The position numbers and the translations under genes were made by a program. Below are positions 1 through 57,753 of a stretch of DNA of 57,753 nucleotides, in pieces. The notes under the pieces are model-generated. The model did not search any database. It was not told the DNA's origin and was given only the letters and a program-made list of their open reading frames with translations. Source of the DNA: an uncultured Flavobacteriales bacterium. Its GTDB lineage: Bacteria; Bacteroidota; Bacteroidia; Flavobacteriales_D; Crocinitomicaceae. Numbering within the stretch: position 1 is the stretch's first letter; each line of letters starts with the position of its first letter. The stretch covers positions 1 to 57,753 of the forward strand of contig CAJAVU010000066.1 in the NCBI GenBank assembly GCA_903945495.1, given 5' to 3'.

Positions 1-51
1 CGCTAACGACAATAACATCCCCACAAGTGTCAAGGTCAAAATTTTCTTCAT
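1..51 (-). CDS. Start of a secreted protein (truncated by window edge)
   Basis: Only the first 17 codons are present, read leftward from an ATG at 51-49. They encode a typical exported start: two lysines followed by a leucine-rich hydrophobic core (MKKILTLTLVGMLLSLA), so a signal peptide is likely. On the same strand, about 40 bases upstream, there is a TATTTTCG hexamer-like box resembling the Bacteroidota -7 element. The mature protein lies outside the window, so no function can be given. Confidence 0.6.
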   Translation of the reverse strand, partial: MKKILTLTLVGMLLSLA

Positions 52-183
52 TGTTGTTTGTTTTTATTAATAAGGTCTTTCATGTTCGTGCGAAAATACA
101 ATATTTTATACCGTAATTCCAAAAAATATTATTCACAATTGTATTTTAATCTTTTGAAATAAAGTAATTTCCAACTCGTTTTA

Positions 184-1884
184 ATGCAGATGCGTACTAT
201 ATTCCTTTTTTTTGTGCTTTTTTCTTTGTTTGGAGCAAATGCCCAGAAGGAATATTCTGTTGTCTTTACAACGAGGGAATATCAAAAAGTTAAAAAAAAT
301 ATCCCAACTCATTTCAAGGATAGCACATTTGCTTTAGATTATTTAAGGAATTTTCAATTGCTATGTATTAAAAAAGGATACTTGTTAGCTTCCTTTGATT
401 CAATTCAATTTGCTAAAAACCAGCTTGTAGCGCATTTAAACCTGGGAGATCAATTAAATCAGATTAACATTTCAATCCCAAAAGAATCACTCGACTTCAT
501 AAAACAAAAAGCAAAATTTTCCGAAAAATCATTGGCGCATATTCCTTTCAATGCATCAGAATTAAACAGAATATTAAAGTCAATTTATACTTCCGCCTCC
601 TCCAATGGCTATCCATTTGTCAAGGTTTTTTTAGAAGACATAAACTATTCACCAAATTCCGTTTCTGCAAACCTAAATTTAAATCTTGGCAAACGGTTCA
701 AAATTTCAAAAATCAACGTTAAAGGTGATAGCTCTATTTCTGTTTTATTTCTGGCGAGTCTACTCGATATTAAAGAAGGAAATTACTACGACGAAAACAA
801 ATTCAGTCAAATATCTGGTAAAATCAAACAAATTCCTTTCCTGAAAGAAATAAAACCACATGAATTACTCTTCACAAAAGATGGAGTAGAATTGTTCTTA
901 TACTTAAACTCAGTACCTGTGAGCTCAGTAAATGGAGCAATAGGTCTTCAACCGAATACAGTTACCAAAAAATTGAGTTTAACAGGCGATTTAAGTTTAA
1001 AACTACTCAATGTATTGAAACGCGGAGAACTATTGAATTTGAATTGGAAAAGCATACAAGCTCAAACTCAATCATTGGATGCAAAAATAAACTATCCCTT
1101 TCTTTTTAAGACTCCTTTTGGAATTGATGGCCATTTTCATCTGTATAAACGAGACTCATCCTTTTTAGAATTGAAAAGCACAATTGGTATACAGTATTTT
1201 TTAAAAGGAGGAAGTTATCTTAAAGCTTTCTATCAAAACTCTTCATCGTCTGTTCTTTCAGGAGGTAAAAACAATCCATCTTTTAGCAATTTAACAAGCG
1301 TATCAACAAATGCGTACGGTTTATCATTGTTCAAACGACAATTAGATTATATACCAAATCCATCTAAAGGCTACAGTTTAACAGCTGAAATTGCGATTGG
1401 TACACGTAAAAAACTCGCTGTTGACACCTTCCCAGAAATAAAATCTACCACGTATAAATCACTTTTACAATTCGATTGGTTTCTACCAATTACTCGGCGC
1501 AATGTTCTGCATTTTTCCACTACAACTGCATTTTACATCGCTTCCGAAATATATCAAAATGAAGTATATCGTTTTGGAGGGCAAACTAGTTTAAGAGGTT
1601 TTAATGAAGAAGAAATTTATGCAACCTCTCAATCAATCTTGAGTTTGGAATATCGTTTTTTATTGGATCGTAATTCTCATCTGTTCGCATTTTTTGACCA
1701 AGCTTTTTATGAAAATACCTCAAACACATATTCGAACGATCATCCTTATGGATTTGGACTTGGTTTCTCTTTCGGAACAAACATTGGTATTTTCTCGATT
1801 TCTTATGCTTTAGGGAAACAATTTGATAATCCTATTTTGATGCGTAACGGAAAAGTGCATTTCGGTTATATCGCATATTTCTAG
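184..1884 (+). CDS. Omp85/BamA-TamA family outer membrane protein
   Basis: Predicted outer-membrane beta-barrel of the Omp85 superfamily, the family that inserts or translocates proteins across the outer membrane. The 566-residue product starts with a signal peptide (hydrophobic core, then ANAQ). A periplasmic part with POTRA-like segments follows (e.g. the KRFKISKINVKGD region near residue 170-185). The C-terminal half is rich in alternating aromatic strands, contains the RFGGQTSLRGF element typical of the Omp85 barrel motif near residue 465, and ends in an aromatic (AYF). It is shorter than BamA (about 800 residues), so a TamA-like or surface-antigen-type role is more likely than the essential BamA. 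The nearby MQ and MR starts differ by two codons. rmuC follows after 13 bases and may be cotranscribed. Family seen; exact client unknown. Confidence 0.85.
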   Translation: MQMRTIFLFFVLFSLFGANAQKEYSVVFTTREYQKVKKNIPTHFKDSTFALDYLRNFQLLCIKKGYLLASFDSIQFAKNQLVAHLNLGDQLNQINISIPKESLDFIKQKAKFSEKSLAHIPFNASELNRILKSIYTSASSNGYPFVKVFLEDINYSPNSVSANLNLNLGKRFKISKINVKGDSSISVLFLASLLDIKEGNYYDENKFSQISGKIKQIPFLKEIKPHELLFTKDGVELFLYLNSVPVSSVNGAIGLQPNTVTKKLSLTGDLSLKLLNVLKRGELLNLNWKSIQAQTQSLDAKINYPFLFKTPFGIDGHFHLYKRDSSFLELKSTIGIQYFLKGGSYLKAFYQNSSSSVLSGGKNNPSFSNLTSVSTNAYGLSLFKRQLDYIPNPSKGYSLTAEIAIGTRKKLAVDTFPEIKSTTYKSLLQFDWFLPITRRNVLHFSTTTAFYIASEIYQNEVYRFGGQTSLRGFNEEEIYATSQSILSLEYRFLLDRNSHLFAFFDQAFYENTSNTYSNDHPYGFGLGFSFGTNIGIFSISYALGKQFDNPILMRNGKVHFGYIAYF

Positions 1885-1897
1885 AAAACATTCCGTC

Positions 1898-3169
1898 ATG
1901 ATAAATACACTCTTGGTTGCTGGTGCAAGTGCGCTAGTTGTTGTTTTAATTTATGTATATACAGAGTTAAAGCGTGTGAAAATTGATAAAGCACTATGTG
2001 AAGATAAATTAAGAATTGCTGAAATTCAGGCGAAAGAATTCTATGTTCGAACAATTCAACTTGAGGCTGAAAACAATAATCTACAGAAATTAGTAGAATC
2101 CGAAAAACAGTCGTATTCAGAACATCAAAAAGAACTCAAAAATCATTTAGAGTTGATTGGTAAAAATCTTATTCAGCAAGGGTCTCATGTTCTTCGAACC
2201 GAAAATGAACAAAAATTAAATGCTTTGCTTAACCCACTTAAAGAACGACTTCAAGCATTTGAAAATGAGGTAAAAATTGCTAATCGTCAAGAAATTGAAC
2301 GTTTTACATCGATGGAAACAATTGTGAAAGCACTTTCTGAACAACACACTAAAATGCATTCGACAGCACAAAATTTAGTAGATGCATTGCGCGGCGATCA
2401 GAAAACACAAGGAGATTGGGGAGAAATGGCTTTGGAACGAATACTTGAAACTTCTGGGCTTGAAAAAAACCGAGAATATTTCATACAGAATAGCTTTAAA
2501 GACGAAGATAACAATCAGTTAAGACCAGATGTTATTATTCAATTACCCGATAATAAGCACCTTATAATTGATTCAAAAGTTACACTAAAATCTTTCGAAA
2601 GATATGTAAATGATGACGATGAAGCTTCCCGAAAAACAGCCTTAACCAATCATTTAATCTCAATTAAATCGCATATCAAATTATTAGGTGAAAAAGATTA
2701 CTCACACTTACCAGGCATTTCATCGCCTGATTTCGTGCTCATGTTTATTCCTTTAGAATCATCGTTTTCATTAGCCATTAAAGAAGAACCCAATCTTTAC
2801 CAATTGGCTTGGGACAAAAGAGTTGTTTTGGTAACTCCTTCAACCTTGCTGGCAACTTTAAAAACAGTTGGGAGTATTTGGAAGCAAGACCGCCAAAATC
2901 GACATGCGCTAGAAATTGCTGAACAAGCAGGAAGACTCTACGATAAATTTGCTGGTTTCGTTGATGACATGGAGAGAATTGGAAGCAAACAAAAAGAAGC
3001 GACGAATGCTTTCGATGCCGCTATGAATAAACTTTCTACTGGTAATGGAAATATTATTCGAAGTGCAGAAAAATTAAAAGAAATGGGAGCTAAAGCAAAA
3101 AAAACGTTGGATCGAAAGTACAACGATTTGAACCATAATTCCGTTCACGAAGTGGATGAAAATCAATAA
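1898..3169 (+). CDS. rmuC: DNA recombination protein RmuC
   Basis: RmuC-family protein, implicated in limiting DNA rearrangements at inverted repeats. The 423-residue sequence has an N-terminal membrane anchor (residues 1-22), a long coiled-coil (about 30-150), then the conserved RmuC nuclease-like core with QGDWGE near 170, RPDVIIQLPD near 205, and IIDSKVTLKSFERY, whose D-S-K resembles the PD-(D/E)XK signature. FVLMFIPLESSFSLA and VVLVTPSTLLATLKTV are hallmark blocks of the family. It lies 13 bases downstream of the Omp85 gene. Its stop codon abuts, without spacing, the stop of the convergent ABC ATPase gene. Confidence 0.93.
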   Translation: MINTLLVAGASALVVVLIYVYTELKRVKIDKALCEDKLRIAEIQAKEFYVRTIQLEAENNNLQKLVESEKQSYSEHQKELKNHLELIGKNLIQQGSHVLRTENEQKLNALLNPLKERLQAFENEVKIANRQEIERFTSMETIVKALSEQHTKMHSTAQNLVDALRGDQKTQGDWGEMALERILETSGLEKNREYFIQNSFKDEDNNQLRPDVIIQLPDNKHLIIDSKVTLKSFERYVNDDDEASRKTALTNHLISIKSHIKLLGEKDYSHLPGISSPDFVLMFIPLESSFSLAIKEEPNLYQLAWDKRVVLVTPSTLLATLKTVGSIWKQDRQNRHALEIAEQAGRLYDKFAGFVDDMERIGSKQKEATNAFDAAMNKLSTGNGNIIRSAEKLKEMGAKAKKTLDRKYNDLNHNSVHEVDENQ

Positions 3170-3937
3170 CTATTGACGACGTTGTTGCATCACAGAACGA
3201 ATTTCTTTCATGAATTCAGATGCATACACAAAACTCAAAATCTCAGGATTTTCAGTCGTAATAATTGTTTTGTTATCTCCTTCCCACCAATTTTTTCCTT
3301 GGTGAATGAACATTACACTGTCTCCAATTTCGATAACAGAATTCATATCGTGGGTAATAACAACGGTTGTAATGTTGTATTCGTATGTGATTTCTTTAAT
3401 CAAACCATCAATTACGATAGATGTTTTCGGATCCAAACCTGAATTCGGTTCATCACAAAATAAATACTTTGGATTCATAGCAATTGCTCGTGCAATACCA
3501 ATACGCTTTTGCATACCACCCGAACACTCTGAAGGAAACAATTTGTTGGTTCCAGCAAGATTTACACGATCTAAACAAAAATCAGCACGATCTTGCATTT
3601 CTTTCTTCGACATTTTGGTAAACATCGTTAGTGGAAACATTACATTTTCCTCAACCGTCATTGAATCAAACAAGGCAGAACCTTGGAAAAGCATACCTAT
3701 TTCTTGACGAATTTCTTTACGCTCCAATCGATTCATCGATGAGAAATCTCGCCCATCGAATAAAATCTGTCCGCTATCAACCTCATGTAAACCTACAATA
3801 CATTTCGCAAGAACTGATTTACCTTGACCTGATTGCCCAATAATCAAGTTCACCTTTCCTTTTTCGAAACTGGTATTAATATCAAACAAAACTTGCTTGC
3901 TACCGAATGATTTATTGACGTTCACGATCTCGATCAT
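3170..3937 (-). CDS. ABC transporter ATP-binding protein, MlaF-type
   Basis: ATPase subunit of an MlaFE-type lipid (phospholipid) ABC transporter at the inner membrane. In the 255 residues one sees Walker A (GQSGQGKS, about 34-41), the Q-loop region GMLFQGSALFDSMTV typical of MlaF-like ATPases, signature SGGMQKR, Walker B YLFCDEPNSGLD, and the H-loop VITHD. The start overlaps the end of the permease gene by 4 bases (ATGA), implying translational coupling. No MCE (MlaD) gene lies beside the pair here; in Bacteroidota it is often elsewhere. Assignment to the family is firm; direction of lipid transport is unknown. Confidence 0.92.
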   Translation of the reverse strand: MIEIVNVNKSFGSKQVLFDINTSFEKGKVNLIIGQSGQGKSVLAKCIVGLHEVDSGQILFDGRDFSSMNRLERKEIRQEIGMLFQGSALFDSMTVEENVMFPLTMFTKMSKKEMQDRADFCLDRVNLAGTNKLFPSECSGGMQKRIGIARAIAMNPKYLFCDEPNSGLDPKTSIVIDGLIKEITYEYNITTVVITHDMNSVIEIGDSVMFIHQGKNWWEGDNKTIITTENPEILSFVYASEFMKEIRSVMQQRRQ

Positions 3938-4674
3938 AGCAACATCAATTGTGTGAGAATAAAATTGGCGATTAAGATGGCTATTGAACCGCTTACAACC
4001 GCTTGAGTTGAAGAACGACCAACATCTAAAGCTCCACCTTTCGTGTAATATCCGTAAAAGGATGCAATCGAAACAATCAAAAATCCAAATACAATCGTTT
4101 TCGATAATGCATAAACAACGTTATACACTTCAAAGAAGGAACGAATTCCCAAAATATACGTTTCTGTGGTAAGTAATCCTGACAAAGTTAAAGCTAACCA
4201 TCCTCCGATTAAACTTAATCCCATTGAGAAAATAACGAGAATTGGAAAAAAGAAAACAGCTGCAACAATTTTTGGCAATACTAAGAACGTAAGTGAATTT
4301 ACACCCATTATTTCCAAAGCATCGATTTGCTCTGTCACGCGCATAGTTCCAATTTCAGAAGCAACATTCGACCCTACTTTTCCTGCAAGGATCAATGATA
4401 TAATCGTTGGGGAAAACTCCAAAATAGTACTTGATTGGGTAATGTAACCAACGGTATAATCAGGAAGTAATGGATTATCAATGTTTGAAGCTGTTTGAAG
4501 CGCAATAACTGCTCCCATAAACGTTGACATTAAAGCTACAATTGGAATCGAATTTATTCCAATGATCTCAAACTCAGTGAAAACTCGTTTACGGAATATC
4601 TTCATCTTCTCAGGTCGTGAAAACACAACACCAAGCATCAAAATATACTTACCAATATTCGAAATTACCTTCAT
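3934..4674 (-). CDS. MlaE-family lipid ABC transporter permease
   Basis: Membrane subunit partnering the following ATPase gene. The 246 residues contain about five to six hydrophobic segments and the MlaE (DUF140) signature region ALEIMGVNSLTFLVLPKIVA near residue 120-140, preceded by GKVGSNVASEIGTMRVTEQID, the most conserved stretch of the family. The family transports phospholipids between inner membrane and periplasmic MCE proteins. The gene is first in a two-gene minus-strand operon and is divergent from the SprT-like gene, with 92 bases between the starts. Confidence 0.93.
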   Translation of the reverse strand: MKVISNIGKYILMLGVVFSRPEKMKIFRKRVFTEFEIIGINSIPIVALMSTFMGAVIALQTASNIDNPLLPDYTVGYITQSSTILEFSPTIISLILAGKVGSNVASEIGTMRVTEQIDALEIMGVNSLTFLVLPKIVAAVFFFPILVIFSMGLSLIGGWLALTLSGLLTTETYILGIRSFFEVYNVVYALSKTIVFGFLIVSIASFYGYYTKGGALDVGRSSTQAVVSGSIAILIANFILTQLMLL

Positions 4675-4766
4675 TGAGCGCTAAGTTAATTCTTATTTCT
4701 TTCATTCACATTCTTAAGCTGAAAACTTTCTCATGTTTGAATGTTGATTTCCTGTAATTTTAAGGT

Positions 4767-5420
4767 GTGAAAAGCACAAAATTAACCAAAAGAGACCAAG
4801 TTACCGAGGCATTTAAAAAGTACCTCCCAGAAGCTTTTGTGCCAATTGTTGTGGATTTATTTTTACAATCTTCGGTGCGATTTAAAATTGTAAATGGACG
4901 TAAAACAAAATTGGGTGATTTTCGAGCGGGAATCAACGGGGAAAAACATCAAATAACTGTAAATGGTGACATGAACCCCTACTCTTTCTTAATCACAACA
5001 CTTCATGAATTCGCGCATTTAAACACCTTTAACTCCTATCAAAATCGTGTTGCACCACATGGCGAAGAATGGAAAAATGCCTATCGTCAACTCCTTTTAC
5101 CGGTGATTGAAAGCGGGAATTTACCCAAAGATATTGAACGTGTGTTGATGAATTCGTTGATCAATACAAAAGCATCTTCTTGCTCAGACATTCATTTATC
5201 GCGTGTGCTTCAAACCTATGATAAACCAAAAGAAGGTGTTGAAATTTTAGAACGCTTACCAAAAAATTCTACCTTTGCTTTAAACGGAAGACATTTCGTG
5301 AAAGGTCCTTTGAGACGAAAGCGCTACATCTGTGAAGAAGTCAAATCGAAACGCTCATTCTTAGTAAGTGCATTAGCTCAGGTCTATCCAATTGAAATAA
5401 AAAAACAAGATGAAAGATAA
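4767..5420 (+). CDS. SprT-like zinc metalloprotease domain protein
   Basis: Predicted cytoplasmic zinc metallopeptidase of the SprT-like superfamily, related to proteases that act on DNA-protein crosslinks in eukaryotes; the bacterial role is poorly known. The 217-residue product has HEFAH at residues 80-84, supplying two histidine ligands and the catalytic glutamate, and a third histidine in the downstream HGEEW (about residue 98). The start is a GTG at 4767; no in-frame ATG is close enough to keep the N-terminus. It overlaps the next gene by 11 bases, suggesting coupling to the sugar-nucleotide gene, although no functional link is obvious. Confidence 0.85.
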   Translation: MKSTKLTKRDQVTEAFKKYLPEAFVPIVVDLFLQSSVRFKIVNGRKTKLGDFRAGINGEKHQITVNGDMNPYSFLITTLHEFAHLNTFNSYQNRVAPHGEEWKNAYRQLLLPVIESGNLPKDIERVLMNSLINTKASSCSDIHLSRVLQTYDKPKEGVEILERLPKNSTFALNGRHFVKGPLRRKRYICEEVKSKRSFLVSALAQVYPIEIKKQDER

Positions 5421-6498
5421 TTATTGTATCATTATGGCAGGTGGCGTTGGAAGCCGTTTTTGGCCAATGTCAACACCTCAAAAACCAAAACAATTTTTAG
5501 ATGTTTTGGGAATCGGAAAATCGTTAATTCAGATGACATATGAGCGATTACTTCAAACGGCTCCAAAGGAGAACATCTATGTTTTAACGAATACGAGTTA
5601 TGCGCAAATCGTCAAGGAACAATTGCCCGATTTAACGTATGATCAAATTCTCACAGAACCGAAACGTAAGAATACTGCTCCTTGTATTGCGTATGCAGCG
5701 GCTAAAATTCAAGCATTAAATCCAAATGCTACAATGATTATATCTCCAGCTGATCACTTAATTGTGAAAGAGCAACGTTTTACGGAAATTGTTGCAACAG
5801 CAATTAAACGTGCGAATGAAGAAGAGCGTTTAGTAACTCTTGGAATTCAACCATCGCGTCCAGACACTGGATATGGTTATATTGAATTTGATAACACGTC
5901 AAATGTTAATGCAGGTGAAGTTACAGAAGTAAAACAATTCCGCGAAAAACCAGATTTAGCAACTGCTGAAGCCTTTTTAAAAAGTGGTAATTTCTATTGG
6001 AATTCAGGGATTTTTGTATGGAAAACAAGTAGCATTTTAAATTCATTAGAATCATTTCAACCTGAATTACACGAATTATTTGCTGGTGATTTAAGTCATT
6101 ACAATACCTTGACGGAGCAAGAAAAAGTTAATTTTTGTTTTGAAACGTGTGAAGATATTTCCATCGATTTTGCTGTGATGGAACATGCGAAAAATGTTGA
6201 TGTTGTTTTGGCTGATTTTGATTGGAGTGATTTAGGAACTTGGGGAAGTTTAAATACACATTTATCGAAAGACGAAAACAACAATGCTGTTGTTGGTACG
6301 CACGCACATTTGTTTAACTCTTCGAATTGCCTTGTGAATATTCCGAATAACAAATTAGTCGTATTAGATGGATTGAATGATTATATCGTCGTTGAATCAG
6401 ATAATATGTTGATGGTCTTGAAGGCTGAAAATGAACAAGAACTAAAAAACTATTTAAAACAAGTGGAGCAAAAGAGTCCACAGTTTTTTGACAAATAA
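5410..6498 (+). CDS. Mannose-1-phosphate guanylyltransferase
   Basis: Makes GDP-mannose from mannose-1-phosphate and GTP for surface polysaccharide synthesis. The 362-residue protein is the short single-domain type without the phosphomannose isomerase part. The nucleotide-binding motif MAGGVGSRFWPMS is at the N-terminus (about residues 10-22) with PKQFLD just after it; ISPADHLI, GYGYIEFD, EKPD and NSGIFVWK follow in family order, then the DWSDLGTWGSL block near 275. It ends just before a strong bidirectional hairpin terminator. Translation probably couples to the overlapping SprT-like gene. Confidence 0.95.
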   Translation: MKDNYCIIMAGGVGSRFWPMSTPQKPKQFLDVLGIGKSLIQMTYERLLQTAPKENIYVLTNTSYAQIVKEQLPDLTYDQILTEPKRKNTAPCIAYAAAKIQALNPNATMIISPADHLIVKEQRFTEIVATAIKRANEEERLVTLGIQPSRPDTGYGYIEFDNTSNVNAGEVTEVKQFREKPDLATAEAFLKSGNFYWNSGIFVWKTSSILNSLESFQPELHELFAGDLSHYNTLTEQEKVNFCFETCEDISIDFAVMEHAKNVDVVLADFDWSDLGTWGSLNTHLSKDENNNAVVGTHAHLFNSSNCLVNIPNNKLVVLDGLNDYIVVESDNMLMVLKAENEQELKNYLKQVEQKSPQFFDK

Positions 6499-6535
6499 AA
6501 AAAAGGGGTTGAATCATCAACCCCTTTTTCTTTTT
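6499..6535. terminator. Bidirectional intrinsic terminator
   Basis: A 12-bp perfect stem (6501-6512 pairing with 6517-6528, arm AAAAGGGGTTGA) with a 4-base loop lies between two convergent genes. A T-run follows on the plus strand and a run of eight T follows on the minus strand, so it can end both the guanylyltransferase transcript and the TonB-plug protein transcript. Confidence 0.9.
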
Positions 6536-6537
6536 CA

Positions 6538-7260
6538 TTATTTTTTATTTTCTTCTCGTTCCCAAGCGCGGTAGAGATCAAAATAACTTTTTGTTTCAAC
6601 AACAACTGCTCCTCCAAGTGTATCTCCATATTTTGCTGGAAGCCCACCTGTATAGACCATCATTCGGCCTATAGCGCAACTTGGAACGTTATAAACTTCA
6701 TTGCTTTTTACTCCGTCCAACATATAAATCATATCACCTTTTCTGGATCCACGAAACATAAGTTGACCATCTTCAGCTTTTCTTACCTCTGAAGAAAGTG
6801 TTGTCGCCAAATCAGTAACACTGAATTTTAAAGGACTTTGTTCAATTTCCTCAGAAGTTAATTCTTTGATTGGTAAAGAACCATAAACCAATTTCATTCG
6901 ACCATCGTTTGCAAGAACTGTTACTGTAATAAGTTCTTTTGGATCAACTGTGAATTTAATTGTTCCAGCTTGACAAATTCCATCCATTGGAATTACAACT
7001 GGAATATCCGGCATTGTATCTTTATGATAACGGATGTTTAAGGAATATTCACCGGCTGGTACACCACTGATTCTAAATCTACCATCTTCATCTGCTATCG
7101 CTTGATATTTGCTATCCTGATCGATAATAAATGCTAAAGCTCCATAGGCTTTTTCTCCTGTTTGTGAGATCTCAATTGTCCCTACAACTTCACCTGTTGC
7201 ACTTTGTGCGTTTACTAACTGATTCGCTAATAGACACGCTATGATCATAATTCTTTTCAT
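6538..7260 (-). CDS. Stand-alone carboxypeptidase-regulatory plus TonB-plug domain protein
   Basis: Secreted or periplasmic 240-residue protein. A signal peptide (MKRIMIIACLLANQLVNAQ) is followed by a carboxypeptidase-D-regulatory-like beta domain (about residues 25-110, with DEDGRFRISGVPAGEYSL) and then a TonB-receptor plug-like domain (about 130-225, with MFRGSRKGDMIYMLDGV and GGLPAKYGDTLGGAVVVET). These resemble the N-terminal half of a Bacteroidota TonB-dependent receptor, but the outer-membrane barrel is absent: the gene ends in a stop and a strong terminator. I chose the ATG at 7260 because the longer frame would put 23 non-signal residues ahead of a perfect signal peptide. Function unknown; an adaptor or signalling role is possible. 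Confidence 0.75.
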   Translation of the reverse strand: MKRIMIIACLLANQLVNAQSATGEVVGTIEISQTGEKAYGALAFIIDQDSKYQAIADEDGRFRISGVPAGEYSLNIRYHKDTMPDIPVVIPMDGICQAGTIKFTVDPKELITVTVLANDGRMKLVYGSLPIKELTSEEIEQSPLKFSVTDLATTLSSEVRKAEDGQLMFRGSRKGDMIYMLDGVKSNEVYNVPSCAIGRMMVYTGGLPAKYGDTLGGAVVVETKSYFDLYRAWEREENKK

Positions 7261-7314
7261 GGCTATAATTTTTAATTGTTTCCCTTTGGATGCAACGTAG
7301 AACTTTATTCCATA

Positions 7315-7350
7315 AAAAAAGGTCCTCAAAAAATCGAGAACCTTTTATAT
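7315..7350 (-). terminator. Intrinsic terminator after fabD
   Basis: On the minus strand an AAAAGGT-started stem (7317-7329 with 7334-7346, including two G-T pairs) is followed by a run of T. It lies 15-20 bases beyond the fabD stop codon. Confidence 0.75.
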
Positions 7351-7364
7351 AAATATATAACTTG

Positions 7365-8246
7365 TTATATTTCAGCACTTGAGCATGGAAAAGATCGATC
7401 TACTTTTTTAAATAATCCTTGCAATACTTTTCCTGGACCAACTTCAATTACCTCAGTTGCACCATCCGATATCATCTGATTCATTGTTTGTGTCCAACGA
7501 ACAGGAGCTGTTAACTGAGAAACCAAGTTCTTTTTAATTTCCGCTGGATCTGAAATCGCAGAAGCTGTAACATTTTGATAAACTGGACAAATAGGTTGAG
7601 CGAATTCAGTCGCTTCAATTGCTGCAGCTAGTTCTTCACGAGCAGGTTCCATCAAAGGTGAATGAAAAGCACCTCCAACTTGTAAAATCATTGCTCTTTT
7701 AGCACCTGCTTCCGTCAATTTGGCACAAGCCTCTTCCACAGCAGGAACCGCTCCAGAAATCACTAGTTGACCAGGACAATTGTAATTCGCAGCAACTACA
7801 ACACCGTCGATTTCTGCGCATATTTGCTCAACGATCGCATCCTCTAAACCTAAAATCGCTGCCATTGTTGATGGTTCAATTTCACAGGCCTTTTGCATCG
7901 CAAGTGCACGTTGATAAACTAGTTTAAGCGCATCCTCAAACTTTAATGTTTTATTCGCCACCAAAGCTGAAAATTCACCAAGCGAATGTCCTGCTACCAT
8001 ATCAGGTTGAAAAGTATCACCCAAACATGCTGCCATGATTGTTGAATGTAAAAAGATTGCAGGCTGTGTTACCTTTGTTTGTTTTAACTCTTCATCAGTT
8101 CCTTCGAACATAATTTTCATGATATCAAAGCCTAAAACTTCGTTTGCTTTTTCAAACAATTCTTTCGCTAAAGGCGAATTATCATATAGGTCCTTCCCCA
8201 TTCCTGAGAATTGAGCGCCTTGACCTGGAAAAACATATGCTTTCAT
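7365..8246 (-). CDS. fabD: Malonyl-CoA:ACP transacylase
   Basis: Transfers malonyl from CoA to acyl carrier protein, feeding type II fatty acid synthesis in the cytoplasm. The 293-residue length is standard. Visible motifs are FPGQGAQ (residues 5-11), the nucleophile elbow GHSLGE with catalytic Ser88, and the second active-site histidine in GGAFHSPLM near residue 195. The gene stands alone between terminators rather than in a fab cluster. Confidence 0.97.
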   Translation of the reverse strand: MKAYVFPGQGAQFSGMGKDLYDNSPLAKELFEKANEVLGFDIMKIMFEGTDEELKQTKVTQPAIFLHSTIMAACLGDTFQPDMVAGHSLGEFSALVANKTLKFEDALKLVYQRALAMQKACEIEPSTMAAILGLEDAIVEQICAEIDGVVVAANYNCPGQLVISGAVPAVEEACAKLTEAGAKRAMILQVGGAFHSPLMEPAREELAAAIEATEFAQPICPVYQNVTASAISDPAEIKKNLVSQLTAPVRWTQTMNQMISDGATEVIEVGPGKVLQGLFKKVDRSFPCSSAEI

Positions 8247-8297
8247 AAATGTTTATTTCAATTTGCGACAAAAGTAATGAAAGTTCACAAGTAGACA

Positions 8298-8328
8298 CAA
8301 AAAAAGCCCCGCAAATGCGGGGCCTTCC
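8298..8328 (-). terminator. Intrinsic terminator after large T9SS protein
   Basis: GC-rich hairpin with arms GCCCCGC at 8306-8312 and GCGGGGC at 8317-8323 and loop AAAT. On the minus strand it is followed by seven T. It sits 20 bases beyond the stop of the 8348-10222 gene. Confidence 0.9.
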
Positions 8329-8347
8329 TAATCAATTGAGATTATTA

Positions 8348-10222
8348 TTATTTTCTAACAATTAATTTTTCAGTCGATGTTGATCCATTCACATTGATGT
8401 TCACTAAGTATGCACCGTTACTGATTGAATCAGTATTGATAGCAACATTTTGAACACCATTTACAGAACCTAAATCAGTTGAATAAACAACTTTACCAGA
8501 AAGATCTGTTACAGAAACAGAAACAATTGATTCAGTATTTAATTCAATAGCAACATTTGTTGAAGAAGTTGCTGGATTAGGATAAACTGAAACAGCTGTC
8601 AATCCTTCAATTTCATTTACTGAAGATTGGTCACCCATTTTCAAACGAATTGCGAATGCGTTACCGTTTGAATAAGCTGTTGCAACTCCAAGATCACTTA
8701 ATGTATTGATCATTGACGCGTATGACGGCTGAGCAACAGTTTGATCATCTAAAACGTAAATTGGTGTTGTGCCAGTATTAATAACTTGAACAACAGCGAA
8801 ATATGCTCCAGCAGCTAAAGAAATTGGTTGTGGGAAAGCCACACCAATTTTACCTGCAGAAATTTCAGAAGCACTTAACGTATAATAACCACTTTTTGCT
8901 TCGTTACCGTTTAAGTCATTTACAACGGCAAGACCATCAGCAAAAAATGATGCTGTATCCATAATTGAAATTTGAAGTTCAGCTCCTGCTACTGATGATG
9001 CAGACAAACCAATTTCAAACCCTGAAATTAAATTAGTAACACCTTTTAAGTGATACATTGAAGCCAAATAAGTGTCAACAGGCTCTGAGAAAGATTCTGA
9101 ACCGATCGCACCAGTCACTAATGTTGCAGGTGGATAAACACCAATTCCGTCTTGAGAATACATATTTTCCGTTACAGCAAAGCTTCTTAAACCAATGTTA
9201 TTTGGGAAGTTTGATCCAGACGTTTCTTCAGTTGAAACTGCAGTGTACGTGCCATTGTAAGTACCCAAAGCTAAAGAAGGAGTCTCAACGTTATTGTAAC
9301 CAATTGTATCACCTGAAGCAACTGTTCCTACAGTAAAATTCGAAGAGAAAGAAGAAAAATCAGCAAGTACGCTAACATTTGTTTGAGTATTTACTCCGAA
9401 ATTAACAATACTTCCACCTACTTCATAAGAAGCATCTAATTGGTCAACTGGTGTTCTTCCATATTCAACACCCTCGTTGTTAGTTCCAGAAAAATATACA
9501 CCAATGTTTTCAATATCGTTAAGCGGTTTTTCAATAATGCTAACATCATCAATAGCCCAGTACCATGCCCAAATATCATTATCATCATAATAAAACTGAA
9601 CCAATACTTGTGATTGATTACCTGCGATTGCAGAGATATCAATTGTTGTAATTTCAGGATTACCAGAATTTTGATTTGGTGTTGAATAATCTGTAAAGTT
9701 ACTCATTTCAAATTCTGTCCAAGTAACTCCATTGTCACCACTTACACGTACTCCACGAGTATCTTTATACCATCTAAAGCTGTGTTGATACGTCAACAAA
9801 ACATTTGGATACCCAGTTAAATTTATGGGTGCAACTGTAGTTGCAGTTGTAATGATCTGTGTTCCATCATTATCAGTGGTATTGTTTCCATCTGAATTCA
9901 CCAATAAAAATCCATTTGCTGCAGTAGCTGAAGCAAAAGGAACCAATGCCGCTGGAAGTGTAGTAACAGTTTCACCTAAAGTTGGATCACTAGAGAAATG
10001 CCATTCTTCGTCATTTGTACCAATATTCGCGATTGTCCAATTGGCAGGAGTCGTGAACTCATCACTCCAGATAATAACTTTTTCAACTTGTTGATTCGTT
10101 GGTTTCGCTTTAATTTCTGATTTAACTTCAGAAACGCGTGGTGCATATTCATTGCTAACTCTTTGTGCATTAACTGCTAAGGCTGCAAATGAAAACATAC
10201 CAATAATGTATACTTTTTTCAT
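8348..10222 (-). CDS. Secreted protein with T9SS type A C-terminal sorting domain
   Basis: 624-residue exported protein. A signal peptide (residues 1-19) leads into a jelly-roll-like region around 50-230, with DEFTTPANWTIANIGTNDEEWHF and a later WAWYWAIDDVSI, the pattern of choice-of-anchor-J/cleaved-adhesin-like domains. A middle beta-rich region (about 240-530) is not recognised. The last 75 residues form a type A T9SS signal: VYPNPATSS, a VSVTDLSGKVVY strand, and a final ISNGAYLVNINVNG...KLIVRK. The protein should cross the outer membrane by T9SS and be released or anchored to surface lipopolysaccharide. Substrate unknown; no peptidase or glycosidase motif was seen. Confidence 0.88.
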   Translation of the reverse strand: MKKVYIIGMFSFAALAVNAQRVSNEYAPRVSEVKSEIKAKPTNQQVEKVIIWSDEFTTPANWTIANIGTNDEEWHFSSDPTLGETVTTLPAALVPFASATAANGFLLVNSDGNNTTDNDGTQIITTATTVAPINLTGYPNVLLTYQHSFRWYKDTRGVRVSGDNGVTWTEFEMSNFTDYSTPNQNSGNPEITTIDISAIAGNQSQVLVQFYYDDNDIWAWYWAIDDVSIIEKPLNDIENIGVYFSGTNNEGVEYGRTPVDQLDASYEVGGSIVNFGVNTQTNVSVLADFSSFSSNFTVGTVASGDTIGYNNVETPSLALGTYNGTYTAVSTEETSGSNFPNNIGLRSFAVTENMYSQDGIGVYPPATLVTGAIGSESFSEPVDTYLASMYHLKGVTNLISGFEIGLSASSVAGAELQISIMDTASFFADGLAVVNDLNGNEAKSGYYTLSASEISAGKIGVAFPQPISLAAGAYFAVVQVINTGTTPIYVLDDQTVAQPSYASMINTLSDLGVATAYSNGNAFAIRLKMGDQSSVNEIEGLTAVSVYPNPATSSTNVAIELNTESIVSVSVTDLSGKVVYSTDLGSVNGVQNVAINTDSISNGAYLVNINVNGSTSTEKLIVRK

Positions 10223-10336
10223 TTATATAGTTTTAAATGTCTGGCGTAAAAATAGAACAAGTATTTGAATTAATCAAATTGAAAAAAGTATAAAATTGGA
10301 TTCTTTAAATAAGAGATGCTTTAAGTCCCAAACGAA

Positions 10337-10367
10337 AAAACCCAAACATCAAAGATATTCGGGTTTT
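10337..10367 (-). terminator. Second, distal terminator of the tRNA transcript
   Basis: An imperfect hairpin with arms AAAACCC at 10337-10343 and GGGTTTT at 10361-10367, extended inward by A-T and wobble pairs, is followed by T-rich sequence on the minus strand. It lies 50 bases beyond the first tRNA terminator. Confidence 0.5.
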
Positions 10368-10411
10368 AACCTCTTTTAGAAGGTGGAAGCCAATCTAAAA
10401 GTTTTTTAAAA

Positions 10412-10442
10412 AGAAAAAGCCCCAGTAAAACTGAGGCTTTTA
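10412..10442 (-). terminator. Terminator directly after tRNA-Leu
   Basis: A 12-bp stem (10415-10426 with 10430-10441; one T-G pair on the minus strand) is followed on the minus strand by TTTTTCTTTTT. It begins only two bases after the tRNA-Leu 3' end, so it defines the end of the two-tRNA transcript. Confidence 0.8.
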
Positions 10443-10443
10443 G

Positions 10444-10527
10444 TACTCGGAGCGGGACTTGAACCCGCACGCCCATACAGGCACAGGATTTTAAGTCCGG
10501 CGTGTCTACCAATTCCACCATCCGAGC
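10444..10527 (-). tRNA. tRNA-Leu (anticodon TAA)
   Basis: 84-nt class II tRNA reading UUA. The acceptor stem GCTCGGA pairs with TCCGAGT (first pair G-U); D-arm TGGTGG..GGTAGACAC, anticodon loop CTTAAAA, long variable arm and T-arm GCGGGTTCAAGTCCCGC are all present. The second anticodon-stem pair is a C-U mismatch as written. CCA is not encoded. It is transcribed after tRNA-Gly, 7 bases away. Confidence 0.95.
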
Positions 10528-10534
10528 GGACTTG

Positions 10535-10607
10535 AGCGGGAGACGAGATTCGAACTCGCGACCCCAACCTTGGCAAGGTTGTGCTCTACCAACTGAGCTA
10601 CTCTCGC
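10535..10607 (-). tRNA. tRNA-Gly (anticodon GCC)
   Basis: 73-nt tRNA reading GGC/GGT. D-stem GCTC/GAGC, anticodon stem CAACC/GGTTG with loop TTGCCAA, T-stem GCGAG/CTCGT. The acceptor stem GCGAGAG/CTCCCGC has an A-C mismatch at the fourth pair. CCA is not encoded. It is the first gene of a two-tRNA transcript. Confidence 0.95.
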
Positions 10608-10740
10608 AATTTATTTCAATTTGTGCTTTAATCACACAACCCGTATTCGAAAGCCGTTGCTTTCACTTGTAACGGGCGACAAATGTATAAAGTATTTCTA
10701 AAAATACAATACTCTTTGCAATATTTTTTTTGAAGTTTTT

Positions 10741-13374
10741 TTATCCTCCCGTTAACTTCTTGATTTCGTTGAGTTTCATTAAGGCTTCAACAGGCGTTAA
10801 GGTGTTGATGTCGATGGAAACTAACTCTTCATGAATCTGTTCTAGCACAGGATCGTTTAGTTGGAAGAAACTTAATTGCATATTATCCGAAGCAATCGCT
10901 TCCTTTACTTTTGTTTTCATTTGTTGCTTTCCACCGCCGATGTCATGCGATTTTTCCAATTCCTTCAGCATCATTTCAGCACGCGCTAGCACTTGTGAAG
11001 GCATTCCAGCTAATTTCGCAACGTGAATACCGAAAGAGTGCTCACTCCCACCTTCAACCAATTTTCGCATGAATAAAATCTTATTCCCAATTTCTTTTAC
11101 CGAAACATTAAAGTTCTTGATGCGATCAAACTTCTTCGTCATCTCGTTCAGTTCATGGTAATGTGTTGCAAACAATGTTTTTGCTTTTGCTTTTGGATTT
11201 TCATGCAGATATTCTGCAATCGCCCAAGCAATAGAAATCCCATCGTATGTGCTAGTTCCTCGCCCAATTTCATCCAAAAGAATTAGACTTCTTTCCGACA
11301 AGTTATTCAAAATACTAGCCGTTTCATTCATTTCTACCATGAAGGTTGATTCACCTGAAGAAATATTATCACTTGCTCCTACACGCGTAAACACTTTATC
11401 TACCAATCCTAATTCGGCAGATGCAGCTGGAACAAACGATCCCATTTGCGCCATTAACGAAATCAACGCTGTTTGACGTAAAATCGCACTCTTACCAGAC
11501 ATGTTTGGACCAGTTATCATAATGATTTGTTGCGTATCGTTATCTAAATACACATCATTGGCAATGTACTCCTCGCCTACTTTGAGTTGCTTTTCAATAA
11601 CGGGATGACGACCATCTTTGATTTTTAAACTATATCCATTGTTGATTGTCGGAATAAAATAGTTGTTTTCCGTTGCCACTTTTGCAAAAGAAACCAAGCA
11701 ATCCAATTGTGCAATTAAAAAAGCGTTGTGCTGAATCAATTGAATGTAATCAGCCATTCCAAAAACTAAATCTTGGAACATTTTGGATTCAATTGCATGA
11801 ATCTTCTCCTCTGCTCCTAATATTTTTGTTTCGTATTCCTTCAATTCCTCCGTGATGTATCGCTCTGCATTTACCAAGGTTTGCTTGCGAATCCATTCTG
11901 GAGGCACCTTATCTTTATGCGTATTTCGTACTTCCAAATAATAGCCAAACACATTGTTGAAAGCAACTTTCAAACTTGGAATTCCCGTGCGTTCCGATTC
12001 ACGGTTTTGCATCGCTTCCAAGTAATCTTTACCATTCAACGAAATCGTACGCAAATCGTCTAAATCAGTATTTGCACCTTGACGAATAACAAAACCTTTT
12101 CCAATTTGAACTGCTGGTTCATCAACCAACGTCGCTTCAATCAATTCAATCAATTTTGAACAAGGATTCAACTGATCTGAAACCTTCTTCAACAACGAAC
12201 TCTTTGTTTTTCCAATTAATTCCTTGATTGGATCTATTTGATGCAGTGTACGTTTTAATTGAATCACTTCTTTCGGATTCACTTTTCCTACTGCAACTTT
12301 TGAAATCAAGCGTTCGATATCACCAATTTCTTTTAGGCGCTCACCGACTTCATAGCCCATTTGTTCATCTTCTTTGATAAACTGAACCGCTTGCAAACGT
12401 TCTTTGATGGGTTGTTCATCTTTCAAAGGAAGTACAATCCAACGTTTCATCATACGTCCACCCATTGGCGTGCGTGTGCGATCTAGCACATCTGCTAATG
12501 TTGTTGCGTTTTCATGTGGAGAACTAATCAGCTCAAGATTTCGAACCGTGAATCGATCCAACCAAACATAGCGTTCTTCTTCAATCCTAGCAATGGAAGT
12601 GATATGCCCTAAACGACTGTGTTGGTTTTCGGATAAATAATGTAAAATCGCTCCAGCAGCAATTACGCCTAATCCCAAATTTTCGATTCCAAAACCTTTT
12701 AAAGACTTCGTTTCAAAATGTTTATTGAGTGATTCATTGGCATAATCGGAAGTAAATACCCAATCTTCCAAACGGAACGTGTAGTATTTATCACCAAAAA
12801 GCTCTGTGTATTCCTTTGAACGATTTTTTTGATAAACAATCTCCGTTGGCTCAAAGCCTTGAATTAATTTATCGATGTATTCTTTATTTCCTTGCGCCAC
12901 TAAAAACTCACCAGTAGAAACATCCAAAAAAGAAATTCCATGTTCGTTTTTATCGAAATGAATGGCACACAAAAAGTTGTTTTTATTTTGATCCAATACT
13001 TGATCATTGAACGAAACACCAGGCGTCACCAATTCTGTAACCCCGCGTTTCACAATCGTTTTGGTCATTTTTGGGTCTTCCAACTGGTCACAAATGGCAA
13101 CACGTTGACCTGCACGTACCAATTTTGGTAAATATGTATCGAGTGAATGATGTGGAAATCCAGCCAATTCAATTTCCGAAGGTGAACCAGCTCCACGTTT
13201 CGTTAGAATGATTCCTAAAATCTTAGCGGTTTTAATCGCATCCTCTCCGAACGTTTCGTAAAAATCTCCAACACGAAACAACAACAAAGCTTGCGGATGT
13301 CGCGCCTTGATTTGATTGTATTGCTTCATTAAAGGCGTTTCATTCGCACTTTTATCTTCTTTTTTGGTCGCCAA
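10741..13374 (-). CDS. mutS: DNA mismatch repair protein MutS
   Basis: Recognises mispairs and small loops and recruits MutL. At 877 residues it is full length. The N-terminal mismatch-binding domain carries the [11 protein letters not shown] stretch with the Phe-x-Glu mismatch wedge near residue 37-42; connector, lever and clamp domains follow. The C-terminal ATPase has Walker A GPNMSGKS (about 617-624), the STFMVEMNE signature, Walker [14 protein letters not shown], and ATHYHEL. The C-terminus keeps the tetramer-type tail with LSFFQL. The gene is divergent from the TrmH-family gene, with 86 bases between starts that share an AT-rich palindromic TAAATTTA. Confidence 0.98.
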
Positions 13375-13460
13375 TTGGAATGATTTTGTGATTTTTGTCT
13401 TGTAAATTTAGAATCAACAAGCGAGTAGACAAAACTTATTTGCGGTATATTTTCAACAAA

Positions 13461-13991
13461 ATGAACAAAAAACTAAAATTGTGGGAGCTTGAGCGTGTTT
13501 CGGAGGAAGAATTCAAGCAACAAAAGAAATTTCCGATTATCGTGATACTCAATGATATTCGCAGTCTCAACAATATTGGTTCATTTTTCAGAACATCAGA
13601 TGCCTTCAATGTTGAAAAGATTTATTTGTGTGGAATTACAGCTAACCCACCACATCGCGATATTCAAAAGACGGCATTAGGAGCAACAGAAACTGTGGAA
13701 TGGGAATACCGACAATCAATTATCGATTTGGTTCTTGAATTAAAGGAACAAGGTGTTACTGTTTGTAGTATTGAACAAGCAGAAAAAACGACCTTTCTTC
13801 AAAATGTAGCAGATCTTCCAGAAGAAAAGTTTGCCTTAGTTTTTGGGAATGAAGTGAATGGCGTTGATCAAAATGTGATTGATGCTTCAAACTACATTGT
13901 TGAAATCCCACAGTTTGGAACGAAACACAGTTTAAACGTTTCTGTTTGTGCCGGAGTCGTTCTTTGGGAGTTTTCCAAAAAATATTTTTAA
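13461..13991 (+). CDS. SpoU/TrmH-family RNA 2'-O-methyltransferase
   Basis: 176-residue SPOUT methyltransferase acting on tRNA or rRNA ribose. The three knot motifs are visible: ILNDIRSLNNIGSFFRTSDAF (motif 1, N and R), FALVFGNEVNGVD (motif 2), and VEIPQFGTKHSLNVSVCAGVVLWEF (motif 3). It lacks the N-terminal substrate-binding domain of RlmB, so it is a minimal form. I use the ATG at 13461, because the upstream 22 residues of the longer frame lack family-like sequence and overlap the promoter region. Confidence 0.9.
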   Translation: MNKKLKLWELERVSEEEFKQQKKFPIIVILNDIRSLNNIGSFFRTSDAFNVEKIYLCGITANPPHRDIQKTALGATETVEWEYRQSIIDLVLELKEQGVTVCSIEQAEKTTFLQNVADLPEEKFALVFGNEVNGVDQNVIDASNYIVEIPQFGTKHSLNVSVCAGVVLWEFSKKYF

Positions 13992-14066
13992 CTACCGCTT
14001 ACACCAAAGATGTAGTTTGTATTCTTTTTTTCATTATTTTCACTTTCAAGCTTAAACTCTCTCCAC

Positions 14067-15317
14067 GTGCTCGAAAGAAAATCTACGTCTTTTTTACAAC
14101 GTGCTATCTCCATTGGGGTAGATGATTCTCTTTCTTCAGAATTTAATAATCGCTTACGTGTTTTAAACATTTTCATTTGGACGTGCATACTTTTTTGCAC
14201 GCCCTATTATTTGACAATGTTTTATTTAGATAACAATAGTTCGGCCATCCTTTTTTGTGTCTTACAAATGTTCTTCTCTATTTCCTTGCTATGTAATAAA
14301 CATCATTATTATAAATTCGGAAAATTCCTTACATTAATATCAACAAATTACTCTGTTTTAGCATTAAATTTCATATATGGTCACAATTCAGGATTCTTTT
14401 TATACTACTTCACCTCACCATTAATAATTTATTCTTTTTTCCACTTTTACCAGTTTCGTCAAACTATTTTAGGCATTCTGCTTTATTTAAGTTCATACAG
14501 CATAATTGAGATTGCCAATTACAAAAATGTTCAGCCAATAATTGAAGTTTCATCAGAAACAATCAGTAGCATGTACTACCTAAATGTGATTATGGCATTT
14601 GCTTTCTTAATTGTTCTAACGAGTAGTTTCTCAAAGTTTCAAAATGACATTGCAAAAGAGGTTCAAACAAAAAATACTGAATTAGAAAAAAATCAAAAAG
14701 AATTGGAAAAGCTGTTGAATGAAAAAAACACCTTATTGTCAGAAACGCATCATCGTGTCAAAAATAATTTGGCCGTTATTTCTGGTCTTTTCGATTTACA
14801 ATTGATGTATGATAAAGATCCACGATTAAAGGAGCTTCTTACGAATTCTAAAAATCGTATCAAATCAATGAGTTTAATCCATGAGTCTTTGTATCACCAA
14901 TCCAATGTCTCCAAAATAAACTTAAGAACGTATATAAAAGATTTAGTCAATGAAATTGCAAAAACACAAAGCTCAAAAGCTCTCGTCAACTTTCATTTTG
15001 ATTTAGAAGAAGTCCACCTAGATCTTTCCCAATCCATACCTTGCGGTTTAATTATTAACGAAGTGATTGGGAATTGCTACAAACATGCATTCAAAAATCT
15101 CGCGTCCCCTGCGATTAGTATAACACTCAAAAAAAATGAGAAAATAACATTAACTTTAAAAGACAATGGTTCCGGAATCGATTTGGCTAATTCTGAAGAT
15201 ATTAACTCTCTCGGAATGACCTTGATAGACGCTTTTACACGGCAACTTGAAGGTGAATTTTCTTATAGGACAGAAGATGGAACCGAATTTTCACTTATCT
15301 TCGATTGTACAACCTAA
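14067..15317 (+). CDS. Membrane sensor histidine kinase (HisKA_2 type)
   Basis: 416-residue two-component sensor. About six transmembrane helices fill residues 25-195 with hardly any periplasmic domain, so it probably senses membrane or intramembrane cues. A short coiled-coil (about 197-225) leads to the phosphoacceptor ETHHRVKNNLAVISGLFDLQ (His229 the likely site), the HisKA_2 form. A HATPase domain follows with INEVIGNCYKHAFKN and LKDNGSGIDL. The start is a GTG at 14067. The response regulator gene begins two bases after its stop, so the two form a pair. Signal unknown. Confidence 0.88.
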   Translation: MLERKSTSFLQRAISIGVDDSLSSEFNNRLRVLNIFIWTCILFCTPYYLTMFYLDNNSSAILFCVLQMFFSISLLCNKHHYYKFGKFLTLISTNYSVLALNFIYGHNSGFFLYYFTSPLIIYSFFHFYQFRQTILGILLYLSSYSIIEIANYKNVQPIIEVSSETISSMYYLNVIMAFAFLIVLTSSFSKFQNDIAKEVQTKNTELEKNQKELEKLLNEKNTLLSETHHRVKNNLAVISGLFDLQLMYDKDPRLKELLTNSKNRIKSMSLIHESLYHQSNVSKINLRTYIKDLVNEIAKTQSSKALVNFHFDLEEVHLDLSQSIPCGLIINEVIGNCYKHAFKNLASPAISITLKKNEKITLTLKDNGSGIDLANSEDINSLGMTLIDAFTRQLEGEFSYRTEDGTEFSLIFDCTT

Positions 15318-15319
15318 AT

Positions 15320-15679
15320 ATGATGAAGCCAAAAATTGCCCTAGTTGAAGATGATTATTTACTTGTATTAGTGATGTCGAAATTTCTCACTAATGAGGGA
15401 TACGATTGTTATTCATTCTCAAATGCCAATGATTTTTTTAAGCATCTAGAATATGGAAATGATTTTAAAGCAGTTGTTCTTGATATCAAATTGAAAGGAA
15501 ATATGGATGGCGTTGAACTCTATAAAATTTTCTCCAAAAAACATTCAACACCTGTAATTTTTGCAACAGGAAACAGTGATGTTACTGAACTTACTACGTT
15601 TGATAAAAAACAAGTGAAAGGAATCCTCATCAAGCCAATTCATTTGGAAGAATTAACTGATCTTATACAGCAACTTTAG
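15320..15679 (+). CDS. Single-domain response regulator
   Basis: 119-residue receiver domain without an output domain. It shows the acidic pocket VEDDY at the N-terminus, phosphoacceptor Asp55 in VVLDIKLKGN, the T/S position in IFATGNSD, and Lys in LIKPIH near 106. The start ATG at 15320 (or the next ATG) is two bases after the kinase stop. As a CheY-like protein it must signal through a partner, possibly a transcription factor or another kinase elsewhere. Confidence 0.9.
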   Translation: MMKPKIALVEDDYLLVLVMSKFLTNEGYDCYSFSNANDFFKHLEYGNDFKAVVLDIKLKGNMDGVELYKIFSKKHSTPVIFATGNSDVTELTTFDKKQVKGILIKPIHLEELTDLIQQL

Positions 15680-15758
15680 TTAAACAAAAGAACAATTCAA
15701 AACTTTCTTTGTTAGGGAACTATTCGCTAACTTTACAGCGTTTTTACAAATTCACAAA

Positions 15759-16769
15759 ATGATTCAAACAGATATAATCATCATTGGAGCTGGTCCTGTA
15801 GGACTTTTTACCGTTTTCGAAGCTGGGCTTTTAAAATTGCGTTGTCATTTAATTGATTCATTACCACAACCTGGTGGACAATGTTCGGAAATTTATCCAA
15901 AAAAACCAATTTACGATATCCCAGGATTCCCGAGTGTTTTAGCTGGTGATTTAATTGACAATTTGATGGAACAAGCGGCTCCTTTCAAACCTGGTTTTAC
16001 ACTTGGTGAAGCAGCAATGACAATTGACAAAACGGATGATGATAAGTTTATCGTAACAACAGTAAAAGGTACGAAACACGAAGCACCAATTGTAATGATT
16101 GCAGGTGGATTAGGTGTTTTTGAACCAAGAAAACCACCTATTGACAACATTGATAGCTATGAAGACAAAGGTGTTGAGTACATCATTAAAGATCCTGAAT
16201 TTTACCGTGGAAAACGCGTGGTGATTGCTGGAGGTGGTGATTCTGCTTTGGATTGGTCAATTTTCTTGGCAGAAAAAAACATCGCAAAAGAAGTCGTTTT
16301 GGTTCATAGAAGTAGTTCTTTCCGAGGCCACTTAGATTCAGTTCAAAAAGTAATTGACATGGCAGGTGATGGACGAATCACCTTAGTGACGGAGGCTGAA
16401 GTAACTGGAATTACTGGAGACGGAAAAGTTGACGGTGTGGTAATTACGCATCAAAAAGATGGTGAATTTGTGCGTGAGACGGATCATTTCATCCCATTAT
16501 TTGGATTAAAACCAAGTTTAGGACCAATTGCGGATTGGGGATTGGAAATAGACAAGAATGCGATTAAAGTTGATACCTTAGATTACTCAACAAACATCCC
16601 TGGGATTTATGCTATTGGAGATGTAAACACGTATGAAAACAAGTTGAAATTAATTTTATGTGGATTCCATGAAGGAACGTTGGCTGTTCAATCAGCATTC
16701 GCTCGAATTTATCCAGATAAAAAGAACATTTTGAAATATACAACAGTGAACGGCGTTAATGGATTCTAA
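15759..16769 (+). CDS. Ferredoxin/flavodoxin-NADP+ reductase, thioredoxin-reductase-like
   Basis: 336-residue FAD and NADPH-binding oxidoreductase. The FAD site IIGAGPVGLFTVFEAG is at residues 7-22, PGGQCSEIYPKKPIYDIPGFP near 40-60, the NADPH-binding GGGDSAL near 160, and the second FAD motif YAIGDVNTY near 285. The CxxC redox pair of true thioredoxin reductases is absent, which fits the TrxR-like FNR class (YumC-like) that passes electrons from NADPH to ferredoxin or flavodoxin. A rhodanese gene follows 42 bases later and a kinase after that. Confidence 0.9.
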   Translation: MIQTDIIIIGAGPVGLFTVFEAGLLKLRCHLIDSLPQPGGQCSEIYPKKPIYDIPGFPSVLAGDLIDNLMEQAAPFKPGFTLGEAAMTIDKTDDDKFIVTTVKGTKHEAPIVMIAGGLGVFEPRKPPIDNIDSYEDKGVEYIIKDPEFYRGKRVVIAGGGDSALDWSIFLAEKNIAKEVVLVHRSSSFRGHLDSVQKVIDMAGDGRITLVTEAEVTGITGDGKVDGVVITHQKDGEFVRETDHFIPLFGLKPSLGPIADWGLEIDKNAIKVDTLDYSTNIPGIYAIGDVNTYENKLKLILCGFHEGTLAVQSAFARIYPDKKNILKYTTVNGVNGF

Positions 16770-16811
16770 TTTTAGTGATTTAATTAGCGAACTATAAATA
16801 ACTTTTAGAAA

Positions 16812-17129
16812 ATGAAGTCTGTATCAGTACACGATTTAAAAAACATGTTGGATCAGCACGAAGATTTTCAATTAATCGACGTGCGTGAACCTTATGAAAA
16901 TGAAATTTGCACCTTGAATGGTGAATTGATTCCATTAGCTGAGGTTCCGAATCATGTAGATGAAATTAGAAAAGATAAAAAAGTAATCGTTCATTGTCGA
17001 TCAGGAAAACGTAGCGGAAACGCAATCGAGTTCTTAGAACATTCATACGGATTTACGAACCTTTACAACCTTGAAGGAGGAATTTTAGCTTGGGCAGCAG
17101 AAATTGACCCTACGATGGAATCGTACTAA
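16812..17129 (+). CDS. Single-domain rhodanese-like protein
   Basis: 105-residue rhodanese domain with active-site loop HCRSGKRS (catalytic Cys62), preceded by LIDVREPYENEIC. It can carry persulfide sulfur; physiological acceptor unknown. It lies between the FNR-type gene and a histidine kinase gene that starts one base after its stop, so the three are probably one transcript. The order suggests a redox or sulfur-related unit, but this is inference. Confidence 0.92.
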   Translation: MKSVSVHDLKNMLDQHEDFQLIDVREPYENEICTLNGELIPLAEVPNHVDEIRKDKKVIVHCRSGKRSGNAIEFLEHSYGFTNLYNLEGGILAWAAEIDPTMESY

Positions 17130-17130
17130 A

Positions 17131-18477
17131 ATGCTGAAAGGCAAAGGAATAAATGCAGTTGTATTGTTAGGGATTTTGTCTCTTGCAAGCATTCTGATTG
17201 TTCAAATGGTTTGGATGCGAAAAACCATCGCAATTCAACAAACCAATATTGCCATTCAAGAGAAAGAAGACAGTTTAAATCTGAAAGAATTTTCGGAAAG
17301 TGCACATATCGCACTTAGGAATGTTTTAGAAGAAATCACCACATTAAAAGCTGACAGTTCGGACTTATACGGTGCCGTAAAACAAATTCGCACCAATTAT
17401 TTCACAGTAGATATCAATGAGGAGCTGCACCCTTTTTATTTGGAAACACTTTTAAAACGAGAATTCTACGATCAAAATATTCATCAAGATTTTCAATACG
17501 GTATTTACGATTGCTTCAGTGATTCTATTGTTTTTGGGAACCTCATCCGTTTTACTAAAGACTCTTTATACGCGCCTGCCTCAGACACGATGGCTGGTAT
17601 AACGTCACCAAAACTAAGCTGGAAAAAAGATGGTCATTATTTCACCGTGATTTTTCCTAATGTTAAGGCAAAAAGCATAAATCCAAATTCTGACACCATT
17701 TCTCCATGGATTTATGTTTCAATCATTGTGATTTTAGTATTGGTGTTTTTTGGCTACACCATCAATATTATTTTTCGCCAAAAACGATTGTCAGAAGTAA
17801 AAACTGACTTCATCAATAACATGACGCACGAATTGAAAACACCCATTTCAACAATTGGACTTTCAAGTGAAATGTTGATGCGAAGTGATTTTGCCAATGA
17901 TCCAGAGAAGCTTCAACGATATGCCAGCATCATCTACAAAGAAAATAAACGTCTTGAAAATCAAGTAGAACGAGTTTTAAATGTTGCTAAATTGGATCAA
18001 GAAGAATTGGTACTTTCCTCAGATACAATGGACATTCATGAATTGCTTGAAGAAGCGAAAGACAATTTCATGTTTAATCAACTTGAACAAGGTGGATCAA
18101 TTACATTACTCCTTGAAGCGAATCCTCATGTAATAATTGCCGACCCAGTTCACATTACAAATGTGGTTTACAATCTGTTAGACAATGCTATTAAATATTG
18201 TGCTATCACTCCAGAAATTACTATTCAAACCCGAAGCTTAAAAAATGGTATTCAATTGGAATTCACAGACAACGGCATTGGAATTAAACGTGAAGATGTA
18301 AAAATGATTTTCGATAAATTTTACCGCGTTCCAACAGGAAATTTACACGATGTCAAAGGTTTTGGTTTAGGGCTTTTCTATGTCAAGCTCATTATCGATG
18401 AGCATAAAGGAAAAATCGATGTTAAAAGTACACCTGGAAAAGGCACAACCTTCACGATTTGGCTGCCTTTGAAATAA
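17131..18477 (+). CDS. Sensor histidine kinase (HisKA, two transmembrane helices)
   Basis: 448-residue classical kinase: first membrane helix about residues 8-28, periplasmic domain about 30-190 of unknown fold, second helix about 195-215, HisKA with NNMTHELKTPISTIGLSSEM (His233), then HATPase with VVYNLLDNAIKYC, FTDNGIGI and GFGLGLFYVK. The ATG at 17131 is chosen because it directly follows the rhodanese stop and opens with a signal-anchor sequence. No response regulator is adjacent; in Bacteroidota such kinases usually have one next to them, so here it is an orphan or its partner is distant. Confidence 0.9.
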   Translation: MLKGKGINAVVLLGILSLASILIVQMVWMRKTIAIQQTNIAIQEKEDSLNLKEFSESAHIALRNVLEEITTLKADSSDLYGAVKQIRTNYFTVDINEELHPFYLETLLKREFYDQNIHQDFQYGIYDCFSDSIVFGNLIRFTKDSLYAPASDTMAGITSPKLSWKKDGHYFTVIFPNVKAKSINPNSDTISPWIYVSIIVILVLVFFGYTINIIFRQKRLSEVKTDFINNMTHELKTPISTIGLSSEMLMRSDFANDPEKLQRYASIIYKENKRLENQVERVLNVAKLDQEELVLSSDTMDIHELLEEAKDNFMFNQLEQGGSITLLLEANPHVIIADPVHITNVVYNLLDNAIKYCAITPEITIQTRSLKNGIQLEFTDNGIGIKREDVKMIFDKFYRVPTGNLHDVKGFGLGLFYVKLIIDEHKGKIDVKSTPGKGTTFTIWLPLK

Positions 18478-18535
18478 ATCACAAAAAGATTAACCATCTA
18501 ACATTTATTCGTCAAATTCACTAGTAAACAGATTT

Positions 18536-18553
18536 TGAGGGGTCAGCCCCTCA
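18536..18553. other. Hairpin without a clear T-run
   Basis: A perfect 7-bp stem (TGAGGGG at 18536-18542, CCCCTCA at 18547-18553) closes a TCAG loop in the gap between the kinase and the glycine-rich gene. Without a following T-run it is not a classic terminator; it may stabilise the 3' end or act in the leader of the next gene. Confidence 0.5.
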
Positions 18554-18646
18554 GAAAGCATGAATTAATGGTCATAATTTTACCGCCAGGTTAAGGAATT
18601 GTTTCCTAAGCCTCAATAAATTATAATTAATCATCGATTCGGTCAT

Positions 18647-21046
18647 ATGAATACCACCACTCTGCGAATGAAAAGTTACAGTTTTCTGTCTTTTACTTTT
18701 ACCATTACTTTTGTTTTATCAATGTTTACTGTTTTGGGTCAAACGTATACTACCTCACAAACAGTTGTTGCTCCGTCAAGCGGTTCAGTTATTATCCAAT
18801 GTTGGGGTGCTGGCGGTGGTGGTGGTGGTGCTTCTAATGGATCAAGTGATGCTGTTGGAGGTGGTGGTGGAGGCGGTGCCTTCTCTCAATTAACGTTTCC
18901 CGTTACTGCAGGTCAAAACTTAGTTCTAACAATTGGAGCAGGTGGTGGTGCCGGAAATAATTCTGGTGGAAACGGTGGGAATGGTGGTGCGACATCAGTT
19001 GCTGCACCTTTCGCCGTAAGTGCAAATGGCGGTTCACGAGGACTTGGAGCAACATCTGGTGTTGGTGCTGGCGGTGCTGGTGGTACAGGCGGAACAGGAT
19101 TTTTATATAGCGGTGGTGCTGGAAAAGTTGGATTAATCGCATCAACAAATAAAGGCGGCGGTGGCGGAAGTAGCGCTGGAACAGGATCAAATGGGAACGT
19201 AGCTGGTGCACAACCCGCAGGAGGAACAGCAGTAGCTGGTGGTGCCGCAGGTGGAAACGGTGGTAACCCAGGTTGTTCAACATGTGATGCTGCTGGTTCT
19301 CCAGGAGGAAATTATGGCGGCGGCGGTGGCGGAGCTTCTGTTTATGGAGGAAGCATGGCTGGTGGTGCTGGAGCTGGTGGTAAAGTTATTCTAACATGGG
19401 TGGTTTGCTCTGCTCCTGGAATATCTAGTGCAATTGCCGGTCTTACAAATCCTTGTCAAGGAACATCTCAAGTATATAGTGTAACAAGCGCTGGTGCAAC
19501 CTCTTTTGCATGGACCTTCCCTCCAGGATGGGCAATAACAGCTGGTGCAGGAACATCATCAGTAACAGTTACAGTTGGTGTTGGAGCAGGAACAATTTCT
19601 GTTATTCCTTCAAATGCCTGTGCAAGTGCAGCTGCTCAAAATTTAGCAGTCACAATTTGTTCAATGCCTGTTGCTGCGACATTTACAGCAGATGGTTCAT
19701 GGACAGTTCCTTCATGCGTGACTTCAGTGACAGTTGAAGTATGGGGTGCTGGCGGCGGCGGCGGCGGTGTTGCCTCTCGTGTAAATAGCGGTTCTACCGG
19801 CAGTGAAGCTTGCTCTGCAGGCGGCGGTGGTGGCGGTGGCGGTTACGCTATTCGCAATTATACAGTTACCCCTGGTGATGTATATGCCATAAAAGTTGGA
19901 CAAGGCGGAACAGGTGGAGTCGGTAATTCGGCCTCCTCTGCAGCGGGCAACGCTCAAGCTGGCGGATTTAGTTCTTTTGCTGGACCTGCAACAGCTGGAC
20001 CTGGTGCATTAACTGGACTCGGTGGTGCTGGTGGTGGCGGAGCTATGATATTAAACAATGCTACGGGTTCACACCTTGGCACAAATGGAGTTGGTGGTGC
20101 TGGAGCTAGTGGCACGAACGGAACTGTTTCCTTTACAGGTGGAACTGGCGCAACTGGAAAACACGATGCATCATGTAACGACCAAAGTGGCGGCGGAGGC
20201 GGCGGTGCTGGTTCGGGTACAAATGGAGGAAACGCAGCTGTTTTAGCATGTTGGGGATCTCAAACAGGTGGAACTGGTGGATCCGCAAGCGGTGGAAGCG
20301 GTGGAAGCGGACGTCAAGGTTCTCTTTGTACTTCAAACTGTCGTGACCAACTTAATGGAAACAATGGAACTACAATTGGAGCCGGTGGTGGCGGTGGACT
20401 TATTCATGACCACGATTGGAACAATGTTTGGGTAACAGCGAATGGTGGAATTGGAGCTCGCGGTGAAGTTCGTTTAACTTTTAATGTATGTTTACCGATT
20501 GAATTAATGGAATTCACAGGAACTTGTGAAGAGAATGAGCGTCAATTTAACTGGTCAACCGCTTCAGAAACGAACAATGATTATTTTGTCATTGAACAAT
20601 CACTTGATGGCGAAAGTTTCGCCGAAGCTGCAAAAATTCAAGGAGCTGGAAACAGTACAGACATCATTTATTATGGTCATAAACTTGATAACGCAAATGG
20701 TAACTATTTCCGTTTAAAACAAGTTGACATCAACGGAGCAAATACTAATTCAGATATTATTTTTGTTGCCTGTGATGGTAATAACGAACAATCAATTTTC
20801 TTTCCAAACCCATTCAACGATGAATTAACAATTGATTTGAGTTCAATGAATCGAAATGACTTACGCATTCAAGTATTGGATTTAAATGGAAAAATGGTTT
20901 TCGAAGCGAATACAGAACAGAAAGAAAAAAACCAATCGAACTTAAACCTTCACCTTTCTGAACTGAAGGCAGAAGTTTACATCATTGAAGTGAAAAGTAT
21001 ACTCACAAACGAACTTCTAAAAACGGAACGAATAATTAAATTCTAA
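18647..21046 (+). CDS. Glycine-rich secreted protein with T9SS type A signal
   Basis: 799-residue exported protein of low complexity. After a signal peptide (ending near VLGQ) come two copies of a glycine-rich domain. Copy 1 (about 35-250) begins near VIIQCWGAGGGGGG; copy 2 (about 345-620) begins with FTADGSWTVPSCVTSVTVEV followed by a WGAGGGGGG run. A PKD-like immunoglobulin domain (about 255-340, TSFAWTFPPGW) sits between. Then a beta domain typical of Bacteroidota (LPIELMEFTG...FNWSTASETNNDYF) and a type A sorting signal (FFPNPFNDEL, VLDLNGKMVF, final LKTERIIKF) complete it. It is likely a surface adhesive or structural protein; the repeats resemble glycine-rich tail-fibre-like domains. 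No enzyme motif. The codons are unusually GC-rich only because of the glycines. Confidence 0.88.
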   Translation: MNTTTLRMKSYSFLSFTFTITFVLSMFTVLGQTYTTSQTVVAPSSGSVIIQCWGAGGGGGGASNGSSDAVGGGGGGGAFSQLTFPVTAGQNLVLTIGAGGGAGNNSGGNGGNGGATSVAAPFAVSANGGSRGLGATSGVGAGGAGGTGGTGFLYSGGAGKVGLIASTNKGGGGGSSAGTGSNGNVAGAQPAGGTAVAGGAAGGNGGNPGCSTCDAAGSPGGNYGGGGGGASVYGGSMAGGAGAGGKVILTWVVCSAPGISSAIAGLTNPCQGTSQVYSVTSAGATSFAWTFPPGWAITAGAGTSSVTVTVGVGAGTISVIPSNACASAAAQNLAVTICSMPVAATFTADGSWTVPSCVTSVTVEVWGAGGGGGGVASRVNSGSTGSEACSAGGGGGGGGYAIRNYTVTPGDVYAIKVGQGGTGGVGNSASSAAGNAQAGGFSSFAGPATAGPGALTGLGGAGGGGAMILNNATGSHLGTNGVGGAGASGTNGTVSFTGGTGATGKHDASCNDQSGGGGGGAGSGTNGGNAAVLACWGSQTGGTGGSASGGSGGSGRQGSLCTSNCRDQLNGNNGTTIGAGGGGGLIHDHDWNNVWVTANGGIGARGEVRLTFNVCLPIELMEFTGTCEENERQFNWSTASETNNDYFVIEQSLDGESFAEAAKIQGAGNSTDIIYYGHKLDNANGNYFRLKQVDINGANTNSDIIFVACDGNNEQSIFFPNPFNDELTIDLSSMNRNDLRIQVLDLNGKMVFEANTEQKEKNQSNLNLHLSELKAEVYIIEVKSILTNELLKTERIIKF

Positions 21047-21077
21047 AGAAAAAAGCGACTTAAAGGTCGCTTTTTTT
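21047..21077 (+). terminator. Terminator after the glycine-rich gene
   Basis: A 9-bp stem, AAAAGCGAC (21051-21059) with GTCGCTTTT (21066-21074), is followed by further T, starting about 5 bases after the stop codon. Confidence 0.9.
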
Positions 21078-21171
21078 CAAATTCATGTTAGGAATGAAAA
21101 TTCTTGTATCCTACATTTATTGCGAATAAAGAAAAGTGTAACTTAAGAATTCATTTCATTGAAAATGTAAC

Positions 21172-21414
21172 ATGAAACATAGAGCCACGACCCTTAGATA
21201 TACAATTATCTTCTTCTCGATACTAAATTTGATTCAATTTACCGGTTGCAAGGAAGTAGAAATTGAAAATTACTGTAAATGTTGGAACACTTCTGGAATA
21301 CTTGTACTCGATACTGTCTACTACATGGAAAGTGATCAAGCGTATCAACTATGTGAAGGAAAAGAAGGAACCCTAAATTATTCCAGTTGCGAATGCGGTG
21401 AACTATACCATTAG
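21172..21414 (+). CDS. Small cysteine-rich lipoprotein
   Basis: 80-residue protein with a lipoprotein-type signal (hydrophobic core about 11-24, lipobox IQFTGC with Cys26). The short mature part has four further pairs-like cysteines (CKCW, LCEG, CECG), suggesting disulfides or a metal site. No family recognised. It has its own gap on both sides, so it is probably a single-gene unit. Confidence 0.6.
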
Positions 21415-21530
21415 ATAAAAAAGCATTATTTCATGTTTCAAATAATTATTTAACTGAAATTATTTTCGAACCTAAGTTACACAGAATTCAATTCAAACGG
21501 TTTAATTTCGCAGACACTAAAAAAAGGACA

Positions 21531-22136
21531 ATGAAACAATTTTGGGAAGACAGATACGGAAAGGAAGAATTCGCTTATGGTGAAGAACCAAATCAATTTT
21601 TGAAAGAGCAATTGGCGAACGTTGAACCCGGAACCATTCTTTTTCCTGCTGAAGGAGAAGGAAGAAATGCCGTTTTTGCTGCTGAATTAGGCTGGAATGT
21701 TTCAGCTTTTGATTTAAGTAGCGAAGGTCAACGTAAAGCAAATTCACTAGCCCAAAAAAAAGGTGTTGAAATCAATTACATTTTAGATCCAATTTCTCAT
21801 TTGCCTTATGCTGAAAATCAATTTGACGCAATGGCCTTGATCTATGCACATTTTCCTGCGGATGTTAAATCAACCTTTCATAAATTGTTATCAAGTTATG
21901 TGAAACCCGGTGGAATTGTCATTTTCGAAGCGTTCAGTAAAAATCATTTAGCGCTTAACAATGAAAAAGCGGGTGGTCCAAAAGACATCAATATGTTGTT
22001 TTCTGTAGAAGAAGCCCAAAGCGATTTTTCAAACTTTGAAGTCCTTTATTTGAAAGAAGAAGAAGTTGAATTATCCGAAGGTTTATTTCACAATGGAATC
22101 AGTTCGGTGGTAAGATTTGTAGGTAGAAAGAAGTAG
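21531..22136 (+). CDS. Class I SAM-dependent methyltransferase (TehB-like)
   Basis: 201-residue methyltransferase. It begins [20 protein letters not shown], the opening typical of small TehB/thiopurine-methylase-like enzymes, then motif I in the form [18 protein letters not shown] (about 38-56), an acidic SAM-ribose residue in [10 protein letters not shown], and [10 protein letters not shown] as motif IV/V. In this family the glycine-rich loop is PGEGEGRN-like, as seen. Substrate unknown; detoxification of metalloids or small thiols is known for relatives. Confidence 0.85.
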
Positions 22137-22143
22137 AATTCTA

Positions 22144-22533
22144 CTAATTTTTCACTTTGAACAAAAATGCATTTGGTTGAGGATACAAGCCTTCACGCGA
22201 AATTTTCTTACCGCGTTTGTACACAACTATGCGTTCACCAGCCAATTGACCTTCCATACGGCAATCCAAAACAAAGTAGTCATTTCCTTCAAAAAGAACG
22301 GAATAAGAACCTTTGTTCATTTGCTTCCCTACCGTGATTTCAACATTTTTTTCAGAAATGGCAACCCGAATAGCAACTGAATCCACAGAAATTACATCTT
22401 TTCCACCGTCCAATTCAAAATTTGAAATTTGACCTTCATAAGCGCCGTGGAATTTCTTTTTTAATTCAATAGGCTTTTGAGCCGAGACAATCATCGGCAC
22501 AAACACTAAAAGGAAAATGAGAAAGCGTTTCAT
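22144..22533 (-). CDS. Small secreted protein of unknown function
   Basis: 129-residue protein with a clear signal peptide (MKRFLIFLLVFVPMIVSAQ). The mature part is beta-rich with no motif I recognise; the C-terminus has ISREGLYPQPNAFLF. I use the ATG at 22533 (one at 22536 is equally possible); the longer frame adds non-signal residues. It converges with the methyltransferase gene, with 7 bases between the stops. Confidence 0.65.
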   Translation of the reverse strand: MKRFLIFLLVFVPMIVSAQKPIELKKKFHGAYEGQISNFELDGGKDVISVDSVAIRVAISEKNVEITVGKQMNKGSYSVLFEGNDYFVLDCRMEGQLAGERIVVYKRGKKISREGLYPQPNAFLFKVKN

Positions 22534-22590
22534 CATGAACAAATGTAATTTATTTTTAAACACAATTGCAATGTACAGCACCGCAAGGGG

Positions 22591-23286
22591 TTATTTCATA
22601 GCCAAATAAGCCCAATCACCTTGTAACTTGTGACATTCGTAGTTTTCAAATGGAAGAACAGACGTTAATTTTTCTTCGTAGGGAAAGAAATTCACATGTT
22701 CATCCAAGGTATAGTAAAAGAAGCGCTGACAAGGTGTTACAATGAACAATTGTTTTTTCGTGATGCGCTTCAATTCAGCAATACACGCATCCAATTTCAA
22801 TAAATGTTCAATCGTATGACAACAAACAACAGTATCAAACGCATTGTCTTCAAAAGGTAATTGCTCAATATTCCCATGAACATAGTTGAATTTTTCATCA
22901 CCATTTGGTTCCTTGATATCAAAGCCATTCAATTGAACAGAAGGAAATTTCTCGCCAATTTTACCCAACAAATAACCGCTTCCACAACCAATATCGATCA
23001 AACTGGTAGTTGAAGGATCTATTTTATCCAAAATAAAATCAATGCACGCTTGATTCAAATCGGTCGCTCTATTGCGTGAAATTGTATTTAAATTATTGTA
23101 AAACGAAGCGTATTCTTCTTCAGAATACGAATACACTTTGCTTTTGAACTGCATTACTTCGCTGATATTTCTCCCGCGATAAGCGAAATAATAAAAGGGA
23201 TACATGAAAATTTTGGAATCACGCACAAACGGCGGAACCAATTCGTCCATCACAAAACGAATGGTATTTGTTACTCTTCTATTCAT
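22591..23286 (-). CDS. Class I SAM-dependent methyltransferase
   Basis: 231-residue methyltransferase with motif I LIDIGCGSGYLLGKIG (about 95-110), an acidic motif II in NGFDIKEPNGD, and VVCCHTIEHLLKLDACIAELKRI as the methyltransferase_11-type motif IV/V region. The start overlaps the end of the GT2 gene by 8 bases, so the two are co-translated. The pairing suggests methylation of a sugar or lipid-linked glycan, but this is inference; no acceptor can be named. Confidence 0.85.
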   Translation of the reverse strand: MNRRVTNTIRFVMDELVPPFVRDSKIFMYPFYYFAYRGRNISEVMQFKSKVYSYSEEEYASFYNNLNTISRNRATDLNQACIDFILDKIDPSTTSLIDIGCGSGYLLGKIGEKFPSVQLNGFDIKEPNGDEKFNYVHGNIEQLPFEDNAFDTVVCCHTIEHLLKLDACIAELKRITKKQLFIVTPCQRFFYYTLDEHVNFFPYEEKLTSVLPFENYECHKLQGDWAYLAMK

Positions 23287-24004
23287 GCTTTCTATAATAT
23301 CCTTTCAAGTGATTTAATTTGATGACAAACAAGTCCAACACCATTTTAAATCCATGTTTAAATACATTCACACTGTTTCCTTCTTGGCTTCTTAAACTTA
23401 CTGGAATCTTCTTGATGTCGTAATTGCGTTTCAATGAAACATACACTAATTCAACATCGAAAGTAAATCCATTGATGCGCGAAACCGAAAACAAATCCTT
23501 CGCAACGGCTTTTTTAAATCCTTTCAATCCACATTGTGTGTCAGAAATTCCAGTTGTAATAAAACGGCCAACAATAAACGTGAAAAATCCGCTTCCAAAA
23601 CGACGTTGATTGGAAATTTTATCGAAATAATGTGATTCCGCCAATCCTCGATCTCCAATGACTAAGTCATATTCTTTGAAAGTCAAATAATAAATGATTT
23701 TTTCGATGGCATCCGTTTCAAACGGAATATCGGAATCGGTAAAAATGCATACTTCACCAGTTGATTCTTGCATTCCAAAACGAACCGCTCCACCCTTTCC
23801 TTTGTTTACAGGATAACTCAGAAAACGACAACCATTTTCGTGCGCAACTTTTTCAGTCGCTCCATTGTCTTCTGAACCATCATCAACCACCAAAACCTCA
23901 GCATCCAATTGTTTCTCAGCAATAAAATTCATCAAATAGGGTAAATTGTTCCCCAAAGCTGAAGAAGATTTATATGCTGGAATTACAATACTGATTTTAG
24001 TCAT
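23279..24004 (-). CDS. GT2 glycosyltransferase (polyprenyl-phosphate sugar synthase-like)
   Basis: 241-residue inverting glycosyltransferase of family GT2. It shows the nucleotide-sugar fold start SIVIPAYKSSSALGNNL, VVDDGSEDNGA, the metal-binding DxD as FTDSDIPF (about 94-101), and SDTQCGLKGFKKAV near 170, the block found in dolichyl/undecaprenyl-phosphate glucosyltransferases. Such enzymes load a sugar on a lipid phosphate for use by a GT-C enzyme. No membrane helices follow the catalytic domain. A YfhO-like GT-C protein starts 81 bases away in the opposite direction. I use the ATG at 24004 rather than the GTG at 24013. Confidence 0.88.
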   Translation of the reverse strand: MTKISIVIPAYKSSSALGNNLPYLMNFIAEKQLDAEVLVVDDGSEDNGATEKVAHENGCRFLSYPVNKGKGGAVRFGMQESTGEVCIFTDSDIPFETDAIEKIIYYLTFKEYDLVIGDRGLAESHYFDKISNQRRFGSGFFTFIVGRFITTGISDTQCGLKGFKKAVAKDLFSVSRINGFTFDVELVYVSLKRNYDIKKIPVSLRSQEGNSVNVFKHGFKMVLDLFVIKLNHLKGYYRKHE

Positions 24005-24084
24005 TTTGTGCACTTAGCGGGTTAAAAATAGGGAAATATCTCCAAAATGCGGTGAAATCAATCGCTTGTATTATTTTTGGGACA

Positions 24085-26244
24085 ATGATCAAGAAAAGCT
24101 ATTTCCCTTACATCGTATTGTTCGTATTGGCAATTACCGCCTTGTTTCAGGTTGTTTTCTACATTCATCCACTGAAATTTGATTCCATCGATTGCTTTTA
24201 TCCATGGCGCTTTCATATTGGAGAATGCTTGCAAAACGGACAATTACCTTATTGGAATCCTTACCAAGATTTGGGCTATCCCATTCATGCCGATCCATCA
24301 AGTGGCGCTTGGTATCCGATGGTTTGGTTAATTGGTTATTTCAATGGCTACACAGTTTATTCGTTGGCTTTTGAAATGTGGTTCCACGTTTTTATGGGTG
24401 GCGTTGGTTTCTACTTACTTGCTAAACAGCTGAAATTTGATAAAAAACTCGCACTTTTTGCAGGAATGTCCTACATGTTGTGTGGCCTTTTTGTTGGAAA
24501 TGCGCAACACTTGCCTTACCTCATCAGTGCAGCTTGGCTACCTTTTGTCATTTTGTTTTATTTCAAATTGGCCACCGAAAAATCGTATTGGAACAGCGTT
24601 AAAGCTGCCTTCTTTTTATTCTTAATGGTAACAGGTGGATATCCAGCCTTTACTATCATTCTGTTTTATCTTTTCGTGATTTTCTTTGTGATTTATTTCA
24701 TGAAAACATGGAAAAATGAAACGAAAAAAGCGGTTCTGCATTTCATTGGAAGACATGCACTATTCTTGGTTTACACGGTGCTTTTGTGCCTTGGATTGTT
24801 TATTTCAATTTACCAAGTTAGTCCGTATTTATCGCGCTTGGGAGATTTCAGCTTAGAACAAGCACTCTTCTCCCCTTTTTCACCGCAATCTTTTGTGACG
24901 TTTATTTTACCTTATACTTCTACGATTCATTCCGATTATTTCAATTCGGATCTTTCCATGCGTAATGGTTATTTCGGACTTTTCGCATTTCTATTTTTCA
25001 TCGGAGGATTTTTCTTGAAAAAACCACTTGAAATAAAAGTGCTATTCTATTTTGGCTTATTTAGTTTGATGGCCGCTGTTGGGGAATACTTGCCTATTCG
25101 CGCATTTTTGTTCGACTATGTGCCAATGATGAATGTATTCCGTTTTCCAAGTGTTTTCCGTTTGTTTTTCATTATTGCCGCACTTTTAACCGCATTGGTA
25201 TTTCTTAAAAAGCAATTTGAATCGAATGAATGGAAAGTAAAACCGCTCATCTATCTCACTGGAGGTTCAATAATTCTGTTCATTGCTTTGGTGATAATCG
25301 CACGAACAAAAGGTTATCTCGATTTAGGTTCTTTCTTTAGCGCTTATCTCTTCCACGACAATGAAAAACTGAGTTTTTGGCAAGCAGTAGCTTTTCACTC
25401 GATTTTTCAAATTGCTATTCTTAGCCTATTCTTGTTAGTGCTTTGGAAAATGAAAGAACGTTCGAAAATCTTGTTATCGCTCCTTGTACTTACCGGAACC
25501 GATTTAATTCTTTCGACGCAACTAAATGCTCCAGCGACAGTTTATTATGAAAAGGTAAAAACGTCTGAAGCACATGAAAATGTTTCGAAATATCCATTGG
25601 GCTTCCCAGAACAAAAGGCAATTTCAATTGAAGAAGGCGGGCATTTACCAAACATCGGTCAACCGTATTGGCAAAATCAAACAACCTTTCAAAAACAGTT
25701 TTCAGCGGAAGGATTTAATTCTTTTTCGTTTACTTCTTATGAATTCATTGAAAGTGAATATCCGCAGTTATTTTCTGAGCTAAAAAAGAATCCAAATGTG
25801 CTTTTGAGTGATTCCATCGTTTCTGAAATACGCCTAAAACACTACAAAAAAGATAGTTTGTTTACGGCGAAACAATTGTTCTTTTCACCTACAGATCATA
25901 CGCAACTAAAGAAGTTTAATTTACACCATTCTGTTAGGGATACTGCTCATTTAACCAGTTACGACGCGGCTAATTTCACAATAAATGCTTCTGTTAAACA
26001 GCAACAATTATTGACTTTGTTTCAAAAACACTATACAGGATGGAAAGCCTTCGTTGATAACAAGGAAGTCACTATTTACAAAAGTGATTTAAACTTTATG
26101 TCCGTTGTTCTTCCAGCGGGAAAACACACTGTTGAGTTTCGCTATTCGAATCCAGTGTTACGAATTGCTTGGATTTTAAGCTTGCTTGGAAGTTTGATCG
26201 CTTTATCCAGTTTCTTCTTCAAAGTTCGACGCGAAAATCGTTAA
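24085..26244 (+). CDS. YfhO-family GT-C-type membrane protein
   Basis: 719-residue polytopic membrane protein with roughly a dozen helices and a C-terminal soluble region, fitting the YfhO family, which in Bacillus transfers lipid-linked sugars to envelope polymers. The first extracytoplasmic loop carries acidic residues (KFDSIDCFYPWRF, about 30-45), where GT-C enzymes place catalytic Asp, followed by YWNPYQDLGYPIHADPSSG. Near the C-terminus the soluble domain includes HYTGWKAFVDNKEV and a last helix precedes a basic tail. The start is placed at ATG 24085, since the GTG-led extension has no support. It is divergent from a GT2 gene, a plausible donor partner. Confidence 0.85.
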   Translation: MIKKSYFPYIVLFVLAITALFQVVFYIHPLKFDSIDCFYPWRFHIGECLQNGQLPYWNPYQDLGYPIHADPSSGAWYPMVWLIGYFNGYTVYSLAFEMWFHVFMGGVGFYLLAKQLKFDKKLALFAGMSYMLCGLFVGNAQHLPYLISAAWLPFVILFYFKLATEKSYWNSVKAAFFLFLMVTGGYPAFTIILFYLFVIFFVIYFMKTWKNETKKAVLHFIGRHALFLVYTVLLCLGLFISIYQVSPYLSRLGDFSLEQALFSPFSPQSFVTFILPYTSTIHSDYFNSDLSMRNGYFGLFAFLFFIGGFFLKKPLEIKVLFYFGLFSLMAAVGEYLPIRAFLFDYVPMMNVFRFPSVFRLFFIIAALLTALVFLKKQFESNEWKVKPLIYLTGGSIILFIALVIIARTKGYLDLGSFFSAYLFHDNEKLSFWQAVAFHSIFQIAILSLFLLVLWKMKERSKILLSLLVLTGTDLILSTQLNAPATVYYEKVKTSEAHENVSKYPLGFPEQKAISIEEGGHLPNIGQPYWQNQTTFQKQFSAEGFNSFSFTSYEFIESEYPQLFSELKKNPNVLLSDSIVSEIRLKHYKKDSLFTAKQLFFSPTDHTQLKKFNLHHSVRDTAHLTSYDAANFTINASVKQQQLLTLFQKHYTGWKAFVDNKEVTIYKSDLNFMSVVLPAGKHTVEFRYSNPVLRIAWILSLLGSLIALSSFFFKVRRENR

Positions 26245-26328
26245 TAATTCCTTCCATTTCTTAATAACTTCCTGTTCATTGAAGCACCGTTTTTTGTAAA
26301 TTCGAAGTCTTGAATTGAAACAAATAAG

Positions 26329-27123
26329 ATGAAGCAATACCACGATTTATTACAGCATATTTTAGACAACGGAACGAAAAAGGAAGACCGAACAGGAACA
26401 GGAACAACATCCGTTTTTGGCTACCAAATGCGTTTTGATTTAGCAAAAGGATTTCCAGTTGTAACCACTAAAAAATTGCATTTACGTTCAATTATCATTG
26501 AATTGTTGTGGTTTCTTCAAGGCGACACAAACATCAAATTTTTAAAAGACAACAACGTTTCTATTTGGGATGAATGGGCGGATGAAAATGGAGATTTGGG
26601 TCCAGTTTACGGTCATCAATGGAGAAGTTGGCCAGCAAAAGACGGTGGAACAATTGACCAAATCACGAACTTGATTAATTCAATTAAACGAAATCCAGAT
26701 TCTCGTCGACTGATTGTTTCCGCATGGAATGTGGCCGATGTTGATAACATGGCGCTTCCTCCTTGTCATTCATTGTTTCAATTCTATGTTGCGGATGGAA
26801 AATTAAGTTGTCAATTATATCAGCGCAGTGCGGACACGTTCTTAGGGGTTCCATTTAACATTGCTTCGTATGCGCTGTTAACAATGATGGTTGCTCAAGT
26901 CTGTGATTTAGAAGTTGGGGAATTCGTTCATACGTTTGGAGATGCGCATTTGTACTCGAACCATATTGAACAAGCAAAACTTCAATTATCACGTGATATT
27001 CGTCCATTGCCAACGATGAAAATCAATCCAAATGTGAAAGATATTTTTGGATTTACGTATGAAGATTTCGAATTGGTGAATTACGATCCACATCCACATA
27101 TCAAAGCGGCAGTTGCTGTTTAA
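26329..27123 (+). CDS. thyA: Thymidylate synthase
   Basis: Converts dUMP to dTMP using methylene-tetrahydrofolate. At 264 residues it is the standard E. coli-type length. Visible motifs: [15 protein letters not shown] at the N-terminus, the active-site loop [12 protein letters not shown] with nucleophile Cys146, [17 protein letters not shown] for dUMP binding, and DAHLYSNH. It is first in a unit with a CapA-like gene and folA; folA regenerates the dihydrofolate that ThyA makes. Confidence 0.98.
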
Positions 27124-27166
27124 TTAGAGATTAGAAAATAGAGATAGAAGTTAGAGGGGTTCGATT

Positions 27167-28543
27167 ATGAAAATCGCATTAATACTTATTGGGTTTTGTT
27201 TTTCATTCATTGTACTTGGACAAGAGAAAAATGAACTGTCGTTTTTATTTGTTGGAGATGTAATGTCGCATGGTCCACAAATCAATGCTGCGCGCAACGA
27301 GAAGACCGATTCGTACGATTACGATGCTAGCTTTCAATTTGTGAAACCGATAATTGAATCGCACAATATTGCCATAGCGAATTTAGAAGTTACGCATGCA
27401 GGAAAACCTTATAGCGGTTACCCACAATTTTCAGCTCCAGATGAACTTTCTCCTGCATTGAAAAACGCAGGATTTGATGTGCTTTTAACATGTAACAATC
27501 ACTCGTGCGATGGCGGTGCAAAAGGTGTAATTCGCACATTGGATGTACTGGACCAATTGGGAATCAAACACACTGGAACGTTCAGAAACAAAGCTGAACG
27601 TGATAAGAATTATCCATTGATGATTGAAGAAAACGGGATGAAAGTCGCGCTTTTGAATTACACCTATGGTACGAATGGAATCACAGTTGCAGCTCCCTTG
27701 ATTATCAATTACATTGACAGCGCAGTTATTAAAAAAGACATTGAAAAGGCAAAAAAACTAGGTGCCGAATACATTATTTGCACCATGCATTGGGGAACAG
27801 AATATCAAACGTTACCGAATGCTTATCAAAAGAATTACGAAAAATACTGTTACGAATTAGGCGTTGATATGGTGATTGGAAGTCATCCACATGTGATTCA
27901 ACCAATGCAACAAAAAACAGTGAATGGAAAACAAAAATTAACTGTTTGGTCAATGGGCAATTATGTTTCGAATCAACGTGATCGTTACAAAAATGGCGGA
28001 TTAATGGTTGGTACAACCCTTCAAAAAAAGGAAGGTAAAATTGCCATCAAAGAAACACATCACACATTCGCTTATGTTCATATCAAACAAGAAGCAGCGA
28101 TTAAATACTATTACATTTTACCTGAGTTCGCTTACGAAAAATACCGTCCAGACTTCTTGAACGAAACTGAAAGTGCATCGATGAAAGAGTTTTTCAGCGA
28201 TAGTCGATCACTATTTTCAGAACACAGCATAGGTACTACTGAATTTAAGGTCACGGAAGAAAGTGAAATTGGACAGCAATACAAAGCCTTTTTGGGCGGA
28301 TTTTATAGTGTTTGTGTTAATGAAAGTGCGAACAAACAACTACCAGCCATTTACAATTCTATCTTAAAGCAAGATATTTACAAAATCATAAAATCCGACG
28401 GAACCTACGCCTATGTTTTTGGAATGTTTGATTCCGCGAATGCAGCAAAAGGAGAAAAACGTTTCTTAGAAGATTGTCAACAGGGATCGGACTTAAAAGT
28501 CATTTTTGTGACGCCAAAAGAATTTAAAATCATCAACGAATGA
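27167..28543 (+). CDS. CapA-like metallophosphatase-fold protein with SPOR-like C-terminus
   Basis: 458-residue exported protein (signal peptide to about residue 18). Residues 22-300 match the CapA/PgsA calcineurin-like fold: FLFVGDVMSHG with metal-binding Asp, IANLEVT, LLTCNNHSCDGG, and VIGSHPHVIQPM with WSMGNYVSN. CapA proteins are needed for poly-gamma-glutamate or capsule export in other phyla; here the substrate is unknown. The last ~85 residues (YSVCVNESAN...YAYVFGMFDSANAAKGEKRFL) resemble a SPOR fold, which binds denuded peptidoglycan. It lies between thyA and folA and overlaps folA by 4 bases. Confidence 0.85.
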   Translation: MKIALILIGFCFSFIVLGQEKNELSFLFVGDVMSHGPQINAARNEKTDSYDYDASFQFVKPIIESHNIAIANLEVTHAGKPYSGYPQFSAPDELSPALKNAGFDVLLTCNNHSCDGGAKGVIRTLDVLDQLGIKHTGTFRNKAERDKNYPLMIEENGMKVALLNYTYGTNGITVAAPLIINYIDSAVIKKDIEKAKKLGAEYIICTMHWGTEYQTLPNAYQKNYEKYCYELGVDMVIGSHPHVIQPMQQKTVNGKQKLTVWSMGNYVSNQRDRYKNGGLMVGTTLQKKEGKIAIKETHHTFAYVHIKQEAAIKYYYILPEFAYEKYRPDFLNETESASMKEFFSDSRSLFSEHSIGTTEFKVTEESEIGQQYKAFLGGFYSVCVNESANKQLPAIYNSILKQDIYKIIKSDGTYAYVFGMFDSANAAKGEKRFLEDCQQGSDLKVIFVTPKEFKIINE

Positions 28544-29049
28544 AAGTAGCATTGATTGTCGCAATGGACAGCGAGCGAGGAATTGGAAAGAACAATGATT
28601 TGATGTGGCATCTTCCTGCTGACATGAAATTTTTCAAAGAATCTACTTCAGGTCAAATTGTTGTGATGGGAAGAAAAAATTATGATTCTATCCCAGAACG
28701 TTTTCGTCCATTGCCAAATCGTGAAAATGTTGTTTTAACGCGCAATACAGATTTCACCGCGGAAGGATGTTTGGTTTTTCATTCACTTGAAACGTGTTTG
28801 GATCATTACAAAAACGAAACTGAACGCACCGTTTTCATCATCGGTGGTGGTGAAATTTATCGCCAAGCTTTGGTATTGGATTGTGTGGATGAACTATTCA
28901 TTACACATGTCGCAAAAACGTATGGAGCTGATACTTTTTTCCCAGAATTCGATGAATCCAACTGGTCGGTTACAACACTTTCATCACATGAAATTGATGA
29001 AAAACACGAAGCAGCATTTGAGATAAAACAGTATTCAAAAAAAGAATAA
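28540..29049 (+). CDS. folA: Dihydrofolate reductase
   Basis: Reduces dihydrofolate to tetrahydrofolate with NADPH. The 169-residue protein has IVAMDSERGIGKNNDLMWHLPADMKFF with catalytic acidic residue in the LPADM loop, VVMGRKNYDSIP (NADPH site), and FIIGGGEIYRQAL, all in order. The start is coupled to the CapA-like gene by an ATGA overlap. With thyA two genes upstream it completes the dTMP cycle. Confidence 0.97.
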   Translation: MKVALIVAMDSERGIGKNNDLMWHLPADMKFFKESTSGQIVVMGRKNYDSIPERFRPLPNRENVVLTRNTDFTAEGCLVFHSLETCLDHYKNETERTVFIIGGGEIYRQALVLDCVDELFITHVAKTYGADTFFPEFDESNWSVTTLSSHEIDEKHEAAFEIKQYSKKE

Positions 29050-29090
29050 ACATCAATTTGCAATCGTTTTTTTTTGTAATTTAATATTCA

Positions 29091-29104
29091 ACCACAAAGT
29101 GCAC
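29091..29104 (+). repeat. Outer inverted repeat of GxxExxY cassette, left copy
   Basis: ACCACAAAGTGCAC; its exact reverse complement is at 29654-29667, 577 bp end to end, bracketing the GxxExxY gene. Confidence 0.85.
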
Positions 29105-29145
29105 TAAGACAACTAAGCCAAAAGTAGTTTTAAGTCACAATGGGA

Positions 29146-29162
29146 AAAATCAACAAGTTGAT
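29146..29162 (+). repeat. Inner inverted repeat of GxxExxY cassette, left copy
   Basis: AAAATCAACAAGTTGAT, itself partly palindromic, lies 11 bases before the GxxExxY start codon. Its exact 17-base reverse complement is at 29560-29576, five bases after the stop codon. The pair could fold the whole gene transcript into a long-range stem. Confidence 0.85.
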
Positions 29163-29173
29163 CAATTTAAATT

Positions 29174-29554
29174 ATGACAGAAAACGAATTAGCACGGATA
29201 GTATTTGACCTAGGACTTAAAGTTCACAAAACACTTGGCCCGGGTTTGTTAGAAAGTGTTTATGAAGAATGCTTGGTTAGAGAATTAATTGAAAATAATA
29301 TTGAAGTTGAACGCCAAAAAGAAATACCAATCATTTACAATGATAAACTACTTTCAACTGGATTCAGAGTAGATATAATGATTGAAAAAAAATTAATTAT
29401 TGAATTGAAGGCTACCAAAGAAATTAGCGACCTACACATGGCTCAATTATTAACTTATTTAAAGTTATCCAATTGCAAACTAGGTTTAGTAATCAATTTT
29501 AATTCAGTTCTATTTAAAAATGGTGTTAGACGCATAATAAATGGCTATTTGTAA
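29174..29554 (+). CDS. GxxExxY protein (PD-(D/E)XK-like)
   Basis: 126-residue member of the GxxExxY family, a widespread small protein of unknown function often passed between lineages. The name-giving motif GLLESVY lies at about residues 24-30 in LGPGLLESVYEECL. Further on, FRVDIMIEKKLIIELKA has the D..(E)xK spacing of a PD-(D/E)XK nuclease-like core, and the end LGLVINFNSVLFKNGVRRII is family-typical. Nested perfect inverted repeats surround the gene. It separates folA from topB. Activity unproven. Confidence 0.92.
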   Translation: MTENELARIVFDLGLKVHKTLGPGLLESVYEECLVRELIENNIEVERQKEIPIIYNDKLLSTGFRVDIMIEKKLIIELKATKEISDLHMAQLLTYLKLSNCKLGLVINFNSVLFKNGVRRIINGYL

Positions 29555-29559
29555 TTCAA

Positions 29560-29576
29560 ATCAACTTGTTGATTTT
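29560..29576 (-). repeat. Inner inverted repeat of GxxExxY cassette, right copy
   Basis: Exact reverse complement of 29146-29162, starting 5 bases after the GxxExxY stop. Confidence 0.85.
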
Positions 29577-29653
29577 AGCTGAAAAATTATATTAAAATAG
29601 TTTGATCAAATTACTAGCTTTGTGTCTAGACGAAAAATGTTAAACGTGCCTTT

Positions 29654-29667
29654 GTGCACTTTGTGGT
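29654..29667 (-). repeat. Outer inverted repeat of GxxExxY cassette, right copy
   Basis: Exact reverse complement of 29091-29104. It ends 9 bases before the topB start codon. A TAGCTTTG box (29615-29622), matching the Bacteroidota -7 consensus, lies just inside and could drive topB from within the cassette. Confidence 0.85.
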
Positions 29668-29676
29668 AAAAGAAAA

Positions 29677-31806
29677 ATGATATTGTGTATTGCCGAAAAG
29701 CCATCCGTAGCGAAAGACATAGCGGAAATTCTTGGAGCCCGAAATCGTAAAGACGGCTACTGGGAAGGAAATGGCTATTGGGTAAGTTGGACATTTGGTC
29801 ATTTGTGCACTTTAAAAGAACCACACGATTACAAAGAGAATTGGAAGTGGTGGAAATTGGAAGATTTACCGATTATTCCACAAAACTTCGGTATTAAAGT
29901 CGTTGACGATGCCGGCGTTCAAAAGCAATTCAAATGCATTGAAAATCTAGTTGCACAATGTGATTCGGTTATCAACTGCGGGGATGCTGGGCAAGAAGGA
30001 GAATTGATTCAGCGATGGGTTTTGTTGAAAGCAAAATGCACCAAACCAGTTCAGCGCCTTTGGATTTCCTCATTGACCGAAGAAGCAATTAAAGAAGGAT
30101 TTCAGAAATTAAAAGACGGAAAACAATACGATAATTTATACGCCGCAGGTTCTGCTCGTGCGATTGGTGATTGGCTACTTGGAATTAACGCAACACGCGC
30201 TTTTACCAAGAAATTCGGTCAAGGAAAAGCTACACTTTCCATCGGACGTGTTCAAACGCCAACTTTGGCAATGATTGTGCAGCGCCAAAAAGAAATTAAC
30301 GCCTTTAAATCGGCAGAATATTGGGAACTGAAAACAGTTTATCGCGATACTGAATTCTTGTGTCAAATCGATCGTTTAACATCTGAAGAAAAAGCGAATA
30401 AAGGATTAGACTACTTAAAACAACATGAATTCGAAGTCACTTCCTTTGAACAAAAAGAAGGAAAAGAGGGAAATCCACGTTTGTTTGATTTGACAGGTTT
30501 ACAAGTGGAAGCCAACAAGAAATTTGGATTTTCTGCTGATGACACATTGAAGCATGTTCAGTCGTTGTACGAAAAGAAGATTGTGACTTATCCGCGTGTT
30601 GATACGACCTATCTATCCGAAGATATTCATCCGAAGGTGGAAGGGATTTTGCGTGGCATGCAGTATTATTCACGCTTTACAGCTCCCTTATTACAAGCTC
30701 CAATTCCGAAACCAAAAGCGGTTTTCGACGATAAGAAAGTTACAGATCACCACGCGATTATTCCAACGGGTGTGAATCCGAGCGGTATTAATCCTGCCGA
30801 GCAACAAGTGTATGATTTAATTGCACGTCGTTTTATTGCCGTTTTCTATCCTGAATGTAAAATATCAACAACAACTGTTCTTGCAAAAGTTGGAACATTG
30901 GATTTTAAAGTAACAGGAAAACAAATTCTTGAGCCAGGATGGAGAATCATTTATTCTGATCAAACAAATGATGCCGCTGATTCTGATTCCAAAAAGAAAG
31001 AAGATGAGGAACGTGTTTTGCCAACCTTCGTTGAGGGTGAAAAAGGTCCACACGCGCCAGTAGTTCATAAAGGAAAAACGTCTCCGCCAAAACCGTACAC
31101 CGAAGCGACTTTATTGCGCGCAATGGAAACAGCTGGTCGACAAGTGGAAGACGAAGAAATGCGTGATTTAATGAAGGATAACGGAATTGGTCGACCTTCC
31201 ACACGTGCAAACATTATTGAGACACTTTTCCGTCGCAGATACATTGAAAAAAATCGTAAAAACATTCTTGCAACACCAACAGGAATGGACTTGATTGATA
31301 CGATTCAAAATGAATTATTGAAAAGTCCTGAACTTACAGGAAATTGGGAACGCAAAATTCGCTTGATTGAAAAAGGTGAATATCAATTGGATGTTTTCAA
31401 ACAAGAATTATTTAAAATGGTGCGTGAATTAACGGATGAAGTAATTTTCAATACATACCGTAAAATTGAAATTCACGATCCGAATGCCGTTGTAGAAAAA
31501 CCGAAAGCCACGCGTGCTCCACGTCAACCAAAAGAGAAAGTGGAAATTGAAAACCTCGATTGTCCAAAGTGCAAGAACGCCAAGTTGATGAAAGGAAAAG
31601 CGGCTGTTGGCTGTTCTAATTTCAAAGAATGTGGCTTCAAAATTCCGTTTGAATTATTGGGTAAAAAACTCACCGAAGGACAATTATTGGACCTACTGCA
31701 AAAAGGGAAAACAGGTTCGATTAAAGGCCTAATCGTTCCCGGAAAAGCAGAACCAGTCAATGCGAAATTAGTCCTTGACGGCAGTTTTAATGTTGGTTTG
31801 GGCTAA
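29677..31806 (+). CDS. topB: DNA topoisomerase III (type IA)
   Basis: Relaxes and decatenates DNA by single-strand passage. The 709-residue protein has a TOPRIM domain with AEKPSVAKDIAEILG at the N-terminus and the acidic GDAGQEGELI triad region near 105. The core includes SIGRVQTPTLAMI near 190 and the active-site Tyr305 in KIVTYPRVDTTYLSED. NGIGRPSTRANIIETL is near 500. A C-terminal zinc ribbon (CPKCKNAKLMKGKAAVGCSN, then C) ends the protein. Its start lies 9 bases downstream of the GxxExxY cassette repeat. Confidence 0.96.
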   Translation: MILCIAEKPSVAKDIAEILGARNRKDGYWEGNGYWVSWTFGHLCTLKEPHDYKENWKWWKLEDLPIIPQNFGIKVVDDAGVQKQFKCIENLVAQCDSVINCGDAGQEGELIQRWVLLKAKCTKPVQRLWISSLTEEAIKEGFQKLKDGKQYDNLYAAGSARAIGDWLLGINATRAFTKKFGQGKATLSIGRVQTPTLAMIVQRQKEINAFKSAEYWELKTVYRDTEFLCQIDRLTSEEKANKGLDYLKQHEFEVTSFEQKEGKEGNPRLFDLTGLQVEANKKFGFSADDTLKHVQSLYEKKIVTYPRVDTTYLSEDIHPKVEGILRGMQYYSRFTAPLLQAPIPKPKAVFDDKKVTDHHAIIPTGVNPSGINPAEQQVYDLIARRFIAVFYPECKISTTTVLAKVGTLDFKVTGKQILEPGWRIIYSDQTNDAADSDSKKKEDEERVLPTFVEGEKGPHAPVVHKGKTSPPKPYTEATLLRAMETAGRQVEDEEMRDLMKDNGIGRPSTRANIIETLFRRRYIEKNRKNILATPTGMDLIDTIQNELLKSPELTGNWERKIRLIEKGEYQLDVFKQELFKMVRELTDEVIFNTYRKIEIHDPNAVVEKPKATRAPRQPKEKVEIENLDCPKCKNAKLMKGKAAVGCSNFKECGFKIPFELLGKKLTEGQLLDLLQKGKTGSIKGLIVPGKAEPVNAKLVLDGSFNVGLG

Positions 31807-31807
31807 C

Positions 31808-33544
31808 TTAACGATTCACATGTAAATAGCCTTGGTAACTTTGTTTATTTCCGTTTTGGAAGGAATACTCAATCATATAGAAATAAACTCCATCTACCAC
31901 TTGAGCTCCAAGTAAATCTTTTCCGTCCCAAACCGCGGTTGGATTAGATGATTCAAAAACAACATTTCCCCAGCGATTAACAACTTTTAATGATATTTCT
32001 TTCACCTTACAATTCGCTGTGAATACAAAATCATCATTTACACCATCACCATTCGGGGTAAAGACATTCGTTTCCAAAATCGAACATTGTTCCTCATCAA
32101 CGATTGGTGGCTGAGGATTCTCAGGATAACCAAAACAAGGATCTGCAATTTTTGTGATGTATAAATCTTTTTTGAAACTACCAGGAAGCGTTGTGGAACC
32201 GAAAGAAGCATTTTCTACATAATAACCGCATGAAACTAAATTACAATTTGAATCTGCAAAAACAGATGTTGCACGGTCCTCATAAATTCCTCCTCCTTGC
32301 AATGCCCAGCGCCATTTTCCTAATGTATCAATCGCAGCCACGAAAGCTTGTACACTATCAGTTCCAGCATCTAAATTAATTGTACTTCCGAAAGAAGCGT
32401 TACCTCTAAATTGTCCAGAGATAAAAATATTATGGTTTTTATTTGTCGCTACAGCTGTTCCACGATCGCTTCCACTCGATGAACCAGCTTTTTTTACCCA
32501 TTTCCAATTTCCATTAAAATCCATTCGCGCAACAAAAATATCTCGTCCGTTCGGCCCACCATTGTTGTTCACCGAATCTAATCCAAAACCAGCCTTGTCT
32601 TTAAACTCACCCGTTATGTATACATGTTTATCTGCGCCAATTGCTATTCCATCCGCACGATCATCTAAAACGCCACCACCCGAACGAGCAAATAGATGAT
32701 TCCCACTCGCGTCATATTTCGTAACAAACACATCCTGTCCGCCACTGGTTGTCAATGTATTCGCTCCGAAATTTACAGTATTTCGGAAACCACCTACAAT
32801 ATACGGGTTTCCATATTCATCAACAGCCACACGATTGTCTTTTTGTTGATCTTCACCATCAAAGGTTCTCACCCATTGCCAAGCTCCTGCTGTAGATATT
32901 TTTGCTAAAAATGCTAACGAATCGTTGGGAGAAGCGGTAATATGCGGTCCAAACTCAGCTGTACTAGGTCCATTTGCTCCAAAACAAAAAGCTGAAATAA
33001 AACCTGTTACATAAATATTCCCATTTTTATCTGATGCAACATCATGCCCATGATCGTCACCAACGTCCGTACCGACAACGTCCAACCAAATAAAGTTCCC
33101 ATTTGAATCCAGCTTCAAAACAAAAATATTATCTGTGTAGGAAGAAGGAAGTGATGCAAACAAACTTCCGAACGAGATTGAACCCCAACAAGTACCAGTG
33201 ATATAGATATTATCGTTTTCATCTAAACACATTCCCAAACCGCGATCGTCGTAATAGTTGGTTCCATTTTTAACCCACAAATAATTTCCATTCGGATCTA
33301 TTTTAGCTATAAAAACTTCCTTACTATGTGGATTTGAAAAAGGTATGTGAATACTCCCGAAATCAGCTTCTTCGTTGTAATAACCTGTAACATAAGTATT
33401 TCCTGCGCCATCCATAACAACATCAGAAGCTTTATCAGATAAATTTCCTCCTCCTTTAATTGCCCAATCCCAACTTTGCGATAAAAGTGAAACTGGCAAA
33501 AATGAACAGAGTACTAGAATAAGAAAAATGGAGATCGATTTCAT
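31808..33544 (-). CDS. SBBP-type beta-propeller protein with T9SS type B (gliding-type) C-terminus
   Basis: 578-residue exported protein with a signal peptide (to about LLSQ, residue 22). Six to eight repeats of an SBBP/propeller type follow, each with an element such as NIYVTGYFxxxADFGS and IFVAKxDxNGNW (about residues 30-470), probably a surface beta-propeller. The end, NVFTPNGDGVNDDFVFT through VVNRWGNVVFES and DGVYFYMIEY, is a textbook gliding-motility-associated type B T9SS domain. I use the ATG at 33544, since 14 residues of the longer frame precede a good signal peptide. Stop codons of this gene and topB are one base apart. Confidence 0.9.
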   Translation of the reverse strand: MKSISIFLILVLCSFLPVSLLSQSWDWAIKGGGNLSDKASDVVMDGAGNTYVTGYYNEEADFGSIHIPFSNPHSKEVFIAKIDPNGNYLWVKNGTNYYDDRGLGMCLDENDNIYITGTCWGSISFGSLFASLPSSYTDNIFVLKLDSNGNFIWLDVVGTDVGDDHGHDVASDKNGNIYVTGFISAFCFGANGPSTAEFGPHITASPNDSLAFLAKISTAGAWQWVRTFDGEDQQKDNRVAVDEYGNPYIVGGFRNTVNFGANTLTTSGGQDVFVTKYDASGNHLFARSGGGVLDDRADGIAIGADKHVYITGEFKDKAGFGLDSVNNNGGPNGRDIFVARMDFNGNWKWVKKAGSSSGSDRGTAVATNKNHNIFISGQFRGNASFGSTINLDAGTDSVQAFVAAIDTLGKWRWALQGGGIYEDRATSVFADSNCNLVSCGYYVENASFGSTTLPGSFKKDLYITKIADPCFGYPENPQPPIVDEEQCSILETNVFTPNGDGVNDDFVFTANCKVKEISLKVVNRWGNVVFESSNPTAVWDGKDLLGAQVVDGVYFYMIEYSFQNGNKQSYQGYLHVNR

Positions 33545-33675
33545 AGAGCACAGTTTTAATATTATAAGGACCTTAAAAATTAACAAATAGTTGCCTAAAT
33601 GTCAAATTATTTTCATTTTTAATTCTCAACGAATAAGAATGTATTCTCAATAATATTTCATAGACTTGCTTTGAA

Positions 33676-34104
33676 ATGAAAAAACATTTACTGTACATAC
33701 TTGTATTATTGTCCTTTAACTCACTTTGTCAGGAGATTGAAGACAATCCATTCAAAGATGCGCCGCTCACCTTTCCAATTGTCATTCACTACGAAAACGT
33801 AAGTGCGAACATTAGTCATGTGAGTCGTTTACGGTTAAAAGTGCTCGCAGAATACCTACAAGAAAACCCAACTTTTTCAATTATTATTGAAGGTCATGTG
33901 TGCTGTGGACCAGCAGATCGTCTTTCGACAAAACGAGCACGAGCTGTTTACAAACATTTGCTGAAACTGGAAGTAAATCGAGCTCAGATGAGTTACATCG
34001 GTATGTCATTCAACGAACCGATTGTAAAAGTTGAGAAAAATGAACAAGATAAAGAGCGCAATCGACGTGTTGAAATTGAGTTGATTGTTCCAAGTAAACG
34101 ATGA
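33676..34104 (+). CDS. OmpA-C-like small periplasmic protein
   Basis: 142-residue exported protein: signal peptide to about SLCQ (residue 19), then an OmpA-like peptidoglycan-binding domain. The loop NPTFSIIIEGHVCCGPADRLSTKRARAVYKHLL (about 80-112; G-H replaces the usual GHTD) and the RNRRVEIEL end are diagnostic. The CC in place of TD at the ligand loop is unusual. A short 37-base gap leads to the repeat protein gene. Confidence 0.82.
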   Translation: MKKHLLYILVLLSFNSLCQEIEDNPFKDAPLTFPIVIHYENVSANISHVSRLRLKVLAEYLQENPTFSIIIEGHVCCGPADRLSTKRARAVYKHLLKLEVNRAQMSYIGMSFNEPIVKVEKNEQDKERNRRVEIELIVPSKR

Positions 34105-34146
34105 TAAATCAACTATTCTTTGTAGTTTTATCTAAAATCAATTCAA

Positions 34147-34485
34147 ATGAAAAAATTCTTATTACTCGTTGCATTGACATTCGCTGGAACTTCAGCGGTA
34201 AATGCACAAAAAGTGTATTCCGTTGATGCTGAATACAAAGCAGATGTGAAAGTATATGTTGTTGATGCCGAATACAAAGCAGATTTATTAGTTTACAAAG
34301 AAAACGCTGAATACAAAGCTGGCGACAATGACGGCAAATGGTATTTTGTTGATGCTGAATACAAAGCAAAAAAGAAAATCTATTTCGTAGACGCAGAATA
34401 CAAAGCAGATATTAAAATTTATTTCGTGGACGCTGAATACAAAGCTGGTTGGAAAAACAGTTCTAAAAAAGCAGAAATGTATTAA
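34147..34485 (+). CDS. Secreted AEYKA repeat protein (DUF6150-like)
   Basis: 112-residue protein. A signal peptide (MKKFLLLVALTFAGTSAVNAQ) is followed by six near-identical 13-residue units, KVYxVDAEYKADx, the third stretched to 16 by a GDNDG insertion; the end is KNSSKKAEMY. Each unit reads as a short beta strand plus turn, so a small solenoid or propeller is likely. From memory the layout matches the DUF6150 family of Bacteroidota, function unknown. A hairpin terminator follows 26 bases later. Confidence 0.8.
   Translation: MKKFLLLVALTFAGTSAVNAQKVYSVDAEYKADVKVYVVDAEYKADLLVYKENAEYKAGDNDGKWYFVDAEYKAKKKIYFVDAEYKADIKIYFVDAEYKAGWKNSSKKAEMY
34210..34443 (+). repeat. 39-bp coding tandem repeats
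   Basis: Six imperfect copies of a 39-bp unit encode the KVYxVDAEYKADx repeats of the protein at 34147-34485. The DNA word GATGCTGAATACAAAGC or close variants recurs in register. One copy is 48 bp. Confidence 0.85.
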
Positions 34486-34504
34486 TGAATAATCTTTTAA
34501 GATC

Positions 34505-36097
34505 TTAAAGCGCTGAAGGGAAACTTTCAGCGTTTTTGTTTTGTACTGTTCTCAATCGTTTTACGGCATTTTCCCGTGTTACCAATTCAAGTGGTCGCAA
34601 GAATATTTTACTATCCAACCAGGAAATAATATCAAAATACATGAATGCTTTTTTCTCAAGTGGATTGTTCTCCAATTCAAGCATTTTTTCTTTCAAACGA
34701 ATGAATTGACGATGCACATTTTTCTCTGATGGTTCGCTAAATAAATAGCGCACGAACTCTAAGATATTACGCTGATATACACTAATCTGTCCCTTTTTAG
34801 AAAAATAACGATAGGTCGAACGAATATTGGATTCCACCAAGGTATCATTTCCCATTTCGTAATGACAAACCAACAATAGAATCCGCGTAAAAGCCAAAAT
34901 GTCTTCGCGTAAGTCAATTTGCTTTTCGTTGTAAATCTTATTCAACCATTTGACAGCAATTTTGAATTTACCACAACCAATAAACAAACATGCAATTTTG
35001 TAATAGAAGATAAGAATCGAATGTTTGTCAAGCATTGGTAAAAAACGATTCAACTCATCTTCCAGTGCATCAACAATACGCGTACCTGATGTAAATTGTC
35101 CGCGCATGAAATGGCGATTGATCTGATGCACATAAATTGCTTTGAACAGATTGAGATTTATGTTTTCTGTAAGAACAAACTCTTTATTTCGCTTGATTCC
35201 GGTAAGTTCCCGTAGTACTTTCTCGAACTCTTTGATGTAGCGCAACTTATTCAACACAACCAATAAACTATTTAACGCTTTGATATACGCTTCCAATTTA
35301 TGTTGTTTCATTTCAGGGTTTCCATGGAACAAGTCAACTAACTTTCGCGCATAAACGTATCCATTTTCAAAATCTTGGATGTAAAAGAAATATCCTACAT
35401 ACGCATTATACATGTGCAAACGCTCTTGAAATGACAAGCTGTTTTCGTCAAAGTCGGGAATGTTCTCTTGAAATAAATCTGCAATTTGCGCAATGTCTTC
35501 CGGATCCTTACTGAAACCTGTTTGCACATAAAAGGCATTCATTTTTAAGGCCAAATTGGAATAGCCATTTCCATTTCGAATGCTTTCAGTAACGTTATTT
35601 GTGTAATCAATCAAGGCATTCACACGTTGTTGATTTCCGGATTCAATCGTTTTGGGGATTACTAATTTTTCCAGATCAAGGATTTCCAATAACAAAATGG
35701 AACTATTGTTTTCTATCGCCAACAGCTTAGCTTTATCCAACATTTTCACACATTCTTTATATAAACATTTGTTATACAGAATGCGCGCATAATCTAAATA
35801 CATGGTCAATTCCAAATGTTCTTCCTTGCTCGCATTTAATAAACGTAAACTCTTTAATAGTTGAGAATACAAATGCGCTTTCATGTTTGAAATTTGCCCT
35901 GGAACAAAGGATTTTTCTTTGCGAAGAATCGCTTCCTCATCATACATTTCTTGTTTCTCAATCGCATCAAACAACCGCAAAAACTTTTTATCACCAGCCG
36001 GATTTATACGTGTTGTATAGATTTTGAAAAAGCGCTTCTCCCCTTTCGATAAGGAATGAATTAATTTAAATAATTGATCACTTTTAACGTTAGACAT
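34505..36097 (-). CDS. Conserved helical-repeat protein of unknown function
   Basis: 530-residue cytoplasmic protein, no signal or membrane segment. It is almost entirely alpha-helical by composition, with TPR-like spacing (e.g. YLDYARILYNKCLYKECVKMLDKAKLLAIE near 110-140 and FYYKIACLFIGCGKFKIAVKWLNKIYNEKQI near 365-395). It opens with KSDQLFKLIHSLSKGEKRFFKIY, an opening I associate with a conserved Bacteroidota family without known function. A scaffold role is the only guess. Its upstream region (36098-36416) is long and AT-rich. Confidence 0.75.
   Translation of the reverse strand: MSNVKSDQLFKLIHSLSKGEKRFFKIYTTRINPAGDKKFLRLFDAIEKQEMYDEEAILRKEKSFVPGQISNMKAHLYSQLLKSLRLLNASKEEHLELTMYLDYARILYNKCLYKECVKMLDKAKLLAIENNSSILLLEILDLEKLVIPKTIESGNQQRVNALIDYTNNVTESIRNGNGYSNLALKMNAFYVQTGFSKDPEDIAQIADLFQENIPDFDENSLSFQERLHMYNAYVGYFFYIQDFENGYVYARKLVDLFHGNPEMKQHKLEAYIKALNSLLVVLNKLRYIKEFEKVLRELTGIKRNKEFVLTENINLNLFKAIYVHQINRHFMRGQFTSGTRIVDALEDELNRFLPMLDKHSILIFYYKIACLFIGCGKFKIAVKWLNKIYNEKQIDLREDILAFTRILLLVCHYEMGNDTLVESNIRSTYRYFSKKGQISVYQRNILEFVRYLFSEPSEKNVHRQFIRLKEKMLELENNPLEKKAFMYFDIISWLDSKIFLRPLELVTRENAVKRLRTVQNKNAESFPSAL
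34511..34539 (+). terminator. Terminator with GNRA loop, overlapping opposite gene end
   Basis: A 9-bp stem (34511-34519 with 34524-34532, one G-U) with a GAAA tetraloop and TTTTTGTTTT tail ends the repeat-protein transcript. It lies inside the last codons of the convergent 34505-36097 gene. Confidence 0.85.
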
Positions 36098-36233
36098 CGT
36101 AATTATAAAACTATCTATTTACTTTATTTGTATACAATAATACTATTTTTCTTTTCAAAATAGATATTTATCTATCGTAGCTTGAATTGTTTTTTGTTTT
36201 CACGTTAGATTGTGTCCTCTTACATTTGATACA

Positions 36234-36403
36234 TAATTCAATTCCAGTGTTTTTCAGGAATAATTATTTTAGATTTTATTGAGTTCCTTGCTATTACTTC
36301 CTTTTTTATTTTAAAGTTTTGGGGAAGTATAAAAATTTTTCAGGTTGATGCAAGAGAATAAACAAAGGGAGCGCTTTAAGCAACGCTCCCTTTGTTTTTT
36401 TTT
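36234..36403 (+). ncRNA. Candidate small RNA
   Basis: Hypothesis: a ~170-nt plus-strand transcript starting near 36234 (after TACATTTG at 36221-36228; a TTTG at 36193-36196 is a few bases too far for an ideal -33 box). It would end at the strong hairpin at 36361-36396 with its T-run. No plus-strand gene lies upstream that would need this terminator. It might instead serve only the minus-strand ABC gene. A 6S-like RNA was considered, but I cannot identify a family. Confidence 0.3.
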
Positions 36404-36404
36404 A
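36361..36404. terminator. Strong hairpin terminator, better T-run on plus strand
   Basis: A 13-bp perfect stem (AACAAAGGGAGCG at 36361-36373 with its complement at 36384-36396) is followed on the plus strand by a long T-run to 36403. On the minus strand it is followed only by a short T-rich tail. It lies 20 bases after the stop of the minus-strand ABC exporter gene and can serve both strands. Confidence 0.85.
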
Positions 36405-36416
36405 TTAACAGATTGT

Positions 36417-38153
36417 TTAGATTCGACTCTGATATGTAAACAAGTCGAAGTATCTTCCTTTTTTCGCAATCAACTCATCGTGTTTACCACGCTCAACAAT
36501 TTTCCCTTCTTCTATCACTAAAATTTGATCTGCTTTTTGAATTGTACTCAAACGGTGTGCAATCACAAACGTTGTTCTGTTTTGCATCAAATCTTGCAAA
36601 CTGCGTTGAATGAATGATTCACTTTCTGTATCCAAATTCGATGTTGCTTCATCCAAAATAATCACTTTAGGATTTGCCAACAAAGCGCGTGCAATGGAGA
36701 TTCGCTGACGTTGTCCACCTGAAAGTTTTACACCACGTTCACCAATTACTGTATCTAATCCCAATTCAAAGCGATCGGTGAATTCATTCACGTATGCTCC
36801 CTGAACAGCTCTTAACAATTCTTCTTCAGTTGCATTTGGTCGCGGAAACAAAATGTTTTCACGAATCGTACCTTCATATAAGAAATCATCTTGTAATACA
36901 ACACCGAGGTGTTTTCTAAAACTGCTCAAATTGATTGTTGAAGTATCAACTCCATCCAAGGTAATCATTCCACCAGTTGGATTTAAGAAAGTCGCTGCCA
37001 ATCCTGCAATTGTTGATTTTCCTGAACCTGACGAACCAACCAAGGCTGTCACACTTCCTGCTGGTGCTGAAAACGTAATGTCATGCAAGACTTCTTTGCT
37101 TTCCTCATAACTAAAACGAACATCGTTAAATTCGATGTCACCTTTAATCGATTCAATTTCAACGGTACGAACTTCAGGATCATTTTCCTCTGTCATGTTC
37201 ATCAATTCCTGCGTACGATCCAATCCTGCCATCGCTTCTGTCAATTGACTTCCGATGTTACTCATTTGTACAATTGGTGCAATCATGAATCCTAAGAACA
37301 GTGTAAATGAAATAAAATCTCCAGTAGACATTGTATTTCCCATCATGAAATATCCACCAATTCCCATAATTCCAGCGGATGCTAAACCAAGTAAGAACGT
37401 CGATGAACTTGTCATGATCGCAGTTGCAGTCAAGGATTTTTTCACGTTTTCAAACAAACGATCTACTCCTTTTTCGAAAATTTTATTCTCTTGCTCTTCT
37501 GCATTAAATCCTTTGATGACACGAACACCGTTCATTGTTTCTGTTAAACGTCCGGTAACTTCAGCATTGATCTTACCGCGATCTCTAAATACTGGGCGAA
37601 TATATGCGAATGCTTTTAAAGCAATAAATGCAAAGACCACAACAGGAAGTAATACAAACAAGGTCATCCATGCATTGATTTTGATCAAAAACACCAAGGC
37701 AATAATCGAGGTAATTGTTCCACCAATCAATTGTACCAAACCTGTTCCCACAATATTGCGAACCCCTTCAACATCCGTCATTACACGAGAAACTAAGGCT
37801 CCCGATTTATTGTTATCGAAAAAACTAATCGGCAATGTCAATAATTTACGTTGCACTTTTGTTCTCAAAACAGAAATCAAACGCTGTGCTTCAACACTCA
37901 GTAATTTTGTCAGTGAATAGGAACTGACAGCTTGCACCAATAAAGAAGCGCAAACTACCACGATTAAAATCCACAAGGCATGTTTGTCACCTGAAGGCAC
38001 AACAACATCTAACAGATTTTTACTCGCGTAAGGAAGCACCAATCCTGCTAAACTTCGAATGATTATTAGTATTAAACCAATTGATATTATTTTTTTTCTC
38101 GGCCAGATAAACTCTTTAAATGCCCATGAAAAGGATACGTTTTTTTTACTCAT
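36417..38153 (-). CDS. ABC exporter, fused permease-ATPase (MsbA-like)
   Basis: 578-residue half-transporter acting as a dimer in the inner membrane. Six transmembrane helices span about residues 20-310 (ABC type I exporter fold), then the nucleotide-binding domain: Walker A LVGSSGSGKST (about 373-383), Q-loop GVVLQDDFLYEGTIREN, signature LSGGQRQR, Walker B KVIILDEATSNLD, H-loop VIAHRLST. The relatives export lipid A, lipids or drugs; substrate not predictable. It is divergent from a His-rich ORF and the padR gene, and an imperfect palindrome lies in between. Confidence 0.95.
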   Translation of the reverse strand: MSKKNVSFSWAFKEFIWPRKKIISIGLILIIIRSLAGLVLPYASKNLLDVVVPSGDKHALWILIVVVCASLLVQAVSSYSLTKLLSVEAQRLISVLRTKVQRKLLTLPISFFDNNKSGALVSRVMTDVEGVRNIVGTGLVQLIGGTITSIIALVFLIKINAWMTLFVLLPVVVFAFIALKAFAYIRPVFRDRGKINAEVTGRLTETMNGVRVIKGFNAEEQENKIFEKGVDRLFENVKKSLTATAIMTSSSTFLLGLASAGIMGIGGYFMMGNTMSTGDFISFTLFLGFMIAPIVQMSNIGSQLTEAMAGLDRTQELMNMTEENDPEVRTVEIESIKGDIEFNDVRFSYEESKEVLHDITFSAPAGSVTALVGSSGSGKSTIAGLAATFLNPTGGMITLDGVDTSTINLSSFRKHLGVVLQDDFLYEGTIRENILFPRPNATEEELLRAVQGAYVNEFTDRFELGLDTVIGERGVKLSGGQRQRISIARALLANPKVIILDEATSNLDTESESFIQRSLQDLMQNRTTFVIAHRLSTIQKADQILVIEEGKIVERGKHDELIAKKGRYFDLFTYQSRI

Positions 38154-38183
38154 GCTTCATTTTTGTCTAAAATCTTGCCAAAA

Positions 38184-38197
38184 GTTACCTAGGTGAC
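38184..38197. promoter_or_regulatory. Imperfect palindrome between divergent genes
   Basis: GTTACCTAGGTGAC is symmetric at 12 of 14 positions, with perfect core ACCTAGGT. It lies 31 bases upstream of the ABC exporter start and 32 upstream of the His-rich ORF. The half-site ACCTA recurs in the inverted repeat before padR, though with different spacing, so a shared regulator is possible but unproven. Confidence 0.4.
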
Positions 38198-38228
38198 AAT
38201 CCGTCATGAATTATCAACAAAGGAAAAC

Positions 38229-38546
38229 ATGAAACGAAAAACAAGCATTATCATTGGAAAAGTCACAGCAATTCTAACTTTTGGTAGTCTAGCGGCTTTT
38301 GTCCCAAGACATTGCCAAGGTCACCAACAACATTGCGGGTCTCAAACTGAACATTGTCACACACACAAACAACATACACATCACCATCAACTACATGAGC
38401 AAAACAACGCTTCAAACAAACAGAAAGAACCAATTTTTCATGTAGCAACTTCAAAAGACTCCGATTTTCGGGGTCTTTTTTTTATTCAATTTTTCATGAA
38501 ACGCCCATTATTACTGACTTTTACCCCCCCCTTTAATACTTTATAA
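38229..38546 (+). CDS. Small His/Cys-rich exported protein, doubtful 3' end
   Basis: 105-residue ORF: a signal-like start (MKRKTSIIIGKVTAILTFGSLAAF) then a metal-binding-like stretch with about a dozen histidines and three cysteines (HCQGHQQHCG, HCHTHKQHTHHHQLHEQ, about 30-62). The reading frame then runs through a hairpin terminator (38451-38481) and a C8 tract, giving an odd C-terminus. One T fewer in TTTTT at 38436-38440 would end it at a TAG just before the terminator. Metal binding is likely from composition; role unknown. Confidence 0.55.
   Translation: MKRKTSIIIGKVTAILTFGSLAAFVPRHCQGHQQHCGSQTEHCHTHKQHTHHHQLHEQNNASNKQKEPIFHVATSKDSDFRGLFFIQFFMKRPLLLTFTPPFNTL
38449..38482 (+). terminator. 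Terminator lying inside the His-rich ORF
   Basis: Stem AAAAGAC-CCGA with TCGG-GTCTTTT (about 38452-38478; one T-G pair) around a short T loop, followed by eight T. As the annotated ORF continues through it, either the ORF end is wrong or the terminator is internal. Confidence 0.75.
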
Positions 38547-38550
38547 AATT

Positions 38551-38573
38551 TATACCTAATTTTCTTAGGTATA
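38551..38573. promoter_or_regulatory. Perfect inverted repeat, probable PadR operator
   Basis: Arms TATACCTAA (38551-38559) and TTAGGTATA (38565-38573), 9 bp each, are separated by TTTTC. PadR regulators bind such dyads and repress themselves. The dyad lies where the -33 box would be for a TATATTTG -7 element at 38588-38595, so binding would block transcription. Confidence 0.75.
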
Positions 38574-38587
38574 TAAAATAAAAAGTA

Positions 38588-38595
38588 TATATTTG
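38588..38595 (+). promoter_or_regulatory. Likely -7 box of padR promoter
   Basis: TATATTTG matches the Bacteroidota TAnnTTTG consensus. The padR ATG at 38600 is only 4 bases further, so the mRNA may be leaderless or nearly so. Confidence 0.55.
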
Positions 38596-38599
38596 TATC

Positions 38600-38938
38600 A
38601 TGTATTCATCAGAACTAGTAAAAGGAACTTTAAAAACGATTATTTTAAAGTTATTGTCGGAAAGCGACAAAATGTATGGGTATGAGATTACTCAGAAAGT
38701 AAAAGACCTTACGGGTGGAAAAATTCAATTGACTGAAGGCGCGTTGTATCCTACATTGCACGCGATGGAAGCACAAGGAATTTTAACCACAGATGTAGTG
38801 AATGTAGGAAACCGCATTCGTAAGTATTACTCAGTAACTCAAACCGGTAAAAAAGTCGCGACAGAAAAGGTGAATGAGTTTTCGGACTTCATCGACACGA
38901 TGATTTTCCTGTTAGACTTAAAACCTAAAATGGGTTAA
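38600..38938 (+). CDS. PadR-family transcriptional regulator
   Basis: 112-residue winged-helix repressor. It has the PadR core LLSESDKMYGYEITQKVKDLTGGKIQLTEGALYPTLHAMEAQGILTT (about 16-62), with the conserved YGYEI, GALYPTL and Y(S)VTxxGKK parts, then a short dimerisation helix. It belongs to the short PadR-s2 type without the long C-terminal domain. One base after its stop comes the start of the next membrane protein gene, so the two form a regulator-membrane partner pair. The upstream dyad is its likely binding site. Confidence 0.93.
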   Translation: MYSSELVKGTLKTIILKLLSESDKMYGYEITQKVKDLTGGKIQLTEGALYPTLHAMEAQGILTTDVVNVGNRIRKYYSVTQTGKKVATEKVNEFSDFIDTMIFLLDLKPKMG

Positions 38939-38939
38939 A

Positions 38940-40142
38940 ATGTATGTTTTAAAAGACGAACACATATCGTTCATTCTTGAGGACATTAGACGTAATGGAA
39001 TTGAGTCGGAGGAGCTGCAGCTAGATCTCCTGGACCACATTTGTTGTGTGATTGAAACAGAAATGTTACCTGACAAAAACTTCGATGAATTTTACCGAAG
39101 CATTATCCCGCGTTTTTATAAACGTGAGCTAAAGGAAATTCAAGAAGAGACACAATTATTACTAACATTTAAAAATTATTACGCCATGAAAAAAGTCATG
39201 ATCATGAGTGGAGCGTTTTCAGCTTTCACCTTTATAATTGGTTCTTTGCTTAAAATTATGCATTGGCCTGGAGCATCACTATTATTGCTCACTGGAATTG
39301 TTTTTTTCTGCTTCTTGTTTCTTCCAATCCTTTCAATTTTGAAGGTAAAAGAACAGAAACAAAGTAAAGACAAATTGCTCATCGGAATCGCTACCATATT
39401 TGCAATTGCAATTTGTTTAGCAACATTATTTAAAGTGATGCATTGGCCATTTGCCAGCATGTTATGGTCAAGTTCGCTTGGAATTCTTTTTTTTCTGTTT
39501 CTACCGATTTATTTCTTCGGAGGAATTCGTAATCCAGAAACGAAAACGAACACGATCATTTCATCCATTTTGATTCTCACAGCAGGTGGTTTATTGTTTA
39601 TTCTGACGAATCTTAGAGCAAGTCATGTAACCGAAGAAGCTGTTTTCAATTCAGATGATCAATTGCGAGCAAGTTACGCATATTTGAGCGAGCAAAAAAG
39701 TTCAGACTCTTTAAGCGAAAATCAACAATTGCTCATTAAAAAGGCAGATGCATTGTGTTTGAAAATTGAAAACTTAAAAGTTGGACTAATAAAATCAATC
39801 ACTCCTGATGGAAAAGAAATGGCAGAAAATGAGGCGATTCGTTTGTTCAGTAACAAATTTGACCCTGTTCAATCGTACTTATTTGCTGAAAACGGTCAAG
39901 CATCAACTGAATTAGCATCTATCAAAAAGGAACTTGCAGAATTGCAAAAATTGGTTCAAGAAAACACTGCGGATAAAGAATGTTCGTTAATTAGTACAGA
40001 AAATATCCATCGTTCAGATTACAAAAATCAAACTCTTTCTTGGGAAGAATTTTATTTCAAAGGTCTACCAATGGAAAACGTTTTTCGAAATTTTAATCAA
40101 TTATTGGTGAACATTCGAATCGTTGTAGTAAGCAACAATTAA
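38940..40142 (+). CDS. PadR-partner membrane protein with GldL-like hairpins and GldM-D1-like domain
   Basis: 400 residues with a rare layout. Residues 1-80 are a cytoplasmic helical domain with LQLDLLDHICCVIETEM, like the HAAS-type domains found beside PadR genes. Next come two membrane hairpins, each with a GldL-like motif between helices: LLKIMHWPGAS at 103-113 and LFKVMHWPFAS at 163-173 (compare LFKIQHWPGA of GldL). A fifth helix (about 205-224) leads to a periplasmic helical domain (225-400), whose end EEFYFKGLPMENVFRNFNQL resembles the last helix of GldM domain D1. The conserved glutamate of GldL helix 2 is not present in either hairpin, so proton coupling is unlikely. Family likeness is from memory. 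Confidence 0.6.
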   Translation: MYVLKDEHISFILEDIRRNGIESEELQLDLLDHICCVIETEMLPDKNFDEFYRSIIPRFYKRELKEIQEETQLLLTFKNYYAMKKVMIMSGAFSAFTFIIGSLLKIMHWPGASLLLLTGIVFFCFLFLPILSILKVKEQKQSKDKLLIGIATIFAIAICLATLFKVMHWPFASMLWSSSLGILFFLFLPIYFFGGIRNPETKTNTIISSILILTAGGLLFILTNLRASHVTEEAVFNSDDQLRASYAYLSEQKSSDSLSENQQLLIKKADALCLKIENLKVGLIKSITPDGKEMAENEAIRLFSNKFDPVQSYLFAENGQASTELASIKKELAELQKLVQENTADKECSLISTENIHRSDYKNQTLSWEEFYFKGLPMENVFRNFNQLLVNIRIVVVSNN

Positions 40143-40321
40143 TTAAATCGATAGAAGAGGTCTAAAAACAACAACTTTATTCAAACTCTCTGAGGTGAAT
40201 CAAAAAGTGATGAAATGCAAGGCGTTAGAATAATGATTTCGGGGTTTACATTCGTAAATCACTAATGCTTAATTTCGAAAACAACGAAGCAGTTTATTGC
40301 TTTTTGAGCACCTTCGGAAAA

Positions 40322-40657
40322 TTAATTGTCTTGGAATCCCTGGTTAATCCACAAATAAACAACATTCTTAGTACTATCATCCAACACATGATCCATCGGC
40401 ATTTGGGCAAAATTAGTATCACCTAATAAACATCCTGCCAATTGGCCTGTTTCCACAATCTCTGCAATATGTTCGTAATCATAAAGTTCGACAGATGAAC
40501 TTCCAATTGAGTGACATTGGATGCAATGTGCTTCAATAATCGGTTCAATATCCTTGTGATACGAAACGACAGTTGGATCAATTGGTTTTATGCTTCCCTT
40601 TTCACAACTCAATAATGCCACGAAACAGCCTAATACCGCGATGTACTTCTTTTTCAT
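40322..40657 (-). CDS. Lipoprotein with cytochrome c-type heme motif
   Basis: 111-residue lipoprotein: signal MKKKYIAVLGCFVALLSC with lipobox LLSC. The mature part has a single c-type heme-binding motif, AHCIQCHSIG (about residues 47-56), preceded by YHKDIEPIIEAHC as in planctomycete-type cytochrome C domains. A Met in AQMPMDHVL could be the sixth ligand. It may carry electrons or bind heme at the periplasmic face of the outer membrane. The ATG at 40657 gives the cleanest signal; another ATG is 18 bases upstream. Confidence 0.75.
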   Translation of the reverse strand: MKKKYIAVLGCFVALLSCEKGSIKPIDPTVVSYHKDIEPIIEAHCIQCHSIGSSSVELYDYEHIAEIVETGQLAGCLLGDTNFAQMPMDHVLDDSTKNVVYLWINQGFQDN

Positions 40658-40885
40658 ATATTCCTTTTTACGCATCAAAAGTACAGGCGTGATGTAGCTG
40701 TAATATTAAAGAGATATTAAGCTTTTAATTTAAATGTTAAACTTCCTTCACATCTAGTTAATATTAACTTTTGCGTCTTTTCTCGCTTGAAAAGCTGTTA
40801 AAACATTCACATATTAATCCAACACATCTTTTCGATTAATAATGAAGTAATCGTACCTTTACATTGTTAATCAACTACTAAGAAT

Positions 40886-41962
40886 ATGTATTTCTCTCCA
40901 CTCAAAAGCATTGCTGCATTTGCATTAATTGCTGTCACAATTTTCAGTTGTAAAAAAGATCAAACGCCGGATGATCAAACTCCAACTCCAACTGGACCCT
41001 ATTCGAACATCGAAAATACACTTGGTTTTAATTTACTAGACAAAGTCAAAGGAATTTGGAATGGCCCAGTTACGTCAACAACAGCACTTGGTAGTTTTCC
41101 TGAATGGATTGTCGATTTTCGTCCAATTTCTGCGAGTCAAATCTCCGCAAAAAACGAATTAGACACGATGAATGATATTCACATGTCGTTTTTCATTGCC
41201 AAGTACAACAACGAATACCGTGTGGCATTCAGAAATGGTGGCGCTTTTGGTGGACAAATACGTGTTTCTTATTTATTAGCAGATAGTGTTTCTGAAACGG
41301 CTTCGCAATCCTATTATCGCTTTTCCGAAATTTTGAAAGGCAAAAATCGTTGTTATGCTGAAGTAATCGTTAAACAAGATAGTTTGATTATTAAATCATA
41401 TACGAATCATTACGACACACAACCCACTGCAACACCTCATATGGTTTGGAGTGCGAAATTGCAAGATCAAACAACGTGTACTGCAGCTGTGAGTCAGTTT
41501 TCATTCCCACAAAAATCCTTGTCATTTGACTTAAGCGAATCATTTATGGGATTAACGGAATCGATTTTTTATTCCATCACGGGTGGAGATCCGTATCCAG
41601 AAACAGACCAACCTTATTTAGGAAAAGTAAACATTTCCTATTCCTATTCTGGAGCTTTTTCTCCTGTTTCAAGTAAAAAAGTAATGTTGATTGTTTCTGC
41701 TCAACCTTTGATATCAGGTACAGGATTGAACACAAACAATTTAAAATTCCGCTCGCGTTACGTTGTATTAAGTGCATCAGACTTAAACTTCACGTTTAAT
41801 TATCTGCATCCTGGAACGTATTATGTGTATGCGTTTTATGACAATGATGGAAACGGAACTGCAAATAGCGGTGATTGGATAAGTGCGACGAATACGACAT
41901 TCTCATTAACGAGTCAACAAACGGTTTCAGCCAATACACAGATCAATTTTACCATTCCATAA
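40886..41962 (+). CDS. Lipoprotein of unknown function
   Basis: 358-residue lipoprotein: signal with lipobox VTIFSC (about residues 17-22), then a D/T/P-rich linker. The mature region is beta-rich, with no motif I recognise in residues 40-260. The last ~90 residues (NFTFNYLHPGTYYVYAFYDNDGNGTANSGDW) resemble a carbohydrate-binding or transthyretin-like beta sandwich, with a DNDGNG loop that could bind calcium. Its role is unknown. Confidence 0.75.
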   Translation: MYFSPLKSIAAFALIAVTIFSCKKDQTPDDQTPTPTGPYSNIENTLGFNLLDKVKGIWNGPVTSTTALGSFPEWIVDFRPISASQISAKNELDTMNDIHMSFFIAKYNNEYRVAFRNGGAFGGQIRVSYLLADSVSETASQSYYRFSEILKGKNRCYAEVIVKQDSLIIKSYTNHYDTQPTATPHMVWSAKLQDQTTCTAAVSQFSFPQKSLSFDLSESFMGLTESIFYSITGGDPYPETDQPYLGKVNISYSYSGAFSPVSSKKVMLIVSAQPLISGTGLNTNNLKFRSRYVVLSASDLNFTFNYLHPGTYYVYAFYDNDGNGTANSGDWISATNTTFSLTSQQTVSANTQINFTIP

Positions 41963-42013
41963 GCCCTTACATAATTAGATTTAGACAAAAAATTAGCCTT
42001 CTCAACAAAAGCT

Positions 42014-42021
42014 TATCTTTG
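42014..42021 (+). promoter_or_regulatory. Likely -7 promoter box of the helicase gene
   Basis: TATCTTTG fits TAnnTTTG and lies 18 bases before the helicase ATG. No good -33 TTTG is seen at the right spacing. Confidence 0.5.
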
Positions 42022-42039
42022 TCTTCTAAAAAATAGTTC

Positions 42040-43182
42040 ATGCCCTTTTCAAAATTAGGTTTAGCACCAGAATTCATTCGCGTAATTGAAATCCAAAAAT
42101 ACGCACAACCAACTCCTATCCAAGAAGCTGCAATTCCAGCTATTCTTGACAGCAAAGATGTTTTAGGAATTGCGCAAACTGGTTCTGGAAAAACAGCGAG
42201 TTTTGTTTTACCATTGCTAACCAATTTAAAGGAAAGTAAGCCCTTAAAAAATCGACACATCAAAACGTTGGTGGTCGTTCCAACCCGCGAATTAGCGATT
42301 CAGGTGCGTGAAGTATTTCAATTGTTCAGCGGCGCATTGGACACACCAATTAAAACAATGGCAGTTTACGGAGGTGTTTCAATTAACCCTCAAATGAAAG
42401 CTTTAATGGGTGTTTCGATTTTGATTGCAACGCCAGGACGTTTACTCGAACTTGAACGACTGAATGCGATTAATCTTTCCGAAGTGCAAACGTTGGTATT
42501 GGATGAGGCCGATAAAATGCTCAACCTCGGATTCAAGGATGAGATGAATGAAATTTTTGACTTGCTTCCAAAAAAACGTCAAAACTTGCTCTTCTCGGCT
42601 ACCTTAAGTGAAGATTTATCGGGGATTACTTCGGTTGTTTTACATGACCCAGTTACCATCAAAATTGGAGAAGAAAAGGAAAACATTGAACTGATTACAC
42701 AAACGGGTTATTTTATTTCGGAAGAGAAAAAAGGTCCTTTGTTGCGCTATATCATCAAGTCACAAAACATGAAACAAGTGTTGGTGTTTACCTCATCAGC
42801 ATTCAAAGCAGACCAAGTAACTGAAAAATTGCGAAAAAACGGTGTTGATGCAATGGCTATGCACAGCAAGAAAAGCCAAGAAGCGCGTGTTCGTGCACTA
42901 ACGAATTTCAAAAATGGAAACACTCGTGTACTGGTTGCAACAGACATCATTGCACGCGGAATCGATATTCAGTTTTTACCGTATGTTATCAATTACGAAT
43001 TACCACGCTCACCAAAAGATTACGTTCACAGAATTGGTAGAACTGGTCGTGCGGAAAATCCGGGAGAAGCAATTTCACTTGTGACACCTGACGAAGCAAA
43101 TCATTTCCGTGTGATCCAAAAGAAAATGGGGAAATGGGTAACGATGGTGGATGGAGAGACGCTGAATTTGCATGGATTTTAG
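42040..43182 (+). CDS. DEAD-box RNA helicase (RhlE-like)
   Basis: 380-residue ATP-dependent RNA helicase core. Motifs in order: Q-motif PTPIQEAAIPAI, motif I AQTGSGKT (about 45-52), PTRELAIQ, GG, TPGRL, motif II VLDEADKML, motif III SAT, then the second RecA domain with VLVFTSSA, ARGIDI and HRIGRTGRA. There is no basic C-terminal tail, so this is a minimal form. Such enzymes remodel rRNA and mRNA, often in the cold. Repeat-rich DNA follows. Confidence 0.95.
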   Translation: MPFSKLGLAPEFIRVIEIQKYAQPTPIQEAAIPAILDSKDVLGIAQTGSGKTASFVLPLLTNLKESKPLKNRHIKTLVVVPTRELAIQVREVFQLFSGALDTPIKTMAVYGGVSINPQMKALMGVSILIATPGRLLELERLNAINLSEVQTLVLDEADKMLNLGFKDEMNEIFDLLPKKRQNLLFSATLSEDLSGITSVVLHDPVTIKIGEEKENIELITQTGYFISEEKKGPLLRYIIKSQNMKQVLVFTSSAFKADQVTEKLRKNGVDAMAMHSKKSQEARVRALTNFKNGNTRVLVATDIIARGIDIQFLPYVINYELPRSPKDYVHRIGRTGRAENPGEAISLVTPDEANHFRVIQKKMGKWVTMVDGETLNLHGF

Positions 43183-43384
43183 AATTTAGAACCGAGAGTT
43201 GAGAACCGAGAATCGAGACGAACAAGGAGCAAGGAGCAAGGAACAAAGACCGCTGCGCTGTAGGACAAAAGACCGCTGCGCTTAAGGACTTGTTAGTGTT
43301 AAATCACTAAAATCATTCATTCTAACATCTAAAAATCTTTTGTCTTGAGTCCTTTGTCTTTTGTCCTGCAGTCTTAAAGTCCAA
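43183..43384. repeat. Intergenic repeat-rich segment
   Basis: This 202-base gap is built of short repeats. GAACCGAGAGTTGAGAACCGAGAA words come first, then AAAGACCGCTGCGCT twice in direct orientation (43245-43259 and 43268-43282). AGGACAAAAGAC at 43262-43273 matches its exact reverse complement at 43356-43367, which could form a long hairpin. No ORF. Similar words often recur in Flavobacteria intergenic DNA. Confidence 0.7.
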
Positions 43385-45580
43385 TCAAACTATTAACAAG
43401 CCCAATTCCTTCAAAGGTGCCATTGCTTTTCCGTACCAGAATGGTTCAAAATCTTCTGAATTCATGGTGTAATAATGTGCTTCAACTTCTTTAAACGAAA
43501 GCGTTTTGGCTTGATTTCGATCCAACTTTGGCAATATTTCCATCAACCAATTTCCTTGTTCTTCTGAAAGTAGAATTTCTACACTTTCTGAATTTCCATG
43601 AAACAACAAAGCCGCTTGTTCGAATGTTCGCCCTTTTTTCGTTTTTGTAAAATAGGAAATCTGTGGTTGCGATCCAATCCAAATCACTTTTGCATTCGAA
43701 GCATGAAAGGCAAATTCTTCATTCTCAATCGCTGATTCTATGAAATTACTTGGGATTTTTGTTCGTGGTACTTTGAACTCAAACCATTCGTGAACTGGAA
43801 TTTCAAAGCCAATTCCATGCATAAAATTGTACAAGGATTTCTTTAAACCAAACGAGAATTTTCCGTGATCAATTCCTGTTTTGTCCGTGTATTGAACATC
43901 GTTGTTCGCAAAAGTTCCAATTTCAGTATCGCGAATGATTTCAAACGCATCTGGATTCAATCCAACCGGACTATGCGCAGTTAACGCAAATTGATGCCAA
44001 AATCCAGATTGCACAACGCCGATTTCAAAAAGCTGACGCACCATTTCCAATGAATCAATTGTTTCTTGAACCGTTTGAGTTGGATACGCATACATCAAAT
44101 AAGCGTGTACTAAAATTCCAGCTTCTGTGAAATGATGAGTTACTTGCGCAACTTGTTCAACCGTAACACCTTTATCAATCAATTGCAATAAACGATCTGA
44201 TGCCACTTCGAGTCCACCGGAAACGGCAATACATCCAGAAGCTTTTAAGAGCAAACACAAATCACGTGTGAACTTTTTCTCAAAGCGGATATTCGTCCAC
44301 CATGTAACGATCAAGTTTCTACGCAAAATTTCAATGGCCACTTCACGCATCAATGCTGGTGGAGCCGCTTCGTCTACAAAATGAAAACCATTGTGCCCTG
44401 TTTGCTGAATCAATTCTTCCATTCGATCCACCAATACTTTCGCAGCAACAGGCTCATAGATTTTGATGTAATCCAAGGAAATATCACAAAACGTACATTT
44501 TCCCCAATAACATCCATGCGCCATTGTCAACTTATTCCAGCGACCATCGCTCCACATTCGATGCATCGGATTCGCAATTTCAATCACAGAAATATACTGG
44601 TCCAACAATAAATCAGAATAATCAGGTGTTCCAACTTCCAATTGTTTGTAATCCGGCGTTGTTGAACCATTCACATATTCAACCTTTCCATTTCGACAAA
44701 CAAACGTTCGTTTCAATGCATCAATCGATCGTTTTCCATTGAGGTGCTCAAGCAAATTTTCGATTGGCGCTTCACCATCATCTAAGGTGATAAAATCTAA
44801 ATAATCAAAAACGCGTGCATCGCTTAATTGGCGTAATTCGGTATTTGGGAAACCACCGCCCATCGCAATTTTAATCGAAGGAAATGTTTCTTTAATGTAT
44901 TTTGAAGCTCGAAATGCAGAATATAAATTCCCAGGAAAGGGAACAGAAAAAGCAACCAGTTTCGGATTTACTGCTGTAATTCGTTCATGCAAAATCGCTA
45001 AACTAAGTTCATCAATGTAGGTCGTTGAACCTTGTAAAGTAGCATGCAATTCATCAAACGAATTTGCTGACATTCCCAATTTATCTGCGTAGCGACTAAA
45101 ACCAAAATGTGGATCAATTGCTTCGATGATTAAGTCGGATAAATCTTCCAGAAACAAGGTTGCTAAGTGCTTGGCTTTGTCCTGCAAACCCATGCTTCCA
45201 AAGGCCCAATCCAAGTCATCCAATTGTTCGAAGCGACTTGCTTGCGGCAAATAATCTACTTGACAAATCGTATGTGAAAAGGTTGGGTTTTTACCTTGCA
45301 GGAAGGCAATGACAGGATCAATCAAGCGAATGTAAGCAGCTTTCAATTGAACGATTCGCATTGCATTTTCCGAAAGTTCAAGTTGTTGTTGATCGATTGT
45401 TTCAAATAAATCACTTAATCCTTGCTTTGAAAAAAGTGCCAAAATCACTTCAATACCCAAATCGGCTTGTACGCAAGAAATTCCCTTTGTATTCAAAAAC
45501 CCTTTCAAATAGGCCGAAGCTGGGTACGGCGTATTCAATTGCGTGAACGGAGGCGTGATGATAAGAAGCTCTTTTTGCAA
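43385..45580 (-). CDS. B12-binding-domain radical SAM enzyme
   Basis: 731-residue enzyme with a cobalamin-binding-like N-terminal region (ITPPFTQLNTPYPASAYLKGFL at the start, FPSIKIAMGGGFPNTEL near 225-240) followed by a radical SAM core. The cluster motif is CYWGKCTFC: Cys357, Cys362 and Cys365, a C-x4-C-x2-C spacing rather than the usual C-x3-C-x2-C. GGLEVASDRLLQLIDKGV near 455-470 is the SAM-binding GGE-like element. A C-terminal 180-residue region is not recognised. Substrate unknown; such enzymes often methylate or rearrange unactivated carbons. It stands alone. Confidence 0.85.
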   Translation of the reverse strand: MQKELLIITPPFTQLNTPYPASAYLKGFLNTKGISCVQADLGIEVILALFSKQGLSDLFETIDQQQLELSENAMRIVQLKAAYIRLIDPVIAFLQGKNPTFSHTICQVDYLPQASRFEQLDDLDWAFGSMGLQDKAKHLATLFLEDLSDLIIEAIDPHFGFSRYADKLGMSANSFDELHATLQGSTTYIDELSLAILHERITAVNPKLVAFSVPFPGNLYSAFRASKYIKETFPSIKIAMGGGFPNTELRQLSDARVFDYLDFITLDDGEAPIENLLEHLNGKRSIDALKRTFVCRNGKVEYVNGSTTPDYKQLEVGTPDYSDLLLDQYISVIEIANPMHRMWSDGRWNKLTMAHGCYWGKCTFCDISLDYIKIYEPVAAKVLVDRMEELIQQTGHNGFHFVDEAAPPALMREVAIEILRRNLIVTWWTNIRFEKKFTRDLCLLLKASGCIAVSGGLEVASDRLLQLIDKGVTVEQVAQVTHHFTEAGILVHAYLMYAYPTQTVQETIDSLEMVRQLFEIGVVQSGFWHQFALTAHSPVGLNPDAFEIIRDTEIGTFANNDVQYTDKTGIDHGKFSFGLKKSLYNFMHGIGFEIPVHEWFEFKVPRTKIPSNFIESAIENEEFAFHASNAKVIWIGSQPQISYFTKTKKGRTFEQAALLFHGNSESVEILLSEEQGNWLMEILPKLDRNQAKTLSFKEVEAHYYTMNSEDFEPFWYGKAMAPLKELGLLIV

Positions 45581-45677
45581 GAAAATTGATTTAAATTTTG
45601 GGGTAAAAATACTGAAATCTAAGGTTCACTAAAACAGAATAAATAGCGAATTCATCCTCCACTCCATTTTAAATAGG

Positions 45678-45685
45678 TACTTTTG
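45678..45685 (+). promoter_or_regulatory. Likely -7 promoter box of the J-domain/KTSC gene
   Basis: TACTTTTG matches TAnnTTTG and lies 52 bases before the ATG. The leader between them contains a small GATTC/GAATC hairpin. Confidence 0.5.
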
Positions 45686-45737
45686 CGGCAAATTAAGCGT
45701 GTTTCTGTCCGACGGATTCACCGAATCGAAGAGAAAT

Positions 45738-46187
45738 ATGAAGAGAATCATTGAATACAGAAAGTTATTTGACGTAACAAGAGAGGCCGATTTAGCACAA
45801 TTGAAAAAAGTTTACCGCAATTTGGTAAAAGAATGGCATCCAGATAAATTTCAAGATGGTGATCCAAAAAAAGCGGAGGCTGAATTGAAAAGTCAAGAAA
45901 TCATCGAAGCCTATTCTTTCCTTGTAAGTATTTCTCCTGAAACGCATGCGTTGTCAAAAGACGAATATGCTGAAGTGATCAGTTCGCAAATGATTGAAGA
46001 TTTCCAATACAAAGGAATGGCGATGAAAATCACGTTCCAAAATGGAAATGTGTACGAATACTTCAATGTGCAACCAAGTGTTTATAATAAAATGCGTAGC
46101 ACTCCAACTTTGGAACGTTTCGCGCGTCGCCATATTTTAAGTTCGTACACGTACAGAAAAGTAATGAATACGAAAGGAGACAACTAA
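45738..46187 (+). CDS. J-domain plus KTSC-domain protein
   Basis: 149-residue cytoplasmic protein joining two small domains. Residues 5-65 are a DnaJ-type J domain with the HPD triad at 34-36 in VKEWHPDKF, which would stimulate a DnaK partner. Residues 85-145 match a KTSC domain (EVISSQMIEDFQYKG, then MKITFQNGNVYEYFNVQPSVYN), a fold linked to nucleic-acid or protease systems but of unclear function. The ATG at 45738 is chosen because the 13 preceding residues look like leader DNA. Confidence 0.85.
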   Translation: MKRIIEYRKLFDVTREADLAQLKKVYRNLVKEWHPDKFQDGDPKKAEAELKSQEIIEAYSFLVSISPETHALSKDEYAEVISSQMIEDFQYKGMAMKITFQNGNVYEYFNVQPSVYNKMRSTPTLERFARRHILSSYTYRKVMNTKGDN

Positions 46188-46191
46188 GGAG

Positions 46192-46262
46192 GATTTATCA
46201 TTCATCATTTGTGATTCGTGATTTATAATTAGGAATCATGAATTCTGAATCATTAATTTTTA
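46192..46262. repeat. AT-rich intergenic repeat words
   Basis: Before purM the DNA consists of repeated words such as ATTCATCATTTGTGATTCGTGATT and AATCATGAATTCTGAATCATT with small inverted partners. This type of repeat is common between genes in Flavobacteria. No ORF. Confidence 0.4.
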
Positions 46263-46276
46263 GTCTAAATAGTTTT

Positions 46277-46284
46277 TATCTTTG
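46277..46284 (+). promoter_or_regulatory. Likely -7 promoter box of purM
   Basis: TATCTTTG fits TAnnTTTG and is 17 bases before the purM ATG, giving a start near 46290. Confidence 0.5.
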
Positions 46285-46301
46285 CATGCAAATTCAGTTC
46301 A

Positions 46302-47468
46302 ATGGCCGATACTAGATATAACCTTCGTGGCGTTTCAGCAGGAAAAGAAGACGTTCACAACGCAATCAAAAATGTTGACAAGGGATTATTCCCTCAAGCA
46401 TTTTGTAAAATCGTTCCTGATTATTTATCAGGTGATGAGGATTATTGTATTGTGATGCACGCAGATGGCGCTGGGACAAAGTCATCGTTGGCCTATATGT
46501 ATTGGAAAAAGACAGGCGATATTTCTGTTTGGAAAGGAATTGCACAAGACGCGTTGATCATGAACATTGATGATTTATTGTGTGTTGGTGCGACGGATAA
46601 AATTTTACTTTCTTCAACGATTGGTCGTAACAAGAATTTAGTTCCAGGTGAAGTGATTTCGGCGATTATCAATGGTACTGAAGAATTATTGGAAACTTTG
46701 AGAAATCAAGGAATTGGAATTCATTCGACTGGTGGTGAAACAGCAGATGTTGGTGATTTAGTTCGCACAATTATCGTTGATTCAACTGTTGTCTGTCGCA
46801 TGAAACGTTCTGAAGTAATTTCAAATCATACGATTCAAGGTGGAGGTGTTATAGTTGGATTGGCGTCATTTGGTCAAGCAACATACGAAACAGAATACAA
46901 TGGCGGAATGGGTTCAAACGGACTTACTTCAGCACGACATGATGTTTTCAATAAAACCTTAGCAGCAGATTTCCCTGAAAGTTTTGACCCAAGTGTACCA
47001 AGTGATTTGGTGTATTCTGGAACAAAAAACTTAACAGATACAGTTGAAGGTTCACCAATTGATGCTGGAAAATTAGTATTGTCTCCAACGAGAACATACG
47101 CTCCAGTTATCAAGCAGATATTAGATAAACACCGTTCTGATATTCACGGAATGGTTCACTGTTCAGGTGGTGCGCAAACGAAAGTATTGCATTTTGTAGA
47201 CAACGTCCACATCATCAAAGACAATTTATTCCCAATTCCTCCACTTTTCAAATTGATTCAAGAAGAATCTGGAACGGATTGGAAAGAAATGTACAAGGTC
47301 TTCAACATGGGCCACCGTATGGAAGTGTATGTTTCTCCTGAACATGCTCAATCAATTATTGAAATTTCAAAATCATTCAATATCGATGCACAAGTTGTTG
47401 GTCGAGTTGAAGCAAATGATGGAAAGAAGTTAACAATTGAGTCTGTTTACGGTACATTTGAATATTAA
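46302..47468 (+). CDS. purM: Phosphoribosylformylglycinamidine cyclo-ligase (AIR synthetase)
   Basis: Fifth step of purine synthesis: FGAM plus ATP to AIR. The 388-residue protein is the longer Bacteroidota-type PurM. Motifs: HADGAGTKSSLAYMYW (ATP site, about 53-68), MNIDDLLCVGAT, STGGETADVGDL, GLASFGQATYETEYNGGMGSNGLTSARH, and GMVHCSGGAQTKVLHF. It is followed by prfA after a perfect 20-bp palindrome. Confidence 0.93.
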   Translation: MADTRYNLRGVSAGKEDVHNAIKNVDKGLFPQAFCKIVPDYLSGDEDYCIVMHADGAGTKSSLAYMYWKKTGDISVWKGIAQDALIMNIDDLLCVGATDKILLSSTIGRNKNLVPGEVISAIINGTEELLETLRNQGIGIHSTGGETADVGDLVRTIIVDSTVVCRMKRSEVISNHTIQGGGVIVGLASFGQATYETEYNGGMGSNGLTSARHDVFNKTLAADFPESFDPSVPSDLVYSGTKNLTDTVEGSPIDAGKLVLSPTRTYAPVIKQILDKHRSDIHGMVHCSGGAQTKVLHFVDNVHIIKDNLFPIPPLFKLIQEESGTDWKEMYKVFNMGHRMEVYVSPEHAQSIIEISKSFNIDAQVVGRVEANDGKKLTIESVYGTFEY

Positions 47469-47497
47469 AGAATTTTATTAGGTCGATTTTGCCGTAG

Positions 47498-47517
47498 GGA
47501 CAAGTCGCGACTTGTCC
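47498..47517. repeat. Perfect 20-bp palindrome (GGACAAGTCG/CGACTTGTCC)
   Basis: This lies 29 bases after the purM stop. It could form a hairpin or act as a REP-like intergenic element; similar GGGACAAGTCGCGACTTGTCC-type elements occur between genes in several Bacteroidota, from memory. No T-run follows, so it is not a standard terminator. Confidence 0.8.
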
Positions 47518-47554
47518 GTGCAGTTGCAAATTATCGGACAAAAAAAATAATTTT

Positions 47555-48637
47555 ATGAGTGATTTACTATCGAAATTAGAAGCTATCCATTACCGTTTTG
47601 TTGAAGTTGGAAAACAAATCGTGGATCCAGATATTATCTCGGATATGGAACGCTACGTGAAATTAAATCGCGAATACAAAGACCTTGAAGAATTAGACAA
47701 TGTCTATAAAGAATATGCCAACGTTCTTGGGAATCTGAAAAGTGCAAAAACACTTTTGGAAACCGAAACCGATCCTGAAATGCGCGAAATGGCGAAGATG
47801 GAAATCGATGAGTTGGAACAAAAACGACCACAAATGGAAGAAGACATTAAACTAATGTTGATTCCAAAAGACCCAGAAGACGATAAAAATGCCATTATGG
47901 AGCTTCGTGCTGGAACAGGTGGTGATGAAGCGTGTATTTTCGTTGAAGATATTTTCAGAATGTACACGATGTTCTTCAAAGAAATGGGTTGGCAATATGA
48001 AATCCTGAATTCATCTGAAGGAACGGTAAAAGGTTACAAAGAGATTTCAATGGAAATCGTTGGAATTGGATTGTATGGAATGTTGAAATTTGAATCAGGT
48101 GTTCACCGAGTTCAACGTGTTCCAGAAACAGAATCGCAAGGTCGTGTTCACACTTCAGCAATTACAGTGGCTGTTTTACCAGAAGCGGAAGAAGTGGATT
48201 TTGAACTTGACATGAACGATGTGAGAAAAGATACTTTCCGTGCATCTGGAGCAGGTGGTCAGCACATTAATAAAACTGAATCAGCAATTCGTTTAACGCA
48301 CATTCCAACTGGTGTTGTTGTTGAGTGTCAAGATGGACGTTCACAACATAAAAACTTAGAAAAAGCGATTTCTGTATTGCGTTCTCGTTTGTACCAAGCA
48401 GAATTAGATCGTGTACACAACGAACGTGCTGCACACCGCAAAACCTTAGTTTCAACTGGTGACCGTTCAGCAAAAATCAGAACCTACAATTATCCTCAAG
48501 GTCGAATTACCGATCATCGAATCAACAAAACGATTTACAATTTAAGTGCGTTTATGAATGGTGACATGCGTGAAATGATTGATGCACTGAAAGTTGCTGA
48601 GAATGCTGAAAAATTAAAAGGTCAGGAGAATAATTAA
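47555..48637 (+). CDS. prfA: Peptide chain release factor 1
   Basis: Ends translation at UAA and UAG. The 360 residues are full length. The stop-codon reading tripeptide is PET in RVQRVPETESQGRVHTSA (RF1 type P-x-T, about residue 190). The peptidyl-hydrolysis motif GGQ lies in SGAGGQHINKTESAIRLTH (about 233-235), and the C-terminal GRITDHRIN follows. Family and codon specificity are clear. Confidence 0.97.
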   Translation: MSDLLSKLEAIHYRFVEVGKQIVDPDIISDMERYVKLNREYKDLEELDNVYKEYANVLGNLKSAKTLLETETDPEMREMAKMEIDELEQKRPQMEEDIKLMLIPKDPEDDKNAIMELRAGTGGDEACIFVEDIFRMYTMFFKEMGWQYEILNSSEGTVKGYKEISMEIVGIGLYGMLKFESGVHRVQRVPETESQGRVHTSAITVAVLPEAEEVDFELDMNDVRKDTFRASGAGGQHINKTESAIRLTHIPTGVVVECQDGRSQHKNLEKAISVLRSRLYQAELDRVHNERAAHRKTLVSTGDRSAKIRTYNYPQGRITDHRINKTIYNLSAFMNGDMREMIDALKVAENAEKLKGQENN

Positions 48638-48772
48638 TGGTTTCTGTTAGTGATTTTAGGCGTTAAAGAATAGTACTCTTTCCTTTTTGTCATCTTTTTA
48701 AACCTTTTAACATCTTTTAGTGTTTGTATTCTAAGTAGGCTGACGATATTTGCAGCAATAATTTATACTTAG

Positions 48773-51097
48773 ATGAAAAATCACATCCTATTTATCCTTC
48801 TTTTTGTCAATTTCAACCTTTTCTCTCAAGAGAAATTTACCATTTGTGGTACAATTGCAGATTCGACAAAAGGAGAAGAATTAATCAATGCAAAAATCAC
48901 TGTTAAAGGTCTTGGACAAGGAACATTTTGTAATGAATATGGTTTCTATTCGTTGACACTTCCAAAAGGAACCTACACCTTAATTTATTCAACATCTGGC
49001 TACGAACCAAAGGAGATTTCAGTTGAATTGGATCGAAATATGGTCATGAATCACCGCTTGATTTCATTGGCTGAAAAAGTGCATCAAATTGCAGAAGTTA
49101 AAGTAACAGCGAAAAAAGAAGATCAAAACATCACCGATCCAATTATGGGGGTTGAACGCTTGAATCCAACTGCCGTTGCTAAAATCCCTGTTCTCTTGGG
49201 TGAAAAAGACATCATTAAATCAATGCAATTATTACCTGGTGTAAAAAGCGCTGGAGAAGGAAATGCTGGATTTTATGTACGTGGTGGAGCTGCCGATCAA
49301 AATTTAATTTTATTGGATGAAGCACCTGTTTACAATGCTGCTCACTTACTTGGTTTTTTCTCAACTTTCAATTCGGATGCGATTAAAGATGCCGTTTTAT
49401 ACAAAGGAAATCAACCTGCAAATTTTGGTGGTCGTTTAAGTTCTGTTTTGGACATCAAAATGAACGAAGGAAACAACAAACGCTACAATGTGAGTGGTGG
49501 TATCGGTGTAATTTCTTCGCGATTAAACGTTGAAGGACCAATCGTAAAAGATAAAGCATCCTTTTTAATTTCTGGAAGAAGAACCTATGTTGATATGTTC
49601 TTGCGCGCTTCGGATAAATTCAAAGACAATACGCTTTACTTCTATGATTTAAATGCAAAAGTCAATTACCGTATCAATCAGAAAAACCGTGTGTTCCTTT
49701 CTGGTTATTTCGGTAGAGATAAATTGGGACTTGGTGATGCGTTTGGAATCGATTGGGGAAATGCTACCGGAACAGCTCGTTGGAATCACATCATTAACGA
49801 CAAATTGTTTTCGAATACTTCGGTGATCTTTAGTTCGTACGATTACAAAATTTCAATCAGCAGTTCAGATGTTTCGTTCGATATTAAATCATCAATCAAA
49901 GACATCAACTTAAAACAAGAATTTCAATATTTCATTAATACGCGCAACAAAGTACGTTTCGGAATCAATGCGATTAATCACAACATCATTCCAGGACAAA
50001 TTGATGCAAACGAGGCTTCGGGAATCAATCCTTTAATCTTAACACCAAACAAATCATTGGAGGCTGCTGCCTTTGTTACAAATGATTTCAACGTAACTGA
50101 AAATTTCACGTTGAGTTATGGACTTCGTTTAAGTACCTTCTCGTTGTTAGGAAATGGTCAAAACACTTATGCATACAATGAAGACGGCGATGTGATTGAC
50201 ACAACTATTTACAAAAACAATTCGTTTGTAAAAACCTATCCGATTTTGGAACCGCGCGTTTCAATGAGTTACGTTTATTCAAAAACAGCATCATTCAAAG
50301 CGGCATACGCCAGAAATGCACAATACATTCACTTGGTTTCAAACACCACAACAAGTTCACCAACCGATTTATGGATTCCATCAAGCATGAATACGGCGCC
50401 TGAAATTTGTGATCAAGTTTCGATTGGTTGGTTCAAGAATTTCAAGGAAAATGCCTACGAAATGAACATTGAAACCTATTACAAATCGATGCAAAACCAA
50501 ATCGATTACCGCAATGGAGCAAATCTTCAAGCGAATGAATTGATTGAAGGAGAATTGTTGTACGGAAATGGTCGTGCGTACGGTTTAGAATTTATCTTGA
50601 AAAAGAAAACTGGGAAATTTACAGGTTGGGTTGGCTATACCTTATCGCGCTCAGAACGCAAAATTGAAGGCATCAACAACAACGAATGGTACGCAGCAAA
50701 ACAAGATCGCACACATGATTTATCGGTTGTTGGGATTTACGATATCACGCCTAAATTGTCAATTTCAGCCTTGTTCATTTATTATACAGGAAACGCAGTT
50801 ACGTTCCCTTCAGGAAAATATACAATTGACGGTCAAACACAATTTTTGTATACAGAACGAAACGGTTATCGCATGCCAGCATATCACCGTATGGACATTG
50901 GTGTAACATGGTATCGCAAAAACACAGAGAAATTCGAAAGTAGCTGGAACTTCTCGCTTTACAATGTTTACGGAAGAGAAAATGCCTACTCGATTGCCTT
51001 TAGACAAAATGAAGACAATCCAGAAATTACCGAAGCAGTTCAAACATCGCTGTTCCGTTGGGTTCCTTCTATTACATACAACTTTAAATTTAAATGA
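48773..51097 (+). CDS. TonB-dependent outer-membrane receptor
   Basis: 774-residue receptor: signal peptide to about FS/Q (residue 19), a carboxypeptidase-D-regulatory-like domain (about 22-110), a plug domain (about 120-230 with DIIKSMQLLPGVKSAGEGNAGFYVRGG and LLDEAPVYNAAHLLGFFSTFN), then a beta-barrel ending in an aromatic-containing strand (YNFKFK). There is no adjacent SusD gene, so this is not a SusCD pair; a DUF4249-like lipoprotein gene follows one base after the stop. Substrate unknown; iron or a small molecule is typical. Confidence 0.93.
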   Translation: MKNHILFILLFVNFNLFSQEKFTICGTIADSTKGEELINAKITVKGLGQGTFCNEYGFYSLTLPKGTYTLIYSTSGYEPKEISVELDRNMVMNHRLISLAEKVHQIAEVKVTAKKEDQNITDPIMGVERLNPTAVAKIPVLLGEKDIIKSMQLLPGVKSAGEGNAGFYVRGGAADQNLILLDEAPVYNAAHLLGFFSTFNSDAIKDAVLYKGNQPANFGGRLSSVLDIKMNEGNNKRYNVSGGIGVISSRLNVEGPIVKDKASFLISGRRTYVDMFLRASDKFKDNTLYFYDLNAKVNYRINQKNRVFLSGYFGRDKLGLGDAFGIDWGNATGTARWNHIINDKLFSNTSVIFSSYDYKISISSSDVSFDIKSSIKDINLKQEFQYFINTRNKVRFGINAINHNIIPGQIDANEASGINPLILTPNKSLEAAAFVTNDFNVTENFTLSYGLRLSTFSLLGNGQNTYAYNEDGDVIDTTIYKNNSFVKTYPILEPRVSMSYVYSKTASFKAAYARNAQYIHLVSNTTTSSPTDLWIPSSMNTAPEICDQVSIGWFKNFKENAYEMNIETYYKSMQNQIDYRNGANLQANELIEGELLYGNGRAYGLEFILKKKTGKFTGWVGYTLSRSERKIEGINNNEWYAAKQDRTHDLSVVGIYDITPKLSISALFIYYTGNAVTFPSGKYTIDGQTQFLYTERNGYRMPAYHRMDIGVTWYRKNTEKFESSWNFSLYNVYGRENAYSIAFRQNEDNPEITEAVQTSLFRWVPSITYNFKFK

Positions 51098-51098
51098 T

Positions 51099-51881
51099 AT
51101 GAAGATTAAATTACTTCTAAAAACAGTTCTGATAGCGCTTTTGATTGGCGGAATTAATACATCATGTACAAAAGTCATTGATGTTGATTTGAATTCAAAA
51201 GATCCACAATTTGTGATTGAAGGATTTGTAACTTTAGGTGAAACAACGCATCGTGTCAACATTACAAAAACCTTGGATATCGATCAAGGAATTGCATTTC
51301 CAACAGTTGACAATGCCATAGTTACTTTGATTGACGATTTGGGAGCTTCAACTTCTTTGAGCTTGGTTTCACCTGGGATTTACGAATGTACAGGTTATGC
51401 TGTTAGCGAAGGAAGAACCTACACGTTGACCGTAAGCGTTGATGGAGAAGTATTTGTTGCCTCTGGAAAAATGATGCAAGACATTCCTTTGAGTTCGGTT
51501 CAAACATTTGAATTTGCTTTTGGTCCAGACACCATTCATGCTGTAGTTCCCATGCGTCAAGACATTGCTGGCGTGAACAACTATTATCAGTTCAATCTGT
51601 TCGAAAATGGTATACGTGTGAAAGGAAATTTCATTCAATCTGATCAATACAATGACGGAAATATGATGATGGAACCTTTATTCGCTGGAGAAATAGGGCC
51701 TGGAGACACGATTGATGTTGTTATGTTTGGAATTGAAGAAACGGTTTACGATTATTTCTACACCTTACAACAAAACGAGCAAGGAGCAACACCTGCTAAT
51801 CCAACTTCGAATTTTTCAGGAGGTTGTTTGGGTTATTTCTCTGTTCGCACGAAAGATGTTGGACAGATTGTGATTCCTTAA
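51099..51881 (+). CDS. DUF4249-like lipoprotein, partner of the TonB receptor
   Basis: 260-residue lipoprotein with signal MKIKLLLKTVLIALLIGGINTSC and lipid-attached Cys23. The mature part begins with a strand-rich N-terminus, VIDVDLNSKDPQFVIEGFVTLGETTHRVNITKT, typical of the DUF4249 family that accompanies TonB receptors in Bacteroidota. Its start is one base after the receptor stop. The true start is the ATG at 51099, since the longer frame would overlap the receptor by 130 bases with no signal. The mature protein probably sits on the receptor mouth. Confidence 0.85.
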   Translation: MKIKLLLKTVLIALLIGGINTSCTKVIDVDLNSKDPQFVIEGFVTLGETTHRVNITKTLDIDQGIAFPTVDNAIVTLIDDLGASTSLSLVSPGIYECTGYAVSEGRTYTLTVSVDGEVFVASGKMMQDIPLSSVQTFEFAFGPDTIHAVVPMRQDIAGVNNYYQFNLFENGIRVKGNFIQSDQYNDGNMMMEPLFAGEIGPGDTIDVVMFGIEETVYDYFYTLQQNEQGATPANPTSNFSGGCLGYFSVRTKDVGQIVIP

Positions 51882-51892
51882 AATTAGTTTAG

Positions 51893-51900
51893 TAATTTTG
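51893..51900 (+). promoter_or_regulatory. Likely -7 promoter box of pyrF
   Basis: TAATTTTG fits TAnnTTTG, 19 bases before the ATG. An ATTG about 22 bases further up is a weak -33 candidate. Confidence 0.45.
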
Positions 51901-51919
51901 TGCTTTCAAATTTCGTAGC

Positions 51920-52738
51920 ATGACCCGTCAAGAATTAGTTGCCCAAATTCGTTCAAAAAAATCGTTTTTATGTGTTGGTTTAGATACTGACTTATCAAAA
52001 ATTCCAGCTCATTTATTGGAAACGGAAGATCCGATTTTTGAATTCAACAAAGCAATTATCGACGCGACAAAAGATTTTTGTGTGGCCTATAAACCAAACA
52101 TCGCTTTTTACGAATGTTATGGTCCAAAAGGTTGGGAATCGTTGCAAAAAACAATTGATTACATTCCAAAAAACATCTTCACGATTGCTGATGCAAAACG
52201 CGGCGATATTGGAAATACATCAAGCTATTACGCTAAAACTTTTTTCGATTATTTGAAGTGTGATTCAGTTACTGTTGCACCATACATGGGCGAAGACAGC
52301 GTTACGCCTTTCTTGGAATTCGACAATAAATGGGTGATTTTGCTAGCCTTAACTTCGAACAAAGGTGCCTTGGATTTTCAAATGATCAAAGACGAAAAAG
52401 GTGAAGAATTGTTCAAACATGTTTTGCGTAAATCTGCAGAATGGGGAACAAAAGACAACTTGATGTATGTTGTTGGCGCTACGCGTGCTGAAGGAATTGG
52501 CGAAGTGCGCAAGCTTGTACCAGATCATTTCTTTTTAGTACCAGGTGTTGGCGCTCAAGGTGGTTCATTGCAAGATGTTTCAAACTTTGGTTGGAACGAC
52601 GACTGTGGTTTATTGGTGAACTCTTCTCGAGGAATCATTTACGCATCAAATGGTTTGGACTTCGCTGAACGCGCTGCTGAAGAAGCAAAAAAATTACAGG
52701 AAGAAATGGCTGCTATTTTGCTTGAAAAAGGGTTTTGA
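51920..52738 (+). CDS. pyrF: Orotidine 5'-phosphate decarboxylase (type 2)
   Basis: Last step of UMP synthesis. The 272 residues are the longer, type 2 (subfamily with insertions) form. [12 protein letters not shown] near residue 17, [10 protein letters not shown] near 53, the catalytic [17 protein letters not shown] (about 90-106), and PGVGAQGG (about 205) fix the family. It stands as a single-gene unit. Confidence 0.95.
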
Positions 52739-52825
52739 TTCTGAATTAACATTTTTTTTCCACCTCAAATTAAACTTCTTTCCATTTAAACTGTATTTTC
52801 AAAAACTGTTAATCAAACTCAGTTT

Positions 52826-53461
52826 ATGAAGTACATCTCTCTTCTCTTTATTCTTAGTTGTGTTTTGAGCGCTTGTGGACAAAATCCGCTTATCCCTGCA
52901 TCCGAAAGTGATTCTGAAACACCAGCAATCGTAATCAATCAAGATTCAATCCAAGCGGTTCGCATACAATCAAAAGTTGATGCTGCCAAATCCTTTCTTA
53001 AAGCACATTCGAGTTACAATCAGCGATATGCTATTCTAATCGATATGCACATGAATTCTGGCAAGAAACGCTTGTTTGTGTATGATTTAGATTCTATGAA
53101 AGTAGTGAGCTCCGGACTTGTTGCTCATGGAAGTGGTTCAAACACAGAATACCGTGACAGTTTAGTTTTTAGTAATGTTCCAAATTCCTATTGCACTTCC
53201 ATTGGGAAATACAAAATTGGTGCTTCCTACATCGGCAGTTTTGGGAAATCCTACAAATTGCATGGCCTGGATCCAACGAACGACAAGGCTTTAGAACGCT
53301 TTGTAGTTTTACACCGTTATTCCTGTGTACCGGATGTTGAACAACCCTATGAAATTTGTAATAGCTTGGGCTGTCCGATGGTTTCTGAGAACTATTTCCT
53401 TGAATTGGATAAATACATTGCCACTTCCGCAAAACCAGTTTTATTAGAAATTTTTTATTGA
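52826..53461 (+). CDS. L,D-transpeptidase catalytic-domain lipoprotein
   Basis: 211-residue lipoprotein: lipobox LSACG with Cys17. The mature protein matches the YkuD_2-like murein L,D-transpeptidase group, with catalytic Cys183 in SLGCPMVSE and a preceding His in FVVLHRYSCVPDVEQP. Such enzymes crosslink or modify peptidoglycan in the periplasm. The SGLVAHGSGSNTEY and FGKSYKLHGLDPTNDKAL blocks fit the family. It is expressed alone. Confidence 0.85.
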   Translation: MKYISLLFILSCVLSACGQNPLIPASESDSETPAIVINQDSIQAVRIQSKVDAAKSFLKAHSSYNQRYAILIDMHMNSGKKRLFVYDLDSMKVVSSGLVAHGSGSNTEYRDSLVFSNVPNSYCTSIGKYKIGASYIGSFGKSYKLHGLDPTNDKALERFVVLHRYSCVPDVEQPYEICNSLGCPMVSENYFLELDKYIATSAKPVLLEIFY

Positions 53462-53541
53462 TTGAATCATTACAATTTGATTTACTTTATTTTGGAATTT
53501 AATTTTTTTAATTTATATTTAATCCAATCAAAATGTTCTAA

Positions 53542-53742
53542 ATGAAAGGAATAAGGTGGTTTCAACGATTTATGATTACGCTACTACTTGCTGTAAATGC
53601 GTTTGTTTTTATGTCGATGCGCGATGTAGCCATTGAGCAAAATTTGATTTACACCATTGGACTAATCAGCACAACTTTACTCTTTTTAACTGCAATTTCA
53701 TTTCTACAGAAATACCGCAAAAAGAAAACGATTCAAGAGTAG
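53542..53742 (+). CDS. Small two-helix membrane protein
   Basis: 66-residue protein with two hydrophobic segments (about 10-26 and 37-55) and a basic tail (KYRKKK). No family recognised. It lies between the L,D-transpeptidase gene and the S9 peptidase with gaps of 80 and 48 bases, and may be a separate small gene. Confidence 0.55.
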   Translation: MKGIRWFQRFMITLLLAVNAFVFMSMRDVAIEQNLIYTIGLISTTLLFLTAISFLQKYRKKKTIQE

Positions 53743-53790
53743 AATTGATTCGTATTATTTATTACCTTCGATTCCCTAAAAATTGGAAAA

Positions 53791-55815
53791 ATGAAGGTTT
53801 TATTCGCATGTATTTGTCTTGGTTTCAGCGCTCTTTCGCTTGCGCAATCCACTTTGACTCCTGAACTATTATGGCAATTGAAGCGTGTTTCTGGTGGAAC
53901 AGTTTCGCCTGATGGACATTTTTTATTGTATAGTCAGCGAACGTTTGACATGGCTGCCAACAAAGGAAATACTGATTTGTTTGTGGTTGATCTGCGCACA
54001 AATAAAAGCAATCAACTGACTGAAACACCATTTTCAGAATACGAAGCACAATGGGGAATCAACAATACAATTTGGTTCATGTCGACGGAAAAAGACGGCA
54101 TGCAAATCTATTCGATGGAAGCAGATGGAAGCAAGAAAACACAACGTTCAACCTTTAAAGACATCGAATTAGAAGGATTCAAAGTTGCACCCAACGAAAG
54201 CTCTTTGATTGCTATTGAAGCCGTGAAAATGCGTCAAACGGTCAATGATAAATATCCAGATCTTCCAAAAGCAAACGCTCGCATTGAAGATGATTTAATG
54301 TATCGCCACTGGGATCATTTTGATGATTACAATCGTCGTCATTTGTTTGTTCACACCATTTCAACTTCCAAAGAAATTGCTGCAACTGGAACCGATGTTT
54401 TATATGGAGAAATTTACGATGGAATCTTGCCCCCACACGGAGGAAGTGAGCAATTTTGTTACTCGAACGACTCAAAAAAAATCATTTATACTTCCAAGAA
54501 ATTACAAGGAAAAGAATTTGCTCAAAGCACGAACAGCGAATTGTACGAATATGTAATTGACACAAAAGAAACACGCAAATTAACCGAAGGGTACAAAGGA
54601 TACGATAATAATCCAGCATTCTCATCAATGAATCAATTGGCATGGTTGAGCATGGCACGCAACGGATTTGAAGCAGACAAAAACGATATTATTGTTCGCG
54701 ACAATTCTGGAAATGATAAAAACCTGACAAAAGGAATTGATTTATCAGTAACTGATTTTGCATGGCATCCATCTGGAAAACGCATTTTCTTCCTAGCTGC
54801 AATCAAAGGAACTGTTCATGTTTTTGATTTGGACATTGCAACTGGAACATACAAACAACTGACAGAAGGTCAATATGATTATGTGAGTTTGTCAATTTTT
54901 GGAGAATATATTTATGCAGGACGTCAATCGATGGTTGCTCCAACAGATTTATATGAAATAAACATCAAAAAAGGAAAAGTCAACCAACTAACTGAAGTCA
55001 ACAAGGATATTTTATCAAAATTGACCCTTCCAAAAGTTGAAGAACGTTGGGTTGAAACAACAGATGGAAAGAAAATGTTGGTTTGGATGGTGTATCCACC
55101 AAACTTCGATGCAACAAAAAAATATCCTGCCTTGCTGTATTGCCAAGGAGGACCACAAAGTCCAGTGAGTCAATTTTTCTCATATCGTTGGAATTTGGCC
55201 TTGATGGCGTCAAATGGATACATCGTTGTTGCACCAAATCGTCGTGGTTTACCAGGCTTTGGTCAAGAATGGAACGACGCTATTTCGCAAGATTGGGGCG
55301 GACAAGCCATGAAAGATTATTTAGTTGCAATTGACGATGCGTCACAAGAACCCTATGTTGATGAAACAAGACTTGGAGCCGTTGGTGCATCATACGGAGG
55401 TTATTCTGTTTATATGTTAGCAGGAATTCACGAAAACCGTTTTAAAACATTCATTGCACATTGTGGCTTGTTCAATCTTGAAAGTTGGTATGGAACAACC
55501 GAAGAATTGTTCTTCGCGAATTGGGATCATGGCGGTGCGTATTGGTTGGATGCCAACAAAGAAAACTACAAGAAAAACAGTCCGCACAATTATGTAAACA
55601 ACTGGAATACACCAATTTTAGTGATTCACGGGGGAATGGATTTCCGTGTTCCAGAAAGCGAAGGGATGCAAGCATTTCAAGCTGCTCAACTAAAAGGATT
55701 GAAAAGCAAGTACTTATATTTCCCGACTGAAAGTCATTGGGTTCAAAGTCCGCAAAACAGTTTAGTGTGGCAACGCGAGTTTTTTGAATGGTTAAAAGAG
55801 GACTTGAAGCCTTAG
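53791..55815 (+). CDS. S9 family prolyl oligopeptidase-like serine peptidase
   Basis: 674-residue exported peptidase (signal to about LAQ, residue 19). An N-terminal beta-propeller (about 25-410, many DGxHxLYSQR and GKRIFFLA blades) gates the C-terminal alpha/beta hydrolase (about 420-674). The catalytic triad is visible: Ser534 in GASYGGYS, Asp617 in HGGMDFRVP, His649 in ESHWV. It belongs to the DPP/acyl-aminoacyl-peptidase group that trims peptides in the periplasm. Confidence 0.95.
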   Translation: MKVLFACICLGFSALSLAQSTLTPELLWQLKRVSGGTVSPDGHFLLYSQRTFDMAANKGNTDLFVVDLRTNKSNQLTETPFSEYEAQWGINNTIWFMSTEKDGMQIYSMEADGSKKTQRSTFKDIELEGFKVAPNESSLIAIEAVKMRQTVNDKYPDLPKANARIEDDLMYRHWDHFDDYNRRHLFVHTISTSKEIAATGTDVLYGEIYDGILPPHGGSEQFCYSNDSKKIIYTSKKLQGKEFAQSTNSELYEYVIDTKETRKLTEGYKGYDNNPAFSSMNQLAWLSMARNGFEADKNDIIVRDNSGNDKNLTKGIDLSVTDFAWHPSGKRIFFLAAIKGTVHVFDLDIATGTYKQLTEGQYDYVSLSIFGEYIYAGRQSMVAPTDLYEINIKKGKVNQLTEVNKDILSKLTLPKVEERWVETTDGKKMLVWMVYPPNFDATKKYPALLYCQGGPQSPVSQFFSYRWNLALMASNGYIVVAPNRRGLPGFGQEWNDAISQDWGGQAMKDYLVAIDDASQEPYVDETRLGAVGASYGGYSVYMLAGIHENRFKTFIAHCGLFNLESWYGTTEELFFANWDHGGAYWLDANKENYKKNSPHNYVNNWNTPILVIHGGMDFRVPESEGMQAFQAAQLKGLKSKYLYFPTESHWVQSPQNSLVWQREFFEWLKEDLKP

Positions 55816-55819
55816 AAAA

Positions 55820-55850
55820 TTTGACATCTCTTTTAATTTCATTACTTTTG
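55820..55850 (+). promoter_or_regulatory. Promoter of the RND transporter gene
   Basis: TTTG at 55820-55823 and TACTTTTG at 55843-55850, with 19 bases between, match the Bacteroidota sigma-A consensus exactly. Transcription would start near 55856, 26 bases before the ATG. Confidence 0.7.
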
Positions 55851-55881
55851 TTGCCTTGTTTGGAATAAATTCAGAAAAATA

Positions 55882-57660
55882 ATGTGGAATAGAGTCGCCA
55901 ATTTTATCCTTAAAAACCGTTTTTTCATTCTGGGAGTGATCACACTCTTGACTGTGTATTTTGGCTATTATGCTGTTACCAGTTTAAAAATGGAGAACAA
56001 ATATGGGATTATTTTACCAAAAGATTCACCTACAACACGCAACTATAAATTATTCAAGGAACGCTTTGGAGAAGACGGCGGAACCCTAGTTCTAGCTATC
56101 CAAACGGACTCACTTTACACAAAAGAAAATTTCTTGAAATGGAAAGAATTGGGGGATTCAATTCTTCAACTTGATGGTGTAGAATCAATTATTTCTGAAG
56201 CAACTTTATTCACACTTCACAACAACCAAACTGACAAGAAATTTGATATTCAGCGTATCTTTTCTGACATTAATTACAATGAAAAATCGATTGATTCTAT
56301 TCGAAGAGAAATAAAGAACAATCCACTATACAACAATATGTTATACAACGACTCTACCCACGTTTCGTTGATGATGATTGGCTTGGATGAGAAATATTTG
56401 TCAGATAATAAGAAGTCTAAAGTTGTATTTGATATTCAAAATTTAGCTGGAAACTATAACTCAAAGGTGCAACATTTATCATGGGATATCGTTTTTGACT
56501 TTCAAAAATTAGCAGGAATCTATTCAAAAGAATTTGGTCCGATGCGTTGGGCTGGTCTTCCCTATTTACGCGTTGTATTAGCAAAACGTATCCAAAAGGA
56601 AATGTATGTGTTTATTGGACTTTCAATGCTTGTGAGTTCGATATTAATGTATTTCTTCTTCAGGTCCTTCCGAGCCGTTCTCATCTGTATGACCGTTGTT
56701 GGTGTTTCTGTGATTTGGGCGCTGGGAACTATTGGAACCATGGGATATACCGTTTCAATTATGATGGCGTTAATTCCTCCACTAATGATAGTTATTGGTA
56801 TTCCGAATTGTATTTATCTCTACAACAAATATCACCAGGAATATAGGCATCATGGCAATAAGATGAAAGCCCTTCACCGCGTTGTGAGTAAAACCGGTAT
56901 TGCAATGTTCCTAACAAATGTTACAACAGCATTAGGTTTCATTACATTCTTATTTACGAATTCAGAAAAATTCTTTGAATTTGGGGTAATTTCTTCAATC
57001 AACATCATGTTGTGTTATGTTGTTTCCCTAACGTTGGTTCCAATTTTTGCTTCATTTTTAAAGAATCCACCGGAAAGACACTTAAAACACTTAGACAGAA
57101 AACTAGCAACTGGATTTCTTGAAAAATTAGTGTATATCACTGAACACAAAAGAACTTGGGTTTACATAATCACAATTGTCTTGACTACAGTCGCTGCAAT
57201 GGGGATGTTTAAAATGAAAGTTACTGGAAATATTACCGGTGACTTACCTTCGAATGACCCAATCTTGAAGGACATTCATTTCATGGAAAAAAACTTCGGT
57301 GGTGCTGTTCCATTTGAGGTCATGATTGACTACAAAGAAAAGGGACGTTTATTTGGTAAAAACACCTTAAGCAAAGTTGAAGAAGTTCAAAACATGATGG
57401 CGCGCGATACCTTATTTGCAAAAACCATTTCAATCGTTGACTTTGTAAAAGTTGTAAACATGGCTTATTATGACAATAATCCAGAACGTTATACAATTAT
57501 TTCAAATAGAGACAAAGGTCGTTTGGCGCGTTATGTTGACAATTTTTCCGCAACCAATAACAATTCTGCATTTTCGATTAAAGAATTGGTGGATACAACT
57601 CACTACATTTTACGTGTTCGAACACAGATGAAAGACATTGGTTCATATCAAGTTTCGGAT
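55882..57660 (+). CDS. RND-superfamily (MMPL-like) transporter, cut off
   Basis: 593 residues of a larger membrane transporter, read from ATG 55882. Residues 1-35 hold the first helix; a periplasmic loop (about 38-225) follows. A helix bundle (about 230-395) carries PPLMIVIGIPNCIYLYNKYH and GIAMFLTNVTTALGFITFLF, typical of the sterol-sensing-like MMPL fold. Another helix (about 430-450) and a second periplasmic loop come next. The family usually has 750-800 residues and a second bundle, which is missing. Export of lipids or hopanoids is the usual role. The frame stays open to the window end, but the last ~31 codons are foreign. Confidence 0.85.
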
Positions 57661-57753
57661 CAGACACGCTCGTCGCCATACCTGGCGTTGAACATGCGCT
57701 GGCGCTCTACTCCTTCAGTGACGAGTCACGCCGATTCGTGCGCGCGCAGTCCG
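57661..57753. other. High-GC terminal segment, probable assembly chimera
   Basis: 59 of 93 bases are G or C, against about one third elsewhere. In the plus frame starting at 57663 it is open and reads as an ordinary protein (DTLVAIPGVEHALALYSF...), with C/G-rich third positions. In the RND frame it gives arginine/serine-rich nonsense. It probably comes from another organism's read joined at a contig end. Confidence 0.7.

Follow-up and report, generated by a model that had tools for sequence, protein, structure and literature searches.

In the 57,753-nucleotide contig of an uncultured Flavobacteriales bacterium analysed here (referred to as the window), a gene for a PadR-type regulator is followed by a gene for a membrane protein, its partner, which joins in one chain an N-terminal helical domain, two hairpins of the kind found in GldL and a domain resembling D1 of GldM, i.e. 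relatives of two parts of the motor that powers gliding and type IX secretion (T9SS). This architecture is firmly supported by profile searches, profile-profile alignment and, for D1, a modelled fold. As to its role, the preferred reading, to which we give an even chance, is that of an autoregulated two-gene membrane switch, similar in layout to the HAAS-PadR dyad, with a de-powered motor-like unit as sensor.

A motor-like membrane protein beside padR

The features that an earlier reading of the sequence alone had described were confirmed, including the single base between the padR stop and the partner start (38938 to 38940), the motif LLDHICCVIE at partner residues 30-39, and two occurrences of LxKxMHWPxAS at residues 103-113 and 163-173. 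The segment EEFYFKGLPMENV, taken in that reading as the end of the periplasmic domain, does lie near the C-terminus, but some 18 further, mostly helical residues follow it. The two hairpins and fifth helix were recovered in an AlphaFold2 model (mean pLDDT 89.2, pTM 0.71) run on a 60-member alignment that comprised the window protein and 59 of 80 loci from a pattern search, picked by eye. The model features five long helices, at residues 65-106, 112-138, 142-166, 172-196 and 202-222, and then a mainly helical domain at 229-399; in the sequence, K/R-rich loops lie on the side of the N-terminus.

Table 1. Features of the padR operon and its upstream region (window coordinates; residues are those of the partner protein).
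Feature	Position	Residues	Strand	Description or support
Candidate PadR operator, inverted repeat TACCTAA-TTTTC-TTAGGTA	core 38553-38571, perfect 9+9 at 38551-38573		.	conserved upstream of padR
TATATTTG, candidate -7 element	38588-38595		+	fits TAnnTTTG; 4 nt ahead of padR ATG
padR	38600-38938		+	112 aa winged-helix regulator; Pfam PadR PF03551, 73.7 bits, cut-off 27
Partner membrane protein gene	38940-40142		+	400 aa; open reading frame
N-terminal helical domain (PadR-partner domain), cytoplasmic	38940-39179	1-80	+	motif DHxCCxxE
GldL-type hairpin 1, LLKIMHWPGAS	39180-39353	81-138	+	GldL_N; hhalign 98.4%
GldL-type hairpin 2, LFKVMHWPFAS	39363-39530	142-197	+	second GldL_N stretch; hhalign 97.6%
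Fifth helix, at place of GldM single TM helix	39531-39614	198-225	+	structural alignment
GldM D1-like periplasmic domain	39615-40139	226-400	+	GldM_1st; PorM fold match

The partner scored above the Pfam cut-offs of both GldL_N (PF22827; 39.7 bits against 24, in two stretches) and GldM_1st (PF12081; 27.2 bits against 25, residues 252-388), and matched the full-length GldL model TIGR03513 weakly, at 22.1 bits and below the cut-off of 68.3. At E<=0.01, GldL_N was matched by all 60 aligned family members and GldM_1st by 13. A 21-member profile, built from the window protein and 20 of the 30 loci of a search for relatives, ranked GldM/PorM chains in the first five places among PDB sequences, led by 7sau_A (7.3e-8, profile positions 219-400); the GldL chain 7sau_C came after them (8.3e-4, positions 82-127). 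The same profile had matches in 33 of 296 Bacteroidota genomes, where it met GldL- and GldM-like frames besides family members. In profile-profile alignment with hhalign, the two hairpins were related to 30 true GldLs with the probabilities given in Table 1, and the end of helix 5 together with D1 to 10 true GldMs with 97.6% probability; the N-terminal domain, as a control, gave less than 1% against either set. In a fold search the best nine entries were all GldM or PorM, and the tenth, an unrelated one, had a Z score of 8.2. Modelled D1 matched PorM 7cmg_A with Z 17.1 (158 residues aligned, 2.2 A), and residues 200-400 (helix 5 and D1) matched residues 5-213 of GldM 7sau_B with Z 16.8 (rmsd 4.0 A, 184 aligned). 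No GldL chains were brought up for the hairpins by the search with the partner model, and their relation to GldL therefore rests on sequence. The homology claimed in the sequence-only reading is thus right for this protein, for GldL by sequence and for GldM by sequence and fold: the succession of PadR-partner domain, two GldL hairpins and GldM D1 is borne out by profiles and profile-profile alignment and, for D1, by fold, and the relation of residues 225-400 to GldM D1 stands up to both profile and structure.

Several features of the motor are absent. In the hhalign register, the glutamate in TM2 of GldL, reported as required for secretion and gliding in F. johnsoniae (PMC8986121), maps to partner residues 123 and 183. 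Neither position holds an acidic residue in any of the 60 aligned members, window protein included, which extends to the family the loss that the earlier reading had noted in both hairpins. The loop lysine (residue 105, K in 59 and R in 1 of 60; residue 165, K in 50 of 60) and the loop histidine (54 and 58 of 60 for hairpins 1 and 2) are kept, with counts that are inflated because the locus-search patterns favoured the letters FK..H..A. Like the GldLM/PorLM motor (PMC8986121, PMC9389320), as far as these accounts were consulted, the partner has the GldL hairpin, the GldM helix and the D1 fold. Unlike the motor, it is a single chain linked to a PadR, with two hairpins for each GldM-like helix (a ratio of 4:2 if dimeric, versus 5:2 in the motor as described in the same sources), and lacks domains D2-D4, the chain stopping after D1 at residue 400, as well as the cytoplasmic tail of GldL. 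The true gldL/gldM pair of the same genome sits elsewhere (G000:C23), and the partner gene is not the gldL neighbour of a T9SS operon. Since the proton-carrying glutamate is missing and the hairpins are covalently tied to the GldM-like helix, free rotation is not expected; hairpins and helix on one chain should prevent it from being continuous. Because it lacks the acid that drives the motor, the partner looks like a self-regulating membrane sensor, and not like an engine.

Spread and descent of the family

The pairing with PadR recurs across genomes, as the sequence-only reading had proposed to survey. In the relatives search, 28 of 30 loci have a PadR frame adjoining the match, the two misses being weak hairpin-only matches. 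PadR lies directly upstream of 76 of the 81 family frames in the named loci; of the other five, two are second tandem copies, one stands at a contig edge, one is followed by PadR instead, and one has its PadR more than 1 kb away. Within the taxonomic family of the window, 66 of 150 genomes have a relative at E<=1e-20, in 65 of them as a single match. The protein family is also widespread in a public genome collection, which yielded at least 592 pattern stretches, at least 456 of them confirmed; a plasmid search returned no relatives.

The D1 domain is the variable part of the protein. Against a model of true-GldM D1, 15 of 60 members reached E<1e-3, 37 longer members did not (the window protein among them, at 0.0027), and eight lack the domain. 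Taken as a group, the 37 D1-weak members were related to GldM D1 with 64% probability directly and to the 15-member group with 98.9%. As it is weak or absent in many members, D1 is not essential to all of them. For the 60-member tree, whose root is unplaced, the window protein, L031, L033, L086 and L097 (E 0.0018 to 0.0046) were labelled by hand as having D1, which gave 20 members with D1 present, 32 weak and 8 absent. These states are scattered over the tree and need 13 changes, and a late gain of D1 was set aside on this account in favour of repeated loss. The unrooted tree suggests that an ancestral D1 was degraded or lost several times while PadR, the N-terminal domain and the hairpins were retained. 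Over the 91 pairs of 14 loci, D1 evolved fastest (mean pN 0.47), the hairpins (0.23) and the N-terminal domain (0.22) came next, and PadR was slowest (0.10). In close pairs, synonymous differences are far rarer in padR than in the hairpin part of the partner (0.06 versus 0.51 between the window and L002); five further close pairs behave alike, as do 64 of the 91 pairs overall, with the effect fading in distant pairs. This deficit may reflect synonymous constraint or local recombination.

Chains in which GldL hairpins and a GldM D1 are joined also occur without the PadR-partner domain (L191:1730-2938, L194:1372-2829, L199:1966-3099 and L206:1502-2833). No PadR frame was present within the stretches examined around these four, some of which adjoin likely secreted proteins (judged by eye). 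Two short proteins with a likely signal peptide consist of a GldM D1-like domain only (L197:2001-2783 and L198:1694-2425); the genes next to them resemble, by eye, those for a ParA ATPase and a folate reductase. In a D1 tree of 20 PadR-linked proteins with clearer D1, the 4 other fusions, the 2 D1-only proteins and 18 GldMs, PadR-linked D1s group apart from GldM with support of 92/91, just short of the star awarded by the tool, and the D1s of the four PadR-free fusions fall among GldM. A single clade of PadR-linked D1s and PadR-free fusions was rejected (p-AU 0.026, with long branches present), and GldL-GldM fusions therefore probably arose at least twice.

The hairpin itself extends well beyond the motor. 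Of 120 genomes from the order, 117 matched PF22827, 43 of them at two or more places, some of these places sharing one protein; 14 control genomes gave no match. Some of the extra hairpin proteins are SpoIIE-type phosphatases and others are short proteins, and for this reason the hairpin is favoured as a reusable sensory part. The earlier reading had asked whether the HWP motif is spread over unrelated membrane families: other membrane families have the hairpin as well, but the ones scanned match GldL_N itself. Three of 80 loci (L059:2144-3511, L063:1998-3206 and L110:2019-3254) have, divergent from padR, a gene for a SpoIIE-type PP2C phosphatase with GldL-type hairpins at its N-terminal end (L063 by custom models only). 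The window genome holds further hairpin frames of 124 aa (G000:C90:1886-2257) and 250 aa (G000:C57:3345-4094).

Such a distribution could also mean that the hairpin is an old, general membrane module of Bacteroidota with the motor as one of many users, and that the partner is an ordinary membrane-stress partner of PadR with no link to type IX secretion. The genomes with several hairpin places, the hairpins in phosphatases and short proteins, and the probable repeated origin of the fusions (subject to the long branches mentioned) all speak for this possibility. On the other hand, a generic hairpin does not predict that GldL_N and GldM D1 should occur together and in the order GldL then GldM, and hairpins as short and divergent as these cannot settle the direction of descent. 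We regard this explanation as possible but on balance doubtful.

It appears unlikely that the protein is a regulated antagonist of GldLM, with hairpins or a D1 that would enter mixed assemblies with GldL or GldM and so poison or slow the motor, and with a dose set by PadR. Homology to the GldL hairpin and the GldM D1 fold combined with loss of the essential glutamate would suit such a role, as would the presence of true gldL and gldM in the same genome and a PadR whose clearest target is its own operon (see below). However, relatives without D1, and a relative with one hairpin (L028), are paired with PadR as well, the N-terminal domain is also found beside PadR on a permease of the MacB/FtsX type (L115, PadR just upstream), and PadR-linked D1s stand apart from GldM in the tree, if just below the starred level. 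Three other loci have tandem runs of 2-4 membrane proteins of about 220 residues, in which every protein begins with the PadR-partner domain; the runs in L122 and L125 have a PadR frame next to them, and none was found at L121.

The padR promoter and predicted targets

The conserved inverted repeat in the padR promoter (Table 1) is new relative to the sequence-only reading. At up to two mismatches, the consensus taken from the window only was found in 51 of 104 upstream stretches versus 8 of 2080 mononucleotide shuffles. The stretches were then filtered by start codon and length, which left 53, and removal of near-copies left 51, window included. In these, a relaxed consensus TACMTAA-N5-TTAKGTA, picked after the list for the strict consensus had been seen, occurred at up to two mismatches in 48 of 51 padR promoters versus 36 of 2550 dinucleotide shuffles; because the loci are related, the counts in either comparison do not represent independent events. 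Downstream of the repeat, TATATTTG matches TAnnTTTG, which we take to be the -7 consensus of Bacteroidota, and since it stands so close to the ATG the padR mRNA may be nearly leaderless. A TAnnTTyG motif lies within about 60 nt upstream of padR in 47 of 51 loci, as counted without a shuffle control. An Rfam scan of positions 36000-43000 for an RNA element close to the operon gave no match at gathering score. By eye, a small frame upstream of padR (38229-38546) probably encodes a signal peptide and also has a stretch rich in His and Cys that might bind metal.

Over 20 whole genomes, 15 with the dyad and 5 without, 52 sites fit the repeat with at most one mismatch, 13 of them exactly. All 13 exact copies, distributed over 11 genomes, lie at the padR-partner promoter as judged from coordinates, and so do five of the 39 one-mismatch copies (in G011, G013, twice in G044, and a second one in G038); the remaining 34 lie elsewhere. 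No exact copy occurs in any of the five genomes that lack the dyad, and the promoter in G002 features only a poorer one, with 3 mismatches to the strict consensus. A reversed control pattern gave 5 to 20 one-mismatch hits per genome, exceeding the real pattern in at least 19 of the 20, so that the scattered one-mismatch copies are at chance level or below. In the window genome the promoter copy is the only exact one; five other places fit the strict consensus with 1-2 mismatches, four inside coding frames and the fifth (C57) in an open frame but before its first ATG. With all exact copies at its promoter and the others chance-like, the operon itself is the clearest predicted target of PadR. 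Autoregulation is likely on this evidence, and on the simplest reading of the promoter data PadR would act as a repressor of its own operon with few other targets, although it may have degenerate ones.

A fixed target gene in the neighbourhood was also considered. When the 468 flanking frames of at least 110 aa from 80 loci were clustered, no cluster was found in more than 10 loci, and the idea was dropped for this reason. We think it quite improbable that PadR governs other genes as well, e.g. the ABC exporter at 36417-38153, with the membrane protein as co-sensor only. In favour are the divergent orientation of this exporter gene relative to padR, the frequent control of exporters by PadR proteins, the start of a frame with 79% identity to it at the edge of L003, and the 34 one-mismatch copies of the repeat away from the promoter. 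Against this, the exporter is otherwise matched at only 24-29% identity, in four loci (many locus flanks being short), no neighbour recurs widely, and the window genome lacks another exact copy of the operator.

A proposed HAAS-PadR-like switch and known systems

In the autoregulated switch that we prefer, PadR dimers would bind the inverted repeat and repress the operon, and the cytoplasmic N-terminal domain of the partner would bind PadR, as has been proposed for HAAS domains. The membrane or the periplasm would determine how the hairpins pack around the GldM-like helix, with D1 tuning this; a change in packing would alter binding between the N-terminal domain and PadR, and with it the amount of membrane protein made. 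The partner would then be a de-powered relative of the motor that serves as both sensor and regulated product. What it might sense can only be guessed at from the fold, with membrane energy, tension or the state of the motor as candidates.

The closest parallel in layout is the HAAS-PadR dyad, which has been proposed as an alternative to two-component systems and includes uncharacterised partners with 6, 4 or 2 transmembrane segments (PMC11237479). In both cases a stand-alone PadR-type regulator adjoins a protein with an N-terminal helical domain ahead of a membrane sensor. Unlike the proteins covered in the part of that report drawn on here, which does not mention such a chain, the sensor of the present pair consists of two GldL hairpins and a GldM D1. 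Its N-terminal domain is at most a possible HAAS domain. None of 22 diverse N-terminal domains, in which D32, H33, E39 and F48 are invariant, matched Pfam HAAS (PF22564), and the GxP motif of the third HAAS helix is absent from their alignment by eye. C35 and C36 are found in all 60 aligned members, a conservation inflated because the pattern used to search for loci favoured CC. Permease prefix domain 1 was matched by 4 of the 22 domains (best 6.7e-5), the window's own not being among the hits, and the modelled domain (pLDDT only 75) matched the DUF1048 fold 2o4t with Z 6.0 (rmsd 6.2 over 79 aligned residues), a score that unrelated helical chains reached as well. With PF22564, the HAAS search hit a different set of proteins, about 500 aa long and of PspC type by eye, in 10 of 20 relatives (4 over the cut-off); this route to HAAS was rejected. 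By analogy, the domain would nevertheless behave like the HAAS domain of the dyad, and contact with PadR is plausible.

An experimental parallel for autorepression is provided by LltR of Listeria, a PadR that represses its own operon, in which the DUF1700 membrane protein Lmo0600 is encoded; Lmo0600 is behind the phenotype seen on derepression (PMC6624303). There, too, PadR and a multi-spanning membrane partner share one operon. The system differs in an additional DUF4097 gene and in that LltR affects a few other genes as well, and the portion of the report considered mentions no GldL or GldM parts. Docking of a regulator on a GldL-type subunit has a reported precedent in PorX-PorL (PMC5005315); the regulator in that case, as described, is a two-component response regulator acting on a real motor, with no PadR pair.

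It is tempting to go further and to view GldL-type hairpins as a general receptor unit of Bacteroidota with PadR transcription, SpoIIE phosphatase and motor torque as alternative outputs. The chain described here would then be a single-polypeptide GldLM without the glutamate, monitoring the condition of either the envelope or the T9SS motor and signalling it through a self-contained autoregulatory loop, forming an evolutionary bridge between motor and receptor. We offer this extension tentatively, as an idea that may well prove wrong. A patchy family that keeps the fold of the motor without its glutamate shows how components can be common to a rotary motor and a receptor. The two-gene operon with its defined candidate operator offers a small test bed in which membrane state might be read from one promoter. 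Should proton motive force or membrane tension turn out to be what the hairpin senses, this would also be informative about the response of GldL itself.

A search of open-access papers, judged by title and start of abstract, brought up no report of a PadR-linked or single-chain GldL-GldM protein. In the flavobacterium Zobellia, the PadR gene ZGAL_1768 is co-transcribed with the downstream gene ZGAL_1769, of unknown function, and the two are upregulated with six algal polysaccharides (PMC5613140); compared by description only, this pair resembles the present one in combining a PadR and a downstream gene.
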